Source: Vicinamibacteria bacterium
Lineage (GTDB): Bacteria > Acidobacteriota > Vicinamibacteria > Fen-336
NCBI GenBank assembly: GCA_023701125.1
Contig: JAMPXO010000018.1
Coordinates: 1-57,854 of the forward strand
DNA: 57,854 nt
Reading direction: 5' to 3'
A model generated the notes under the pieces. The model ran no database searches. It was not told where the DNA came from and worked only from the letters and a program-made list of their open reading frames with translations. The translations under genes were made by a program, and so were the position numbers. Shown piece by piece: positions 1 to 57,854 of the stretch (the stretch's first letter is position 1; each line of letters opens with the position of its first letter).

Positions 1-5
1 ATACT

Positions 6-15
6 GGTCTAGACC
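6..15. promoter_or_regulatory. Palindrome upstream of vapBC, candidate operator
   Basis: A perfect 10-bp palindrome, GGTCTAGACC, lies 14 nt before the antitoxin start codon and just before its GGAGG ribosome binding site. VapB-type antitoxins commonly repress their own operon by binding inverted repeats here, so this is a natural candidate autoregulatory operator. Assignment is by position and symmetry only, and the window edge cuts off the rest of the promoter. Confidence 0.4.
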
Positions 16-29
16 GTGGAGGTGGTGCG

Positions 30-272
30 ATGGCGACCGCGAAGCTGTTCCGCAACGGCCGCAGCCAGGCCGTGCGGCTGCCGAAGGAATTCCGCTTCGA
101 GGGCGACGCGGTGGAGATCCATCGTCAGGGGGAGAACGTGATCCTCGCCCCCCTGCCCCGCCGGGAATGGCCTCGCGGCTACTGGAACCGCTGGGGCAGG
201 GCGAGCCGGGACCTGCGCCCCGTCGCGGCGCTGCCCGCGGGCGGCTCCGTGATCGACCTGGACGAGGCTTGA
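30..272 (+). CDS. vapB: VapB-type antitoxin (AbrB/SpoVT fold)
   Basis: An 80-residue protein whose N-terminal half (residues 2-40, including the [13 protein letters not shown] stretch) is the swapped-hairpin AbrB/SpoVT DNA-binding domain typical of VapB antitoxins. The C-terminal half should wrap the toxin. ATG is preceded by GGAGG at 8-9 nt spacing. The stop codon overlaps the TTG start of the downstream PIN-domain gene by 4 nt, the translational coupling typical of toxin-antitoxin operons. It is expected to neutralise the VapC RNase and repress the operon. The family is clear; the cognate partner is inferred from adjacency. Confidence 0.9.
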
Positions 273-664
273 AGTACCTCCTCGACACCAACACCTGCAT
301 CTACGCGCTCAAGCTGCTGGGCCGGGTCGTCGAGCGGCTGCGCGAACGCTCTCCGGACGAGATCGGCGTCTCGATCGTGACCGTCGCCGAGCTCTGGTTC
401 GGAGCGCGCAAGAGCCGGCGTCCCGCTGCGACGCGCCGCGAGATCGACGCCTTCCTCGCGCCCCTGGCCGTCGTCCCTTTCGATGCCGCTGCGGCCGACG
501 CCTACGCCAGCATACGCATGGAGCTGGAAGCGGCCGGCCGCCCGATCGGCGAACGCGACCTGCTGATCGCCGCCATCGCTCTCGCCCACCGCCTGACGGT
601 GATCACCCGCAACGGCCTCGAGTTCTCGCGCGTGCCCGACCTGCAGGTCGAAGACTGGTACTGA
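269..664 (+). CDS. vapC: VapC-type PIN-domain ribonuclease toxin
   Basis: A 131-residue PIN domain. The acidic metal-binding positions are visible: the Asp of [11 protein letters not shown] near the N-terminus, the Glu of [10 protein letters not shown], and the Asp of [11 protein letters not shown]. The late TRNGLEF motif is the common VapC ending. Family members cleave RNA, often initiator tRNA, when released from VapB. I chose TTG at 269 as the start because it begins exactly at the conserved beta-strand LKYLLDTN and overlaps the antitoxin stop as TTGA. The longer upstream extension of the same frame would overlap most of vapB and encodes low-complexity Arg/Gly sequence. Length is normal for the family. 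Confidence 0.9.
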
Positions 665-685
665 CGCGGCAGCCGCGCCCGCGGG

Positions 686-1789
686 TCAGAAGGCTTCCTT
701 GTTGACCACGTAGGGCATCCGCCGCGGGTCGCCGTCGTAGTGGCCCTCGAGCACGTCGATCACGGCCTGCACGCAGCGGCCGGCCATGCCCACCTCGGGG
801 TCGGGCGACAGACGAGTCGCGCGGGCGGCCGAGGCGGCGTGGTTGAACAGGCGCAGCTTGAGCTTCAGCCGCTCGTCGAGCAGCGGGCTCGTCGCGGGCA
901 GCGGCTCGCGCTCGAACACGTCGAGCGCCGCCCCCGCGATCCAGCCCTCGTGAAGAGCGCGGGCCAGCGCCGCCTCGTCCACGACCGCGCCGCGCGCGGT
1001 GTTGACCAGGTACGCGGTCGGCTTCATCAGTCGCAGCCGGCGCGCGTCCATCAGGTGGTACGTGGGTTGCGCGGACTCGCCGGGCCGGGTCAGGCTGACG
1101 TGCAGCGAGACGAAGTCGGCACGGCGCAGGGCGTCCTCGAGGCCAACCCGCTCGATCACCTGCCGATGGGTCGCGAGGCCCGCGGCGTGGCGCGCCGCCA
1201 TCACCCCGCGCACGGCCGTGACGAAGTCGTCGTGATCCGCGCCGGGATCGTGACAGAGCACGTCCATGTCGAAGCCGAGCGCCTTGCCGACCAGGGCGCG
1301 GCCGATGCGGCCGAGGCCGATCACGGCCAGCGTCTTGCCCGTCACCTCGTCGCCCAGCCACGGCTGGTGCGGATGCCAGGTCGACCACGTGCCCTCGCGC
1401 ACCGCCTGCTCGGAGGGCCACAGCTTGCGGGCGACGGCGCCGAGCATGAAGAACGCGAACTCGGCCGTGGCGTGGGTGAGCACGTCCGCGGTGTTCGAGA
1501 ACGGGATGCGGTGCACGTTCGCGGCGGCACGGTCGATGTTGTCGAAGCCGACCGCGTCCTGGGCGACGACCTTCAGGCCGTGGGCGGCGCCGGTCGCCAG
1601 CACCTCGGCGTCGATCGGGTCGCGCAGCGTCGTGATCAGCGCGTCGATCCCCGAGCGCAGCTTCTCGAGCACGAGCGCCTTCGGCGGCGGCTCGAGCCGG
1701 TCGTACACCTCGAGCGCCCAGCCGCGCTCGCGCAAGCGCTCGAGCGCTTCCTGGCCGATGTCGCAGGTCGCGTAGATGCGAAAGGTCAC
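686..1789 (-). CDS. D-isomer-specific 2-hydroxyacid dehydrogenase
   Basis: A 367-residue NAD-dependent dehydrogenase of the D-lactate/D-2-hydroxyacid family. The Rossmann signature GLGRIGRA lies mid-protein, followed by the NTARGAVVDE signature with the substrate-binding Arg region and the DVFEREPL signature with the catalytic Glu. The catalytic His appears as FNHAAS rather than the usual PH context. Such enzymes interconvert 2-oxoacids and D-2-hydroxyacids in the cytoplasm; the closest match in feel is D-lactate dehydrogenase, but the substrate cannot be read from sequence. Start is GTG with GGGAG upstream. It converges on vapBC and appears monocistronic. Confidence 0.85.
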   Translation of the reverse strand: MTFRIYATCDIGQEALERLRERGWALEVYDRLEPPPKALVLEKLRSGIDALITTLRDPIDAEVLATGAAHGLKVVAQDAVGFDNIDRAAANVHRIPFSNTADVLTHATAEFAFFMLGAVARKLWPSEQAVREGTWSTWHPHQPWLGDEVTGKTLAVIGLGRIGRALVGKALGFDMDVLCHDPGADHDDFVTAVRGVMAARHAAGLATHRQVIERVGLEDALRRADFVSLHVSLTRPGESAQPTYHLMDARRLRLMKPTAYLVNTARGAVVDEAALARALHEGWIAGAALDVFEREPLPATSPLLDERLKLKLRLFNHAASAARATRLSPDPEVGMAGRCVQAVIDVLEGHYDGDPRRMPYVVNKEAF

Positions 1790-1977
1790 GGCACGCTCCC
1801 GGCCCCGATTCTAGGTTCTCCTTGCCAACGGCCGCCTGGCTGCCGATCTTCAACGCATCGGACTGCTCCGGCCGCTGCTGCGGTGTGGTCTTTCCCGCCA
1901 CCGGTTCCCCCCGGGGACCGCGCCCGCACCCTCCCGCGGCCCTGATCACGGCACTTGGCCGAACGCGAGGAGGGGTC

Positions 1978-2700
1978 ATGGCGCATCGCAGGATCGAGGT
2001 GGAGGCCGACGATCTCGAGGCGGCACGCGCGAGCGTGCTGCATCAGCTCGGGACGGGCGAGGTCGTCCTCAAGGAACAGGTGATCGCGGACGGCAGGCCG
2101 CACCACGTCGCACGCCACGCGGCCACGGTGGCCGAGGCCTGCGAGATGGTCCGCCGGTCGATTCCCGCGGGCGCGACCGTCGTCGAGGAGACGTGCACCC
2201 ACGAGCCCGAGACGCGGAAGGAGATGCTCGAGGCGTTCGACGAGACGGAGGTCTCGCAGGCGATCGCCCAGCGCCTGGGCGCCGACGCCGAGGTGGCGGC
2301 GGTGAAGCCGCTGACGCCGGGCCGGAAGGGCTTCCTCGGCCTGGGCCGCAAGCCCGGGTCGTGGGAGGTCGAGGTCCACCTGCCCGCCAGCGCCGAGCTG
2401 ACCTGGAAGAGCAAGGCGAAGCTGGCCGCCGAGGTCGGCGAGAAGCCGCAGGAGCGCTTCGAACGCTACCCGGGCTCGGGCGTGTGCGACGTGTGCAACG
2501 CCTCGATCTCGTCGTTCGAGGCCTTCAAGGTCCCGGTCGCCACGTTCTACGGTTCCCGCGCGTACAAGAACTTCCTGCGCAACCACCCGATGCTCTCGAT
2601 GATGGGCGGCAACGTCGACGCCTACATCGCCAACATGCGCGCCATGGACCACACGACCCACTCGGCGGTCTGCCCGAGCTGCATCCACATGTTCGAGTAG
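1978..2700 (+). CDS. Jag-N-like domain protein with C-terminal zinc ribbon
   Basis: A 240-residue protein. The segment around GRKGFLGLGRKPGSWEVEV (about residues 115-135) closely resembles the Jag-N/KhpB N-terminal fold, whose hallmark is a KGFLGxGxKPA turn. The C-terminal third has paired cysteines CDVC and CPSC, a likely zinc ribbon. No KH or R3H RNA-binding domain follows, unlike true Jag proteins. ATG at 1978 has a strong GAGGAGG ribosome binding site; the same frame is open further upstream but without a better start. It stands 49 nt before the membrane gene at 2750. Function unknown; a nucleic-acid or protein-binding adaptor is only a guess. Confidence 0.7.
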   Translation: MAHRRIEVEADDLEAARASVLHQLGTGEVVLKEQVIADGRPHHVARHAATVAEACEMVRRSIPAGATVVEETCTHEPETRKEMLEAFDETEVSQAIAQRLGADAEVAAVKPLTPGRKGFLGLGRKPGSWEVEVHLPASAELTWKSKAKLAAEVGEKPQERFERYPGSGVCDVCNASISSFEAFKVPVATFYGSRAYKNFLRNHPMLSMMGGNVDAYIANMRAMDHTTHSAVCPSCIHMFE

Positions 2701-2749
2701 CCCCGGCTGTCCCCGCCGGGCGGGCCGGCCCGACTCCCGGGAGACACGC

Positions 2750-4342
2750 ATGACGGACGAGCGACTCGTCGACGTCTTCGACCTGCGGCAACAGAAGAAC
2801 GTCTTCGCGCTGGCCGGGCTCGGCTGCGCGGGGCTCGGCACCTGGTTCGTGCGCAGCTCGTTGCTGGCGGCGATCCGATACGACGTCGAGGCCGTGACCT
2901 CGACCGGCCCTCCCAGCGTGCTGATGTCGCTGCCACCGCCGTTCGACCTCGGCGGCCTGGTCGCGTCGGGCCTGTACTGGCTCTTCTACGCGGGCGCACT
3001 GACGGCACTCGCTTCGCGTGTCCAGTCCGAGCGCGGATGGGTGCTGGGCTTCGCGGTTGCCGACGCCGCGTGGCTGACGCTGGTCAACGGCGTGCGCAAC
3101 AGGGGCCTGCCGGCGGCGTCCGACCTCCTGATTGGCGCCGTCGGCACGGTCATCGGCATGGTCGTGCTGATCGGCCTGTTCCGGTTGACGCGCCGCGCCG
3201 GTCTCGCCCTGGTGCTGGGCCTGCCGGCCGGGACGCTGCTCGAGTGGCTGTGGGGCGACCTCGCGCGGACGGCGTTGTGGTGGGGACAGGGCGCGTCCGT
3301 CTCGTTCGGGCTCGAGTCCGCCGCCCTCGGCCTGTACTTCCGGCTCCAGGGCTGCCTCGCGACCTTCGTCCCGGGCCTGCTGTTCGCGGCGGGGCTGCGG
3401 ATCGACGAGCGGCGACGAACAGCGGTCGCCGGGAGCGGGCGGACCGAGGCCCTCCCGCGGCGGCTCGTGGTCGGCGGGCTGTTGGCGCTGGGGGCGGCCG
3501 CGGTGGGCCTGACCGCTCTGGCGTTCGGCCTGCTCGCCTCGCCGGCCCCGGCCCGCGCCCGGATCGTCCTCTTCCTGGCGTTCCCGTTGCTTGTCGCGAA
3601 CGCCGGGCTCTGCGCCTTCCTCGTCCACGGGATGTGGAGCGCGGTGCCCGCCGCGCAGGCGCGCACCACGCCGGGACGCGCGGTCGGGCTGCTCTTCGTG
3701 CCGCTCCTCAACCTCTACGGGCTGTTCCCGGCGATCGCCGGCTTCGCGACCGACTGGAACCGTTCGCGGCCCGCGGACGACGTGCGGCGCCTGCCGTCCA
3801 CCCCCTTCGTGCTGCTGCCGGCGCTGGCGGTGCTGACGTCGGTGACGATGTTCGCGCTCGGCCCCGCACTCGAGGAGTGGCGCGACCACTCGGGCCTGCT
3901 GCTGTCGTTCAGCCTTTGGCTCGGGCTGAGCACCTCGTTTCTCACGGTCGTTGTCGCGTCCCTCGCGTGCGACGCCGTCAACGGCGTGCTCCCGGCGGCG
4001 GGCGCGGCGGCGACCCCGCCCACGAAAGCGCAGCCGCAAACCGCGACGCCCGTCGGGCCGGCACCGGCGCAGGTCACGCCGCTCGCTCGCACCTGCGGGT
4101 CCTGTGGAAAGGCGGTGCGGCCGTTCTCGGCGCCGAGCGGCGCCTGGTCAGGCACGGCGGCCGAGTTCGCGGCGCTGCCACAGATCGAGCCGGATCACGC
4201 CTTCGTGTGCGAGGGCTGCGACGCGGCGATCTGCCCGGTCTGCGCGGGCCAGCGCGCCTCGCAACTCGGTCGCCGCGAGTTCGTCTGCCCCCGCTGCGGC
4301 CAGTCTCCGTTGCGCACGATCTACAGGAAGGGAGACCTATGA
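2750..4342 (+). CDS. Multi-pass membrane protein with cytosolic zinc-ribbon tail
   Basis: A 530-residue protein whose first 420 residues hold about nine or ten hydrophobic segments. An Ala/Pro-rich linker follows, then a cysteine-rich C-terminus with CGSCGK, CEGCDAAICPVC and CPRCGQ motifs, consistent with two zinc fingers. I do not recognise a family. The upstream Jag-N-like protein also carries a zinc ribbon, so the two may form a unit. The stop codon overlaps the next gene's ATG (ATGA, 4339-4342), indicating translational coupling. ATG is preceded by GGGAG. Role unknown. Confidence 0.75.
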   Translation: MTDERLVDVFDLRQQKNVFALAGLGCAGLGTWFVRSSLLAAIRYDVEAVTSTGPPSVLMSLPPPFDLGGLVASGLYWLFYAGALTALASRVQSERGWVLGFAVADAAWLTLVNGVRNRGLPAASDLLIGAVGTVIGMVVLIGLFRLTRRAGLALVLGLPAGTLLEWLWGDLARTALWWGQGASVSFGLESAALGLYFRLQGCLATFVPGLLFAAGLRIDERRRTAVAGSGRTEALPRRLVVGGLLALGAAAVGLTALAFGLLASPAPARARIVLFLAFPLLVANAGLCAFLVHGMWSAVPAAQARTTPGRAVGLLFVPLLNLYGLFPAIAGFATDWNRSRPADDVRRLPSTPFVLLPALAVLTSVTMFALGPALEEWRDHSGLLLSFSLWLGLSTSFLTVVVASLACDAVNGVLPAAGAAATPPTKAQPQTATPVGPAPAQVTPLARTCGSCGKAVRPFSAPSGAWSGTAAEFAALPQIEPDHAFVCEGCDAAICPVCAGQRASQLGRREFVCPRCGQSPLRTIYRKGDL

Positions 4343-4710
4343 GTTTCTGGGGGAAGCTGTTCGGTACCACCGGTGAGTCGGGACGGCGTCCGCCGCTGGC
4401 TGACGACCCGACGGCCTCGTTCGTGGCGTGCCTACCCCGAGGGGATTACTTCGTGATCGCAATCGACGACGCCCGCGGCGGTGCAGCGGCAATAGCCGAG
4501 GACATAGCGTCTGTCGCACACCAGCACCAATCGGACTGTCGCCATAGGACTTTCCCGCTGGGAGACAACTTCGAGGTCGGTGGCCTGACTGTCGCAAACC
4601 GCGCCATGCTCGTCGTTGGTGGGCTACAGGGCCTCAGCGCGTCCAGCGTGGCTGTCTTCACCGCCAGCCAACGAGAAGCGCGCATCGTCACGCGGGCGAC
4701 TCACAGCTAG
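4339..4710 (+). CDS. Hypothetical protein, coupled to membrane gene
   Basis: A 123-residue protein starting MSFWGKLFG, a short amphipathic N-terminus often seen on peripheral membrane proteins. No known domain is recognised. The remainder is a mixed alpha/beta-looking chain with no membrane segment. It overlaps the upstream stop codon by 4 nt and has GGGAG upstream, so it is very probably co-translated with the membrane protein. Base composition is noticeably less GC-rich than neighbouring genes, and codon third positions are less biased, which may indicate recent acquisition or relaxed selection. Confidence 0.6.
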   Translation: MSFWGKLFGTTGESGRRPPLADDPTASFVACLPRGDYFVIAIDDARGGAAAIAEDIASVAHQHQSDCRHRTFPLGDNFEVGGLTVANRAMLVVGGLQGLSASSVAVFTASQREARIVTRATHS

Positions 4711-5013
4711 ACCAGCGCGACCACGCCAATCTGTGGCGCGCTCCAGGGTTGTGGGGGCTGACCACGAGGTATCGAGGTCTGCCGCTCAAGCGCGGGCAGG
4801 TTACGAACGCCTCTTTCTGTCCAGCAAGGCTCTCTCATGCCGGATTCGGGCGCGAATCTCAGCGATCCCTGGGAAAACCCTGGGCTGCAGTACGCACTTG
4901 AGGTACCAAACGAGAGGAGCCGCGCCTCTCGCCACGTTCCGCTGACAAGCCCGTAGTCCGCGTCCGATATTGAAGCCCCGCTGAGCCCGATGTCCGGTTT
5001 CCCGGCCGTCGCG
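4711..5013. other. Intergenic patch of lower GC with hairpin
   Basis: About 300 nt without a convincing gene, visibly less GC-rich than the rest of the window. It contains a perfect 7-bp hairpin (CGAGAGG at 4911-4917, CCTCTCG at 4925-4931) that could serve as a terminator between the convergent genes, and a possible 39-codon ORF listed separately. Nothing else is recognisable. Confidence 0.4.
4837..4956 (+). CDS. Possible 39-residue small ORF
   Basis: An ATG-started frame of 39 codons inside the low-GC patch. Its residue composition (Asp, Asn, Trp, Glu, Tyr well represented) looks more protein-like than the Arg/Gly/Ala-rich noise of other random frames here. There is only a weak AAGG ribosome binding site and no recognisable family. 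It could equally be the N-terminal remnant of a decayed gene. Confidence 0.2.
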   Translation: MPDSGANLSDPWENPGLQYALEVPNERSRASRHVPLTSP

Positions 5014-5229
5014 TCACCAGAGCTGCCACCAGTGGTGAGGTGACTTCTGAGCTGCCGCCACGGGCAGAGCCGGTTCGGGGTCGGCGGCCGACGACAGCGG
5101 CGTGCTCCGGCCGCAGGCCTCACACTTGAGGTCCGGTCGCCCGAGGAGTTCGCCCTTCACGTCGACCTCGATGCTGAGACTGACGTGACTCGATCCGCAC
5201 TGCGGGCACTTCAGGTTCGCCAGATCCAT
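5014..5229 (-). CDS. Small zinc-ribbon protein
   Basis: A 71-residue protein beginning MDLANLKCPQCGSSHV with CPQCG at residues 8-12 and CEACG about 25 residues later, forming a classic rubredoxin-knuckle zinc ribbon. An Ala/Pro-rich tail follows, ending in Trp residues. I start at the ATG at 5229, preceded by GGGAGG. A longer frame exists upstream but lacks a ribosome binding site. Function unknown; such small ribbons often bind nucleic acid or partner proteins. Confidence 0.55.
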   Translation of the reverse strand: MDLANLKCPQCGSSHVSLSIEVDVKGELLGRPDLKCEACGRSTPLSSAADPEPALPVAAAQKSPHHWWQLW

Positions 5230-5451
5230 GACTGTCGTCCTCCCTCGCCATCGCCCAGGGCGGCCTGCCTTCAAAGATCGTGCGTACTCGCCGAAAGTCA
5301 AGGGCTCCGACGTCGCCCGCGCCGAGATTGGCCCCAGCGAAAAAGGCAAGACGTCCTTGGTCGGACCGGAATGAGCCACCCCCTGGCTCCGCTCGGCTTG
5401 CCTGGTGCGGCGGGAGGGGCTAGCGTCGAGACATCACGAGGAGGAGCTGCA

Positions 5452-5886
5452 GTGAGACTGTCGAAGCAGGTCGTGGGGATGGTGGCTGTTCTGGCCGTGG
5501 CGGGCGCGGCGTATGCCAACGATGCCTACAAGGCGCGGCACGACGCGATGGAGGCGGTCGGCGACGGCATGGGCACGCTGTCCGCAATGGCCAAGAAGGA
5601 GAAGCCGTTCGACGCGGCGGTCGTCAAGGCGACCGCGACGAAGATGGCAGCCGACCTGAAGACGGCGGCCGCCCAGTTCCCCGCCGGCAGCGGCGGCGGC
5701 GCCTCGCGCGCCAAGGCCGAGATCTGGTCCGACGCCGCGGGCTTCGCCGCGCTGATGAAGGACTCACAGACGGCAGTCGCCGCGCTGCAGGAAGTCAAGG
5801 ACGAGGCCGCGTTCGGCACCGCGCTGCGCGCTGCGGGCGGGACCTGCAAGTCCTGCCACGACAAGTACCGCCTGCCCAAGCAGTGA
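5452..5886 (+). CDS. Cytochrome c' (class II c-type cytochrome)
   Basis: A 144-residue exported protein. Residues 1-22 form a signal peptide ending AYA. The mature part is an all-alpha, Ala/Lys-rich four-helix-bundle sequence, and the haem-binding CKSCH lies near the C-terminus (about residues 133-137), the defining arrangement of class II cytochromes. Family members are periplasmic and bind NO and CO; some relieve NO stress. GTG start is preceded by GAGGAGGAG. The stop overlaps the GTG start of the following diheme cytochrome, so the two are co-translated. Confidence 0.85.
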   Translation: MRLSKQVVGMVAVLAVAGAAYANDAYKARHDAMEAVGDGMGTLSAMAKKEKPFDAAVVKATATKMAADLKTAAAQFPAGSGGGASRAKAEIWSDAAGFAALMKDSQTAVAALQEVKDEAAFGTALRAAGGTCKSCHDKYRLPKQ

Positions 5887-6794
5887 CCCGGGCCCGTCGC
5901 GCCCTGGCGGTGCTCGCCACGCTGGCCGTGGCGGGCACCGCCGCCTTCCTGCTGCTCACCCGCCCGGCGTCGCTGCCGCCGGGGGCGATCCCGGCGACCC
6001 AACAGGCTGACCTGCACAACGGCGAGGTGATGTTCCACGCCGGCAGTTGCGTCGCCTGCCACAAGGCCGCCGAGGGTGGCCCGGGCGCCGATCGGGGCCT
6101 GCCCGCGGGCGGCTTCGCGTTCCCGACCCCGGTCGGGACCTTCTATCCGCAAAACCTGACGCCCGACCCGGAGACGGGGCTGGGGCGCTGGAGCGAGACC
6201 GACTTCGTCGCCGCGATGACGCTGGGCGTGTCGCCGGCGGGCCGCCACTACTTCCCCGCGTTCCCGTACGCCGCGTACCGGGCGATGAAGACCGCGGACC
6301 TGCTCGATCTCTTCGCCTACCTGAAGAGCCTGCCGGCCGTGAGGGCGCCGGCACGACCGCACGACGTGCCCGTCGTGTCGGTGGCGAGCCGCGGCGTCGG
6401 GTTGTGGAAGCAGCTCGCGTTCCGCCAGCCGCCGTACGCGCCGCCGCCCGGGCGCAGCGCGTCGTGGACGCGAGGCGCCTACCTGACCAACGCTCCCGGC
6501 CACTGCGGCGAGTGCCACACGCCGAAGGACCTGGCGATGGTCGCCGACGAGAGCCGGCACATGGCCGGTGGCCCGCACCCCGGTGAAGCCGGCAAGGTGC
6601 CGTCGCTGCGCGGCCTGCTGGCGGCGAAGAAGTACAAGAGCGTCGACGACCTCGCGCTCGCGCTGTCCGCGGGCGAGGAACTCGGCTACGAAAACCTGTC
6701 GAGCGGCGGCATGGGTGCCATCCAGTCCAACCTGTCACGGTTGCCCGAGAGCGACCTCAAGGCGATCGCCGAGTACCTGTTGAGCCTGGAGTAA
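5883..6794 (+). CDS. Diheme c-type cytochrome (dehydrogenase electron-acceptor type)
   Basis: A 303-residue protein with an N-terminal signal/anchor (residues 7-27) and two class I cytochrome c domains bearing CVACH (about residue 57) and CGECH (about residue 207). This pattern matches the cytochrome c subunits that take electrons from membrane alcohol, aldehyde or sugar dehydrogenases, although those subunits usually carry three haems. No dehydrogenase subunit is adjacent here, so its electron donor is unknown. The GTG start overlaps the upstream cytochrome c' stop by 4 nt, pointing to a shared periplasmic electron-transfer role. Confidence 0.85.
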   Translation: MTRARRALAVLATLAVAGTAAFLLLTRPASLPPGAIPATQQADLHNGEVMFHAGSCVACHKAAEGGPGADRGLPAGGFAFPTPVGTFYPQNLTPDPETGLGRWSETDFVAAMTLGVSPAGRHYFPAFPYAAYRAMKTADLLDLFAYLKSLPAVRAPARPHDVPVVSVASRGVGLWKQLAFRQPPYAPPPGRSASWTRGAYLTNAPGHCGECHTPKDLAMVADESRHMAGGPHPGEAGKVPSLRGLLAAKKYKSVDDLALALSAGEELGYENLSSGGMGAIQSNLSRLPESDLKAIAEYLLSLE

Positions 6795-6799
6795 ACCCC

Positions 6800-9538
6800 G
6801 TGGCCCGCGACTTCCTCTCGGAGAACATCCACCGCCTGGGCGACCTGCTCGGCGAGACGCTCGTCGAGCAGGAGGGCGCGGCGCTTTTCGAGCGGGTCGA
6901 GCACGTGCGAGCGCTGGCCAAGGCCGGCCGCGCCGGCGACGAGGCCGCGGTCGCACGACTGCTCGAGCGGCTGGCCGCGCTGCCGCTGGTCGAGGCCCGC
7001 GGCGTCGCCAAGGCCTTCGCGTCGTACTTCCAGCTCGTCAACCTGGCCGAGGAGCAGGAGCGCCTGCGCGTGCTGCGCGAGCGGGCGCGGGACTCGGACG
7101 CGAGCGGCGCCGCGATGGGCGAGACGCTGGCGGCGGCGCTCGCGGAACTGAAGACGCGCGGCGTGCCAGCCGCGCAGGTCGCCGCGTTGCTGGCGGCGTG
7201 CCGGGTGATCCCGGTGCTGACCGCCCACCCGACCGAGGCCAAGCGACGCACGGTGCTGGCCAAGCTGCAGCGTGTCGCAGCGCTGCTGGAGCGGCTGGGG
7301 ACCGAGAGCGTGACGCCGCAGGAGCGGGACGAAGCGACGCTGCACCTGCGCGAGGAGATCGTCGCGCTGTGGCAGACCGACGAGACGCGCACGACGCGGC
7401 CGAGTGTGCTCGACGAGGTCCGCAACGGCCTGTTCTTCTTCGAGAACACGCTGTTCGACCTGGTGCCGCGGCTGCATCGGCGGCTGGTCGCGGCGCTGGC
7501 GGCGGCGTATCCCGAGCTGCCGGCGCCCGCGCCGATCCTGGCTTTCGGAAGCTGGATCGGCGGCGACCGCGACGGCAACCCGAACGTGACGCCGGAGGTG
7601 ACGGAGGCGGCGCTGCGCGAGCACAAGCGGACTGTGCTCACGCTCTACATGCGCGGGCTCGACCGCCTGCACGGCCACCTCAGCACGGCCGAGCGGCTCG
7701 GCGTCAGCCCGGAGCTGCGCGCCAGCCTCGAGCGCGACGCCGCGCTGTTCCCCGAGGTCGACGCCCGCTCCCGCGAGCGCTACCCGCAGCAGCCGTACCG
7801 CCACAAGCTGGCCTTCGTCTACCGCCGCCTGGAGGCCACGCTGGAGGCCGCCTCGCGACCGTGGCGGGCCGACCTGCGCCCGCGGCCGGGGACTTATGCG
7901 GACGGGGGCGAGTTGATCGCGGAGCTGCGGCTGATCCAGCACAGCCTGCGTGCGCACCGCGGAGAGCGACTCGCCGACGGGCACCTGCAGGACCTGGTGA
8001 CCCAGGCCGAGACGTTCGGCTTCCACCTGGCGACGCTCGACCTGCGCCAGCACTCCGAGCGCCATGCCGCGGCGCTCGAGGAGATCCTCGCCCGCTACGG
8101 CGCGCCCGGTTACCGCGGGTGGCCGGAGGCGAAGAAGCTCGAGGTGCTGGCGGCGGAACTGCGGGTCGCGCGGCCGCTGACGCCGGCGCGGCTCGACTTC
8201 AGCGCGGAGACCAACGAAACCGTCGAGCTGTTGCGGCTGGCGCGGCGGGCCCACGAGCGGGTGGGGCCGGAGGCGATCGACAGCTACGTGGTGAGCATGA
8301 CCCGCGGCGCCAGCGACGTGCTGGCCGTGCTGCTGCTGGCGAAGGACGCGGGCGTCGCCGATCGACTCGACGTGGTGCCGCTGTTCGAGACGATCGACGA
8401 CCTGCGCGCGGCGCCCGCGATCCTCGAGTCGCTGTTCGCGGAGCCGGCGTATCGGGCCCACCTCGCCCACCGCGGCGAGGCGCAGCAGGTGATGATCGGC
8501 TACTCGGACTCCAACAAGGACGGCGGCTACCTGACCGCCAACTGGGAGCTGCACAAGGCGCAGCGGGCGGTGCCTGCGGTGTGCGACCGCCACGGCCTGA
8601 AGCTGACCCTGTTCCACGGCCGCGGCGGCTCGGTCGGCCGCGGCGGCGGCCCCGCCAACCGCGCGATCCTGGCCCAGCCGCCGGAGTCGGTGCAGGGCCG
8701 GATCAAGCTGACCGAGCAGGGCGAGGCGATCACCAACCGCTACGCGAACCCGGAGCTGGCGCTGCGCCACCTCGAGCAGCTCGGCTCCGCGGTGGTGCTG
8801 GCCAGCGCCAACACGCCGCGGCCCGGGCCCTCGCGCGGCGGCGCCTGGCAGCAGGCGCTGGAGGCGATCTCGGAGCACGCCCACGCGGCCTATCGGGAAC
8901 TGGTGGATCGGCCCGAGCTGATCCCGTACTTCCGGGCGACAACCCCGGTCGACGAGATCGCGCACCTCAACATCGGCAGCCGGCCGAGTCGCCGCGGCGC
9001 CGCCTTCACGCTCGACGGCCTGCGCGCGATCCCGTGGGTGTTCGCCTGGACCCAGAGCCGGGTCACGCTGCCCGGCTGGTACGGCCTCGGCACCGCCTTC
9101 ACTTCGTGGGCGGGCCAGGACGAGGAGCGCTGGGCGCTGCTCGCGCAGATGAACCACGAGTGGGCGTTCTTCCGCACGATGCTCGACAACTCACGGATGG
9201 CGATGCGCAAGGCCGACATGGCGATCGCCCGCGCCTGCGCGTCGCTGGCCGCGGCCGCCGCCCGCGAGGTGGTGCTCGGCCGCATCGTCGCCGAACACGA
9301 AAGCACGGAGCGCGCGATCCTGCGGCTGTCCGGCGCGGCCGACCTGCTCGACGACCAGCCCTGGCTGCAGCACTCGATCCGCGTTCGCAACCCGTACATC
9401 GACCCGATGAACTACGTGCAGGTGGCGCTGCTCGCGCGCCTGCGCGCGGCGCAGGACCCTGCCGAGGCCGAGGCCATCCGCGAAGCGGTCCTGATCACGG
9501 TGAACGGCATCGCCGCCGGCCTGCGGAACACGGGCTGA
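6800..9538 (+). CDS. ppc: Phosphoenolpyruvate carboxylase
   Basis: A 912-residue enzyme of normal length that carboxylates PEP with bicarbonate to oxaloacetate, replenishing the TCA cycle. Diagnostic motifs are present: VLTAHPTEAKRRTV with catalytic His143, GSWIGGDRDGNPNVT, GYSDSNKDGGYL, FHGRGGSVGRGGGP, and NIGSRPSRR. The C-terminus is Asn-Thr-Gly rather than being truncated. Start is GTG, five nucleotides after the stop of the diheme cytochrome, without a strong ribosome binding site, so it may be transcribed through from the cytochrome genes. Cytoplasmic homotetramer in characterised bacteria. Confidence 0.97.
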   Translation: MARDFLSENIHRLGDLLGETLVEQEGAALFERVEHVRALAKAGRAGDEAAVARLLERLAALPLVEARGVAKAFASYFQLVNLAEEQERLRVLRERARDSDASGAAMGETLAAALAELKTRGVPAAQVAALLAACRVIPVLTAHPTEAKRRTVLAKLQRVAALLERLGTESVTPQERDEATLHLREEIVALWQTDETRTTRPSVLDEVRNGLFFFENTLFDLVPRLHRRLVAALAAAYPELPAPAPILAFGSWIGGDRDGNPNVTPEVTEAALREHKRTVLTLYMRGLDRLHGHLSTAERLGVSPELRASLERDAALFPEVDARSRERYPQQPYRHKLAFVYRRLEATLEAASRPWRADLRPRPGTYADGGELIAELRLIQHSLRAHRGERLADGHLQDLVTQAETFGFHLATLDLRQHSERHAAALEEILARYGAPGYRGWPEAKKLEVLAAELRVARPLTPARLDFSAETNETVELLRLARRAHERVGPEAIDSYVVSMTRGASDVLAVLLLAKDAGVADRLDVVPLFETIDDLRAAPAILESLFAEPAYRAHLAHRGEAQQVMIGYSDSNKDGGYLTANWELHKAQRAVPAVCDRHGLKLTLFHGRGGSVGRGGGPANRAILAQPPESVQGRIKLTEQGEAITNRYANPELALRHLEQLGSAVVLASANTPRPGPSRGGAWQQALEAISEHAHAAYRELVDRPELIPYFRATTPVDEIAHLNIGSRPSRRGAAFTLDGLRAIPWVFAWTQSRVTLPGWYGLGTAFTSWAGQDEERWALLAQMNHEWAFFRTMLDNSRMAMRKADMAIARACASLAAAAAREVVLGRIVAEHESTERAILRLSGAADLLDDQPWLQHSIRVRNPYIDPMNYVQVALLARLRAAQDPAEAEAIREAVLITVNGIAAGLRNTG

Positions 9539-9556
9539 CGGCGCGTATAGTCGCGC

Positions 9557-10030
9557 ATGCCCGCTGAGCGCCCGCCGGCCGTCGCCACGCCCGCCCGGCA
9601 GTTGGCGCGCCTGATCGCCGAGCACGACCCTGTCGTCGCGAAGATTGCGCTAGGAGCGATGCGCAAGCTCGATTCGCTGATCCCCGGTGGCGTGCGCTTC
9701 GTCTCCGACAACTACAACGCACTGGTGATCGCGTACGGCCCCAGCACCAAGGCCTCCGAGGCGGTGCTCTCGATCGCGCTCTACCCCCGCTGGGTGACCT
9801 TGTTCTTCCTGAAGGGCGCGTTCCTGACCGACCCCGCGGGCGTGCTCAAGGGCAGCGGACGCCAGGTCCGCAGCGTGGTGCTCGAGTCGGCCAAGGCCCT
9901 GGACCGGCGCGAGGTGAAGGCGCTGATCCGGGCCGCGATCGACCAGGCCCGGTCCTTCCTGCCCCCTCGTCAGGTCATCATCCAGGCCGTTTCTGCCAAG
10001 CGCCGTGCTCGGCGCCCCGCCGAACGCTGA
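9557..10030 (+). CDS. DUF1801 (YdhG-like) domain protein
   Basis: A 157-residue protein resembling the DUF1801/YdhG family, a small alpha/beta fold of the Bet v1-adjacent type seen in many bacteria. The central part, with paired aromatic beta-strands (WVTLFFLKG) after an Ala/Ser-rich stretch, is characteristic. The C-terminus is basic (RRARRPAER). There is no Shine-Dalgarno sequence; instead TATAGT sits only 5 nt before the ATG, suggesting a leaderless transcript. Biochemical role is not established for the family. Confidence 0.7.
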   Translation: MPAERPPAVATPARQLARLIAEHDPVVAKIALGAMRKLDSLIPGGVRFVSDNYNALVIAYGPSTKASEAVLSIALYPRWVTLFFLKGAFLTDPAGVLKGSGRQVRSVVLESAKALDRREVKALIRAAIDQARSFLPPRQVIIQAVSAKRRARRPAER

Positions 10031-10069
10031 CCCGATCTCACTGATTTAAAACAGCTTGCAGGATTCTCC

Positions 10070-10109
10070 TTGACGAGCGGAACATTGCGCCATAACTTAA
10101 CGTCGTTAA
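10070..10109 (+). promoter_or_regulatory. Promoter with palindromic operator before tetR
   Basis: An AT-richer patch with TTGACG at 10070-10075 and TAACTT at 10093-10098 (17-nt spacing), a plausible sigma-70 promoter. A perfect inverted repeat, TTAACG-T-CGTTAA at 10097-10109, overlaps and follows the -10 element. A 13-bp symmetric site here, 52 nt before a tetR gene, is what an autorepressing TetR operator looks like. Sequence symmetry is seen; repressor binding is inferred. Confidence 0.55.
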
Positions 10110-10160
10110 CACACAGAACGTCGCTTATCTCGACAGGCGGCCGCGGGGGCGAACAAGGTC

Positions 10161-10766
10161 ATGGGAATCACCGAACGGCGGGAGCGGGAGAAAGAGGAGA
10201 TCCGCCGCAAGATCCTCGACGCCGCCCGCGAGTTGTTCATGACCGAGGGCTACGACAAGGTCACGATGCGGCGCGTGGCCGAGGCCATCGAGTACTCGCC
10301 GACCACGATCTACCACCACTTCGAGGACAAGGACGACCTCGTCGAGGCGCTGTGCCACGAGGACTTCGCAAAGCTGCTCGCGGCGCTCGACCCCGCCCTG
10401 CTGCCGACGGACCCGATCGAGCGGCTGCGCATGCTGGGCCTCGCCTACGCCCGCTTCGCGCTCGCCAACCCCAACCAGTACCGCTTCATGTTCCTCACCC
10501 CGCGCGAGGAGCACCCGCACCCCGAGGACTCGCCGGGCTACCAGAGCTTCGGCGTCGTGCGCCAGATGGTGGCGGACGCGAAGGCGGCGGGCCGGCTGCG
10601 CGACGACGACGTCGACGCGATGGCGCAGACGTTGTGGGCCTGCGTGCACGGCGCCGTGTGCCTGGTCACCACCTTCCGGCCCGAGCAGTTCCCGTGCGTG
10701 CCGCCCGCGGCCGACCTGATCGAGCGCACCGTCGACGCCTCGATCCGCGGCCTGTTGAAGGAATAG
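10161..10766 (+). CDS. TetR-family transcriptional repressor
   Basis: A 201-residue regulator. Residues 12-60 carry the TetR helix-turn-helix, with the signature TMRRVAEAIEYSPTTIYHHF and the following KDDLVEAL. The C-terminal part resembles the WHG ligand-binding domain common in Acidobacteriota and Myxococcota regulators. It is the first gene of a four-gene operon with an exporter, so it very likely represses the exporter until an exported compound is bound. A palindrome upstream is the probable operator. Three nucleotides separate it from the permease GTG. Confidence 0.88.
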   Translation: MGITERREREKEEIRRKILDAARELFMTEGYDKVTMRRVAEAIEYSPTTIYHHFEDKDDLVEALCHEDFAKLLAALDPALLPTDPIERLRMLGLAYARFALANPNQYRFMFLTPREEHPHPEDSPGYQSFGVVRQMVADAKAAGRLRDDDVDAMAQTLWACVHGAVCLVTTFRPEQFPCVPPAADLIERTVDASIRGLLKE

Positions 10767-10769
10767 CGC

Positions 10770-11894
10770 GTGGTCTCGCTCGCCCGCAAGAACCTGCTCC
10801 ACGACCGGCTGCGGTTCGTGATCACGGTCGCCGGCGTCGCCTTCGCGGTGACGCTGGTGCTGGTCCAGGTCGGGCTGTTCCTGGGCCTGCTGGGCAAGGC
10901 GACGGTGACGATCGAGAACTCCTCGGCCGACATCTGGGTCACCTCGCGCGAGACGCCCAACGTCGACTTCGCCCACTCCTTCCCGGAGACCACGGTGCTG
11001 CGCGTGCGCGGCGTCGCCGGCGTCGAGCGCGCGGACAACGCGATCGTGCAGTTCATGAACATCATGCTGCCCTCCGGCGCGGAAGAGGGCTGCCTCGTCT
11101 ACGGGCTCGAGGACTTCTCGAGCTGGAACCTGCCGTGGGACGTCGAGTCGGGCGACCCGACGGAGCTGCGCCGCGGCGACTTCATCCTGATGGATCGCTC
11201 GGCCGAGCGCCGCTTCGGCCCGTTCGCGGTCGGCGAGTACCGCGAGATCCTCGGCCACCGCTTCAAGATCATCGGCGCCACCCGCCAGGCCGCCTCGTTC
11301 ACGACGGCGCCGGTCGTGTTCATGGACTTTCGCCGCGCCCAGGGCCTGCAGCAGACCGTGCACAACAAGACCAGCTACATCCTGGTCAAGGTCGCGCCGG
11401 GGCACGACAAGGCGCAGGTCGCCGCCCGCATCCGCGCGGTCACGCCGTACAACGACGTCTACACCCGCGAGGAGTGGGCGGCGCGCTCGCGCAACTACTG
11501 GGTCGTGTCGACGGGCCTCGGCATGAACATGGGCATCACCGTCTTCCTCGGCATCCTGGTCGGAATCGTGGTCGTCGCCCAGACGCTCTACACCTCGGCC
11601 GTCGAGCACGTGAAGGAGTTCGGCACGGTCAAGGCGATCGGCGGCTCCAACTGGGACATCTACAAGATCCTCGGCGAGCAGGCGCTGATCGCGGCCGTCG
11701 TCGGCTACACGATCGGCGCGGCGATGAGCTTCGGCATGCGGCCGCTGCTGGCCCAGCTCCACCTCAACGTGCTGGTCTCGCCGCAGTTCGCGGCCACGGT
11801 CTTCGCGGGCACGGTACTGATGTGCCTGGGCGCCGCGATGCTGTCCTTCAAGCGGGTGGCGGGCATCGACCCGGCCCTCGTGTTCCGCGCGTAG
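10770..11894 (+). CDS. ABC exporter permease, DevC/FtsX-type
   Basis: A 374-residue permease with an N-terminal membrane segment (about residues 15-40), a large periplasmic MacB-PCD-like domain (about 45-245), and three C-terminal membrane helices with the FtsX-family pattern (VGIVVVAQTLYTS, EFGTVKAIGG). The layout and length match DevC of cyanobacterial heterocyst exporters and MacB permease halves. With the adjacent ATPase and HlyD-type protein it should form a tripartite efflux system without a dedicated outer-membrane channel gene here. GTG start, 3 nt after tetR. Confidence 0.88.
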   Translation: MVSLARKNLLHDRLRFVITVAGVAFAVTLVLVQVGLFLGLLGKATVTIENSSADIWVTSRETPNVDFAHSFPETTVLRVRGVAGVERADNAIVQFMNIMLPSGAEEGCLVYGLEDFSSWNLPWDVESGDPTELRRGDFILMDRSAERRFGPFAVGEYREILGHRFKIIGATRQAASFTTAPVVFMDFRRAQGLQQTVHNKTSYILVKVAPGHDKAQVAARIRAVTPYNDVYTREEWAARSRNYWVVSTGLGMNMGITVFLGILVGIVVVAQTLYTSAVEHVKEFGTVKAIGGSNWDIYKILGEQALIAAVVGYTIGAAMSFGMRPLLAQLHLNVLVSPQFAATVFAGTVLMCLGAAMLSFKRVAGIDPALVFRA

Positions 11895-11905
11895 AGGTCT
11901 CCCCG

Positions 11906-12649
11906 ATGAACGCGATGCTGGCCTGCTGCGACCGTGACGCCGAGCGCGAGCGCGACGCGACCTCGCTCCGCGAAGTCCTTGCCGTGGAGGACGTGCGCAA
12001 GACGTTCGTGGAGGGCTCGCAGAAGGTCGAGGTGCTGCGCGGCGTCAGCCTCGCGGTCGACCAGGGCGAGGTGGTGGCGCTCGAGGGCCCGTCCGGCTCG
12101 GGCAAGACCACGCTGCTCTCGATCATGGGCTGCATCCTCACCCCCAGCGCCGGCCGCATCCGGGTCGCGGGCCGCGAGGTGAGCGGCGACGAGTCCGCGC
12201 TCCGCGACGTGCGCAAGCGCTCGATCGGCTTCGTCTTCCAGCAGTACAACCTGTTCCCCGCGCTGACCGCGCAGGAGAACGTGGAGTACGCGCTCAACGT
12301 CAAGGGCGTGCGCGGCCGAGGCGCGGCGGCCGAGGCGGCGCGGGTGCTGGAGCTGGTCGGCCTCGGCGACCGCAAGCGCTTCCTGCCGCGCGACCTGTCG
12401 GGCGGCCAGAAGCAGCGGGTCGCGATCGCGCGCGCGCTGGCCGGCGCGCCCGAGGTGCTGCTGGCCGACGAGCCGACGGCCAACCTCGACACGGCCGTCG
12501 GCACCCAGATCCTCGAGCTGTTCCAGAAGCTGGCGAAGGACGAGAACAAGGGCCTCGTGATCGTCACCCACGACCCCAAGGTGCGGAACGTCGCCGACCG
12601 CGTGGTGGGCATCCGCGACGGCCGCCTGTCGAACCCCCAGGAGCACTGA
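11906..12649 (+). CDS. ABC exporter ATPase, DevA/LolD/MacB-type
   Basis: A 247-residue ATPase. Walker A GPSGSGKTT, Q-loop FVFQQYNLFP, signature LSGGQKQRVAIARAL, Walker B VLLADEPTANLD and the switch His in IVTHD are all intact. The sequence groups by eye with LolD/DevA-type ATPases that energise FtsX-like permeases. An N-terminal extension of about 25 residues precedes the domain and includes two adjacent cysteines, unusual for the family. ATG lies 11 nt after the permease stop; the frame remains open upstream but overlaps the permease and TetR genes. Confidence 0.92.
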   Translation: MNAMLACCDRDAERERDATSLREVLAVEDVRKTFVEGSQKVEVLRGVSLAVDQGEVVALEGPSGSGKTTLLSIMGCILTPSAGRIRVAGREVSGDESALRDVRKRSIGFVFQQYNLFPALTAQENVEYALNVKGVRGRGAAAEAARVLELVGLGDRKRFLPRDLSGGQKQRVAIARALAGAPEVLLADEPTANLDTAVGTQILELFQKLAKDENKGLVIVTHDPKVRNVADRVVGIRDGRLSNPQEH

Positions 12650-12653
12650 AGTC

Positions 12654-13538
12654 ATGCGCATCGGCAAACTCGCACTCCTCGCCGTCCTCGGCAGCGCGCT
12701 GCTCGGCGCCACGGTCCTGCAGGCTCGCAACATGGGCGGCGAGCGCCTGCACGCGGAGGAGGCGGCCCCGGCCGCGGCCGACGGTGCGCTCGGCTTCGGC
12801 GTCGCGGCCGAGGGACGTGTGGTCGCCTACCCGGGCGCCGAGGTGAAGGTGGCCGCGGAGCGCGCGGGCCGCCTGCTGAAGGTCCACGTGATCGAGGGCC
12901 AGAAGGTGGCGAAGGGCGCGGTGCTGGCCGAGATCGACGCCGACGAGTTGCACGCCGCGCTCGACGAGGCGCAGGCCCGGATCGCCGAAGCCGAGGCCGC
13001 GATCCGCCTGGCGGAAGCGAACCTCGACCGGCGGCGCGCGCTGGTCGCGCAACAGATCGCGACGCCGCACGACCTCGACCAGGCCACCCACGACCTCGAC
13101 GCGGCACGCGCCCGGCGCGAGACCGCGCGCGCGCAGGCCGCGCTGTACGACGCCCAGCTCGCCAAGACCCGGGTGCTGGCACCGATCGCGGGCACCGTGA
13201 TCACTCGTCATGCCGACGCCGGCGAGACGGTCGAAGCGGGCGAGGCGATCGCCACCCTCGCCGACCTCTCGCGCCTGCGCATCGAAGGCGAAGCGGACGA
13301 GGCGGACGCCGCGCGGCTCGAGCTGGGCGCGCCGGTCGTGATCCGGGCGGACGGCTACCCCGGCCAGACCTGGAAGGGCCGCATCGAGGAGATCGCCGAC
13401 TCGGTCACGATCCGCCGCCTCAAGCCGCAGGACCCGTCGCGCCCGACGGACACCCGCATCCTCGCGGTCAAGGTCGCGTTCGCGGAAAAGAGCCCGCTGC
13501 GCCTCGGCACGACGGTCGACCTGCGCCTGCTCAAGTGA
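12654..13538 (+). CDS. HlyD/DevB-family membrane-fusion (periplasmic adaptor) protein
   Basis: A 294-residue adaptor with an N-terminal membrane anchor (residues 5-23), a split biotinyl-lipoyl domain (AERAGRLLKVHVIEGQKVAKG and APIAGTVITRHADAGETV) flanking an alpha-helical hairpin (about residues 100-165, a coiled coil rich in Ala, Glu, Arg), and a C-terminal beta-barrel. It bridges the inner-membrane ABC transporter to the outer membrane. Four nucleotides separate it from the ATPase stop. It is the last gene of the operon and is followed by a strong hairpin. Confidence 0.88.
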   Translation: MRIGKLALLAVLGSALLGATVLQARNMGGERLHAEEAAPAAADGALGFGVAAEGRVVAYPGAEVKVAAERAGRLLKVHVIEGQKVAKGAVLAEIDADELHAALDEAQARIAEAEAAIRLAEANLDRRRALVAQQIATPHDLDQATHDLDAARARRETARAQAALYDAQLAKTRVLAPIAGTVITRHADAGETVEAGEAIATLADLSRLRIEGEADEADAARLELGAPVVIRADGYPGQTWKGRIEEIADSVTIRRLKPQDPSRPTDTRILAVKVAFAEKSPLRLGTTVDLRLLK

Positions 13539-13543
13539 CGAGA

Positions 13544-13565
13544 GCCGGGGCCGAGCGGCCCCGGC
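13544..13565 (+). terminator. Hairpin after exporter operon
   Basis: A perfect 9-bp stem (GCCGGGGCC / GGCCCCGGC) with a 4-nt GAGC loop begins 6 nt after the HlyD stop codon. It has no T-run, so it may act with Rho or simply stabilise the 3' end. Confidence 0.6.
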
Positions 13566-13849
13566 CTCCGAGCGCGACCTCTCACTCCAGAAATCGCTAG
13601 CGGACGACCTTCGCGCGGCCTATCTTTCAAAACGTGGAGGAGCGCTGGCGCTGAGAGAGGCGCCGGCGCGATCGCCGAGACGGAGGCTGTCCCACGGGCC
13701 GGCTCGAGCGAACTGGCGCTGTCGGTCCGCCGCCTGCCGCAGGTGACCCACGGCGCCCAGCGACGGACGTTCCTGCTGGCGGAACGCCATGGGATCGATC
13801 TGGAACGCCTCCAGGCCCCGACGACGAACGTCGTGCCGAGGGAGGAACC
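13566..13849. other. Intergenic region before beta-helix gene
   Basis: About 280 nt with no convincing gene. A stem near 13642-13669 (GCGCTGGCGC with GCGCCGGCGC, one G-U pair) could fold in RNA. The plus frame leading into the next ATG is open for some 60 codons but has no usable start codon, so it looks like a remnant at best. GGGAGG at 13839-13844 is the ribosome binding site of the next gene. Confidence 0.35.
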
Positions 13850-15124
13850 ATGAGAACGGTCAAGTGGGTCGCGGTCGCGGCCTTTGGCATGACACTGCTT
13901 CCGCTGGGCGTCCCCGTCGCAGTCGCGGACGGGGGGGACCCCGCCGTCGTGCATGCCTGCCTTCAGAAGAACAGCGGATCGGTCCGCATCGTCGGGCCCG
14001 CAGAGGCGTGTCGCAACTCCGAGGTCGCGATGCACTGGGGCCTCGTCGGCCCGGCCGGGCCGGCCGGAAGCCCGGGTGCGCCGGGGCCCGCGGGACCTCC
14101 GGGGCCCGCGACTGACATCTCTCCCCTGACCGTCTTCGTCGACTGTGGAGCCGGGCAGACGGTGACCGCGGCGCTGGCCCAGGCTGCGAACCGGCGGGCG
14201 GTGACCATCGTCATCTCGGGGGTCTGTACCGAGAGCGTGACCATTGCCCGAGACGACGTGACGCTGATCGGTGCGTCGCCGGTAGACGGACTCCAGGCCC
14301 CGGCCTCCGGTGCCAGTCCCGTGGCCGTCGTCGGCGGGCAGCGAGTGAACCTGCGCCAAGTCACCCTTCAAGGGGGCCAGTTCGGCCTTTCGCTGCGCCT
14401 GGGGGCGGTGGTCATGGCGACCGACGTGCGGATCACCGGCGCACAGACCGGCATCTACATCTCGGAGGGAAGCGTCCGCCTGCTGCGCAGCACGATCGAA
14501 GACAGCGTCGGCACGAACGTCAGTGTGTCCGTGGGCGGACACGTCCTCCTCCTTTCGTCGGTCGTGCGAAATGCCGGCTTCCATGGTCTGGACGTCAACG
14601 GCGGCTCCACGGAGTTGGATGACACCACGGTCGAACAGAACGGGGCCGCCGGAGTGATTGCCCTGACAGGGGGGCGCGTGGTCGTCCGCAACAGCACGAT
14701 CCTCGGTAACCCGGAAGCCGGGATCTCTCTGCACGGCGCGAGCGTCCGGGTCGACGGCGGCCAGATCGCCAACAACAGATTCGGCATCGCCGGGTGGGGT
14801 GGCACGGTGGAACTGGTCGGTACCACGATCGAGAACAACGAGATGAGCGGGGTGCAGGTCAGTGGCGGGTCCCGCATCAACATCCAGGGGCGGACCATCA
14901 TCCGGGGCAATCGCGACTTCGGCATCCGACTGGGAGACACGAGCGTCGTGGGCAGCGACAACTCCGAGGAGGCTCAGATCACCGGGAACGGAACCGGCGT
15001 CTTCTGCGATCCGGCGCCGGCGGTGGCCCAGATCACGAACGGCTATCCGGCCTTCTCGCTGGACACCTCGAACGTGTTCGGCAACACCGGTCAGCAGATC
15101 GTCTGCCCCGGGTTCGTACCGTAG
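13850..15124 (+). CDS. Secreted right-handed beta-helix protein with collagen-like segment
   Basis: A 424-residue exported protein with a signal peptide (residues 1-26). A short domain with two cysteines is followed by a collagen-like Gly-X-Y run (about residues 66-86, Pro/Ala-rich). From about residue 110 onward there are repeated turns of 21-25 residues with N-G-G, I-x-x-N and V-x-x-T patterns typical of Pbl/NosD right-handed parallel beta-helices. Such proteins can bind or cleave polysaccharide, but no catalytic site is evident. It is flanked by non-coding DNA and looks like a single-gene unit. GC at third positions is lower than in neighbours, suggesting horizontal acquisition. Confidence 0.75.
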   Translation: MRTVKWVAVAAFGMTLLPLGVPVAVADGGDPAVVHACLQKNSGSVRIVGPAEACRNSEVAMHWGLVGPAGPAGSPGAPGPAGPPGPATDISPLTVFVDCGAGQTVTAALAQAANRRAVTIVISGVCTESVTIARDDVTLIGASPVDGLQAPASGASPVAVVGGQRVNLRQVTLQGGQFGLSLRLGAVVMATDVRITGAQTGIYISEGSVRLLRSTIEDSVGTNVSVSVGGHVLLLSSVVRNAGFHGLDVNGGSTELDDTTVEQNGAAGVIALTGGRVVVRNSTILGNPEAGISLHGASVRVDGGQIANNRFGIAGWGGTVELVGTTIENNEMSGVQVSGGSRINIQGRTIIRGNRDFGIRLGDTSVVGSDNSEEAQITGNGTGVFCDPAPAVAQITNGYPAFSLDTSNVFGNTGQQIVCPGFVP

Positions 15125-15173
15125 ACAAACAAGACGCAGTTGACGGGCGCGGGGTGCCCGCTGCCGGGGCGCC

Positions 15174-15508
15174 TCAATGCCCGGCAAGGACGTTGATCCA
15201 CGCCACTTCCAGCGCGAACGGGCCGGGTTTTTTCTCGGCCAGCAGGAAGCCGACCGACGTGACGCTGCGGGGATCCTCCGGGCCCGAGGTTCAACTGGTA
15301 CTCACGCCCGTCGCCGCGCACGCGGGCCACGAGCGCATCGCCTGCCTGCAGGCCGAGGGCCCGGGGCCGGGATCGCACCGAGGCGAAGCCGCCGTTGTTC
15401 TCGAGCGAGGGGTCCCGTAGAACGCCAGGGTCTGGCGTTCCGTGGTCCGGAACCGGCCGTCGGACACTCCGCCCATGACGCCATCGTTGACGGCCTGCCT
15501 GGTCGAAG
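15174..15508 (-). pseudogene. Frameshifted CIA30-domain protein remnant
   Basis: Read on the minus strand, three frames together give one CIA30 (complex I intermediate-associated protein 30) domain. The first, VNDGVMGGVSDGRF to TLAFYGT, breaks near 15405-15416. The second, SLENNGGFASVRSRP to GREYQLNL, breaks near 15270-15290. The third, SVTSVGFLLAEKKPGPF through VAWINVLAGH, ends in a stop. Each block matches the conserved family order, so this is a real homologue carrying two frame changes, with no start codon or signal peptide upstream. Both breaks lie in G/C runs, so assembly error is possible. If intact it would be a galactose-binding-fold protein of uncertain role. Confidence 0.75.
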
Positions 15509-15587
15509 CAGTGGGCCGTGGGCCGCGTGCTAGATTGATTTGAGCCGGCCGCCGCAGACCGCGATCGCGGCCAACGGGATCTCCTGC

Positions 15588-15977
15588 ATGAGCACTGCGA
15601 AGCCGCACTCCGGGCCGGACCTCCAGGACATCGGCCTCTACCTGCGAGGCCTCGTGCAGATCATGGCCGTCGACAGCGTTCTCGACGACGCCCAGAAGCA
15701 GCGGGTGCGCGCGTTCGCGGTTCGCCACGGCTTCGATGCTTCCTACGTCGACGCCGCCATCGCCTCCGTCCTCGACAACGAGCACTTCCCGCGATTGCCC
15801 CCGCGCTTCAACCGCAGGACGACGGCGGAGCAGTTCCTGCGAGAGGCGGCCCACGTCGCCCTCTGCGACGGCACGCTGCACGCACGCGAGCGCGAGTGGC
15901 TGCTCGAAGCGGCCCGGCACAACGAGGTCGATCCCGCGCTCGTGCTCGACGCCTTCCAGGCCGCGTCCGCGGACTGA
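15588..15977 (+). CDS. TerB-like (tellurite resistance/co-chaperone) domain protein
   Basis: A 129-residue all-helical protein resembling TerB-like domains: an Asp-rich helix early ([17 protein letters not shown]) and a later [16 protein letters not shown]-like motif, here [17 protein letters not shown]. TerB folds bind metals or act as scaffold partners in stress systems. ATG at 15588 is used; an in-frame TTG lies upstream. The stop is 2 nt before the carbamate kinase ATG, so the two are probably co-transcribed, though the functional link is not obvious. Confidence 0.6.
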
Positions 15978-15979
15978 GC

Positions 15980-16921
15980 ATGCTGGTCGTCGTCGCCCTC
16001 GGTGGCAATGCCCTTCTGAAGCGCGGCGAGGCGCCGACCGCCGCCAACCAGCGGCGAAACGTGCAGGCGGCAGCCCTCGCACTGGCGCCCGTCGCGGCCG
16101 AGCACCGGCTGGTCGTGGGCCACGGCAACGGGCCCCAGGTCGGGCTGCTCGCCTTGCAGGGCGCCGCCTGCGGGATGGGAGCCGAGACCTATCCTCTCGA
16201 CGTCCTCGACGCCGAGACCGAGGGCATGATCGGCTACATGATCGAGCAGGAACTCGGCAACCTGCTCCCTTTCGGGCGGCCCTTCGCGACCCTGCTGACC
16301 ATGGTGGAGGTCGACCCGGCCGATCCGGCGTTTCGCAACCCGACCAAGTTCATCGGGGCCGGCTATCCTCGCGAGGAAGCCGATCGCCTCGCCGCCGAGC
16401 GCGGCTGGGTCTTCAAGCTCGACGGCGAGCAGTGGCGTCGGGTGGTGGCCTCGCCCGAGCCGAAGCGGATCTTCGAGATGCGTCCGATCCGCTGGCTGCT
16501 GGAGCACGACACCATCGTGATCGCCGCCGGCGGCGGCGGCATCCCGACGATCTACGAGCCCGGGGCCGACCGCAAGCTGATCGGCGTCGAGTGCGTGATC
16601 GACAAGGACCTGGCCTCGGAACTGCTCGCGCGCGAGCTGGGGGCGGACTTCTTCGTGATGCTGACGGACGCCGAGGCCGTCTACGTCGACTGGGGCCAGC
16701 CGACCCGTCGTGCGATCCGCCGCGCTTCGCCCGCAGCCCTCGCTCGGCTGGACTTCGCCGCCGGCTCGATGGGGCCCAAGGTGGAAGCGGCCTGCCGCTT
16801 CGCGTCCAGGACGGGCAAGCCGGCGGCCATCGGCGCCCTCGAGGACGTCGCGCGGATCCTCGAGGGGGAAGCCGGCACCCTGGTCACCGTCGGCGACGAC
16901 CAGTTCGTCTTCGGCGACTGA
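15980..16921 (+). CDS. arcC: Carbamate kinase
   Basis: A 313-residue amino-acid-kinase-fold enzyme of expected length. It interconverts carbamoyl phosphate plus ADP with carbamate plus ATP. Visible motifs are [10 protein letters not shown] at the N-terminus, [22 protein letters not shown] for substrate binding, and the C-terminal [12 protein letters not shown] segment with the conserved Lys. No arginine deiminase or ornithine carbamoyltransferase lies nearby, so it may serve allantoin/purine or anaplerotic carbamoyl phosphate metabolism instead of the arginine deiminase pathway. Starts 2 nt after the TerB-like gene. Confidence 0.93.
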
Positions 16922-16949
16922 GTCGCCGCCGGAACTGGAGAGCGAGCGG

Positions 16950-17240
16950 TCACTCCACTCCGGCCACGGCGTACAGGCGGGCAGACGCTGTCCGCAGCCG
17001 GATGCCGCGGGCCCGCGTGTACTCCGGCGAGGCGAACCACTGCCTCGCGCGCTCCAGCGTGGGGAACTCGAGGATGGCGATGCGCTTCGGAGCCGGCTCG
17101 CTCTCGAGCGCCGCCACCTCGCCGCCGCGGGCGAGGTAGCGGCCTCCGTACTGGGCAATCGACGCCGCCGCCAGCACCTTGTACTCCTCGTAGGCGACCG
17201 GGTCCTGCACTTCTACCTCTGCCACGACGTAGGCCGGCAT
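16950..17240 (-). CDS. DUF1330 family protein
   Basis: A 96-residue ferredoxin-like-fold protein of the DUF1330 family. The pattern AYVVAEVEVQDPVAYEEY, then GGRYLARGG, then RIAILEFPTLERARQWFASPEY is diagnostic. Members are small dimeric alpha/beta-barrel proteins of unestablished role. ATG is preceded by GGGAGG at 6 nt. It is convergent with arcC and in the same direction as the nucleosidase gene upstream, from which it is separated by 67 nt. Confidence 0.85.
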   Translation of the reverse strand: MPAYVVAEVEVQDPVAYEEYKVLAAASIAQYGGRYLARGGEVAALESEPAPKRIAILEFPTLERARQWFASPEYTRARGIRLRTASARLYAVAGVE

Positions 17241-17307
17241 CGCAAACCTCCCAGCGTCTCCGGACGATAACCCGGGCCACGGGGGCCCGCGGGCTGGAGA
17301 ATCTCCG

Positions 17308-18174
17308 TCAGTGCTCCGCCGCCGGCCGTGGGTCGGCGACGCCGCGGGCCACCGCCAGCGCGAGGCGCGCCGCGTTCTGCGCCGCGCGCGCCAGGTTGCG
17401 CTGCATCTCGTCGCGGGCGCCGGCGCCGGCGCGGTCGCTGAGCGCGCGGATGACCAGGAACGGCACCCGCAGCTCGCGGCACACCTGGGCCACCGCGGCG
17501 CCTTCCATCTCGATCGCGTCGGCCGCGGTCTGCGCGCGCAACTGCTCCTGGCGTGCCCGCGAGCCGACGAAGCTGTCGCCGGTGGCGATCGTGCCGAACA
17601 GCACGCGCGGCCCGCGACGATCGGCTGCGCCCGGTGTCGCCTCGAGCAGGCGCACGGCCTCGCGAGCCAGAGCCAGCAGTTCGGGACTCGACGTCAGCAC
17701 GATCGGGTTCTCCGACCCGTCGACCGGGCTGCGCACGCCGCGCAAGACGGGGCCCGCCTCGCCGTGGTTGACGAGGTCGTGCTGGACGAGCCGCTCCCCC
17801 ACGACGACGTCGCCCGGCTCCAGCCCCGGCGCCAGCGCCCCGGCGATGCCGGTGAAGATCACCGCCGCGGGCGTGAAGCGCTCCAGCAACAGCGCGGTGG
17901 TCATCGCCGCGTTGACCTTGCCCACGCCCGTCGCGGCGACGACGACCGGACGACCGTCCAGCGAGCCGGACACCACGGGCACGCCCAGCACGGTCAGCGA
18001 TTGACGATCTGCCAGCGTTGCCTCGACCGGCTGCGTCTCCGCCGGCAGCGCCCCGAGCAGGAGCACCGGCGGGCGATCGCCGGCCCGGGCCGGTCCTGCG
18101 GCAGCGAGCGCCAGAACCAGCCCGACCGTGGCCCGGCGGCGGGAGCCGCGCGGCCCGGTCTTCGGGATCTCCAT
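17308..18174 (-). CDS. Exported MTA/SAH nucleosidase-like protein
   Basis: A 288-residue protein of the purine/nucleoside phosphorylase PNP_UDP_1 family, closest in motif to MTA/SAH nucleosidase (MtnN): GVGKVNAAMTTALLLERF, FTGIAGAL, DAIEMEGAAVAQVC and a C-terminal ALSDRAG with the catalytic Asp. MtnN cleaves adenine from methylthioadenosine or S-adenosylhomocysteine. Unlike cytosolic MtnN of about 230 residues, this one has a basic N-terminus (GSRRRAT) and hydrophobic segment ending ARAG, so it is probably exported. ATG at 18174 is used; an adjacent GTG at 18177 is also possible. It follows the dipeptidase gene by a few nucleotides. Confidence 0.82.
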   Translation of the reverse strand: MEIPKTGPRGSRRRATVGLVLALAAAGPARAGDRPPVLLLGALPAETQPVEATLADRQSLTVLGVPVVSGSLDGRPVVVAATGVGKVNAAMTTALLLERFTPAAVIFTGIAGALAPGLEPGDVVVGERLVQHDLVNHGEAGPVLRGVRSPVDGSENPIVLTSSPELLALAREAVRLLEATPGAADRRGPRVLFGTIATGDSFVGSRARQEQLRAQTAADAIEMEGAAVAQVCRELRVPFLVIRALSDRAGAGARDEMQRNLARAAQNAARLALAVARGVADPRPAAEH

Positions 18175-18181
18175 CACGAGC

Positions 18182-19384
18182 CTACCGGCTCTCCGCGGCC
18201 CCCTCCATCTGCCGCATCGCCCGCAGGTGGTTGCGTCCCGCGATCTTCAGCAGGTCGTCCTCGCTGTAGCCGCGCCGCAGCAGCTCGGCGAAGAGGTGCG
18301 GGTAGCGGGTGACGTCGCGCAGGCCGGGCACCATCGAGGTCTTGCCGTCGTCGTAGAAGTCGGCGCCGATCCCGACGTGGTCGATGCCCGCGACCTTGCG
18401 GATGTGGTCGATGTGATCGGCGACCTCGGCGATCGTTCCGCCCGGGTGCGGGTTGGCCTGCTCCCAGGCGGCGAGGCCCGCGTCCACGGCCTGCTGGCGG
18501 TCGAGCCGCGCCCGCAGCTCCTCCGCCGCCGTGGAGCGGCGCTGCTGCCACGCGGGGTCGGCCGCCGAGACGTATTCCTTGATGAAGTTCACGTGCACGA
18601 CGCCGCCGTTGCGGGGCAGCAGGCGCAGCACGTCGTCGGGCACGTTGCGCGGGTGGGGATCGATCGCGAACGCGTTGGAGTGGGAGAAGATCACCGGCGC
18701 GCGGCTGACCCGCAGGACGTCGCGCATGGTGTCGGCGCTGACGTGGGACGCGTCCACGAACATGCCGAGCCGGTTCAGCTCGCGGATCACCGCCTCGCCG
18801 AACTCGTCGAGGCCGTCCTGTTCGGCGCGATCGGTGGCGGCGTCGGCCCACTCCACGTTGTCCCAGTGGGTCAGCGTCAGGTAGCGGGCGCCCAGCTCGT
18901 GGAAGATGCGCAGCGCCGCCAGCGAGCCCTCGATCATGTGGCCGCCCTCGACGCCGATCAGGGACGCGATGCGTCCGGCGCGGTGGATGCGCTCGACGTC
19001 GGCAGCGGTGCGCGCCAGCTCCAGCTCCGGCCGGCTGCGCACCAGGCGCAGGACCACGTCGAACGCGCGCAGCGCCTCGTGCAGCGAGCGGTTCGTCTTC
19101 ATGTTGGACGCGTCGGTGTAGACCGACCAGTACTGCGCGCCGACGCCTCCCTGGCGCAGCCGCGGGATGTCCGCGCACCACTCGGGCTGCGGCACGCCCA
19201 GGTCGAGGCCGGCGAGGTCGCCGTCGCGCTTGGCGACCAGCATGTGCGGCAGGTCATTGTGGGTGTCGATCAGCGGCGCCTGGGCGAGGATCGTCCGCGC
19301 TCGCGCCAGCAGGGCCGGGTCGGGTTCCGAAGCACCGGCCACGGGCGCCGCCAACACGAGGAACGCCAGCAGGGCGAGGGTCAC
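18182..19384 (-). CDS. Membrane dipeptidase (peptidase M19), secreted
   Basis: A 400-residue secreted zinc dipeptidase. The signal peptide ends near AGA. The zinc ligands are visible in [11 protein letters not shown], the bridging Glu of [18 protein letters not shown] and [10 protein letters not shown]. Motifs such as [23 protein letters not shown]-like (here ADFYDDG) match renal dipeptidases that hydrolyse dipeptides, including D-amino acid and beta-lactam substrates. I choose the GTG at 19384, 8 nt after GGAGG, over an earlier in-frame GTG that would overlap the ribosome binding site. Likely operon with the exported nucleosidase downstream. Confidence 0.9.
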   Translation of the reverse strand: [400 protein letters not shown]

Positions 19385-19454
19385 GGGGTCCACCTCCGAG
19401 GGAGCGAGCCGCCATCATAGGCGCGCGCGCCGTTCGATCGCGCCCGCCCCCCGC

Positions 19455-21821
19455 TCACGCGGGGGTGGAGGTCACCGCGGCCAGCGCCTGCTGGAACTCC
19501 TCGGCCGAGAGCGGCTTGGCCAGCACGCAGACGCGGGTGAGGCCGCGCAGCCGCTCGCGCGCGGTCGCGTCGAGAAAGCCCGTGGCGAGGATCACCGGGA
19601 GATCCGGCCGCTGCTGGCGCAGCCGGGCCAGGGTCTCGACACCGTCGAGGCCCGGCATGTTCTGGTCGAGCAGCACGACGTCCCAGTCCCCGCCGTGCTC
19701 GAGCATGCCGAGGGCCTCGAAGCCGCTGGTGGCGACCGCCACCTGGTGGCCCATCGCCTCGAGCAGGGCCGGCCAGGTCTCGCGCACCAGCGGGTCGTCG
19801 TCGACCATCAGGAGGCGGAAGGCCTGGCCGGCGCGGGGCCGGGTCGTCGCCGCCCGCGGTGCCAGCGGCCGGTCGCCGAGCACCACCGGCAGCGTGATGA
19901 GCACCCGCGTGCCGAGGCCGGGCTTGCTCTGGATCTCCACGCTGCCGCCGTGGGCCTGCACCGCACCGAAGACCCGGGACAGCCCGAGGCCGGTACCCTT
20001 GCCGACCGGCTTGGTCGTGAAGAACGGCTCCATCGCTCTCGCCAGCACCTCCGGCGGCATGCCGTGACCAGTGTCCTCGACCGCGAGCTCGACGTGGCGC
20101 TCGCCGCGGCGCGCCGTGCTCAGGACCAGCGTCCCGCCCCCGGGCATCGCGTCGAGCGCGTTGACGCAGAGGTTCATCAGCGCGGTGGAGAGCGCGGACG
20201 CGGAGCCCAGCAGCTTCGGCAGGTCCGGCGCCAGCTCCGTGCGCACCGCGATCCTCTGCAAGGTGGTGCTGGCCAGCAGCTCGCTCTCCTGGCGGACCAA
20301 CTCGTTGAGGTCGAGCAGCGCCACGCCCTCGACCGCCTTGCGCGAGAACTCCATCAGGCCCTGGATCAGGTCGCGCCCGCGGCGGCAGGCCTGCAGGATC
20401 AGGTCGGCGTCGCGCCCGGTCTCGCCGCCGCGGTCCTCGAGCACGGCCCCGACCGCCATGATCGCGGCCAGCACGTTGTTCATGTCGTGGGCGATGCCAC
20501 CCGCGAGGCGGCCGACGCTCTCCATCCGCTGCAGGTGCTGGAGCTGGGCCTCCAGCGAGCGACGCTCGTGCTCGGCCACCTGGCGGGCCGTGATGTCGCG
20601 CACCATCGCCACCACCTCGTCCGTCCCGCAAGGCACGATCCGCGCCTCGTAGCTCCGCTCCACGCCGTCCACCGGGAGCAGGTAGGTGATCTCCTGGGCC
20701 AGCCGGGAGTCGAGCGCGTCGGCGAAGGCCTTCTTGAGCCTGGTGGACACCGGCGGCGGCAGCACTTCCGCAACGCCGCGGCCGATGAAGTCCTCCTTCG
20801 GCGCATACAGCAGCCCGGGATCGGGCGCGTGGACGGCGACGAACCGGCCATCCCGGCGGAGCAGGAAGATCAGGTCCGGGATCGCCTCGTACAACGCCTG
20901 GTTCTGGGCCAGCAGTTGGCGGTGGGCCTCCTCCTGTCGGCGACGCTCGGTGACGTCGCGCCACACGCACTGGTAGTGGGCCAGCGGACCGACGCGGACG
21001 TACTGGGCGGTGACGTGGACGTTGCGGAACTGACCGTCGCGGGTGCGCTGCAGGGTCTCGAAGTCCTCGACCCCGCGCTCCATGACCCGCCGAATCGTGT
21101 CCCGGGTCTGCTCCGCGCTCTCGTTCGCCTGGACGTCCATCACCGTCAACCGCGCGAACTCCTCGCGGCTGTAGCCGAGCTGCCGGCAGGCCTGGTCGTT
21201 GAACTCGAGGATGCGGGCGGTCCCGGGGTCGATCAGCACGATGCCGTCCGGGCTGTGGTCGAAGAAGGCGCGGTAGCGCTCCTTGGCGTGCTCGAGCTCC
21301 ACGGTGCGCTCGCGCACCTGTTCCTCCACGATCCCGTTCCTGAGCACCAGCGCCGCGTGGTTGAAGAAGGCGGACAGGTCGCCCTGGAACTCCGCCATGC
21401 CGACGTGGAGATCCTCGATCCGCAGCACGGCGACGACGTCGGGCCCGACCGTCAGCGGATGGACCCAGGTGTAGGCATGCGGGAACTCGGACGACTCCAT
21501 CAGCGTGCGCGCGGCGTCGTGGACCCGCTCCACGGGCGCGCCGCTCTCGAACGCGGTCCGCACGTCGGCGTCGTCCACCTCGCGCATCCGCGCACGACGA
21601 CCGGACAGCTCCTGCAACGCGTACTCGCCGCCGATCCGGTAGTACAGGGCGGTACCGGTGCCGCCGATGACCTCGACCACGCCCTGCAGCAGGGCCGCGA
21701 CCACGTTGTCCAGGCCGGGGCTGGCCGGCACCCGGCTCATCAGCCGGATCAGCAACTGGAGATAGGACTTCTCGGCGGCCAGCTTGCGCAGGCGCTGCCT
21801 GAGGCCAGGCGTGTCAGGCAT
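19455..21821 (-). CDS. Hybrid sensor histidine kinase (GAF-PAS-PAS-HisKA-HATPase-REC)
   Basis: A 788-residue soluble kinase with no membrane segment. Residues about 25-170 look like a GAF domain, about 185-295 and 310-420 are PAS domains (the first with DHSPDGIVLIDP). The HisKA box GGIAHDMNN carries His445, followed by the N box (LMNLCVNALDAMPGGG), G1 (EDTGHGM) and G2 (GKGTGLGLS) of the ATPase. A C-terminal receiver (from about 670) has MVDDD and the phospho-acceptor Asp719 in VVLLDQNMPG. It overlaps the UroD-like gene by 8 nt and has no partner regulator beside it. The ligand sensed may be connected with the corrinoid genes; that is inference. Confidence 0.92.
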   Translation of the reverse strand: MPDTPGLRQRLRKLAAEKSYLQLLIRLMSRVPASPGLDNVVAALLQGVVEVIGGTGTALYYRIGGEYALQELSGRRARMREVDDADVRTAFESGAPVERVHDAARTLMESSEFPHAYTWVHPLTVGPDVVAVLRIEDLHVGMAEFQGDLSAFFNHAALVLRNGIVEEQVRERTVELEHAKERYRAFFDHSPDGIVLIDPGTARILEFNDQACRQLGYSREEFARLTVMDVQANESAEQTRDTIRRVMERGVEDFETLQRTRDGQFRNVHVTAQYVRVGPLAHYQCVWRDVTERRRQEEAHRQLLAQNQALYEAIPDLIFLLRRDGRFVAVHAPDPGLLYAPKEDFIGRGVAEVLPPPVSTRLKKAFADALDSRLAQEITYLLPVDGVERSYEARIVPCGTDEVVAMVRDITARQVAEHERRSLEAQLQHLQRMESVGRLAGGIAHDMNNVLAAIMAVGAVLEDRGGETGRDADLILQACRRGRDLIQGLMEFSRKAVEGVALLDLNELVRQESELLASTTLQRIAVRTELAPDLPKLLGSASALSTALMNLCVNALDAMPGGGTLVLSTARRGERHVELAVEDTGHGMPPEVLARAMEPFFTTKPVGKGTGLGLSRVFGAVQAHGGSVEIQSKPGLGTRVLITLPVVLGDRPLAPRAATTRPRAGQAFRLLMVDDDPLVRETWPALLEAMGHQVAVATSGFEALGMLEHGGDWDVVLLDQNMPGLDGVETLARLRQQRPDLPVILATGFLDATARERLRGLTRVCVLAKPLSAEEFQQALAAVTSTPA

Positions 21822-22845
21822 CGAGCGCCCCGTACCGGCAAGCGGCGGCGACCAGTGCCCGGATGTTGACCTCGGGGATCGCCAGTGGCATCAGCAGCGT
21901 CCCGAACAGGAACCGGCCGCCCGGCTTGCCGGCTTCGACCAGGCGCTTCACCTCCTGCTCGACCTGGGCCGGGGCCCAGTCGATCATCGGGATGTCGTTG
22001 AGGGCCGCGCAGCACAGGGCACGGCCGGCGATCCGGGCGCGGCCCTCCGCCACGTCGTCCAGCGGGCTCAGGTAGAAGGCCTCGACCCGGGTCCGCTCGA
22101 GCACCGTCTCGATCACCGGGTTCACGCGTGCGGCGCCGCCGTAGTAGACGAGGCCGGCGCGGCCCGCGGCCTCGATGTCGCGCTCGATCCAAGGCAGCGA
22201 CTGCTCGCGGAAGAAGCTCATCGGCACGAGGTCGGTGGATCCGAACGGGTTGGAGTAGACGATCACGTCGGCGCCGGCGGCCCGGCAGGCGCGGACCTGG
22301 CTGACGAAGAAGTCGTGGCACTTGGCGAGCAACTCGTCGCGCAGCGTGCGCGGGCCGGTCAGCAGCAGCGGCAGCCAGCGCTCCATGCCCATCAGCAGCA
22401 CCGGCAGCGTCATCGTGGCGGTGACGTAGGCGCAGATCGGGAAGCGACCGCCGGCCTCGCGGCGCAGGATGTCGAAGCACTTCCGCGGCTGCTCGAAGGC
22501 CGGGTGCGACAGGACGTCCGCGGGCGGCTCCAGCCGCGGCACGTCCTCGACGGTGCGGATCACCATGTGGCCGACGTTCGGCGGACCGTCCTCGGCGTAG
22601 ACCATTTCGCGGCAGCCGAAGAACTCCGCTTCCCTGCCGACGTAGAACAGGCCCCACAGGTTGTCGTACCCGTACTTCTCGCGCATCCGCAGCTGCGCCT
22701 CGGCCACGTGCTCGCCGGAGGCGTAGTACTCGCGCGGGCCGATCCCGAGCAGGCGGGCGCCCTGGTCGAGCAGGTTGCAGAAGACGGGGATGCGGTCGGC
22801 GGGCGTGCCCTCCATCGCCGCGTGGAGACGGGCGAGCGCGTTCAC
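21814..22845 (-). CDS. Uroporphyrinogen decarboxylase-family (MtaA/MtbA-type) methyltransferase
   Basis: A 343-residue TIM-barrel protein of the URO-D superfamily. It begins with the family pattern NALARLHAAMEGTPADRIPVF and later shows the strand EVNIRALVAAA near the C-terminus. The conserved Arg residues of true HemE are not evident, and the partner gene encodes a corrinoid protein, so a cobalamin-dependent methyltransferase role is more likely than haem synthesis. Such proteins in methanogens and acetogens move methyl groups to or from the bound corrinoid. GTG start overlaps the upstream stop (GTGA), and the gene's own end overlaps the kinase start by 8 nt. Substrate unknown. Confidence 0.82.
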   Translation of the reverse strand: MNALARLHAAMEGTPADRIPVFCNLLDQGARLLGIGPREYYASGEHVAEAQLRMREKYGYDNLWGLFYVGREAEFFGCREMVYAEDGPPNVGHMVIRTVEDVPRLEPPADVLSHPAFEQPRKCFDILRREAGGRFPICAYVTATMTLPVLLMGMERWLPLLLTGPRTLRDELLAKCHDFFVSQVRACRAAGADVIVYSNPFGSTDLVPMSFFREQSLPWIERDIEAAGRAGLVYYGGAARVNPVIETVLERTRVEAFYLSPLDDVAEGRARIAGRALCCAALNDIPMIDWAPAQVEQEVKRLVEAGKPGGRFLFGTLLMPLAIPEVNIRALVAAACRYGALDA

Positions 22846-23510
22846 GGGCCACCCGCCTCGCCGACCAGCCGGACGACGACCGGGACGGCCTCGATGGCGG
22901 ATCGCGCCCAGGCGTCCGCCTCGACGACCTCGAACAGCCTCTCGTCGAAGCGATACGGCGCGCCGCCGACCACGACCTTCAACTGCTGCTCGAGGCGCCG
23001 CTCGCGCAGGATGCGGCGCACCCCGCGGCAGCCGTGCTCGCCGCGGGCCGTGTGGACCATCATCGAGGAGACGGCGATGACCTGGGCGTCGCGGGCCAGC
23101 GCCTGCTCGACGAAGCGCTCGGCCGGGACGTTCATGCCGAGGTCCGTGACCTCGATCATGTGGGCCGACAGGCAGCCGGAGACGATCCGCTTGCCGAGCG
23201 CGTGGAAGTCGCCGACCGCGGTGCCGATCACCACCCTGCCGGCCACCTGGGGCGCGCGCCGGAAGCGCGGGAGCATCGCGTCGACCACGTCGCTCGAGAT
23301 CTGGGCGGCCAGGAAGTGCTGGGCCACGCTGAGGCCGCCATCGCTGGCCGCCAGCCCGCACAAGTGGTCCATGCAGGGCACCACGACCTCGAAGACCACC
23401 TGCTCCGGCGAGACGCCCGCGGCGAGCGCCTGCCTGACGAGCTGCAAGGCCTTGTCGCCGTCGGTGTCGACGATCGCTTCCGCGAAGCCCGTGGCCAGGT
23501 GCTGGATCAT
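22842..23510 (-). CDS. Corrinoid (B12-binding) methyl-carrier protein
   Basis: A 222-residue two-domain protein. An N-terminal helical cap (about residues 1-85) resembles the B12-binding-2 helical domain. A Rossmann-like domain then carries the diagnostic GDFHALGKRIV loop, in which His103 would be the lower axial cobalt ligand, followed by VIAVSSMM and VVVGGAPY. It is of the MtaC/MtbC/MetH-module type that carries a methyl group on cobalt. Two mutually exclusive hairpins lie directly before its ATG. It is the first gene of the three-gene operon. Confidence 0.9.
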   Translation of the reverse strand: MIQHLATGFAEAIVDTDGDKALQLVRQALAAGVSPEQVVFEVVVPCMDHLCGLAASDGGLSVAQHFLAAQISSDVVDAMLPRFRRAPQVAGRVVIGTAVGDFHALGKRIVSGCLSAHMIEVTDLGMNVPAERFVEQALARDAQVIAVSSMMVHTARGEHGCRGVRRILRERRLEQQLKVVVGGAPYRFDERLFEVVEADAWARSAIEAVPVVVRLVGEAGGP

Positions 23511-23556
23511 CCGAGGAGTCCTGAGCCCGACTGTCGGAGAGCGTGCTCCTCGGGCT
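23511..23556 (-). promoter_or_regulatory. Leader with two competing hairpins before corrinoid gene
   Basis: On the minus strand two inverted repeats share one arm. CCGAGGAG pairs with CTCCTCGG (forward 23546-23553 with 23511-23518, 8 bp), while AGCCCGA pairs with TCGGGCT (forward 23550-23556 with 23524-23530, 7 bp). They cannot form together. The first stem ends directly at the ATG and would bury the region beside the AGGA ribosome binding site. This is the geometry of translational attenuation. No known riboswitch class, including cobalamin boxes, is recognised. Confidence 0.4.
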
Positions 23557-23633
23557 GTCGGCTGTCAACGATCGCGGCCCGCGCCGCCGAGATTTCCCGG
23601 CAGGGCCCGCGGCGATTTCGGGTAACCTCCCGC

Positions 23634-24830
23634 ATGCCCGACCAGGAACTGCTGGACGACCTGCGCAATCTCGACCCGCGGACCGCCGCCGAGCGGCTGG
23701 GCGAGGCCTCCGACGCCACGATCGCCTCACTGCTCGGCCAACTCCCCACCGGTCTCGCCGTCGACATCCTCGAGGAGTTCCCCGAGGAACGCCGCGTCAC
23801 GATCGCCGATGCGACTCCGTTCGGCCAGGGCCAGCTCTGGATCAAGGGCCACTCCTATCCGGACGACACGGTGGGCCGGCTGATGGAGCGACCGCCCGCC
23901 GTGTTTCGCCCCGACGAGACGATCGCCGCGGTCACGGAGACGCTGCGCGAGACCGTCAAGAAGCGGATGGTGATCTACATCCTGGTCACCACCTCGGACG
24001 GGAAGCTGGCGGGCCTGGTGGCCTTCCGCGAGCTGCTGTTCGCGCGGCCGGAGCAGACGCTGGCCGAGGTGATGATCGCGGACCCATTCCACCTGAAGCC
24101 GGAGACGCCGCTGCAGGACGCGATGCGCGAGGTGGTGAAACGTCACTTCCCCGTCTACCCCGTGTGCGACGGCGACGGCCGGCTGCTCGGCGTCGTGCGC
24201 GGGCAGACGATGTTCGAGGAGCAGGCGTTCGAGATGTCCGCCCAGGCCGGCGCCATGGTCGGCGTCGAGAAGGAGGAGCGGGTCGGCACCCCGTTCTCGC
24301 GCAGCTTCAAGTTCCGCCACCCGTGGTTGCAGTTGAATCTGCTGACCGCGTTCGTGGCCGCCGCGGTGGTCGGCCTGTTCGAGCAGACGCTCGAGAAGAT
24401 CGTCGTGCTGGCGGTGTTCCTGCCGGTGCTGGCCGGCCAGTCCGGCAACACCGGCTGCCAGGCGCTGGCGGTGACGCTGCGGGCGATGACGCTCGGCGAG
24501 CTGCGGCCCGACCAGGCCTTCGCCAGCGTCTTCAAGGAGGCGCTGCTCGGCCTGTGCAACGGGCTCGTGGTGGGCCTGGTCGCCGGCACCGGGATGTGGT
24601 TCTACGCTTCGCGCCAGGGCAACCCCGAGGCGGTGGGCCTCGGCGCGATCGTGGTCGCCGCGATGGCCATCTCGTGCGTCGTCAGCGGCGTGTCCGGCGC
24701 GATGATCCCGCTGACGCTGAAGCGCCTCGGCGCCGACCCCGCGACCGCGTCGTCGATCTTCCTGACCACCGCGACCGACGTCGTCAGCATGGGCGCGTTC
24801 CTCGGCCTGGCCACCGCCTTCCTGCTGTAA
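23634..24830 (+). CDS. mgtE: MgtE-family magnesium transporter
   Basis: A 398-residue inner-membrane transporter. An N-terminal helical domain (about residues 1-75) is shortened relative to the usual about 130 residues. It is followed by a CBS pair (about 78-200) that regulates gating, and five membrane helices (about 228-398). The signature LPVLAGQSGNTGCQALAVTLRAM of MgtE is intact, including the pore Asn/Gly region. It imports Mg2+ or Co2+. The -10-like TAACCT ends 5 nt before the ATG and no Shine-Dalgarno sequence is seen, so the transcript may be leaderless. Convergent with the next gene, separated by two strong hairpins. Confidence 0.93.
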   Translation: MPDQELLDDLRNLDPRTAAERLGEASDATIASLLGQLPTGLAVDILEEFPEERRVTIADATPFGQGQLWIKGHSYPDDTVGRLMERPPAVFRPDETIAAVTETLRETVKKRMVIYILVTTSDGKLAGLVAFRELLFARPEQTLAEVMIADPFHLKPETPLQDAMREVVKRHFPVYPVCDGDGRLLGVVRGQTMFEEQAFEMSAQAGAMVGVEKEERVGTPFSRSFKFRHPWLQLNLLTAFVAAAVVGLFEQTLEKIVVLAVFLPVLAGQSGNTGCQALAVTLRAMTLGELRPDQAFASVFKEALLGLCNGLVVGLVAGTGMWFYASRQGNPEAVGLGAIVVAAMAISCVVSGVSGAMIPLTLKRLGADPATASSIFLTTATDVVSMGAFLGLATAFLL

Positions 24831-24842
24831 GGACAAAGACGA

Positions 24843-24873
24843 AGGGCGGCGCCCCAGGTGGGGACGCCGCCCT
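24843..24873. terminator. Bidirectional terminator hairpin between mgtE and secreted-protein gene
   Basis: AGGGCGGCG-CCCC, an AGGT loop, then GGGG-A-CGCCGCCCT: a 13-bp stem with a single bulge. It lies 12 nt after the mgtE stop in a convergent intergenic region and can work on both strands. Confidence 0.7.
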
Positions 24874-24886
24874 GTCGTGCGAGGGA

Positions 24887-24911
24887 GCGGCCGGCGCAGC
24901 GCGCCGGCCGC
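24887..24911. terminator. Second perfect hairpin between convergent genes
   Basis: GCGGCCGGCGC, a 3-nt AGC loop, and GCGCCGGCCGC: a perfect 11-bp stem ending 6 nt before the stop codon of the minus-strand secreted protein. Together with the hairpin at 24843 it makes a tandem terminator for both genes. Confidence 0.65.
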
Positions 24912-24917
24912 CTCACG

Positions 24918-26483
24918 CTAGCGCTGGGCCGGACGGATGCGGATGCCGCCCCAGAACTGGTAGTTGTTGTCGACGTCGTCGAGCGTGTTGAACGGCAGGC
25001 GACCCTCGACCATGAACTGGAACTTGCCCTTCTGGTCGAGGTCGATGCCGCCCTGGATCAGGGCGCCGATCGAGCGCGTGTCTTCTTCGGTCAGGTCCCA
25101 GGCCGACAGGCCGCCGCCGATGAAGCCACGGCCCACCAGGCGCTGCGCCGCGGCGTCGATGAAGATCGACGAGCTGTCACCGTCCTCGAAGCTGATCTTG
25201 GCGCCGGCCGAGAGCTCGAAGTCAGCGTTGTCGCCGATCGCGAACAGCGCGCCGGCCTTGGCGCCGAACAGCGCCGCGCAGAGGCCGTCGGCGAGCACGA
25301 CGCTGCCGACCGTCGTCTCCTGCACCAGCCGCTCCTTGCCGAAGAAGGCGGCGCCGAAGGGCACCACGGCCGGGCGGTCGACGCGCAGGGGCGCCGCCGT
25401 GCAGGCCGCGCTCTGCTGGCCGAGGCTGTCGGTCGCGACCGCGGTCACGGTGTAGTCGCCGATCGCCTCGGGCTTCCAGGCCTTCGAGCCCGACGCGCCG
25501 TCGAAGCTGATCTGGGTGCTCGACGGGCCGCTGACGCTGACGACGATCTGGCGAATCGACTGGCTGCCGCCGTAGGCCGGGTTGACCGAGGCCTTGGCGC
25601 CGATCTCGACGCTGCCGCCCTTGCGCATCTTCGCGGGCGTCACGGTGACCACCTCACAGATGGGCGCGCAGGACTTCACGACCAGGCGGGTCGAGCCCGA
25701 CTCCGTCACGCCGTCCTTGCTGGTCGCCTTGACGCTGACATTGTGCTCGCCGAGGCCCAGCGCGCCGAGCGTGGTCGGGAGCGACTCCGCCGAGGCCAGG
25801 GTCTTGGTCTGGCCGTCGATCGTCAGCTCGATCTTCTCGGCGTTCGTCACCTTGGCCGAGAGCGGGACCGGCTGGCCGAAGCAGACGTCCGCCGAGCTGA
25901 CACTGACCGTCGGCTTGATCGGCTCCGCCTTCTTCTCGACCTCGAGCCAGATGTTGCCGCAGGCGAACGGCACCCACAGCGTCCACTCGTGGTTGTCCCA
26001 CTTGAACGGGACCTCGAAGGCCTCGAAGCCCCGGGGGTCGCCGCCCCACTTGAGGGAGGTGGCGCCGGCCTGCGGGACCTTGAGGCGGTCCTTGCCGGTC
26101 TTCGGGTCGCGCAGGGCCATGAACGGGAACTCCAGCGGGTGGCCGCCCGGACCGCCGACCCGGACCAGGCCTACAGGGCGCGCCTTGGCAGCGGCCAGCA
26201 TCGCGTCGTAGAGCGCCTCGGCGTCGGCGCCGGCGACCGGGCGGGACAGGGGCGCCGTCGCCAGCAGGGCGATGATCCGCGCCTTCTGCGTCTCGAGCAT
26301 CGTCACCACGTCCGCGGGCTTCCTGACGCCAGGTCGGTAGAAGCGCGAGTGGGGGTTGCCCCCCAGGCGGCAGACGAGGTTCGGATCCTTCTTCTGGAGC
26401 GCCTGACACGAGGCAGCCGCCTGCGCATCTCCGGCCGCGAGTACCAACGCCGTCGCGACGACGGCTCCGTGCAGCAGCTTCAT
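24918..26483 (-). CDS. Large secreted protein with Ig-like repeats and beta-rich C-terminus
   Basis: A 521-residue protein with a clear signal peptide (residues 1-22, ending AQA). Residues about 190-370 form two beta-sandwich (Ig/PKD-like) segments with small, Thr/Val/Ser-rich strands. The last about 150 residues alternate hydrophobic and polar residues and end in GGIRIRPAQR, compatible with an outer-membrane beta-barrel. No family is recognised by me. The ATG at 26483 has GGAGG at 4-nt spacing. It is preceded by a putative sigma-70-like promoter. Probable outer-membrane or cell-surface protein; function unknown. Confidence 0.7.
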   Translation of the reverse strand: MKLLHGAVVATALVLAAGDAQAAASCQALQKKDPNLVCRLGGNPHSRFYRPGVRKPADVVTMLETQKARIIALLATAPLSRPVAGADAEALYDAMLAAAKARPVGLVRVGGPGGHPLEFPFMALRDPKTGKDRLKVPQAGATSLKWGGDPRGFEAFEVPFKWDNHEWTLWVPFACGNIWLEVEKKAEPIKPTVSVSSADVCFGQPVPLSAKVTNAEKIELTIDGQTKTLASAESLPTTLGALGLGEHNVSVKATSKDGVTESGSTRLVVKSCAPICEVVTVTPAKMRKGGSVEIGAKASVNPAYGGSQSIRQIVVSVSGPSSTQISFDGASGSKAWKPEAIGDYTVTAVATDSLGQQSAACTAAPLRVDRPAVVPFGAAFFGKERLVQETTVGSVVLADGLCAALFGAKAGALFAIGDNADFELSAGAKISFEDGDSSSIFIDAAAQRLVGRGFIGGGLSAWDLTEEDTRSIGALIQGGIDLDQKGKFQFMVEGRLPFNTLDDVDNNYQFWGGIRIRPAQR

Positions 26484-26604
26484 CTTTCCTCCGGTGTCCT
26501 TCCGCGCGCCGTCCCGGCGCGGGCGGTGACCAAACACGGGCCCTTGTAATAAATGCCCAGTCGGTTCGTACTCTCGGTGTCGCCCTAAACAGCCGACCCG
26601 CAAT

Positions 26605-26634
26605 AGGTTAGACCGACGCGCAGCGGCAAGTCAA
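26605..26634 (-). promoter_or_regulatory. Putative promoter of secreted-protein gene
   Basis: On the minus strand TTGACT (26629-26634) and TAACCT (26605-26610) with 18-nt spacing lie about 120 nt before the ATG, in one of the few AT-rich stretches of the window. The long 5' leader shows no clear structure. Confidence 0.4.
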
Positions 26635-26648
26635 AAGCTGTGTGCGGG

Positions 26649-27467
26649 TCAGGCGGTGGCTTCGAGCCGGGCCCAGAGCCGCTCCTCGGCGGCCTCGTCC
26701 TCGAACCGGCAGCGGCGGAGTTCGCGCTGCGCGTAGAAACCGCCGGTCTTCCCGCGCAGCGCCGGGTCGGTCGCCAGCCACACGATCGTGTCGGCGCCCT
26801 GCTCGGGCGTGCGCCCGAACATTTTCATGTAGAGCGAGCCGACCAGGCCCTTCCAGCCGCCGCCCTTGGCGAACAGGCCGGTGTTGACGCCGCCCGGGTG
26901 CATCACGTTCGCCGTCACGCCGCTGCCAGCCAGGCGCCGGGCCAGCGCCCGCGTCCACATCCGGTTGGCCTGCTTGCTCTGGGCGTAGGCCGTGACGCCG
27001 TTCCACGGCCGGCGCTCGAAGCGCACGTCGTCGAGGTCGAGGTCGCGGGCGAGGCGGGAAGCGACGTTGACCACCCGCGCCTCGCGCGCCGCGCGCAGCG
27101 CGGGCTCGAGCGCCCGCGTCAGCCGGTGGTAGCCGAGCACGTTGGTCGCCCAGGTCCGCTCGTGGCCCTCCGTCGTCAGCTCGCGCCGCGAGCACCACAC
27201 GCCCGCGTTGTTGACCAGCACGTGCAGTTCCCGGTGTTCCGCCAGGAAGCGGCGAGTGAAGGCCTCGATCGCGGCGGCGCTCGCGAGGTCGCACACGGCC
27301 GACTCGACCCGCGGGTTGGCGCCGTGCTCGACCAGTTCCGCGCGCACCGCCCGGGTCCGCGCCTCGTCGCGGCCGAGCACGACCAGGTTCACACCCTGCG
27401 CCGCCAGCGCGCGGGCTGCCGCGAGGCCGATCCCCGACGTGGCGCCGGTGACGAGCACGGTGCGCAC
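26649..27467 (-). CDS. Short-chain dehydrogenase/reductase
   Basis: A 272-residue SDR enzyme using NAD(P)H. The cofactor motif TGATSGIG is at residues 7-14, NNAG near 87, a catalytic Ser in VNVASRLA, and the catalytic pair YAQSK. The pattern resembles the retinol dehydrogenase/WWOX-like subgroup of extended length. GTG at 27467 puts the Rossmann strand at residues 2-6 as in typical SDRs; the longer upstream frame is Arg/Ser noise. There is no clear ribosome binding site. It is divergent from the M28 peptidase gene, with about 150 nt between them. Confidence 0.85.
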   Translation of the reverse strand: MRTVLVTGATSGIGLAAARALAAQGVNLVVLGRDEARTRAVRAELVEHGANPRVESAVCDLASAAAIEAFTRRFLAEHRELHVLVNNAGVWCSRRELTTEGHERTWATNVLGYHRLTRALEPALRAAREARVVNVASRLARDLDLDDVRFERRPWNGVTAYAQSKQANRMWTRALARRLAGSGVTANVMHPGGVNTGLFAKGGGWKGLVGSLYMKMFGRTPEQGADTIVWLATDPALRGKTGGFYAQRELRRCRFEDEAAEERLWARLEATA

Positions 27468-27618
27468 GGCCAGCGGGTCGCCCAAGCCCGCTACCGCGCC
27501 ATGGCGTCGAAGGTGACCATGGGAGCCTCCGGCACGGCTTATACGCCCGTCGCGGCTGACCTGTCGAGGGCCGTCCGGATTAGCATGCGGCCGGGCCCTT
27601 CCGGTGGAGGACACGGGG

Positions 27619-29001
27619 TTGAAGCTTCGCGGACCGTTCGTGGCGATGGCGGGACTGTGGGCGGCGTGCGCCGTCGCGGCGGCGGGGCCGGAAGACCTGG
27701 TGCTGCGGCTGCGGGCCCACGTCGAGTTCCTCGCCGGCGACGCGCTGCGCGGCCGGGCCAGCGCCAGCGGCGACGAACGCATCGCCGCCGAGTACGCGGC
27801 CGCGATGCTGCGCGCGCACGGGCTGGAAGGCGCCGCCGAAAACGGCGGCTACGTCGAGCGCGTGGACCTCGTCCGCCAGCCGTTCGCCTCCGCGCCCTAC
27901 GTCGAGGCCGGCGGTCGCCGCTTCGAACATGGCGCGGCGCTCGCGTTCTATCGCCTGTCGGGCGTGCCCGTGGAAGGACCGCTGGTGCGACTGCGGCCCG
28001 GCGCGGCCGCCGAGGAGGTCGCCGGCAAGGTCGTGCTGGCGCAACTGGAGCCGGGCGCGGGGCGCGCGGCGCTGGGCGTGCTGTTCGACCTGATGGAGGG
28101 CGGCGCGCGGGCCGTGCTGGTGGCGGATGCGCCCGCCGTCGCGAGCTTCCGGACGGCACTCGCCGGCCGCGCGCCGGAGGCGGCGACCGAGCTGGCGTCC
28201 GCACCCGTGCGGGCGCGCGGCCTGGTGCTGCTGGGCCCCGAGGCCAGCGCCGTCTTCGCGTCGCTGCCCGAGGGCACGCCCGTGCGACTCGACGCCAGGC
28301 TCGGCGCCACCGTTCACGAGACGACGTGGAATGCGCTGGCCCACCTGCCGGGCACCGGCAGCGACGGCGAAGCGGTGCTGCTCTCCTCCCACCTCGACCA
28401 CCTCGGCGTGAAGGCGGACGAGGCGGGTGGCGACACCATCTTCAACGGCGCGGACGACGACGCCTCGGGCGTCGCGGCGGTGCTCGAGATGGCGCGCCTG
28501 CTGGCCGCGGGCGGGCCCACCCGGCGCACGCTGCTGGTGGCGCTGTTCGGTTCGGAGGAGAAGGGCGGCCACGGCTCGCGCGCGTTCCGCGAGCGGCCGC
28601 CGGTGCGCCTCACGCGGATCGCCGCCAACCTGCAGTTCGAGATGCTGGGCCGGCCCGATCCGCTGGTGCCGCCACGCCACCTCTGGCTGTCCGGCTTCGA
28701 GCGCTCGACGCTCGGGCCGTGGCTGGCCGGCCGCGGCGCGCGCCTGGTGGCCGACCCGCGGCCCGCCGAGAACTTCTTCCGGCGCTCCGACAACTACGCG
28801 CTGGCGACCCGCGGCGTGGTCGCCCACACCGTGTCGAGCTTCGGGCTGCACGCGGACTACCACCGCCCGTCCGACGAGCCGCGCCTGCTCGACTACGCCC
28901 ACATGGCCGACGCGGTGGCGTCGCTGGTCGGCCCGGTGCGCGCCTTGCTGGACGCGACCGAGCGCCCGAGCTGGGTGGAAGGCGGCCAGCCCGGTCAGTG
29001 A
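27619..29001 (+). CDS. Exported M28-family metallopeptidase
   Basis: A 460-residue exported zinc aminopeptidase. The signal peptide ends near AVAAA. A PA-type insert (about residues 100-220) precedes the catalytic M28 core. Zinc ligands and the catalytic site are visible: LSSHLDHLG, NGADDDASGVAA, FGSEEKGGHGS with the catalytic Glu pair, FEMLGRPD, and HADYHRPSDEP. I choose TTG at 27619, which is 8 nt after GGAGG. An upstream in-frame GTG lies on that ribosome binding site. It converges with the phosphofructokinase gene, 10 nt away. Probable role is extracellular or periplasmic peptide degradation. Confidence 0.9.
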   Translation: MKLRGPFVAMAGLWAACAVAAAGPEDLVLRLRAHVEFLAGDALRGRASASGDERIAAEYAAAMLRAHGLEGAAENGGYVERVDLVRQPFASAPYVEAGGRRFEHGAALAFYRLSGVPVEGPLVRLRPGAAAEEVAGKVVLAQLEPGAGRAALGVLFDLMEGGARAVLVADAPAVASFRTALAGRAPEAATELASAPVRARGLVLLGPEASAVFASLPEGTPVRLDARLGATVHETTWNALAHLPGTGSDGEAVLLSSHLDHLGVKADEAGGDTIFNGADDDASGVAAVLEMARLLAAGGPTRRTLLVALFGSEEKGGHGSRAFRERPPVRLTRIAANLQFEMLGRPDPLVPPRHLWLSGFERSTLGPWLAGRGARLVADPRPAENFFRRSDNYALATRGVVAHTVSSFGLHADYHRPSDEPRLLDYAHMADAVASLVGPVRALLDATERPSWVEGGQPGQ

Positions 29002-29011
29002 GCGGGAGCCG

Positions 29012-30391
29012 CTACTCCAGGTAGCGGATGCGCTTGTTCACGTCGGTGTTGATCGAGTGGTACGGGCGCAGCAGGTTGCCCGAGTCGAACGTCGTCTGCC
29101 GCATGTGCTCGACGTCGTCGTGGCCGATCGCGTTGGTGAAGATCGGCAGCAGGTACTCGATACCCAGCCGCGACGGCATCATCAGCTCGGGGTCGTAGAA
29201 CGACGGGTGCATGTAGCGGGCGTGGATCAGCCCCCAGCGGTCGCGGAACGCGTTGCCCGTGTAGCTGTCGACGTAGAAGCCGCGGTCACGCCGGTACTGC
29301 AGCGTCGCGATCCCGTTGTTCTGGCCCTCGAGCAGCATGTCGACGGCCTTGCCGCCCAGCATCGAGGCGTAGAAGCGGTCGAACAGGATCGGCCGGCCGC
29401 CGCGCTGGGTGTGGCCGATCTTTCTCGTGAAGATGGCGGCCGGGGCGTTCTCCGCGCGCCGGTACCTGCGGAAGTAGTCGTCGCCGAGCCGCTCCACGAG
29501 CAGGTCGCGCAGCGCCTCCGAGGCGCCGGTCAGCACCAGGTTGCCCGACGGATCGTGGGTCGCCTTGCGAGCGCCGAGGATCTCGCCGTCGCTGCCGACG
29601 ATGCCCTCGCCGCACACGATCACCACGTTCTTCTGCAGCTCGTACAGCTCGCGCACCCGCGCCTCGAGGCGGTCGATGTCGAGCGGGTGCTCCGGCACCA
29701 GCACCAGGTCGGGCTGGCCGAACGTGGTGCCGAGCGCGATGTAGCCGGAGTTGCGGCCCATCACCTCGATGATCGCGATCCGGCGGTGGCTCTCCGCCGT
29801 CGTGCGGATGCGCTGGACGCCGCCGACCGAGACGTAGACCGAGGTGGCGTAGCCGGGGGTCGCGTAGTTGACCATGTTGTCGAGGTCGAACTTGGTGCGC
29901 GACGGCGTCCGCCGGTAGCGGTAGCCGGGCGGCTCGGGCGTGCTCTCGAGCGCCCACTCGTCCGGCTCGTTCTCGTAGTTGAGGCCGAGGTCGTTGTCGA
30001 TCGTCTTCGGCGCCAGCACCGTCGGCAGCACCTCGGCCAGCGGCTGCAGGCCGTTCAGGGTGCCGTCGCCGCCGATGCAGACGAGGCCGTCGAGGCCGAG
30101 CCGGCGGATGCGCCCGGTCATCTGCTCGATCGCGTTCTGGTCGCGGGCGTCCACGTAGTTGCGCGAGGCGCCGAGCAGGGTTCCGCCGCGGGTCGCGTCG
30201 AGCTCCGGGATCGCGCTGAACAGCGGGTTCAGGTGGACGTGCGGGACCTGCGGGTTCTGCAGCGACGAGAAGCCCTTGATCAGGCCGTAGACCTCGACCT
30301 TGCGCTGGTTCGCGCGCACCACCGCGCCGGCGATGGTGGCGTTGAGCGCGGGCGTGTCGCCGCCCGCGGTGAGGATGCCGATCCGCTTCAT
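29012..30391 (-). CDS. pfkA: 6-phosphofructokinase (PfkA family, donor uncertain)
   Basis: A 459-residue PFK, longer than the about 320-residue E. coli-type enzyme. LTAGGDTPALN begins the nucleotide region, GGDGTLNG (residues 107-114) is the ATP-type sequence at the position equivalent to Gly104, and PKTIDND (128-134) carries the catalytic Asp and the Lys usually found in pyrophosphate-dependent enzymes. ATP-type enzymes carry Gly at both positions, while PPi types carry Asp and Lys. The Gly/Lys combination leaves the phosphoryl donor open. The start ATG at 30391 has TAGAAT 9 nt upstream and no strong Shine-Dalgarno sequence. Glycolytic, cytoplasmic. Confidence 0.93.
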   Translation of the reverse strand: MKRIGILTAGGDTPALNATIAGAVVRANQRKVEVYGLIKGFSSLQNPQVPHVHLNPLFSAIPELDATRGGTLLGASRNYVDARDQNAIEQMTGRIRRLGLDGLVCIGGDGTLNGLQPLAEVLPTVLAPKTIDNDLGLNYENEPDEWALESTPEPPGYRYRRTPSRTKFDLDNMVNYATPGYATSVYVSVGGVQRIRTTAESHRRIAIIEVMGRNSGYIALGTTFGQPDLVLVPEHPLDIDRLEARVRELYELQKNVVIVCGEGIVGSDGEILGARKATHDPSGNLVLTGASEALRDLLVERLGDDYFRRYRRAENAPAAIFTRKIGHTQRGGRPILFDRFYASMLGGKAVDMLLEGQNNGIATLQYRRDRGFYVDSYTGNAFRDRWGLIHARYMHPSFYDPELMMPSRLGIEYLLPIFTNAIGHDDVEHMRQTTFDSGNLLRPYHSINTDVNKRIRYLE

Positions 30392-30438
30392 TCCGACTGC
30401 ATTCTAAGCGCCGCGGGCGGGGCCGGCCCGCGGACGAG

Positions 30439-30684
30439 TCAGGAGAGCAGCCAGAGGCCGGTCAGCGCGCCGGCCCCGAGCAGGGCGAGGATCCAGTGGT
30501 CCCAGCAGCGCTCCGCCGGCGCGGCCAGCGGTTCCGGGACGTAGACCTGCTCGAAGCCGCAGCCCGGACAGGCCTTGCGCTTGCGCTTGATGTCCCGGCC
30601 GCAGGTGGGACAGCGCCAGTACCGACCAGTACCGTGCGCCGCCGTGGATCGGCTCATGGAGATGTCGAGACGGAGGGTATGCAT
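30439..30684 (-). CDS. Small zinc-ribbon membrane protein
   Basis: An 81-residue protein with CPTCG and CPGCGF motifs (a zinc ribbon, about residues 24-42) followed by a C-terminal hydrophobic helix (about 62-79, WILALLGAGALTGLWLL). I choose the ATG at 30684, preceded by GAGGGG. An in-frame ATG further in and one further out are alternatives. A palindrome overlaps the start region. Convergence with other zinc-ribbon proteins in the window suggests a common theme, but the role is unknown. Confidence 0.55.
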   Translation of the reverse strand: MHTLRLDISMSRSTAAHGTGRYWRCPTCGRDIKRKRKACPGCGFEQVYVPEPLAAPAERCWDHWILALLGAGALTGLWLLS

Positions 30685-30693
30685 ACGTCCCCT

Positions 30694-30709
30694 CAATTGT
30701 CAACAATTG
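30694..30709. promoter_or_regulatory. CAATTGT palindrome overlapping zinc-ribbon gene start region
   Basis: CAATTGT-CA-ACAATTG, a perfect inverted repeat with 7-bp arms in a sharply AT-rich stretch, located 10 nt upstream of the minus-strand ATG and containing TTGACA on that strand. Its symmetry and position fit a repressor operator; the regulator is unknown. Confidence 0.4.
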
Positions 30710-30710
30710 T

Positions 30711-30997
30711 CCGCGCCGCGCTATGACACGCCGCAGCCCTTGCGCTGACCACGGGGCTGGGCCATATTGGCGGGGACATCCGGAGTGGCCTGCCCCAGTT
30801 TGGACCGCGGGGCGGGTCCGGCAACCTGGGCGGACATCCCAAGGTGCCGGTTTCCGGGGGCCGAGTCGTTCGGCTTCCCGGGGAGATGTGGCCTTCCGAT
30901 TCTCGCGTGAGCGATCGGAGGCAACGAAGTGTCCGGCGCGCGCGTGCGCGCCCTCCGGGTGTCTTTTCCGGCCCTTGCGCACGAGGAGAAGACACCG
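30711..30997. other. Intergenic region with imperfect repeats of GGACATCC
   Basis: About 290 nt with no credible long gene. Two short related motifs (GGCGGGGACATCC near 30766 and GGGCGGACATCCC near 30829) recur. They are reminiscent of insertion-sequence end repeats, but no transposase is present. A GTG with GGAGG upstream at 30929 could extend the next ORF by 23 codons. Confidence 0.3.
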
Positions 30998-31330
30998 ATG
31001 GCCACCGTCCACGAAACCGATCTGACCGACCCCGACCACCACCTCTGGCGCAACGGGCGCCTGTGGTGGGTCGCCTTCACCGTCCACCTGCCCGGCTGGC
31101 AGAAGGAGCGCGTACGGCAGTCGCTCGGCACCGCCGATCTCGCCGAGGCCCGGCGCCGGCGCGACGCCCTGCTCGCCCGCTACCCGCAGACCCGGCCCTG
31201 CACGCTGTCGCTGCGCATCCAGCCCCGGCGCCGCATGGCTGTCGTCGGGTTCCGACGCCCGGCAGAGCCCGACGCCGGTCCCATGGGGGCTACGTCGCGA
31301 ACGGAGCTCCTCCGCCCCCAAGCCCCCTGA
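30998..31330 (+). CDS. Integrase-arm-like small protein
   Basis: A 110-residue protein whose first about 65 residues (WWVAFTVHLPGWQKERVRQSL then EARRRRDALLARY) resemble the arm-type or SAM-like DNA-binding domain found at the N-terminus of tyrosine recombinases: a beta-hairpin giving Arg-x-Ser-Leu-Gly-Thr, then a helix. The catalytic domain is absent. The last about 25 codons lie inside a copy of the dispersed repeat family (31247-31328), so the C-terminus may be a repeat insertion. ATG at 30998 has GAGGAG upstream; a GTG at 30929 with GGAGG is an alternative. Possibly an integrase remnant. Confidence 0.5.
   Translation: MATVHETDLTDPDHHLWRNGRLWWVAFTVHLPGWQKERVRQSLGTADLAEARRRRDALLARYPQTRPCTLSLRIQPRRRMAVVGFRRPAEPDAGPMGATSRTELLRPQAP
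31247..31328 (+). repeat. Dispersed hairpin repeat, copy 1
   Basis: The first copy of a family seen again at 33001, 33086, 39424, 53491, 53898 and as a short piece at 49043. It has the order: GGTTCCG hairpin arm, a GCCCG arm, CCATGGGGGCTACGTCGC, then CTCCTCCGCCCCCAAGCCCCC. The hairpin here is imperfect. It overlaps the C-terminus of the integrase-arm-like ORF and ends 42 nt before metK. Confidence 0.7.
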
Positions 31331-31370
31331 CCCCTTGTCGGACCCCTTCCCGATCCCGAATGGAGAGACC

Positions 31371-32531
31371 ATGACTTCGACCATCGTCGTCCCGGTTGCC
31401 GAGCGCGAGGAGCGCGCCGCGACCAGCACCTATACCTTCACCTCGGAGTCCGTGACCGAGGGCCACCCCGACAAGGTCTGCGACGCGATCTCGGATCGCA
31501 TCCTGGACGCCTACCTGGCGCTCGACCCGCGCAGCCGCGTCGCTTGCGAGACGCTCGCCAAGAGCGGTCTGGTCGTGCTCGCCGGCGAGATCTCGTCGGT
31601 CGACGTGCTCGACCACCTGCCGCTCGTGCGCGAGGCGATTCGCGAGATCGGCTACACCGATTCGAACGACGCCTTCAACGCCGACGGCGTGCAGTTGCTC
31701 CAGCACGTGACCGGCCAGTCGTGGGAGATCGGCCGCGGCGTCGACCCCACGACCAGCACCTCCGGCGAGCAGGGCGCGGGCGACCAGGGGATCATGTTCG
31801 GTTACGCCACCGACGAGTCGCCCGAGTTGATGCCGCTGCCGATCCTGCTCGCCCACCGGCTGGCGGCCGCGCTGGCGGCGGATCGCAAGGCCGGCAAGGT
31901 GTCGTGGCTGCGGCCGGACGGCAAGACCCAGGTCTCGGTCGTGTACGAGGACGACCGCCCGGTGCACGTTTCCGACGTGCTGGTCTCGACCCAGCACACG
32001 GCGGACGCCGACCTGGCCACGATCCGCGCCTACGTGGCCGACGACCTCGCGCCGCGCGTGCTGGGCGCGTGGCACCGGCTGGAAGGGACGCGGGTGCTGG
32101 TCAACCCCACCGGCAGCTTCGTCTCCGGCGGCCCGTCGGCGGACGCGGGCCTGACCGGCCGCAAGATCATCGTCGACACCTACGGCGGCTTCGCCCGCCA
32201 CGGCGGCGGCGCGTTCTCCGGCAAGGACCCGTCCAAGGTCGACCGCTCGGGCGCCTACTTCTGCCGCTTCGTCGCCCGCCAGATCGTCTTGCAGGGATTC
32301 GCGCGCCGGGCCGAGGTCCAGGTCGCTTATGCGATCGGCGTCGCCCAGCCGGTGTCGGTCAAGGTCGACACCTTCGGCACCGGCGACGCGCAGGCCGCGG
32401 CCGACTTCGTGCGCACGTTCGACTTCCGCCCGGCGGCGATCGTCGAGCGGCTCGACCTGCTGCGGCCGATCTACGGCCAGACCACCAACTACGGCCACTT
32501 CGGCAAGCCCGGGCTGCCGTGGGAAGCGTGA
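31371..32531 (+). CDS. metK: S-adenosylmethionine synthetase
   Basis: A 386-residue enzyme of normal length converting methionine and ATP into S-adenosylmethionine. Diagnostic sequences include FTSESVTEGHPDKVCDAIS, GAGDQGIMFGYATDE, and GGGAFSGKDPSKVDRSGAY with the phosphate-binding Lys and Asp residues. ATG follows GGAGAG at 6 nt. The 5' region shows no recognised SAM riboswitch. A strong hairpin follows the gene. Cytoplasmic, essential housekeeping enzyme. Confidence 0.97.
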   Translation: MTSTIVVPVAEREERAATSTYTFTSESVTEGHPDKVCDAISDRILDAYLALDPRSRVACETLAKSGLVVLAGEISSVDVLDHLPLVREAIREIGYTDSNDAFNADGVQLLQHVTGQSWEIGRGVDPTTSTSGEQGAGDQGIMFGYATDESPELMPLPILLAHRLAAALAADRKAGKVSWLRPDGKTQVSVVYEDDRPVHVSDVLVSTQHTADADLATIRAYVADDLAPRVLGAWHRLEGTRVLVNPTGSFVSGGPSADAGLTGRKIIVDTYGGFARHGGGAFSGKDPSKVDRSGAYFCRFVARQIVLQGFARRAEVQVAYAIGVAQPVSVKVDTFGTGDAQAAADFVRTFDFRPAAIVERLDLLRPIYGQTTNYGHFGKPGLPWEA

Positions 32532-32560
32532 CATCGTCCAACGTTTGACGCGATGCATCG

Positions 32561-32587
32561 GGCCGGGAGGGTGTTACCCTCTCGGCC
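32561..32587 (+). terminator. 12-bp hairpin between metK and globin
   Basis: GGCCGGGAGGGT, a GTT loop, then ACCCTCTCGGCC: 12 pairs, one of them G-U. It ends 1 nt before the globin ATG, so besides terminating metK it could affect globin translation or position an unusual start. Confidence 0.55.
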
Positions 32588-32588
32588 C

Positions 32589-32996
32589 ATGACTTCCCCC
32601 GCATCCGTGTTCGTGACCAGCCTGAAGCGCTGCCTGGCCAAGCCGGACTTCCTGCGCCACTTCTACGAACGCTTCATGGCCTCGTCCGACGAGGTCAAGG
32701 CCAAGTTCGCCAACACCAACTTCACCACCCAGGTGAAGGTGCTCGAGCAGTCACTGTTCGTGATGGCGGTCGCCGCCGAGGGCCAGGCCGGCAGCGTGGC
32801 GCGGGCGGCCCTGCCGCGGCTGGCCGAGCGCCACGACCGCCACCACCTCGACATCCGGCCGGAGCTCTACGACCTGTGGCTCGACTGCCTGGTCGCCGCG
32901 GCCCGCGACAACGACGAGCAGTTCACGGACGAGATCGAGCAGGCGTGGCGCACGACGCTCGCGGTCGGCATCGCGGAGTTGCGCGCCGGGTATTGA
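32589..32996 (+). CDS. Single-domain globin
   Basis: A 135-residue globin-fold protein of the bacterial haemoglobin type (FHb/Ngb-like, not truncated). The distal segment FLRHFYERFMASSDEVKAKF and the proximal segment AERHDRHHLDIRPELYDLWL with candidate haem-ligand His are characteristic. Such proteins bind O2 or NO; many detoxify NO by dioxygenation when reduced by a partner. No reductase domain is fused. No Shine-Dalgarno sequence is visible because a hairpin occupies the upstream sequence. The gene is followed directly by two tandem copies of the dispersed repeat. Confidence 0.85.
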   Translation: MTSPASVFVTSLKRCLAKPDFLRHFYERFMASSDEVKAKFANTNFTTQVKVLEQSLFVMAVAAEGQAGSVARAALPRLAERHDRHHLDIRPELYDLWLDCLVAAARDNDEQFTDEIEQAWRTTLAVGIAELRAGY

Positions 32997-33000
32997 TCGG

Positions 33001-33080
33001 GTTCCGGTGCCGGGCAAAGCCCGTCACCGGTCCCATGGGGGCTACGTCGCAAACGGACGCTCCTCCGCCCCCAAACCCCC
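33001..33080 (+). repeat. Dispersed hairpin repeat, copy 2 (tandem pair, first unit)
   Basis: The best-preserved unit: CCGGTGCCGGGC, AAA, GCCCGTCACCGG forms a hairpin of 11 pairs with one mismatch, followed by TCCCATGGGGGCTACGTCGC, then AAACGGACGCTCCTCCGCCC and a C-rich end (CCAAACCCCC). It begins 5 nt after the globin stop, within a convergent intergenic region. Confidence 0.85.
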
Positions 33081-33085
33081 ACCGC

Positions 33086-33165
33086 GTTCCGCGGCCGGGC
33101 AAAGCCCGTCACCGGTCCCATGGGGGCTACGTCGCAAACGGACGCTCCTCCGCCCCCAAACCCCC
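33086..33165 (+). repeat. Dispersed hairpin repeat, copy 3 (tandem pair, second unit)
   Basis: Nearly identical to copy 2 with an 85-bp period. The 5' arm is degraded (CCGCGGCCGGGC instead of CCGGTGCCGGGC), so the hairpin is weaker, while the 3' arm is unchanged. The two tandem units lie between globin and the DUF2378 gene. Confidence 0.85.
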
Positions 33166-33181
33166 GGGGCGGGTCGCGGGC

Positions 33182-33766
33182 TCACCAGGCGAGGTCGAAC
33201 CAGCAGGCCTTGTCGCCGGCGCACTGGCAGGTGGTTTCCGCGACCTTCAGCGGCCCCGGCACCTTCATCATGAACAGCGCGCCCTCGTAGTAGCCGAGCG
33301 CGCTGGCGCAGAAGATCGGCGAGTACTCGTCGTAGCCCTCGACGGAGATCCGGCCCGAGCGATCGCCGATCCGCTCGTAGCGGGTGGTGCCGAAGTTCTG
33401 GAAGCGGCCGTGCAGCAGCGCCATCTTCTCGAAGAAGCGGTGCGGCTCGTCCTCGATGAAGTTGCGGTACACGCCCGCCAGGTTCTTTTCGGCCGAGTGG
33501 CGGCCCATCTTGCGCAACGTCTCCTCGGGCGCGCCGCCGACCAGCGCGGCCAGCGCGCGGTCGATTTCGACCAGCACCTGCAGCGGCACCCAGTCGGTGG
33601 CCAGCACCGCGTGGGAGACGATCGCGGCCGCCGGCGCGGACAGCTTGCCGGCGAGGCGCGGCGCGGGATCGGTCCGCAGCGCGTCCTGGGCCCAGGCCAG
33701 GTGTGCGGTCACCATCGTGCCCTTCACTGCCGCCTTGCCGACCAGGTGCTCCCGGCGTTCGCGCAT
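33182..33766 (-). CDS. DUF2378/TIGR02265-like protein with V4R-type cysteines
   Basis: A 194-residue protein of the type found in large paralogous sets in myxobacteria. The N-terminal half is helical with an aromatic-rich motif, the middle includes YRNFIEDEPHRFFEKMALLHGRFQNFGT, and the C-terminus ends CQCAGDKACWFDL, a Cys-x-Cys ... Cys cluster like the V4R/haem-NO-related fold. ATG is preceded by GGAGG. A two-gene relation is not apparent; it sits convergent to the globin. Role unestablished; possible small-molecule or metal sensor. Confidence 0.65.
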   Translation of the reverse strand: MRERREHLVGKAAVKGTMVTAHLAWAQDALRTDPAPRLAGKLSAPAAAIVSHAVLATDWVPLQVLVEIDRALAALVGGAPEETLRKMGRHSAEKNLAGVYRNFIEDEPHRFFEKMALLHGRFQNFGTTRYERIGDRSGRISVEGYDEYSPIFCASALGYYEGALFMMKVPGPLKVAETTCQCAGDKACWFDLAW

Positions 33767-33846
33767 CGAGGACCTCCGAGGGATTCCTCATCATAGGCCG
33801 GCCCGTGTTGCGACGGAGCGACGAGGTGGGCTAGCCTGCCCCTCCT

Positions 33847-35298
33847 ATGCTGCGTGGACGCGCCATGGTCGCGCTCGTGTGCATGCTGGCGGCGACCGTG
33901 CTGTCCGGCGTGCTCCTCCTCGAACACCACGGCATCGCCGGGCCGGTGGCCGCCGCCGTGTGCGGCGACGCCTCCGGCGCGCCCCCGGCGGGCCTGGCGA
34001 CGGGCTCCACCCCCGGCGCCAGCCGCCCAACGGGCTGCGAGGAGGTGGCGCGCAGCCCCTACTCCGCGGTCCAGGGCATCCCGCTGGCGGCGTTCGGGTT
34101 GGCCTTCTCGGCCGCGCTGTGCGGGCTGCTCGCCCTCGCCTTCGCGGTTTCCGAGGACGCCCGCCGCGGCCTGCTGGCCGCGGCACTGCTGGCGCTGGGG
34201 CTCGCACTCGTCGTCGACGTGATGCTGTTCGGCGTCCAGGTGTTCGCCATCGGCCGCTTCTGCGCGCTGTGCCTCGCGACCTACGTCACCAACGGGCTCG
34301 CCTTCGCAGCCCTGCTGCCCGCGCGCACCGGAGCCACCTCCGTCACCACCGCGCTGGCCGCTCCCGAGGGCCGCGTGGCGCTGGCAGGCGTGGCGGTCGC
34401 AGCGACGCTGGCGCTGGGACTGACCGCGCTGACCGACCGCGGCCTGGCCGCAGCCGCCTCGAACCGCGAAGCCGCACTGCTGGGCACCGCGGGGCGCGTG
34501 GCCCCGAGCCCCGCCGCCACCACGCCGGGATCGACGACGGCCGTGATGCCGGGGGCCCCCGAGGCGGCCGCTGCGGCGGCGACGCCTGCCGCGGCGCCGG
34601 GCTCGGACCTCGCCGCGGCGCAGGCCGAGGTGACTCGCCTGCGCGGCATCCTGGCCGACCCGCAGAAGCTGCAGGACTACCTCGAGCAGCAGGCGCGCGA
34701 CGAGTTCGAGCGCACCCGGCCGGAGGACGTCGACCTGCGCGAAACGCCGATCAAGGGCCCCGCGGCCGCGCCGATCAAGGTGGTCGAGTACTCCGACTTC
34801 CTGTGCCCCTACTGCAAGGCGATCGCGGGTGCGTTCGCGAACTACCTGCCGAGCTCGGGCGACCGCGTCTCGATCCACTTCAAGCACTACCCGCTCGACA
34901 AGGACTGCAACCCGAAGCTGGTCCAGACCGTGCACCCCGGCGCCTGCACGCTCGCGCTGGGCGCCGTGTGCGCGCAGGAGCAGGGCAAGTTCTGGCCCTA
35001 CCACGACCGCGTGTTCGCGGCGCCGCCGCCGAACGCCAGCCGCGACGACGTGGTGCGGATCGCGGTCGGCGCGGGTCTCGAGCCGACCCCGTTCGGCGCG
35101 TGCCTCGACTCGCCGAAGGCGAAGCAGCGGCTGGCCGCCGACATCGCGGAGGCCGAGCGGCTGAAGGTGAACTCGACGCCGACGCTGTTCGTCAACGGCA
35201 AGCGGCTCGCCAACATCAACCTCTTCCTGCAGGCGGTCGACAGCGAATCGCGTCGCCTGGGGTTGCCCGCGCCGGCCGGCGCGGGCGGCCCGCGCTAG
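33847..35298 (+). CDS. VKOR-DsbA fusion (disulfide-bond formation)
   Basis: A 483-residue fusion. Residues 1-165 form a four-helix VKOR (vitamin K epoxide reductase) domain with loop cysteines C39 and C64 and the active CALC at 139-142. A low-complexity Ala/Pro linker follows. From about 285 a DsbA/thioredoxin-fold domain carries the CPYC active site (C320-C323) and the cis-Pro region VNSTPTLFVN. The fusion allows a quinone-linked VKOR to reoxidise the attached thioredoxin, introducing disulfides into exported proteins. TTGCGA and TAGCCT with 18-nt spacing upstream resemble a promoter with its -10 only 9 nt before the ATG. Confidence 0.88.
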   Translation: MLRGRAMVALVCMLAATVLSGVLLLEHHGIAGPVAAAVCGDASGAPPAGLATGSTPGASRPTGCEEVARSPYSAVQGIPLAAFGLAFSAALCGLLALAFAVSEDARRGLLAAALLALGLALVVDVMLFGVQVFAIGRFCALCLATYVTNGLAFAALLPARTGATSVTTALAAPEGRVALAGVAVAATLALGLTALTDRGLAAAASNREAALLGTAGRVAPSPAATTPGSTTAVMPGAPEAAAAAATPAAAPGSDLAAAQAEVTRLRGILADPQKLQDYLEQQARDEFERTRPEDVDLRETPIKGPAAAPIKVVEYSDFLCPYCKAIAGAFANYLPSSGDRVSIHFKHYPLDKDCNPKLVQTVHPGACTLALGAVCAQEQGKFWPYHDRVFAAPPPNASRDDVVRIAVGAGLEPTPFGACLDSPKAKQRLAADIAEAERLKVNSTPTLFVNGKRLANINLFLQAVDSESRRLGLPAPAGAGGPR

Positions 35299-35326
35299 CG
35301 AAGGTCTTCCCTCTCCCGGGGCGAGG

Positions 35327-35345
35327 CCCGCGCGAGGCGCGCGGG
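35327..35345 (+). terminator. Hairpin between VKOR-DsbA and ilvE
   Basis: CCCGCGCG, AGG loop, CGCGCGGG: a perfect 8-bp stem 28 nt after the VKOR-DsbA stop codon. Probable terminator of the upstream gene. Confidence 0.4.
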
Positions 35346-35365
35346 GACGGCCCGGAGACCAGAAG

Positions 35366-36433
35366 GTGCCCAACATGCAGATCGAGATCCGCCGCACCGA
35401 GACACCGCGCACGCCTCCCGCTCCGGGCGACCTGGGCTTCGGCCGGGTGTTCAGCGATCACATGTTCGTGGCCGACTGGACCGACGGCCGCGGCTGGCAC
35501 GACGCGCGGGTGGTGCCCTACGCGCCGTTTTCGCTGGACCCCGCCGCGGCCGTCTTCCACTACGGCCAGGCCATGTTCGAGGGCCTGAAGGCGTTCCGCG
35601 GCGCGGACGACAAGGTGCGGCTGTTCCGGGTCGAGCGCCACGCGGCGCGCATGCACGACGGCGCCTCGCGGCTGTGCATGCCGCCGATGGAGGCGGCCGA
35701 CCTGACGGCGGCGATCCGCGCGGTGGTCAGGGCCGACGCGGCCTGGGTGCCTGGCGCGCCGGGCACGTCGCTCTACATCCGGCCCACGCTGATCGCAACC
35801 GAGCCGTTCCTGGGCGTGCGCCCGTCACGGCGCTACGCGCTGTTCGTGATCCTCTCTCCGGTCGGCGCCTACTACCCGGAGGGCATCAACCCCGTCAAGA
35901 TCTGGGTCGAGCAGCGCTACGTGCGCGCCGCCCTCGGCGGGCTCGGCGCGGTCAAGGCCGGCGCCAACTACGCGGCCTCGCTGCGGGCGGCGATGGACGC
36001 ACAGAAGCTGGGCTACGCGCAGGTGTTGTGGCTCGACTCCTCGGAGCACCGCTACTGCGAGGAGATGGGGGTGATGAACCTGTTCGTGCGGATCGGCGAC
36101 CGCGTGATCACGCCGCCGCTCGAGGGCACCATCCTCAACGGCGTCACCCGCAACACGGTGCTGACCCTGCTCGCGGAGTGGGGGCTCGAGCACAGCGAGC
36201 GCCGGCTGCCGATCGACGAGGTCGTCGCGGCCCACCGCGACGGCAGCCTGGCCGAGGTGTTCGGCTGCGGCACGGCCGCGGTGATCTCGCCCGTCGGCGA
36301 GCTGTACTGGCAGGGCGAGCGGCTGAAGATCGGCGACGGCCACATGGGCCCGCTGGCGCGGCGGTTGTACGACACCATCACCGGCATCCAGTCCGGCGGC
36401 GCCGACAGCCGGGGCTGGATGACCGAGGTGTGA
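35366..36433 (+). CDS. ilvE: Branched-chain amino acid aminotransferase
   Basis: A 355-residue PLP enzyme of class IV transaminases, catalysing the last step in Ile, Leu and Val synthesis. The PLP-anchoring Lys197 sits in GGLGAVKAGANYAASL, and EEMGVMNLFVRIGDRVITPPL plus the phosphate-binding GTAAVISPVGEL are typical of the eukaryote-like/IlvE group. Start is GTG at 35366 with GGAG 8 nt upstream; an ATG 9 nt downstream with AGAAGG is an alternative. Cytoplasmic. The following gene begins 7 nt later. Confidence 0.93.
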   Translation: MPNMQIEIRRTETPRTPPAPGDLGFGRVFSDHMFVADWTDGRGWHDARVVPYAPFSLDPAAAVFHYGQAMFEGLKAFRGADDKVRLFRVERHAARMHDGASRLCMPPMEAADLTAAIRAVVRADAAWVPGAPGTSLYIRPTLIATEPFLGVRPSRRYALFVILSPVGAYYPEGINPVKIWVEQRYVRAALGGLGAVKAGANYAASLRAAMDAQKLGYAQVLWLDSSEHRYCEEMGVMNLFVRIGDRVITPPLEGTILNGVTRNTVLTLLAEWGLEHSERRLPIDEVVAAHRDGSLAEVFGCGTAAVISPVGELYWQGERLKIGDGHMGPLARRLYDTITGIQSGGADSRGWMTEV

Positions 36434-36440
36434 GGCGGGG

Positions 36441-37709
36441 GTGACTCGCGAGCTGGCCCTCGTCGCCCTGCTCGCCGTCGCGCCGAGCCCCACCCGCGCC
36501 GCGGACGAAGCGCCGCCGAAGGTCACCGCGGCCGGGCTGCTCGGCCCGCTCGCGCAGGGCGCGGGCTACCGCGTCGCCGACCCGGTCGACGCCAGCGGCT
36601 GGCTGTATCGCTTCGACTTCCGCACCGACTACGGCGACGTGGTCGTCGACGGCTTGTCGATGCTCGACGTGCGGCTGGGTGAGCTGGAGGCGCTGAAACA
36701 GCTCGACCAGGTGTCCCGGGCCGAAGTGTTCGCCCGCGCGGCAGGCGGCGCCGTCGTCGACGTCGGCAGGAGCGTCGCGGCGGCGGTCAAGGACCCGGCG
36801 GCGACCGCCAGCGGCGTGGGCGCGGGCCTCAAGCGCTTCGGCGTCAACCTCGGCCGCAAGGCGAAGCGGGTGGCCGACGACGTCAAGGACGCGGCGACGA
36901 CGACCGAGGAGGAGCGCGCCGCTGCCGTGGAGAACCCGGACACCCGCAGCAGCGAGGAGAAGGCCGGGGACGTGGCGGGGTCGGTCGCCAACAGCGTGCT
37001 GGGCGTCAACAAGGCGGCCCGCCGTTGGGCCCAGAAGCTGGGCGTCGACCCCTACACGACCAACCCCGTGCTGGCCCGCGCGCTGCTCGCCTTCGCGAGG
37101 GTCGACGTCGCGGGCACGATCGCCGCCAGGATCGTCGTCCCGATCCCGGCCATCGCCGGGACCACGGCCGGCGTCGGCAACCTGGTCTGGGGCAAGGACC
37201 CCGAGGCCCTGCTCAAGCTCAACGAGGCCCGCGCCGCCGAGTTGAAGGTGGCGCCGGCCGTGGCCCACGCGCTGTGGCGCAACGAGGCTTTCTCGCTGAC
37301 GCTGCAGACGCGGCTGATCGCCGCCCTCCACGCCGTCAAGCCCGACAGCGCCGGCAGCTTCGTCGAGTCCGCGGTCGAGGCCGACAGCGAGGCCGCCGCC
37401 CGCTTCTTCGTCGAGTCGGCGGAGATGATGCAGCGGCTCGACGAGGACCTGCCGGTGGCGGCGGTGCTGCCCGACACCCGGGCGCTGGTCGTGCGCTCAG
37501 GCGGCACCGCGCTGGTGCTGCTGCCGGTGGACCACGTGCGGTGGACCGACGCGTTCGCGGCCCAGGCCCGCGAGGTGGCCCAGCGATCGCGGGCCGAGCT
37601 GCGCACCAGCCGGGTCGAGCTGCGGGTCAGCGGGACCGTCTCGGCGCTGGCCCGGAAGCAACTCGGGGCCCTCGGCTACGTGGTTCGCGAGGGCGAGCCG
37701 CTGTCGTAA
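36441..37709 (+). CDS. Secreted protein of unknown function
   Basis: A 422-residue protein beginning with a signal peptide ending TRAA. The mature chain is helix- and Ala/Val-rich, with a region of Lys/Asp/Glu-rich sequence (about residues 105-190) and a C-terminal part with VRSGG-type strands. No family is recognised. It follows ilvE by 7 nt and has a GTG start with GGCGGGG upstream. The close spacing suggests co-transcription rather than functional linkage. Confidence 0.6.
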
Positions 37710-37752
37710 GCTGGAAAGAGACGCGGCGCCCCGCCGCAAGGAGGAACCCCAC

Positions 37753-38259
37753 ATGGCGAAAGCATCCAAGGGCAAGGCCGCAACCGGCGTGCCGACGATC
37801 GAGATGAGCATCCCCGCGAAGGACCGGGCGGCGATCGCCGCCGGCCTGTCGAAGCTGCTGGCCGACAGCTACACCCTGTACCTCAAGACCCACAACTTCC
37901 ACTGGAACGTCACGGGCCCGATGTTCCAGACCCTGCACCTGATGTTCGAGACGCAGTACAACGAGCTGGCGCTCGCCGTCGACCTCGTCGCCGAGCGCAT
38001 CCGCGCCCTCGGCCACGTGGCGCCGGGCACCTATGCGCAGTACGCGAAGCTGTCCAGCATCGGCGAGTCGCCGGTCGTGCCGAAGGCCACCGACATGGTG
38101 CGCCAGCTGGTCGAGGGCCAGGAGGCCGTGGTGCGCACCGCGCGCGCGGTGTTCCCGGCGGCCGAGCGGGCCGCCGACCAGGTCACGATGGACCTGCTGA
38201 CCCAGCGCATGCAGGTCCACGAGAAGACGGCCTGGATGTTGCGCAGCCTGCTCGAGTAG
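37753..38259 (+). CDS. dps: Dps-family ferritin-like DNA-protection protein
   Basis: A 168-residue four-helix-bundle protein. The ferroxidase signature begins with [20 protein letters not shown], and the second metal site lies in [11 protein letters not shown] and GHVAPGT. A short Lys/Ala-rich N-terminal tail could bind DNA. Dps forms a dodecamer that stores iron and consumes hydrogen peroxide. AAGGAGG lies 8 nt before the ATG. The gene is followed by a convergent minus-strand GAF gene. Confidence 0.92.
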
Positions 38260-38304
38260 GACCCCGCGGCACGCGCCCGCCGCGCCCGCCGCAGGCGCAG
38301 CACC

Positions 38305-39000
38305 TCACTTCCCGCGGCGCTCCCCCGCGCGAATTCGTGCGGCTTCTTCGGCGAAGCGGGTCTCCATGCAGTTCGGGCAGATGCCGTGGGTGATGCGCTC
38401 GCTGGCGTCCAGGTAGGCCTCGACACCGACCCAGGCCCCCTTTTCGTCCTTGACCTGGCGGCAGAAGGCGCACATCGACAGCAGCGCCTCCAGCGGCTCC
38501 AGCTCGAGTGCCGTCCGGCGCATCCGCAGCAGCGCCACCGCCATCCGCCCGAGCCGCTCCAGGGCGAGCTCCTGCGCGGCGGTCAGCTGGCGCGGCTCGC
38601 GGTCGAGCACGCACAACGTGCCGAGCGGCAGGCCCTCCTCGACCGCCAGCGGGAAACCCGCGTAGAAGCGCACCTTCGGCTCCTCGCGGACCAGCGGGTT
38701 GTCGTCGAAGCGCGGATCGCGGCTGGCATCGGCGACGGTGAACACCCGTTCGCCGAGGATCGCGTGGGCGCAGAACGCGATGTCGCGCGAGGTCTCGGTC
38801 GCGGTGATCCCGACCCGCGACTTGAACCACTGCCTGTCCTCGTCGACCAGGCTGATCAGGCCGATCGGCGTGCCGCAGATCTCCGCGGCGAGCTGGGTCA
38901 GCTCGTCGAACACGGGCTCGGCGCCGGTGTCGAGGATGCGGTGCAGCCGCAGCAGGTCCAGCCGGCGGGCCTCGCGCGGGTGGAGAGGGGCGGGCGCCAT
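38305..39000 (-). CDS. GAF-domain protein with C-terminal cysteine motif
   Basis: A 231-residue soluble protein with a full GAF domain (about residues 20-170, with LGTLCVLDREPR typical of photo/redox GAFs) and a C-terminal segment carrying CAFC (about 198) and CPNCMETRF (near 215). This C-terminal CxxC...W...CxxC pattern recurs in signalling proteins of deltaproteobacteria and is likely zinc-binding. The ATG follows the OsmC gene by 6 nt, so they form a small operon on the minus strand. Sensing role probable; ligand unknown. Confidence 0.8.
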   Translation of the reverse strand: MAPAPLHPREARRLDLLRLHRILDTGAEPVFDELTQLAAEICGTPIGLISLVDEDRQWFKSRVGITATETSRDIAFCAHAILGERVFTVADASRDPRFDDNPLVREEPKVRFYAGFPLAVEEGLPLGTLCVLDREPRQLTAAQELALERLGRMAVALLRMRRTALELEPLEALLSMCAFCRQVKDEKGAWVGVEAYLDASERITHGICPNCMETRFAEEAARIRAGERRGK

Positions 39001-39006
39001 CGCCGT

Positions 39007-39399
39007 CTACTCCTCGACCGTCGTCTCGACCACCGTGCCCTGGGTCAACATCTTGTGCACGGGGCACGCGTCGGCGATCTGCCGCAGCCGCGTGCGCTGC
39101 TCCGCGGAGAGCGGACCCTGAAACGTGATCCGGCGCCGCACCGAACGCTTGCCGCCCTCCTCGATCACCTCGAGCGCGACCTCCACGCCCTCGAGCGGCC
39201 AGCCCTTGCGGCCCGCGTACATGCGCAGCGTGATCGCGGTGCAGGCGCCGAGGGCGGCAGCGGCGAGCTCGTCCGGCTTGGGCCCGAGGTCGCGGCCACC
39301 CAGATCGAGCGGCTCGTCGGCGGCGAGCTTGTGGGGGCCGACCTGGATCTGCGTGTGGAAGTCCTGCGACCCGATCCTGGCGTGGACGACGTGGCTCAT
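39007..39399 (-). CDS. OsmC-family peroxiredoxin-like protein
   Basis: A 130-residue OsmC/Ohr-fold protein. The motif GACTAITLRMYAGRKG with the first conserved Cys, and CPVHKML with the second, define the catalytic pair that reduces organic hydroperoxides. The central ELAAAALGAC helix is typical of the OsmC group. I start at ATG 39399, preceded by GGAGGCGAGGAGG. The upstream extension of the frame overlaps a repeat copy. It is transcribed with the following GAF gene. Confidence 0.88.
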   Translation of the reverse strand: MSHVVHARIGSQDFHTQIQVGPHKLAADEPLDLGGRDLGPKPDELAAAALGACTAITLRMYAGRKGWPLEGVEVALEVIEEGGKRSVRRRITFQGPLSAEQRTRLRQIADACPVHKMLTQGTVVETTVEE

Positions 39400-39423
39400 C
39401 CCTGGCCTCCTCGCCTCCAGATT

Positions 39424-39489
39424 AGCCCCCATTTCCGCGACGTAGCCCCGATCGGGCCGTTGCCGGGCTCCACCCGGCAACGGAACCCG
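39424..39489 (-). repeat. Dispersed hairpin repeat, copy 4
   Basis: Minus-strand copy with a perfect 11-bp hairpin, CCGTTGCCGGG and CCCGGCAACGG around a 5-nt loop (forward 39457-39467 and 39473-39483), followed by GGGGCTACGTCGC and AATGGGGGC in place of the usual core. It lies between OsmC and the CHASE kinase. Compared with copy 2 the stem bases have changed on both sides, preserving pairing. Confidence 0.75.
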
Positions 39490-39592
39490 ACGCCACGCCG
39501 CCTGTAGAATCGGCCGAGGTTCCCATCACTCCCTTGGCCACCACTCTGCTGCTGCTCGGCACGCTGCACCCGGCCGCTCCGCGGCGGCGGCC

Positions 39593-41614
<2,022 letters not shown>

Positions 41615-41624
41615 GCGGCGCGGC

Positions 41625-42482
41625 GTGAGCGCCGCCGTCCTGAGCCTCGTCGGCTGCGGCCTGTGCTGGGCGGCGCTCGACGTGCAACGCAAGCGCCTGG
41701 CCCAGGGCGTCGACATCCTCGCCCTCGGCGCGGCGCTCGCGTTTCTCGGGCTGCCCACCTTCGCTGCCGTCGGCGCCTTCGCCCACGACCCCGGCTTCGA
41801 CTTCGCGCGCTACCTGCCGCGCACGCTGGCGGCGGCGGCCTTCAGCGCCTGGGCCCACGTCACCTTCCTGCGCGCGCTGGCGATCGCGCCGCTCTCCATG
41901 TGCCTGCCGCTGCTGGCGCTCTCGCCGGTGTTCGCCGCGGGCTTCGGGATGATGTGGCTGGGCGACCCCGTGCGTGCGATGCAGGCCGTCGGCATCACCG
42001 CCGTCGCCTGCGGCGCCTGGCTGCTGCCGCACTCCGTGGCGCCCGGCACCGACCCGGCGGCGGCGGCGCGCGGCCGCCAGTTGATGCTGGTGGTGGCGGT
42101 GGCGTGGGGGCTGGTGGCGGTGATCGACCGCGACGCGCTGCGTTTCGCCTCCCCGCTGCGGCACGGCGCCGTGCAGTGCGGCGTCGTCGGCGCCGGCCTG
42201 CTGGTCGTGCTCGCGGCGCGCGGCCGCTTCGCGGCGCTGCGCACGCTGGGCCGGCGGCCGGGGCTGCTGGTGCTGTCCGTGCTGACCGGCACGGCCGCGC
42301 TCGGCCTGCAGTACGCGGCGCTGCAGGGACTCGACGCCGGCAGCGTCGAGTCGGTCAAGCGCGCGATGGGGCTGACCCTGGCGCTCGTCAACGGCCGCCT
42401 GCTCTTCGGCGAGCGCGTCACCCTGCGCCACGTCCTGGCGGCCGCGCTGATGGCGGCCGGCGTCCCGCTCGTCCTCGGCTGA
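41625..42482 (+). CDS. EamA/DMT-family transporter
   Basis: A 285-residue inner-membrane protein with ten hydrophobic helices in two EamA repeats (about residues 1-140 and 150-285), the usual drug/metabolite transporter arrangement. The inverted repeat motif includes ALAIAPLSMCLPLLALSPVFAA and the equivalent GSVESVKRAMGLTLALVNG near the end. GTG start, 10 nt after the kinase stop. Substrate cannot be predicted. Confidence 0.85.
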   Translation: MSAAVLSLVGCGLCWAALDVQRKRLAQGVDILALGAALAFLGLPTFAAVGAFAHDPGFDFARYLPRTLAAAAFSAWAHVTFLRALAIAPLSMCLPLLALSPVFAAGFGMMWLGDPVRAMQAVGITAVACGAWLLPHSVAPGTDPAAAARGRQLMLVVAVAWGLVAVIDRDALRFASPLRHGAVQCGVVGAGLLVVLAARGRFAALRTLGRRPGLLVLSVLTGTAALGLQYAALQGLDAGSVESVKRAMGLTLALVNGRLLFGERVTLRHVLAAALMAAGVPLVLG

Positions 42483-42485
42483 CGG

Positions 42486-43307
42486 CTAGTAGTTCCGGAT
42501 CAGCAGTTCCTGGATCCCGCGCCGGGAGGCGGTGAGGTTGATCTCGCGCCGTGACGCGAGACGGGTCAGCCGGAAGCCGCGGTAGAGCGCGCGCACCGCG
42601 GCCGTGTCGGAGTTGGTCAGCGCGAAGCGCACGCCCGCGGCGTCGAGCCGGCGCACGCACGCTGCCAGCCGCTCGTGATCCTCGGCCCGGAACGGCTCGC
42701 GGGTGTAGCGGGCGAAGTCCGCGTAGCCGCCCTGCGGCCAGTACGGCGGGTCGAGGTAGGCGAAGTCGTCCGCCGTGATGCCCGCCAGCCCGAGCTCGAA
42801 GTCGCCGCGGCGGAAGCGGACGCCACGCAGCGCGGCGGAGAGCGCACGCAGGTTGTCGGGGTCGGCGTAGCGCCGCGCGTACGCGCCCCACGGCGTGTTG
42901 AAATGCCCCGCGCGGTTGACGCGGAACAGGCCGCGGAACGCCGTCTTGTTGAGGTAGACGAAGAGCGCGGCGCGGCGGGCGGGCGACTCGGCTCGCGGGT
43001 CGAGCCCGCGCAGGCGCAGGAAGTCCTCGCGCGTATTGGGCAGCGGCAGCAGCTCCGCGAGCACGGCGTCGGGGTCGTCGCGGATCTGCTCCCAGGCGTC
43101 GATCAGCCAGTCGTTGCGGTCGGCGACCACGGCGCGCGCGGGAGCCAGGGCCAGCAGCACGCTGCCGCCGCCGAGGAAGGGCTCGAAGTAGCGCGCGCCG
43201 ACCGGCGGAAAGCCGGCGACGAGGCGAAGCGCGAGCGCCTGCTTGCCGCCTGCCCACTTGAGGAACGGGCGCGGCGCGACGCGGACGGCAGGCACTGGGG
43301 CGTTCAT
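42486..43307 (-). CDS. DNA adenine methyltransferase (Dam/MboIA family)
   Basis: A 273-residue class alpha N6-adenine methyltransferase. Motif X is FLKWAGGKQ (residues 14-22), motif I is FEPFLGGGSV, and the catalytic motif IV is DPPY in FAYLDPPYWP. This matches Dam and its restriction-associated relatives (GATC or similar). No endonuclease or other restriction gene flanks it, so it is an orphan that could act in regulation, repair or anti-restriction. ATG start; convergent with the EamA gene, with 3 nt between stops. Confidence 0.88.
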   Translation of the reverse strand: MNAPVPAVRVAPRPFLKWAGGKQALALRLVAGFPPVGARYFEPFLGGGSVLLALAPARAVVADRNDWLIDAWEQIRDDPDAVLAELLPLPNTREDFLRLRGLDPRAESPARRAALFVYLNKTAFRGLFRVNRAGHFNTPWGAYARRYADPDNLRALSAALRGVRFRRGDFELGLAGITADDFAYLDPPYWPQGGYADFARYTREPFRAEDHERLAACVRRLDAAGVRFALTNSDTAAVRALYRGFRLTRLASRREINLTASRRGIQELLIRNY

Positions 43308-43473
43308 CTGACGCGCGAGAGCATAAGTCGCTTCCGGGGGCGGAACGGCGTAATCTGGAGTTGACTCCGTGCGGGCTCTCGCGGCCCGAGGGCCAATCCT
43401 GGCCTCGGACAGCGTCTGCGGTCATCTCCCTACCTCTCGTACCGCCTCCCGCACCGGGCCCGAAGGAGTTCCC
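43308..43473. other. Divergent intergenic region
   Basis: 165 nt between the methylase and the mini-ORF chain. It holds GGAGT-TG-ACTCC (43358-43369), an inverted repeat of 5-bp arms containing TTGACT, and GAAGGAG serving the 43474 ORF. No longer gene is apparent. Confidence 0.3.
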
Positions 43474-43533
43474 ATGCACAACCCCTCGCTCGCGACGCAC
43501 GCGCGCCCCTCGTCTGCCCGGATCGCGTCTTGA
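43474..43533 (+). CDS. 19-residue leader-like mini-ORF
   Basis: ATG preceded by AAGGAG at 6 nt encodes 19 residues and stops at TGA 43531-43533, which overlaps a TTG for the following ORF (TTGA). The good ribosome binding site and coupling suggest translation; the peptide may be regulatory. No family. Low to moderate confidence. Confidence 0.35.
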   Translation: MHNPSLATHARPSSARIAS

Positions 43534-43727
43534 GCTGGAGCGTCGGCGACGCGGGCGACACCCGCTTCCACCGCGTCACGCTGATCATCCTGCGCGCGCG
43601 CCAATTGAAGGACGGATCGCCGGCCCGCGTCGAGCGCTCGGGTCACAAGGACCTGGCGGTGGCGGCGGCCGAGGTGCGCGCCGGCCAGGTGGCGTGGGAA
43701 CACGAGGAGGCGCCGCATGCCGGATGA
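43530..43727 (+). CDS. Small hypothetical protein, coupled
   Basis: A 65-residue protein starting TTG and reading SWSVGDAGDTRFHRVTLIIL, with balanced composition, low repeat content and a short helical tail. It overlaps the 19-codon ORF upstream by 4 nt and the zinc-ribbon ORF downstream by 11 nt. No recognised family. The overlaps on both sides support real translation. Confidence 0.45.
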   Translation: MSWSVGDAGDTRFHRVTLIILRARQLKDGSPARVERSGHKDLAVAAAEVRAGQVAWEHEEAPHAG

Positions 43728-43938
43728 GGAAGAGCTGGGCCGCTGGCGCTGCGTGAAGTGCAGCGGCGAGATCGTGGCCGCGGGCGTGAAAGCGCCGGGC
43801 TTCCTCGGGGTCGGCGCCTACCAGGGTCCGTGCCCGTGGGGCTGCGGCGCCTGGATCACCCGCGGCTTCCGCAAGGTCAAGCCTGACGCCGTGCGGGTCG
43901 TCCGCGCCAGCGAGTGGCCGGCGTCCGCCCACCCCTAG
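43717..43938 (+). CDS. Small zinc-ribbon-like protein
   Basis: A 73-residue protein with CVKC near residue 12 and CPWGC about 25 residues later, suggesting a single treble-clef or ribbon zinc site, and a basic C-terminal helix. ATG overlaps the previous ORF by 11 nt. It converges with norR, with only 15 nt between. Function unknown. Confidence 0.55.
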   Translation: MPDEEELGRWRCVKCSGEIVAAGVKAPGFLGVGAYQGPCPWGCGAWITRGFRKVKPDAVRVVRASEWPASAHP

Positions 43939-43953
43939 TCGCGCGAGTCCCGC

Positions 43954-45558
<1,605 letters not shown>

Positions 45559-45570
<12 letters not shown>

Positions 45571-45620
45571 ACAGCACCGCTGTTTGTTTCATAACCACCG
45601 ATTGTTACCTCGACCATAAC
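45559..45620. promoter_or_regulatory. Candidate NorR enhancer sites
   Basis: GTTAT at 45559, ATAAC at 45591, and GTTACCTCGACCATAAC at 45604-45620 (GTTA and TAAC separated by 9 nt) recur as inverted half-sites. They resemble the GT/AC half-sites of NorR enhancers, upstream of the sigma-54 promoter on the plus strand. One half-site lies inside the norR start. Match to the family consensus is partial. Confidence 0.4.
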
Positions 45621-45658
45621 ACACCCTGCAACTCGTTGATCCACAAGAAGCGCAATGC

Positions 45659-45673
45659 TGGCCCGCGGGTTGC
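45659..45673 (+). promoter_or_regulatory. Sigma-54 (-24/-12) promoter of ric-norB
   Basis: TGGCCC, a 5-nt spacer GCGGG, then TTGC at 45659-45673. This matches the TGGCAC-N5-TTGC consensus with one substitution, the GG and GC elements intact at -24 and -12. It lies 50 nt before the ric ATG and downstream of the candidate NorR sites. Conserved architecture for NorR regulation. Confidence 0.75.
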
Positions 45674-45724
45674 CTATGGAAGGGGTATCGGCCACGAGTG
45701 CTGGCCGTCAGGAGGAAGAACCGA

Positions 45725-46414
45725 ATGGCCACCACCCCCACCCCGCTCACCCCGCAGTCCACGCTGGCCGAGTTGGCCGTCGCCCACCCGGCGGCGTCCC
45801 GGGTGTTCCACAAGCACGGGCTCGACTACTGCTGCACGGGCGGCCGCCCGCTGCAGGAGGCCTGCGCCGAGCGCGGGCTCGACGCGTCGGCGGTGATCCG
45901 CGCGATCGAGGTCGAGACGCCGGCAGCGGCGGACCACACGCGCTGGGACCGCGCGGCGCTGCCCGAGCTGGTCGCTCACCTGGTCGGCTTCTACCACCGG
46001 CGGCTGCGCGAGGAACTGCCCCAGCTCGAGGCGATGGCGAAGAAGGTCGAGGCGGTCCACGCCGAGAAGGCGAGCTGCCCGCGCGGCCTCGCCGAGCACG
46101 TCACCACGATCCACGGCGCCGTGCTCGATCACCTCGCGAAAGAAGAGCAGGTGCTGTTCCCGATGCTCGTCGCCGGCCGCGGCCAGATCGCGGGTGGGCC
46201 GATCCGGGTGATGGAGAGCGAGCACGACGACCACGCCGTCAGCCTGCGCCGGACCCGCGAGCTGACCACCAACCTGGTGCCGCCGGACGAAGCCTGCACC
46301 ACCTGGCGCGCGCTCTACGCCCGGCTCGACGCCTTCGAGGCCGAGCTGATGGAGCACATCCACCTCGAGAACAACGTGCTGTTCAAGCGCGCGCTGGCCG
46401 AGTTCGACAACTAG
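45725..46414 (+). CDS. ric: Iron-sulfur cluster repair di-iron protein (Ric/YtfE/ScdA)
   Basis: A 229-residue protein of the Ric/YtfE/ScdA group. The N-terminal DUF542 region has HGLDYCCTGGRPL with paired cysteines, and the helical hemerythrin-like domain carries di-iron ligands: HLVGFYHRRL, EHVTTIHGAVLDHLAKEEQVLFP and ESEHDDH, plus EHIHLENNVLFKR near the end. It repairs iron-sulfur clusters damaged by NO and may release or reduce NO. ATG has GAGGAAGAA upstream. First gene of the sigma-54 operon, followed by norB after 27 nt. Confidence 0.93.
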   Translation: MATTPTPLTPQSTLAELAVAHPAASRVFHKHGLDYCCTGGRPLQEACAERGLDASAVIRAIEVETPAAADHTRWDRAALPELVAHLVGFYHRRLREELPQLEAMAKKVEAVHAEKASCPRGLAEHVTTIHGAVLDHLAKEEQVLFPMLVAGRGQIAGGPIRVMESEHDDHAVSLRRTRELTTNLVPPDEACTTWRALYARLDAFEAELMEHIHLENNVLFKRALAEFDN

Positions 46415-46441
46415 ACGACCCCTGATACCCGGAGCGACTTC

Positions 46442-48739
46442 ATGAGTGCCCTGAAAGACAACAAGTACTGGATCTCGTTCTTCGCGGCGATCTCGATCGC
46501 CTTCTTCGTGCTCGGCTTCTACGGCGTCGAGGTCTACCGCCAGGCGCCGCCGATCCCCGCCCAGATCGTCACCGTCGACGGCCGCGTGATCGCCACCCAG
46601 GACGACATCCTGACCGGCCAGGAGTCGTGGCAGTCGACGGGCGGCCAGCAGCTCGGCTCGATCTGGGGCCACGGCGCCTACCAGGCGCCCGACTGGACGG
46701 CCGACTGGCTGCACCGCGAGGCGGTGACGCTGCTCGACGTCTGGGCCCAGCGCGAGCACGGCACGTCGTTCGACGCCCTCGACGCGGGCGCCCAGGGTGC
46801 CTTGAAGCAGCGGCTGGTGGTCGAGATGCGCACCAACACCTGGAACTCCGCGACCGGCGCGGTGACGATCAGCGCCGACCGCGCGCTGGCGATCGAGCGG
46901 ACGGCCGCCCACTACGACGCGCTGTTCGGCGGTGCGCCCGAGCTCTCCGAGCTGCGCGAGGCGTACGCGATGAAGGAGGTCACGGTGCCCGACACGGCGC
47001 GCCGCGCGGCGCTGACCGACTTCTTCCTGTGGACCGCGTGGGCCGCGACCACCCAGCGGCCGGACGCGAAGGTGACCTACACCAACAACTGGCCGCACGA
47101 GCCGCTGGTCGCCAACCGGCCCTCGGGCGCCAACGTCGTGTGGTCGCTGGTCAGCATCTTCCTGCTGCTGGCCGCGCTCGGCGGCCTCGTCTGGTATCGC
47201 TCGTTCCGGCCGGAGGAGGAGAAGGACCCGGAGCCGCCCGTGCGCGACCCATTCGGAGAAGTGGCGCCGACGCCGTCGATGCGGGCGGTGGCCAAGTACG
47301 TCGGCACCGTCGTCCTGCTGCTGTTCGTGCAGGTGATCCTGGGCGTGATCACGGCCCACTACACGGTCGAGGGCCAGGCGTTCTACGGTCTGCCGCTCGG
47401 CGAGTGGCTGCCCTACTCGCTGACTCGCACCTGGCACGTGCAGGCGGGCATGTTCTGGATCGCCACCGCGTTCCTCGCCGCCGGCCTGTTCGTCGCCCCG
47501 ATCGTCGGCGGCCGCGAACCCCGCTTCCAGCGCCTCGGCGTCAACGTGCTGTTCGGCGCGCTGCTGCTGGTCGTCGGCGGCTCGTTCGTCGGCCAGTACC
47601 TCGCCATCCACCAGGTGCTGCCGCTCGGCCTGTCGTTCTGGCTCGGCCACCAGGGCTACGAGTACGTCGACCTCGGCCGCGGCTGGCAGGTCGCGCTGTT
47701 CGTCGGCCTGCTGCTGTGGCTGACGCTGATGCTGCGCGCGCTGTGGCCGGCGCTGCAGCGCAAGGACGCCTCGCGCACGCTGGTGCTGATGTTCGCGGGC
47801 GCCTCCACCGCGATCGGCCTGATCTACGGCGCCGGCTTCTTCTTCGGCGCGCGCACCCACATGTCGGTGATGGAGTACTGGCGCTGGTGGATCGTCCACC
47901 TCTGGGTGGAGGGCTTCTTCGAGGTCTTCGCGACCGCCGCGATCGCGCTGATCTTCGCCCGGCTGGGACTGGTCGAGCCGCGCAATGCCGGGAAGGCCGT
48001 GATCGCGTCCTCCGGGCTGTACCTGTTCGCCGGCATCCCCGGCACCTTCCACCATCTCTACTGGAGCGGAACCCCGACCGCGATCCTGGCCGTCGGCGCC
48101 ACGTTCAGCGCGCTCGAGGTGGTGCCGCTCGTGCTGATCGGCTGGGAAGCGTGGCGCACCAGCCGGCTGCAGCACGCGGTCTCCTGGATGTCGCGCTACC
48201 GCTGGCCGGTGCGCTTCTTCGTCGGCGTCGCGTTCTGGAACCTGGTCGGCGCCGGCCTGTTCGGTTTCCTGATCAACCCGCCGATCGCGCTCTACTTCAT
48301 GCAGGGCCTGAACACGACCCCGGTCCACGCCCACGCCGCGCTGTTCGGCGTGTACGGCCTGCTCTCGCTCGGCCTGATGCTGGTGGTCGCGCGGCGACTG
48401 TCGGGCTTCGTCGCCTGGCGCGAGCGTTACCTCGCGTGGGGCTTCTGGGGCATGAACGTCGGCCTCGGCCTGATGATCGCGCTGAGCCTGCTGCCGATCG
48501 GCCTGGCCCAGACCTGGGCCTCGGTCGAGACCGGCCTGTGGTACGCCCGCAGCGCCGACTTCCTGCAACTGCCCGTGATGGAGGCGCTGCGCTGGCTGCG
48601 CGTGATCGGCGACACGGTCTTCTTCGCCGGCGTCGTCAGCTTCGCGTACTTCATGCTCGGCCTGTGGACCGGCTGGAGCTACGAGTCGGCCTCGGCCCCC
48701 GAGCCCCACGGGGCCGCGATGCCCGAGCCCGCGGCGTAG
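46442..48739 (+). CDS. norB: Quinol-dependent nitric oxide reductase (qNOR, NorZ/NorB)
   Basis: A 765-residue inner-membrane enzyme that reduces two NO to N2O with electrons from quinol. The N-terminal extension (about residues 20-220, one helix and a periplasmic domain containing SIWGHGAYQAPDWTADWLHRE) takes the place of NorC and marks the single-subunit qNOR. The haem-copper-oxidase-like core follows with the haem and FeB ligands: LTRTWHVQAGMFW, the HH pair in TFHHLYWSGTP, VHLWVEGFFEVF with the conserved Glu, and PVHAHAALFGVYG. ATG with GGAG upstream. Co-expressed with ric. Confidence 0.95.
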   Translation: MSALKDNKYWISFFAAISIAFFVLGFYGVEVYRQAPPIPAQIVTVDGRVIATQDDILTGQESWQSTGGQQLGSIWGHGAYQAPDWTADWLHREAVTLLDVWAQREHGTSFDALDAGAQGALKQRLVVEMRTNTWNSATGAVTISADRALAIERTAAHYDALFGGAPELSELREAYAMKEVTVPDTARRAALTDFFLWTAWAATTQRPDAKVTYTNNWPHEPLVANRPSGANVVWSLVSIFLLLAALGGLVWYRSFRPEEEKDPEPPVRDPFGEVAPTPSMRAVAKYVGTVVLLLFVQVILGVITAHYTVEGQAFYGLPLGEWLPYSLTRTWHVQAGMFWIATAFLAAGLFVAPIVGGREPRFQRLGVNVLFGALLLVVGGSFVGQYLAIHQVLPLGLSFWLGHQGYEYVDLGRGWQVALFVGLLLWLTLMLRALWPALQRKDASRTLVLMFAGASTAIGLIYGAGFFFGARTHMSVMEYWRWWIVHLWVEGFFEVFATAAIALIFARLGLVEPRNAGKAVIASSGLYLFAGIPGTFHHLYWSGTPTAILAVGATFSALEVVPLVLIGWEAWRTSRLQHAVSWMSRYRWPVRFFVGVAFWNLVGAGLFGFLINPPIALYFMQGLNTTPVHAHAALFGVYGLLSLGLMLVVARRLSGFVAWRERYLAWGFWGMNVGLGLMIALSLLPIGLAQTWASVETGLWYARSADFLQLPVMEALRWLRVIGDTVFFAGVVSFAYFMLGLWTGWSYESASAPEPHGAAMPEPAA

Positions 48740-48764
48740 CCGTTCGTTTCATCTCGCACGAAAC

Positions 48765-48792
48765 GGGGCCGGCACCTGCGGGTGCCGGCCCC
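48765..48792 (+). terminator. Strong terminator after norB
   Basis: GGGGCCGGCACC, TGCG loop, GGTGCCGGCCCC: a perfect 12-bp stem, 25 nt after the norB stop. An overlapping outer CGTTTC/GAAACG pairing could extend it. Ends the ric-norB operon. Confidence 0.75.
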
Positions 48793-48859
48793 GCTGCGCG
48801 TTCAGCCGGGTCACGGAGGCAGCGAACCACCAAGTCGCGCGCTTATCATCCGCAGGCCT

Positions 48860-50935
48860 ATGCCGCTGCCCGCGCCGATCCACCGCCACCTGTCGACCGT
48901 TCGCCGGCTGTTCCGGCCGCCCGACATCGGCGCGCTGGACGGCCTGCTGGCCCACGCCTCGCCGAAGGCGCCCTACGCCGAGCGACTCGAGTGGCTGGTG
49001 TCGCTGCTGCGCTGGGTGCTGCGTCCCGGCGCCGCTCCCGTCGGGGGCCTGGGGGCGGAGGAGGGACCGAGCGTCGAGCGCCGTCACCCGGCGACCACGC
49101 GGCTGCGCTTCGCGCTGCGGGTGCTCGATCGCAACCCGGCGTGGAAGGCCTCCGTCGCCGCCACGCTGCGCGCGATCGTGCGCGACATCGACGCGCTGGA
49201 GATGTTCTGCGAGACCGGCCTGCCGCGCGAGGCCTCGTTCCTGACCGAGGCGATCGAGCGGGTGATGCTGCGGGTGATGCCGGCCGACCCGTGGCGCACC
49301 GAGCTGGGCACGGCGCTGCTCGCCCTGTTCCCGGAGGAGCGGCACGCCGACTGGCTGGAGGCGCTCGACGACGAGACGCTGCAGCTCGTGGCCGCGCTGT
49401 TCGCACACGACGAAGGCGCGGACGCGGGGGCGGCGCCGTGGAACCCGGTCGCCGACGACGTGCCGGATGCCCTGCTGCTGCTGACCAGCGAGCTGCGCGC
49501 CGCCGGCATGCAGTCCGCGGTGCGGCGTCGGATCGGCGCCGGCTCCTTCCGCGACCTGCCGTTCTTCGGCCTGACCCGCTCGGCCGAGGACCTGGTGGCG
49601 GTCGCCCGCAGCGGCGACGGGGGCGTGGTGGTCACGGCCCTGGCCGACTTCAACCAGCGGCTCGGTGCCTGCGCCGAGGCGCTGGTCCGCGCCCACGCCC
49701 ACCTCGACGAGTACGGCGTCAGCGTGCGCATCGTCTACCTGCTCGAGCGCATGGACGCCCACATCCACCGCGCGCGCACGCTGGCCTCGATGCTCGCCGG
49801 CGAGTCGGGCCCGGCTTTCGCCGCCGCCTTCCTCGCCCGCCTGGTGCGCGACACGCTGGCGCGGCGCCAGCTCCGGACGCTGGTCGCGGCCAACACCCGG
49901 CTGCTGGCCAAGAAGGTCGTCGATCGCTCTGCCGAGACCGGCGAGCACTACATCGCCCGCACCCGCGAGGACTACCGCGCGATCCTGAAGGCCGCGGCCG
50001 GTGGCGGCGTGCTGACCGTGGCCACGGTCTACGGCAAGTTCCTGGCGATCGCCGCCCACGCGGCGCCGTTGCTGCAGGGCCTGCTGCTGTCGGCCAACTA
50101 CGCGGTCAGCTTCACCATCATGCAGCTCGGCCACCTGACGCTCGCCACCAAGCAGCCGGCGATGACGGCGCCGGCGCTGGCCGCGCGCATGCACAAGGTG
50201 GAGACCCGCGAGAGCATGGACGCGCTGGTCGACGAGATCGTCCACCTGCTGCGCTCGCAGGTGGCGTCGATCTTCGGCAACGTCGCGCTGGTGGTGCCGG
50301 GCGTCGCGCTGGTCGCGCTGCTGTGGAACGCCGCGTCCGGTGCGCCGCCGCTGGGCGCGGAGAAGGTCGCCTCCACGCTGCACGCGCATTCGCTGTTCGG
50401 GCCCACGCCGCTGTTCGCTGCCTTCACGGGCGTCCTGCTGTGGCTGTCGAGCCTGGCCGCCGGCTGGTTCGACAACTGGCTCGTGCTGCGCGGCGTCGGC
50501 GCCGGCATCGCCCACAGTCGCCGCCTGGCGTTCGTGTTCGGACGCCGGTTCCAGGTGCGGCTGGCCGCGTTCCTGAAGGCGCACGGCTCGGGCATCGCGG
50601 GCAACGTCGTGCTGGGCGTGCTGCTCGGCCTGACACCCGAGCTGCTCGTGTTCGGGGGCCTGCCCGCCGACGTCCGCCACGTCACCCTTTCGACGGGCCA
50701 GGTGGCCGCGGCCATGGCCTGCCTGCCGGCGCAGGCGCTGCTCGAGTCCCCGTTCTGGATGGCCGTGCTCGGGCTCTGCAGCGCCGGCGTGCTGAACCTC
50801 GGGGTCAGCTTCTCGCTGGCGCTGTCGCTCGCCATCCGCGCGCGCGGCGTCGAGGCTCCGCAGCAGCGCGCGCTCTGGGCCGCGCTGGCCACCCGCGTGC
50901 GTCAGCGGCCGCTGTCGTTCCTGCGCCCGGAGTAG
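48860..50935 (+). CDS. Gcr-type site-specific recombinase family membrane protein
   Basis: A 691-residue protein of the COG4389 type, annotated in Neisseria as gcr 'site-specific recombinase'. The N-terminal 380 residues are helical and soluble-looking; the C-terminal part has about six hydrophobic helices (near residues 405-430, 475-500, 530-560, 590-640 and after). Despite the name, no recombinase active site is visible, and the membrane segments make a recombinase role doubtful. A short piece of the dispersed repeat (49043-49063) lies in frame and encodes GGLGAEE. ATG at 48860 lacks a clear ribosome binding site. Confidence 0.7.
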   Translation: MPLPAPIHRHLSTVRRLFRPPDIGALDGLLAHASPKAPYAERLEWLVSLLRWVLRPGAAPVGGLGAEEGPSVERRHPATTRLRFALRVLDRNPAWKASVAATLRAIVRDIDALEMFCETGLPREASFLTEAIERVMLRVMPADPWRTELGTALLALFPEERHADWLEALDDETLQLVAALFAHDEGADAGAAPWNPVADDVPDALLLLTSELRAAGMQSAVRRRIGAGSFRDLPFFGLTRSAEDLVAVARSGDGGVVVTALADFNQRLGACAEALVRAHAHLDEYGVSVRIVYLLERMDAHIHRARTLASMLAGESGPAFAAAFLARLVRDTLARRQLRTLVAANTRLLAKKVVDRSAETGEHYIARTREDYRAILKAAAGGGVLTVATVYGKFLAIAAHAAPLLQGLLLSANYAVSFTIMQLGHLTLATKQPAMTAPALAARMHKVETRESMDALVDEIVHLLRSQVASIFGNVALVVPGVALVALLWNAASGAPPLGAEKVASTLHAHSLFGPTPLFAAFTGVLLWLSSLAAGWFDNWLVLRGVGAGIAHSRRLAFVFGRRFQVRLAAFLKAHGSGIAGNVVLGVLLGLTPELLVFGGLPADVRHVTLSTGQVAAAMACLPAQALLESPFWMAVLGLCSAGVLNLGVSFSLALSLAIRARGVEAPQQRALWAALATRVRQRPLSFLRPE
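49043..49063 (-). repeat. Fragment of dispersed repeat within Gcr-type gene
   Basis: GGGGGCCTGGGGGCGGAGGA matches the C-rich end of the repeat on the opposite strand. It is in frame with the gene (GGLGAEE) and is 3 nt short of the equivalent intergenic pieces in alignment. Coincidence is possible because the sequence is short. Confidence 0.35.
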
Positions 50936-50942
50936 GCCCCGG

Positions 50943-51914
50943 TCAGGCGCTCGGCGCGCCGCGGGCGCCGCGCAGGTCGCGGAACAGGGCGAGCCCGCGC
51001 TGCTTCGCCTCGCGGTAGTGGCCGCGCAGGGTGGCCGCCGAGAGCGCGTCGCCCTTCGTCGCCCACGCCAACGCCGCGCGGCCGACGGCGACCGTGCCCG
51101 CGTAGGCGACGGCCACCTTGGCCGGCAGCCCCGCGATCGGGATCAGCCCCACGAGCTGGCGACCGGCCTGGCGGAACAGGAAGCCGCCGCCGATCACGCC
51201 GACGAACTCGCCGAGCACGTCCGTCGGTGCGCCCTGCTTGCCGGCGCACAACGCGATGCGGTAGGCCATCATCAACTGGTTCTTGGTCAGCACGACCATG
51301 TCGGCGACGGTCAGCGGCACGCCGAGGACCGGCACGTTCTCGGCCAGCCCCGCGGTGAACGCATAGGTGGCGTTGGCCCGCGCGGACTCGTCGATCAGTC
51401 GCCGCGAGACGACGTCGCGCAGCGGCGGCAGCGCTCGCGCGTAAGCGATGCGGCGGTCGCCGGCGAGCGCCGAGGTCAGCGCGGTGGCGAGCCGCTCGAT
51501 CGACGCCGGCTGCAGGTCGGGCAGAGCGACGCGGGCCGCCTCCGCGCCGCGCGGGACCTCGGCGTGGCGTGAGGTGGCCCCCAGCGCGCAGGCGATCACG
51601 CGCAGCCCGCGGGCCGCCAGCTCGGCCTGGACCGCGCGCAGCTCCGCGGGATCGTCGTCGCCGCGGAAGGCGACCAGCGCCAGCTCGGGGGCCGGGTCGC
51701 CCGCGGCCGGCGCGGGCGGCAGCGCGCCGGGCGCCGCGGTCAGCAGCCACGGGTGGCACGGCCCGGCGGACAAGGCGGTCGCCAGCTCGGTGGCGACCAC
51801 GGCGTCCTGGGCCAGCACCAGCAGCCGGAACGGCCGCGCCGCCTCGACCCGGATCGCCTCCAGGTCCAGCTCGCGCAACAGGCGCCAGACGTCGGATACG
51901 ACGGCGAGCTTCAT
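50943..51914 (-). CDS. DUF697-like membrane-associated protein
   Basis: A 323-residue protein. The first about 170 residues form an alpha/beta domain; the second part (from about 175) contains ANATYAFTAGLAENVPVLGVP and a glycine-rich hydrophobic region (GEFVGVIGGGFLFRQAGRQL, LIPIAGLPAKVAVAY) typical of DUF697, which accompanies Era-like GTPases in other bacteria. No GTPase motif is visible here. Convergent with the Gcr-type gene, 7 nt apart. Probably peripheral to the inner membrane; function unknown. Confidence 0.6.
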   Translation of the reverse strand: MKLAVVSDVWRLLRELDLEAIRVEAARPFRLLVLAQDAVVATELATALSAGPCHPWLLTAAPGALPPAPAAGDPAPELALVAFRGDDDPAELRAVQAELAARGLRVIACALGATSRHAEVPRGAEAARVALPDLQPASIERLATALTSALAGDRRIAYARALPPLRDVVSRRLIDESARANATYAFTAGLAENVPVLGVPLTVADMVVLTKNQLMMAYRIALCAGKQGAPTDVLGEFVGVIGGGFLFRQAGRQLVGLIPIAGLPAKVAVAYAGTVAVGRAALAWATKGDALSAATLRGHYREAKQRGLALFRDLRGARGAPSA

Positions 51915-51945
51915 GGCCTCGTCTTCGATGGTACGTCGCGCCCGC

Positions 51946-53445
51946 TCACGGAGCGAACGAGAACTCGGTGGCGATCACGCTGCGGTCGAGGCGGGGCCGG
52001 AAGCGCAGCTTGCGGTCGTGCGCGTAGAGATCGCTCTGGCGGTACAGCGGCGCGATCGGCCAGTCCTGGACCACGACCCGGGTCACCTCGCGCAGCATTT
52101 CGCCGCGGTGCGGGGCGTCCTCCTCCAACTGGGCCTGCTCGATCAGCTCGTCGACCCGCGGGTTCGAGTAGCCGCCACCGTTGACCGAGCCGAAGTTGGG
52201 GCTGGGGGTGTGGAACAGCGTGGCGTAGGAGCTGTCGAGCGAGCGACTGTCGTCGAGCCAGCCCAGCACGTAGAACGGGCTGCGACGGCTCTCGACGAGA
52301 TCGATCAGCTCCGCGTACGGCCGCGGCCGCGGCACGACCTGCAGGCCGGCGGCGTTGAGCTGGCCTGCCAGCGCGACGACGACGGCGTCGATCTCGAGGT
52401 ACTTGCCAGGCACGTAGTCGAGCTCCAGGCGAAGCCCCGGGCCTCGACCCGCGGCGGCGAGCAACGCGCGCGCCGTCGCTTCGTCGCGCGGCGGCGCCAG
52501 CAGGCTGCGGTCGTGGCCGATCTGGCCGTCGGCGGCGATCTGGACGGTCGGCTCGCCGAAGCCGCGCAACGGGCCCGCCACCAGCCCGGCCCGGTCGGCC
52601 GCCAGCGACACGGCGGCCCGCAGCCGCGGGTCGCGGAACGGGCTCGGAGACCGCACGTCCATGCCCAGGAAGATCACGCGCAGGCCGGGCCGGGCCGTGG
52701 TCGCGAAGCCCTCGTTCGCCAGCCGCACCATCTCGTCGGGCGGCACGTCCAGCGCCAGGTCGGCCTTGTGCTCGCGCAGCAGCCGCACGCGAAGGGCGCC
52801 GTCGCGGGCCGGCAGGAACTCGACGCGCGGTGGGCCGGTGCCGCCCTTGCGATGGCCAGGGATGGCCTGCAGGGCGACGTGGCCGTCCGGCTTCCACTCG
52901 ACGATCCGGTACGGTCCCGAGCCGACCGGGGCGCCGTCGGGCCCCGGCCCGCCGTCGATCATGAACTGGTCGAGCCGCTCGGGCAGCGACAGGAACGGCT
53001 CGCGGGTCCGGAACACGACGTCACGGGCGCCCTCGGCGCGGACCTCCGCGACGGGCTCGAGATGGGTGCGCCCCCACGACACCGACAGCCGGCGGTTGAT
53101 GGCGGCGACGGCCATCGCCGCGTCGAGCGCGCGGCCGTCGTGGAGGCGCAGGCCGGGCCGGAGGGTGAAGATCCAGGTCCGCTCGTCGGGGCAGTGCCAG
53201 CTCTCGGCGAGGCCTGGCCCCACGCTCAGGTCGTCGCGGATCTCGACCAGGGTCTCGAAGACGTTGCCGAGGATCGAGGTGGCGAACTCTTCGTGCGCCG
53301 GATGGTCGATGTCGCGGGCCATCAACCCCGCGGGGAGCGCGACGCGCAGGGCGCGCGCCGCGGGCGCAGCCGGCCCGGGCACCCGGGCGCAGTCCATCAC
53401 CAGCACCGACAACGCCAACGCCAACGCCAGCGGCCGGGGGGTCAC
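51946..53445 (-). CDS. Peptide/oligopeptide ABC solute-binding protein (SBP_bac_5)
   Basis: A 499-residue family 5 binding protein. After a signal peptide, the mature chain shows LPAGLMARDIDHP and the classical segments SILGNVFETLVEIRDDLSV, GPGLAESWHCPDERTWIFTL, and SGPYRIVEWKPDGHVAL. It should deliver peptides or similar ligands to an ABC importer, but no permease or ATPase is next to it. A Cys in VLVMDCARV may be a weak lipobox. GTG at 53445 is used; a longer TTG start upstream is possible. Confidence 0.85.
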   Translation of the reverse strand: MTPRPLALALALSVLVMDCARVPGPAAPAARALRVALPAGLMARDIDHPAHEEFATSILGNVFETLVEIRDDLSVGPGLAESWHCPDERTWIFTLRPGLRLHDGRALDAAMAVAAINRRLSVSWGRTHLEPVAEVRAEGARDVVFRTREPFLSLPERLDQFMIDGGPGPDGAPVGSGPYRIVEWKPDGHVALQAIPGHRKGGTGPPRVEFLPARDGALRVRLLREHKADLALDVPPDEMVRLANEGFATTARPGLRVIFLGMDVRSPSPFRDPRLRAAVSLAADRAGLVAGPLRGFGEPTVQIAADGQIGHDRSLLAPPRDEATARALLAAAGRGPGLRLELDYVPGKYLEIDAVVVALAGQLNAAGLQVVPRPRPYAELIDLVESRRSPFYVLGWLDDSRSLDSSYATLFHTPSPNFGSVNGGGYSNPRVDELIEQAQLEEDAPHRGEMLREVTRVVVQDWPIAPLYRQSDLYAHDRKLRFRPRLDRSVIATEFSFAP

Positions 53446-53490
53446 GATGCGAACCCTATTCCCGCCGGACTCCCAATTCAACCGAGCCTC

Positions 53491-53511
53491 GGGGGTTTGG
53501 GGGCGGAGGAG
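53491..53511 (-). repeat. Dispersed hairpin repeat, copy 5 (C-rich end only)
   Basis: Minus-strand piece equal to CTCCTCCGCCCCCAAACCCCC, the terminal segment of the full repeat. It starts immediately after the stop codon of the FmdB-like gene, so it forms the 3' end of that transcript. Confidence 0.75.
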
Positions 53512-53856
53512 TCAGTCCCCCAGCTTCTTCTTCAGGTTCAAGCTGGCGATCGCGCCGGGATCGTCCTTCGAGATCACCCGCGCCTCGTTGCCGGTCGCGG
53601 TGACGTTCTCGTAGTTGCCGTCGCTGCGCCGCACGAGCTTGGTGAAGCCCTGGCTCTTGAGTTGCGAGTCGCCGCGCGGGAAGCCCAGCGCCGGCGGGTG
53701 GATGATGCGCTCGACCGCGGCCTCCGGCGGCGTGGCGTCCGGCTCCAGGCCCGCGCGCTGGGCGACCTCGCGCCAGGTGTGGAGCTTCTCTTCGAGCCCG
53801 TGGCGGACTTCGACCACGCGCCCGTTGGCCTCACAGTAGTAGTCGTACCGTGGCAT
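53512..53856 (-). CDS. FmdB-like protein lacking the zinc-ribbon cysteines
   Basis: A 114-residue protein whose N-terminus MPRYDYYCEANGRVVEVRHG aligns in feel with the FmdB regulatory-protein family (MPTYEYxCxxCG...). The second cysteine of the ribbon is replaced (CEANG), so a zinc knuckle is unlikely. Other conserved elements, such as FTKLV in the second half, remain. It may be a degenerate or structural homologue. The ATG has a -10-like GATAAT 6 nt upstream and no ribosome binding site. Confidence 0.6.
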   Translation of the reverse strand: MPRYDYYCEANGRVVEVRHGLEEKLHTWREVAQRAGLEPDATPPEAAVERIIHPPALGFPRGDSQLKSQGFTKLVRRSDGNYENVTATGNEARVISKDDPGAIASLNLKKKLGD

Positions 53857-53897
53857 GAGCTGATTATCGCGCCAGCCGCTCGATCAAGGGGCCCTGG

Positions 53898-53935
53898 AGG
53901 GCTTGAGGGCGGAGGAGCCGCCGTTGGCGACCTGG
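53898..53935 (-). repeat. Dispersed hairpin repeat, copy 6 (partial)
   Basis: Minus-strand partial copy: GAGGGCTTGAGGGCGGAGGA then CCGCCGTTGGCGAC, matching the C-rich end and its flank with several changes. It lies about 40 nt upstream of the FmdB-like gene, between it and the next small ORF. Confidence 0.6.
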
Positions 53936-54005
53936 CACCGCTCGTGAATTCTTGTGAGGGCGGTCACGGGGCGGCCGAACCTTCTGTAGGCTGCGAGCGT
54001 CTACA

Positions 54006-54212
54006 GTGCGGAACAAGGAAAAGCACGACCCCATGGGCGCCCTCCCCCACAACTCTCCGACTCGAACGGCCGACCCGGCACGCCCGGCGGCCCCGCAAAC
54101 CACGGCCGCCGTGACGCTGGCCTGGATCCGGGCGCTGGCCTCCGACTGGACCGAGCGTCGGGAGAACGAAGAAGAGGACGAGCGGCCGGACTCCCGGGGC
54201 CCGCGCCGGTAG
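54006..54212 (+). CDS. Possible small hypothetical protein
   Basis: A 68-codon frame starting GTG and rich in Pro, Ala, Glu and Arg. Its C-terminus ENEEEDERPDSRGPRR is unusually charged. There is AAGGAAAAG beyond the start rather than before it. No family. It lies directly before the NadM-like gene and could be non-coding. Confidence 0.25.
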   Translation: MRNKEKHDPMGALPHNSPTRTADPARPAAPQTTAAVTLAWIRALASDWTERRENEEEDERPDSRGPRR

Positions 54213-54221
54213 CATCCCGGG

Positions 54222-54797
54222 GTGGACTCCCCGCCCTGCCTCGCGCGGATCGGCCTCGTCGCCCGCTTCAAGCCGGTCCACCTCGGCCACCTGGCCGTGC
54301 TCGAGGGCGCCCTCGCCCGCGGCGAGCGCCTGCGGGTGGGCCTCGGCAGCGCCAACCGCCACGACCTCGACAACCCGTGGAGCGCCGCGGAGTCGGCCGC
54401 GATGATCCGCTGCGCGCTCGGCGCCCTTGCCGAGCGCGTCGATTTCGTCGAGATCGAGGACCTCGGCGACGGCCCGCGCTGGGCGGCCCTCGTCGAAGAC
54501 CGGCTGGGACCGCTCGACCTGTTCGTCACCGCCAACGCCTACGTGCGCCAGTTGCTGGAGCGACGCTACCCGTTGGCGCCAATGGTGGGTCTGGTGCCGC
54601 CGGAGCGCCGGGTGCGAGTGGCGGGCCGCGACGTGCGCGCGGCGATGGCGCGGGGCGGGGACTGGCGGGCGCTGGTGCCGCCGGTGGTCGCGGCGTACCT
54701 CGAGCAGCACGGCCTCGTCGCGCGCTTCCGCCGCGAGTTCGGCCTGGCGGTCCTCGCCCGCGAGGCCCCGCTGCCACCGGGGGGCGCTCAGGCGTAG
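54222..54797 (+). CDS. NadM-like nucleotidyltransferase
   Basis: A 191-residue protein of the HxGH nucleotidyltransferase superfamily. The signature ARFKPVHLGHLAVLEGAL (HLGH at about residues 20-23) binds the triphosphate, and NPWSAAESAAMI and GRDVRAAMARGG match the later conserved blocks of nicotinamide-nucleotide adenylyltransferase (NMN to NAD). The size fits NadM. The usual C-terminal ISGTxIR-type motif is altered, so substrate may differ. GTG start with TAGCAT 6 nt upstream, no ribosome binding site. Followed by a vWA gene. Confidence 0.75.
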   Translation: MDSPPCLARIGLVARFKPVHLGHLAVLEGALARGERLRVGLGSANRHDLDNPWSAAESAAMIRCALGALAERVDFVEIEDLGDGPRWAALVEDRLGPLDLFVTANAYVRQLLERRYPLAPMVGLVPPERRVRVAGRDVRAAMARGGDWRALVPPVVAAYLEQHGLVARFRREFGLAVLAREAPLPPGGAQA

Positions 54798-54838
54798 AGT
54801 TACGGCCCATCCATCCCTCGATCGACCGGAGGCGTGCG

Positions 54839-55870
54839 ATGTACTCGTGGGACGACGACACGTCGGGCTGGCTCGGCGCCGCTCGCTACTCGTACGGCGA
54901 CACCGGCAAGGAGGCCCGCGACGAGGCGTCGCGGCGGGCCGCGGCGCGCGGGCCGCGCACCTACGCGGCCAAGGCCGGCCCCAACGAGGGCATGGTCGAT
55001 CCCCGCAAGCGGGTCGAGACCACGTCGAAGAACCCGCTGGTGGTCGCCGTCGACGTGACGGGCTCGATGTCGCAGTGGCCGTTCGAGATCTTCGACCGCC
55101 TGCCGCTGCTCTACAACACGCTCGTCCAGTACCGCGACGACCTCGAGATCCTGTTCGCGGCGATCGGCGACGCGGGGGCCGACCGCTGGCCGCTGCAGGT
55201 CACGGACTTCGCCAAGGGCTACGACCTCGAGCAGCAACTGGGCGCGCTGTACGGCGAGGGCGGCGGCGGCGACGCGCCGGAGAGCTACGGCGTGTTCGCC
55301 TGGTGGATGCAGCACCACGTCAGCGTGCCCAACGCGGAGCGCCCGTTCCTGATCGTGTTCGGCGACGCGCCGATGCACGAGAAGGTGCCCGCGGTGGAGT
55401 TGCAGCGGCTGCTCGGCCGCCCCGCCCCGCAGCAGAAGGCGAAGGGCTTCACCGGCGCGCTGCTCGGCTGGAAGGAGCACCAGGGCGACATCGACGCGGT
55501 CGCCACGTGGCAACAGGTCGCCCAGACCTGGGACACCTGGTTCCTGCGCCGGCCCACCGGGCGCCCCGGCGACGAGGTGGACCGGCAGTGGAGCCGCGCG
55601 CTCGGCAAGGAGCGGGTGTTCCAGATCGACGACGAACAGCGCGCCGTCGACTACGCGATGGGCCTGGTCGCCCGCGCCTGGGGCCGGCTCGGCGACTTCG
55701 AGAAGAACATGCTGGCGCGCCAGGACGAGAAGAAGGTGAAGTCGGTGGCCGAGCGCATCCGCAAGGACGGGCCGCGGGTGCTGGTCTGCCCGAGTTGCTC
55801 GGCGCGGATCCCCGCCGAGGCCTTCGGCCGCTACGCCTGCTCGTATTGCGGCAACACGCTGGAGCTCTGA
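54839..55870 (+). CDS. vWA-domain protein with C-terminal zinc ribbon
   Basis: A 343-residue protein. A short N-terminal segment (MYSWDDDTSGWLGAARYSY) precedes a von Willebrand factor A fold with the metal-adhesion motif DVTGSMSQ (about residue 70), a variant of DxSxS. The C-terminus carries CPSCSARIP and CSYCGNTLEL, a zinc ribbon. No signal peptide, so it is cytoplasmic. vWA proteins of this sort often cooperate with AAA+ ATPases, but none adjoins. ATG at 54839 follows GGAGG. Function unknown. Confidence 0.75.
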   Translation: MYSWDDDTSGWLGAARYSYGDTGKEARDEASRRAAARGPRTYAAKAGPNEGMVDPRKRVETTSKNPLVVAVDVTGSMSQWPFEIFDRLPLLYNTLVQYRDDLEILFAAIGDAGADRWPLQVTDFAKGYDLEQQLGALYGEGGGGDAPESYGVFAWWMQHHVSVPNAERPFLIVFGDAPMHEKVPAVELQRLLGRPAPQQKAKGFTGALLGWKEHQGDIDAVATWQQVAQTWDTWFLRRPTGRPGDEVDRQWSRALGKERVFQIDDEQRAVDYAMGLVARAWGRLGDFEKNMLARQDEKKVKSVAERIRKDGPRVLVCPSCSARIPAEAFGRYACSYCGNTLEL

Positions 55871-55882
55871 GCGGCCGGCGGC

Positions 55883-57745
55883 ATGTGGCTCGTGGTCCTG
55901 GGGTTCCTGTCGGCGCCGGCCCCGGCGCCACCCGCCCCCCCGCGCGCGCTGATCGCCGAGGCGGAAGCGATCTCCGCCTCGGACCCCGAGCGGGCCGCGG
56001 CCCTGCTCGAGAAGGCAGCCATCGCTGCCGGCGCCGACGGCGCGCTCCGGTTGGAGGCGCTGAGTGCCCGTTGCTGGCTGCTGGCGGTGGTTTCGCCCAG
56101 CGAGGCGATCCGCACCGCCGAGGCGGCGATGGCCGAGGCCAGGCGCCTCCATCTCGAGCGCAGTATCGTCGATCTCCGGGTGTGCCGCGGCTACGCCCAC
56201 GAGCGCAGCGACCGCCTCGACGATGCGGCGCGGGACTACCAGTTCGGCGTGGAGGAGGGGGCCCGCCTCTCCGAGCCGAAGGCGACGGCGATGGCTCTGG
56301 TCCTGCGCGGGGAGCTGCGGCACGGGCGCGGCCTCTACGGCCCGGCTCTCGAGGATCTCGTCGCTGCCCACCGGCTCGAGGTCCAGCTCGGGCGCCGGCC
56401 CAAGCAGAGCTACGCCCTCAACGCGATCGCCAACGTGTACGCAGACCGCAACGTCGGCGACTACGCCCGGGCCCTCGAGTACTACCGGCAGTTGCTGGCG
56501 ACGCACCTCGCCGACGGCCGCGCCGCCGAGGCCGCCACGGCCCACTTCAACATCGGCTCGACGCTGGAAACGATCGGCGAGCTGGGCGCCGCACTCGACG
56601 CGTACAAGGCGTCGCGGAAGATCTCGGTCGAGTTGCACGCCTCTTCCGAGATCGCCTATGTCGACCGCTCGATCGGCATCCTGCTGACGCGGATGGGCCG
56701 CGCCGCGGCGGCTCTCGTTCCGCTGCGCAACGCGCTCGCGGCGTTCCGCGCCGCGGACGACCACGACATGGTGGCCGCAACCCGGCTCTCGCTGGGCGTC
56801 ACGTTCTCGCGCCTGGGCCGCCTGGACGCGGCGCTTGCCGAGCTGCGGGCGGCGCAGGCCCACTACGAGGCCCCGCCCAACGACCGCTTCCTCGACCGGA
56901 TCTACGAGGAGCTGGCCGTGGTCGAGGCCACCCAGGGCAACTGGCGCGCGGCGCACGAGGCGCAGGGCCGGCTGCTGGAGACGCGGCGACGTCTGGCCGA
57001 GAGCCTGCAGGCGGAGCACACGGCCCGCCTGCGGGTACAGTTCGACAGCGAGAAGAAGGAGCAGGAGAACCGCGCACTGCTGCAGGAGAGGGCACTGCGT
57101 GAGCAGGCGTTGCGCGACGCGGAGCGCATCTCCCGCTGGCAGCAGGTCTCGATCGGGCTCGGCGTCGCGGTGCTGGCCCTGCTCGCGCACGCGGTGCGCC
57201 GCCAGGCGCGCGAGACGGGCCGGATGCGCGACCTGGCGATGACCGACGCGCTCACCCGGCTGGCGAATCGCCGTCACTTCCTGGCCCTCGCCGAGCAGGC
57301 CTTCGACTCGGCGCGGAGATTGGGCGCGGCGTTCAGCGTGATCGTGTTCGACATCGATCACTTCAAGCGGGTCAACGACACGCTGGGGCACGAAGCGGGC
57401 GACAAGGTGCTGCAGCGGGTCGCTGCCGCCGGCAGGGCCGCCTTGCGGCCGCACGACCGCATGGGGCGGATCGGGGGCGAAGAGTTCGCCGTGCTGCTGC
57501 CGGTCACCCGTCTCGCAGAGGCCACGGCGATCGCCGAGCGGCTGCGCGGCACCGTCGCCGGGCACGAGTTCGACGACCTCGCACCGGGCACGCGGGTCAG
57601 CTCGAGCTTCGGCGTCGCCGAGTGGCGTCGCGAGGACTCGACGCTCGCCGCCCTCGTCCGGCGGGCCGACGCAGCCCTCTATCGGGCCAAGGCGGGCGGC
57701 CGCGACCGAGTCGAGGTCGAGGAGCCGGCGGGGCCTGGGGCATGA
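55883..57745 (+). CDS. TPR-containing diguanylate cyclase
   Basis: A 620-residue protein. Residues 1-25 are a signal-like hydrophobic stretch, followed by at least six tetratricopeptide repeats (about 30-370), a coiled coil rich in Glu, Gln and Arg (about 370-420), a single membrane helix (about 425-445), and a GGDEF domain. The active-site loop is GGEEF (531-535), and RPHD ends five residues before it, as in the inhibitory I-site. It should make cyclic di-GMP, controlled by proteins bound to the TPR part outside the membrane. Stop overlaps the next ATG by 4 nt. Confidence 0.9.
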   Translation: MWLVVLGFLSAPAPAPPAPPRALIAEAEAISASDPERAAALLEKAAIAAGADGALRLEALSARCWLLAVVSPSEAIRTAEAAMAEARRLHLERSIVDLRVCRGYAHERSDRLDDAARDYQFGVEEGARLSEPKATAMALVLRGELRHGRGLYGPALEDLVAAHRLEVQLGRRPKQSYALNAIANVYADRNVGDYARALEYYRQLLATHLADGRAAEAATAHFNIGSTLETIGELGAALDAYKASRKISVELHASSEIAYVDRSIGILLTRMGRAAAALVPLRNALAAFRAADDHDMVAATRLSLGVTFSRLGRLDAALAELRAAQAHYEAPPNDRFLDRIYEELAVVEATQGNWRAAHEAQGRLLETRRRLAESLQAEHTARLRVQFDSEKKEQENRALLQERALREQALRDAERISRWQQVSIGLGVAVLALLAHAVRRQARETGRMRDLAMTDALTRLANRRHFLALAEQAFDSARRLGAAFSVIVFDIDHFKRVNDTLGHEAGDKVLQRVAAAGRAALRPHDRMGRIGGEEFAVLLPVTRLAEATAIAERLRGTVAGHEFDDLAPGTRVSSSFGVAEWRREDSTLAALVRRADAALYRAKAGGRDRVEVEEPAGPGA

Positions 57746-57854
57746 GCCTCGTGCGCGCGATCCTGACCGTGCCACCGCACGCTGACTTCGTCGCGGAGCT
57801 CGCGGCCCATCCGCTGGTGGCCGGCCTGCGGCTCAACACCGTGATGCCGCTGGC
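57742..57854 (+). CDS. Truncated gene at window edge
   Basis: ATG at 57742 overlaps the diguanylate cyclase stop (ATGA) and continues for 37 codons to the window end. The visible part reads MSLVRAILTVPPHADFVAEL and later VAGLRLNTVMPL, a regular alpha/beta start. Too little is present to name a family. It is clearly co-translated with the upstream cyclase. Confidence 0.6.
   Translation, partial: MSLVRAILTVPPHADFVAELAAHPLVAGLRLNTVMPL

Follow-up and report, generated by a model that had tools for sequence, protein, structure and literature searches.

A corrinoid-binding protein (COR), a UroD-fold methyltransferase-like protein (URO), and a hybrid sensor histidine kinase are encoded by overlapping genes in a Vicinamibacteria bacterium of the phylum Acidobacteriota. 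This arrangement raises the question of whether COR and URO are a metabolic methyltransferase pair under the control of the kinase, or whether they are the sensory part of a signalling system. We analyzed the locus in the window, namely the whole stretch of 57,854 nucleotides (contig JAMPXO010000018.1 of assembly GCA_023701125.1), and compared it with its relatives in other genomes. The results indicate that the operon probably encodes a dedicated corrinoid-based signalling module located in the cytoplasm.

Results

Operon structure and the corrinoid-binding protein

As described in the earlier note, COR, URO, and the kinase form an operon on the minus strand, in which the successive genes overlap by 4 and 8 nt. 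The features of the operon are summarized in Table 1. A divergent gene for an MgtE-type transporter lies upstream of the operon and a gene for an M19 dipeptidase lies downstream; no tie of these flanking genes to the module was seen. No Rfam match was obtained in the whole window, and hence no annotated B12 riboswitch was present.

Table 1 Features of the COR-URO-kinase operon, with positions in the window
Feature	Position	Strand	Description or basis
COR, corrinoid-binding protein: cap (B12-binding_2) and B12-binding domain	22842..23510	-	222 aa; Pfam and solved relatives
DxHxLG cobalt-ligand loop of COR (D101, H103, G106)	23193..23210	-	read in translation
URO, UroD-fold methyltransferase-like protein	21814..22845	-	343 aa, GTG start; Pfam and structure model
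Y234-Y235-G236 of URO, at the position of the MtaA HxC zinc ligands	22138..22146	-	alignments
COR/URO overlap, 4 nt (GTGA)	22842..22845	-	gene coordinates
URO/kinase overlap, 8 nt; site of DUF1638 in most relatives, empty here	21814..21821	-	
Hybrid sensor histidine kinase	19455..21821	-	788 aa; Pfam and motifs
Module-specific GAF input domain of the kinase (predicted), aa 1-179	21285..21821	-	alignment, model, fold match, co-occurrence
PAS domain 1 of the kinase, aa 181-290	20952..21281	-	Pfam
PAS domain 2 (PAS_4) of the kinase, aa 312-414	20580..20888	-	Pfam
HisKA of the kinase, aa 437-495, phospho-acceptor H445	20337..20513	-	Pfam and motif
HATPase_c of the kinase, aa 541-646	19884..20201	-	Pfam
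Receiver domain of the kinase, aa 671-780, D719	19482..19811	-	Pfam and motif

COR matched the Pfam domains B12-binding (4e-21) and B12-binding_2 (2e-8), and its best solved relatives were methylamine corrinoid proteins. The B12 loop, which had been read as intact, was indeed complete (D101-x-H103-x-L-G106), and D101, H103, G106, and K107 were invariant across 35 relatives. COR is predicted to hold a cobamide in vivo. A cap joined to a B12-binding domain with DxHxxG is the architecture of the methyltransferase cognate corrinoid proteins (TIGR02370), and COR has it; its score against this family was 101.8 bits, compared with a cut-off of 215.3, and it fell below every NCBIfam cut-off.

The UroD-fold protein and its lost zinc site

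URO matched URO-D of Pfam (4e-38). Its structure was predicted with a pLDDT of 95.9, and the best match of the model was MtaA (4ay7; Z 36.1, rmsd 2.4 over 330 residues, 20% identity), which suggests that URO adopts the UroD (beta/alpha)8 fold. The score against TIGR01463 (MtaA/CmuA family) was 68.8 bits, compared with a cut-off of 235.4. Because both this score and that of COR against the cognate corrinoid family were far below the cut-offs, the two proteins were placed in their superfamilies only, and not in those families.

In proteins of the MtaA/CmuA type, as established for MtaA, the thiol-activating zinc is bound by the two residues of a His-x-Cys pair together with a distal Cys. These positions are taken by Y-Y-G and Leu in URO of the window. 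Across an alignment of 83 close relatives of URO, the zinc His was absent throughout (83/83), with Tyr in nearly all of them, and the distal Cys was found in none (0/83). The Cys of HxC was kept in 67 of the 83 and is replaced by Gly in the window. URO is therefore unlikely to perform the standard methyl-to-thiol step. The earlier designation of URO as a UroD-family methyltransferase stands for the fold, given the URO-D and MtaA matches, but URO is without the zinc ligands of the methyltransferases to which it had been likened. The alignment of relatives also revealed invariant cysteines (C23, C78, C123, C138, and C176), and URO of the window departs from the family consensus at some positions (G236 and A280).

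Conservation of the gene order in other genomes

To collect relatives of URO, the genomes of about 85,000 species were scanned with the URO profile, using two peptide patterns; 128 relatives were obtained, 80 of which were kept, and their neighbourhoods were read within about 7 kb. The loci were picked by the URO sequence only, and therefore the gene neighbourhood is an independent observation. Many of the loci come from metagenome-assembled genomes, so that the taxonomy can err (L074 and L076 are near-identical and were assigned to different phyla). COR was located directly upstream of URO at 79 of the 80 loci; at the remaining one, the contig ends with only 289 bases upstream. The 4-nt COR/URO overlap was kept in most relatives, and COR and URO were fused at seven loci.

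A search for the same three-gene order had been proposed in the earlier note, and the order of COR, URO, and kinase proved to be conserved in about a dozen phyla. The refuting condition named in the note, a lack of this order in every relative, thus did not hold. Loci with URO were observed in Thermodesulfobacteriota, Acidobacteriota, Verrucomicrobiota, Chloroflexota, Nitrospirota, and Myxococcota, and further in Bacteroidota, Hydrogenedentota, Ignavibacteriota, and many Pseudomonadota, aerobic methanotrophs and iron oxidisers among them. Since the order recurs in many phyla, the arrangement is not due to chance. When 396 genomes of the phylum of the window were searched, three others carried URO (55-62% identity), and all of them had COR, URO, and the kinase in the same order. 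A distant family of the same phylum (about 30% identity) showed the order COR-URO-DUF1638-kinase, or had DUF1638 and the kinase fused (L045-L047, L051-L054).

Vertical inheritance of the operon in the lineage of the window was considered and found no support. No close copy was found in the other genomes searched of the same genus or family, and the acidobacterial copies were scattered on the URO tree. A search of the 100 nearest genomes yielded a close URO only in the genome of the window itself.

The dedicated GAF domain of the kinase

The kinase matched PAS, PAS_4, HisKA, HATPase_c, and Response_reg of Pfam, and has the residues and boxes of a hybrid histidine kinase (H445, N-box at 550, G1 at 583, G2 at 607, and D719 and K769 of the receiver). 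Its N-terminal domain had no Pfam match. The model of this domain (pLDDT 90.9) matched the GAF domains of PDE6, PDE5, and PDE2 with Z of 15-16. Hence, all the parts of the GAF/PAS hybrid histidine kinase named in the earlier note are present, with the GAF domain assigned by its predicted fold. With COR and a close URO overlapping and this specific GAF domain following on a signalling protein, the operon of the window has the makeup of the module.

At 63 of 76 loci, the signalling protein carried this GAF domain. When the 396 genomes of the phylum were searched with a GAF profile, it was found in exactly four genomes, which were those with a close URO, and each time at the operon. The chance coincidence of two sets of four among 396 would arise about once in 10^9 draws, computed as if the four were independent. 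The 42 genomes that were reached via the loci contained 41 copies, distributed over 34 genomes, and all but two of these copies were beside COR-URO. The extra copies belonged to second signalling genes of the same operon or to second operons (L176; the pair L064/L065), and the two copies that stood alone without COR-URO were those of L174 and L175.

Furthermore, pairwise distances were compared over 38 loci. The distances of URO and GAF were correlated with r of 0.825 (0.775 without close pairs), whereas those of URO and the kinase core, taken from the same polypeptides, gave r of 0.337 (0.148 without close pairs). COR and URO have thus retained their GAF domain through replacement of the kinase core. 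In L123 and L127, PAS-GGDEF-EAL follows the GAF domain in place of a kinase. The kinase of one subgroup, most members of which have a COR-URO fusion, is without this GAF domain, and an ethylene-receptor-type domain comes first in four of the seven kinases read. The co-occurrence of GAF, its co-variation with URO, and the exchange of the output are the best evidence for a joint function of the GAF domain and COR/URO.

DUF1638, the reductive activase, and other neighbouring genes

A protein of about 200 aa containing DUF1638 (PF07796) was encoded between URO and the kinase at 64 of the 78 loci with enough sequence, and it was fused to the kinase in L066, L079, and L096 as well as in the distant L045-L047. 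No relatives of DUF1638 were found in the PDB by sequence. On the URO tree, the pattern of its presence and absence required 11 changes, with supported branches forcing eight or more of them; DUF1638 was therefore repeatedly lost or gained, and a three-gene ancestor with a single gain of DUF1638 found no support.

A RACo/RamA-type activase (2Fe-2S and ASKHA domains) was encoded upstream of COR at 40 of 72 loci by profile, and in 27 of the 42 upstream neighbours that were tested by Pfam. The window operon has neither DUF1638 nor RACo, the members of the module that are common without being universal. No DUF1638 was found in the genome of the window, and one gene for a RACo/RamA-type activase lies on a separate contig, next to genes for an MttB-like methyltransferase, another corrinoid protein, and a homocysteine S-methyltransferase. 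The statement of the earlier note that a RamA-type activase is missing thus holds for the operon and not for the genome, and about half of the relatives have an activase in the operon. Accordingly, its lack is a feature of some members only, and we discarded the idea that it is a special trait of the whole group. Because RACo and DUF1638 are missing and some positions are off the consensus, the copy in the window could be a reduced or altered one.

No acceptor methyltransferase was found among the neighbours scanned, within a few kb; an acceptor enzyme may still be encoded farther away. The other neighbours were mostly signalling proteins, that is, kinases, receivers, and proteins with PAS, GGDEF, EAL, and HD-GYP domains. 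For example, Methylobacter tundripaludum SV96 has a run of REC-HD-GYP, RACo, COR, URO, DUF1638, and GAF-kinase-REC, with a convergent GGDEF gene.

Discussion

The coupling of COR and a UroD-like protein to the kinase, which had been put forward from the overlap of the genes, was strongly supported by the gene order over about a dozen phyla, the dedicated and co-varying GAF domain, and the signalling neighbours. We consider that the module would operate as follows. COR would carry a cobamide on the DxHxxG loop, and URO would dock on COR, as UroD-fold methyltransferases do on their corrinoid proteins. URO would act as a chemical probe: most likely, a small donor would supply a methyl or similar group, which URO would load onto the cobalt and not pass on to a thiol. 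The resulting state of COR/URO, alkylated Co(III), Co(I), or Co(II), would be read by the N-terminal GAF domain, which would set the autophosphorylation of H445 and then the relay through the C-terminal receiver. The corrinoid of relatives may be kept competent by RACo, which re-reduces Co(II), and by DUF1638, and at the window locus the RACo encoded elsewhere may serve. The contact of COR/URO with GAF, the signal sensed, and the direction of the response are our inferences. Taken by itself, the version in which the kinase reads the methyl state is possible, though we place it somewhat below an even chance.

Three other explanations were weighed against these results. COR and URO may be a metabolic methyltransferase pair whose expression is governed by a two-component system of its own, a kind of control that has been suggested for the mec cassette; the kinase would then sense the substrate directly via GAF/PAS, and COR and URO would only be its target genes. 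In the mec cassettes, a kinase and a response regulator are indeed combined with a corrinoid protein and UroD-type methyltransferases (PMC9768040), and RACo at 40 of 72 loci suits a turnover enzyme and would fit a working methyltransferase. However, no acceptor methyltransferase was found among the neighbours scanned, the zinc site of URO is gone, and the neighbours are mainly kinases and proteins with REC, GGDEF, EAL, or HD-GYP. In addition, GAF tracks URO and not its own kinase core, and many of the outputs are enzymes of c-di-GMP signalling and not transcription factors. We therefore regard a purely metabolic pair as unlikely. The same degree of doubt applies to a redox or oxygen sensor, in which the cobalt state of COR, Co(I) or Co(II), would itself be the signal, URO would be a scaffold or cap, and RACo would set the poise with no methyl donor; this is a sub-version of the corrinoid sensor, and its probability overlaps with that of the latter. 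The frequent presence of the reductive activase RACo in the operon and the invariant cysteines of URO are consistent with it. So is the life of many hosts (Gallionella, Mariprofundus, Methylobacter, and Magnetococcales) at oxic/anoxic interfaces, but a complete UroD barrel with conserved mouth residues would not obviously be needed for such a sensor.

That COR is a green-light B12 photoreceptor of the CarH kind is very improbable. COR keeps the base-side His (H103), its H65 aligns with the His of the CarH EH motif when the sequences are read by eye, and B12 photoreceptor proteins are among its weak PDB matches. The CarH-type signature consists of GxxW and EH (PMC11796333), whereas no Trp was among the common residues of this stretch in 35 members and Q64 takes the place of the Glu, and on this ground a CarH-type photoreceptor was rejected. 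A light sensor also does not account for URO, RACo, or DUF1638.

Returning to the signalling module, we tentatively propose, at close to an even chance, that it represents an undescribed signalling class. In such a class, a corrinoid unit (COR and a zinc-less UroD-fold protein, often with its own activase and DUF1638) would have been turned into a sensor that samples a methyl donor or the redox state by cobalt chemistry, and would pass the result through one dedicated GAF domain to an exchangeable output, either a histidine kinase or GGDEF-EAL. No published description of a COR-URO-GAF module was found in the literature searched, which held few subscription papers and no preprints. If this proposal is true, many different environmental bacteria, among them aerobic methanotrophs and iron oxidisers, would use B12 chemistry as sensory input to their two-component and c-di-GMP signalling, and DUF1638 and stand-alone UroD-like proteins would gain a context. 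Named carriers such as Methylobacter tundripaludum SV96 and Mariprofundus sp. KV make the module directly testable.

Comparison with known systems

COR has the cap and the B12 domain with DxHxxG in common with the methyltransferase cognate corrinoid proteins MtbC, MttC, and MtgC, for which 7xcn, 3ezx, and 1y80 were its best solved relatives, and differs from them in conserved features of its own, for example Q64-H65. Similarly, URO shares the UroD fold with MtaA, MtbA, and CmuA, but its identity to MtaA (4ay7) is 20%, its score is far below the family cut-off, and it is without the zinc His and the distal Cys. Genetic work in Phaeobacter linked DUF1638 and a RamA-like protein, both required along with a B12 methionine synthase, to the reactivation of B12 (PMC5764234). 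As in many relatives of the operon, the two belong together with a B12 protein in this system of the Alphaproteobacteria; unlike the module here, the system as described has neither a UroD-like protein nor a kinase (PMC5764234).

Of the systems described, the methyltransferase-associated kinases of Methanosarcina (PMC11784639) and the mec cassette (PMC9768040) come closest, and neither of them is described with the GAF/RACo/DUF1638 arrangement. MsmS and RdmS of Methanosarcina acetivorans are, like the window kinase, soluble and associated with corrinoid/UroD methyltransferases. The genes of the latter, the Mts fusion proteins, are presumably their neighbours, and the Mts proteins of this organism are catalytic. 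MsmS and RdmS are without an H-box and are not autokinases, and RdmS has been termed methyltransferase-associated (PMC11784639); the window kinase, with H445 and a receiver, is not of this type. The mec cassette of anaerobic dichloromethane metabolism resembles the operon in that its kinase is encoded in one cluster with a corrinoid protein and members of the UroD superfamily, whereas it differs in being a catabolic cluster with several methyltransferases including MTII and a kinase with a PocR domain (PMC9768040).

Variants of the operon in other genomes

In four loci (L109, L111, L112, and L113), the kinase encoded after DUF1638 starts with an ethylene-receptor-type domain, ETR1_N (PF25487), which replaces the GAF domain; these loci belong to a subgroup in which the corrinoid-binding protein (COR) and the UroD-fold methyltransferase-like protein (URO) are a single fused protein. 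Two copies of the GAF domain (L174 and L175) were observed standing alone, without COR-URO nearby, and their genomes (Sulfuritalea and Thiobacillus) carry a COR-URO operon as well. The operons of L074 and L076 were near-identical, with 97% across the kinase N-terminal region, and their genomes are labeled Alphaproteobacteria and Bacteroidales. This near-identity probably reflects a binning error or a very recent transfer.

B12-related features of the window's genome

An IclR regulator was found near the MttB cluster on contig C52. On contig C88, the CarH-like regulator and MetH are a few kilobases apart.

B12-related features in the window and elsewhere in its genome
Feature	Location	Strand	Remark
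MttB, corrinoid protein, RACo, and homocysteine S-methyltransferase cluster	C52 (L178:1970-7930)		Separate from the window operon
MerR-type regulator with B12-binding domains (CarH-like)	C88 (L179:9271-10254)		
Complete MetH with activation domain	C88 (L179:3790-7497)		
COR Q64-H65	Window 23313-23321	-	Conserved Gln-His, cap domain of this corrinoid family

The Gln-His of COR may contact the upper face of the cofactor. The B12 photoreceptor CarH has Glu-His at apparently the same cap position.
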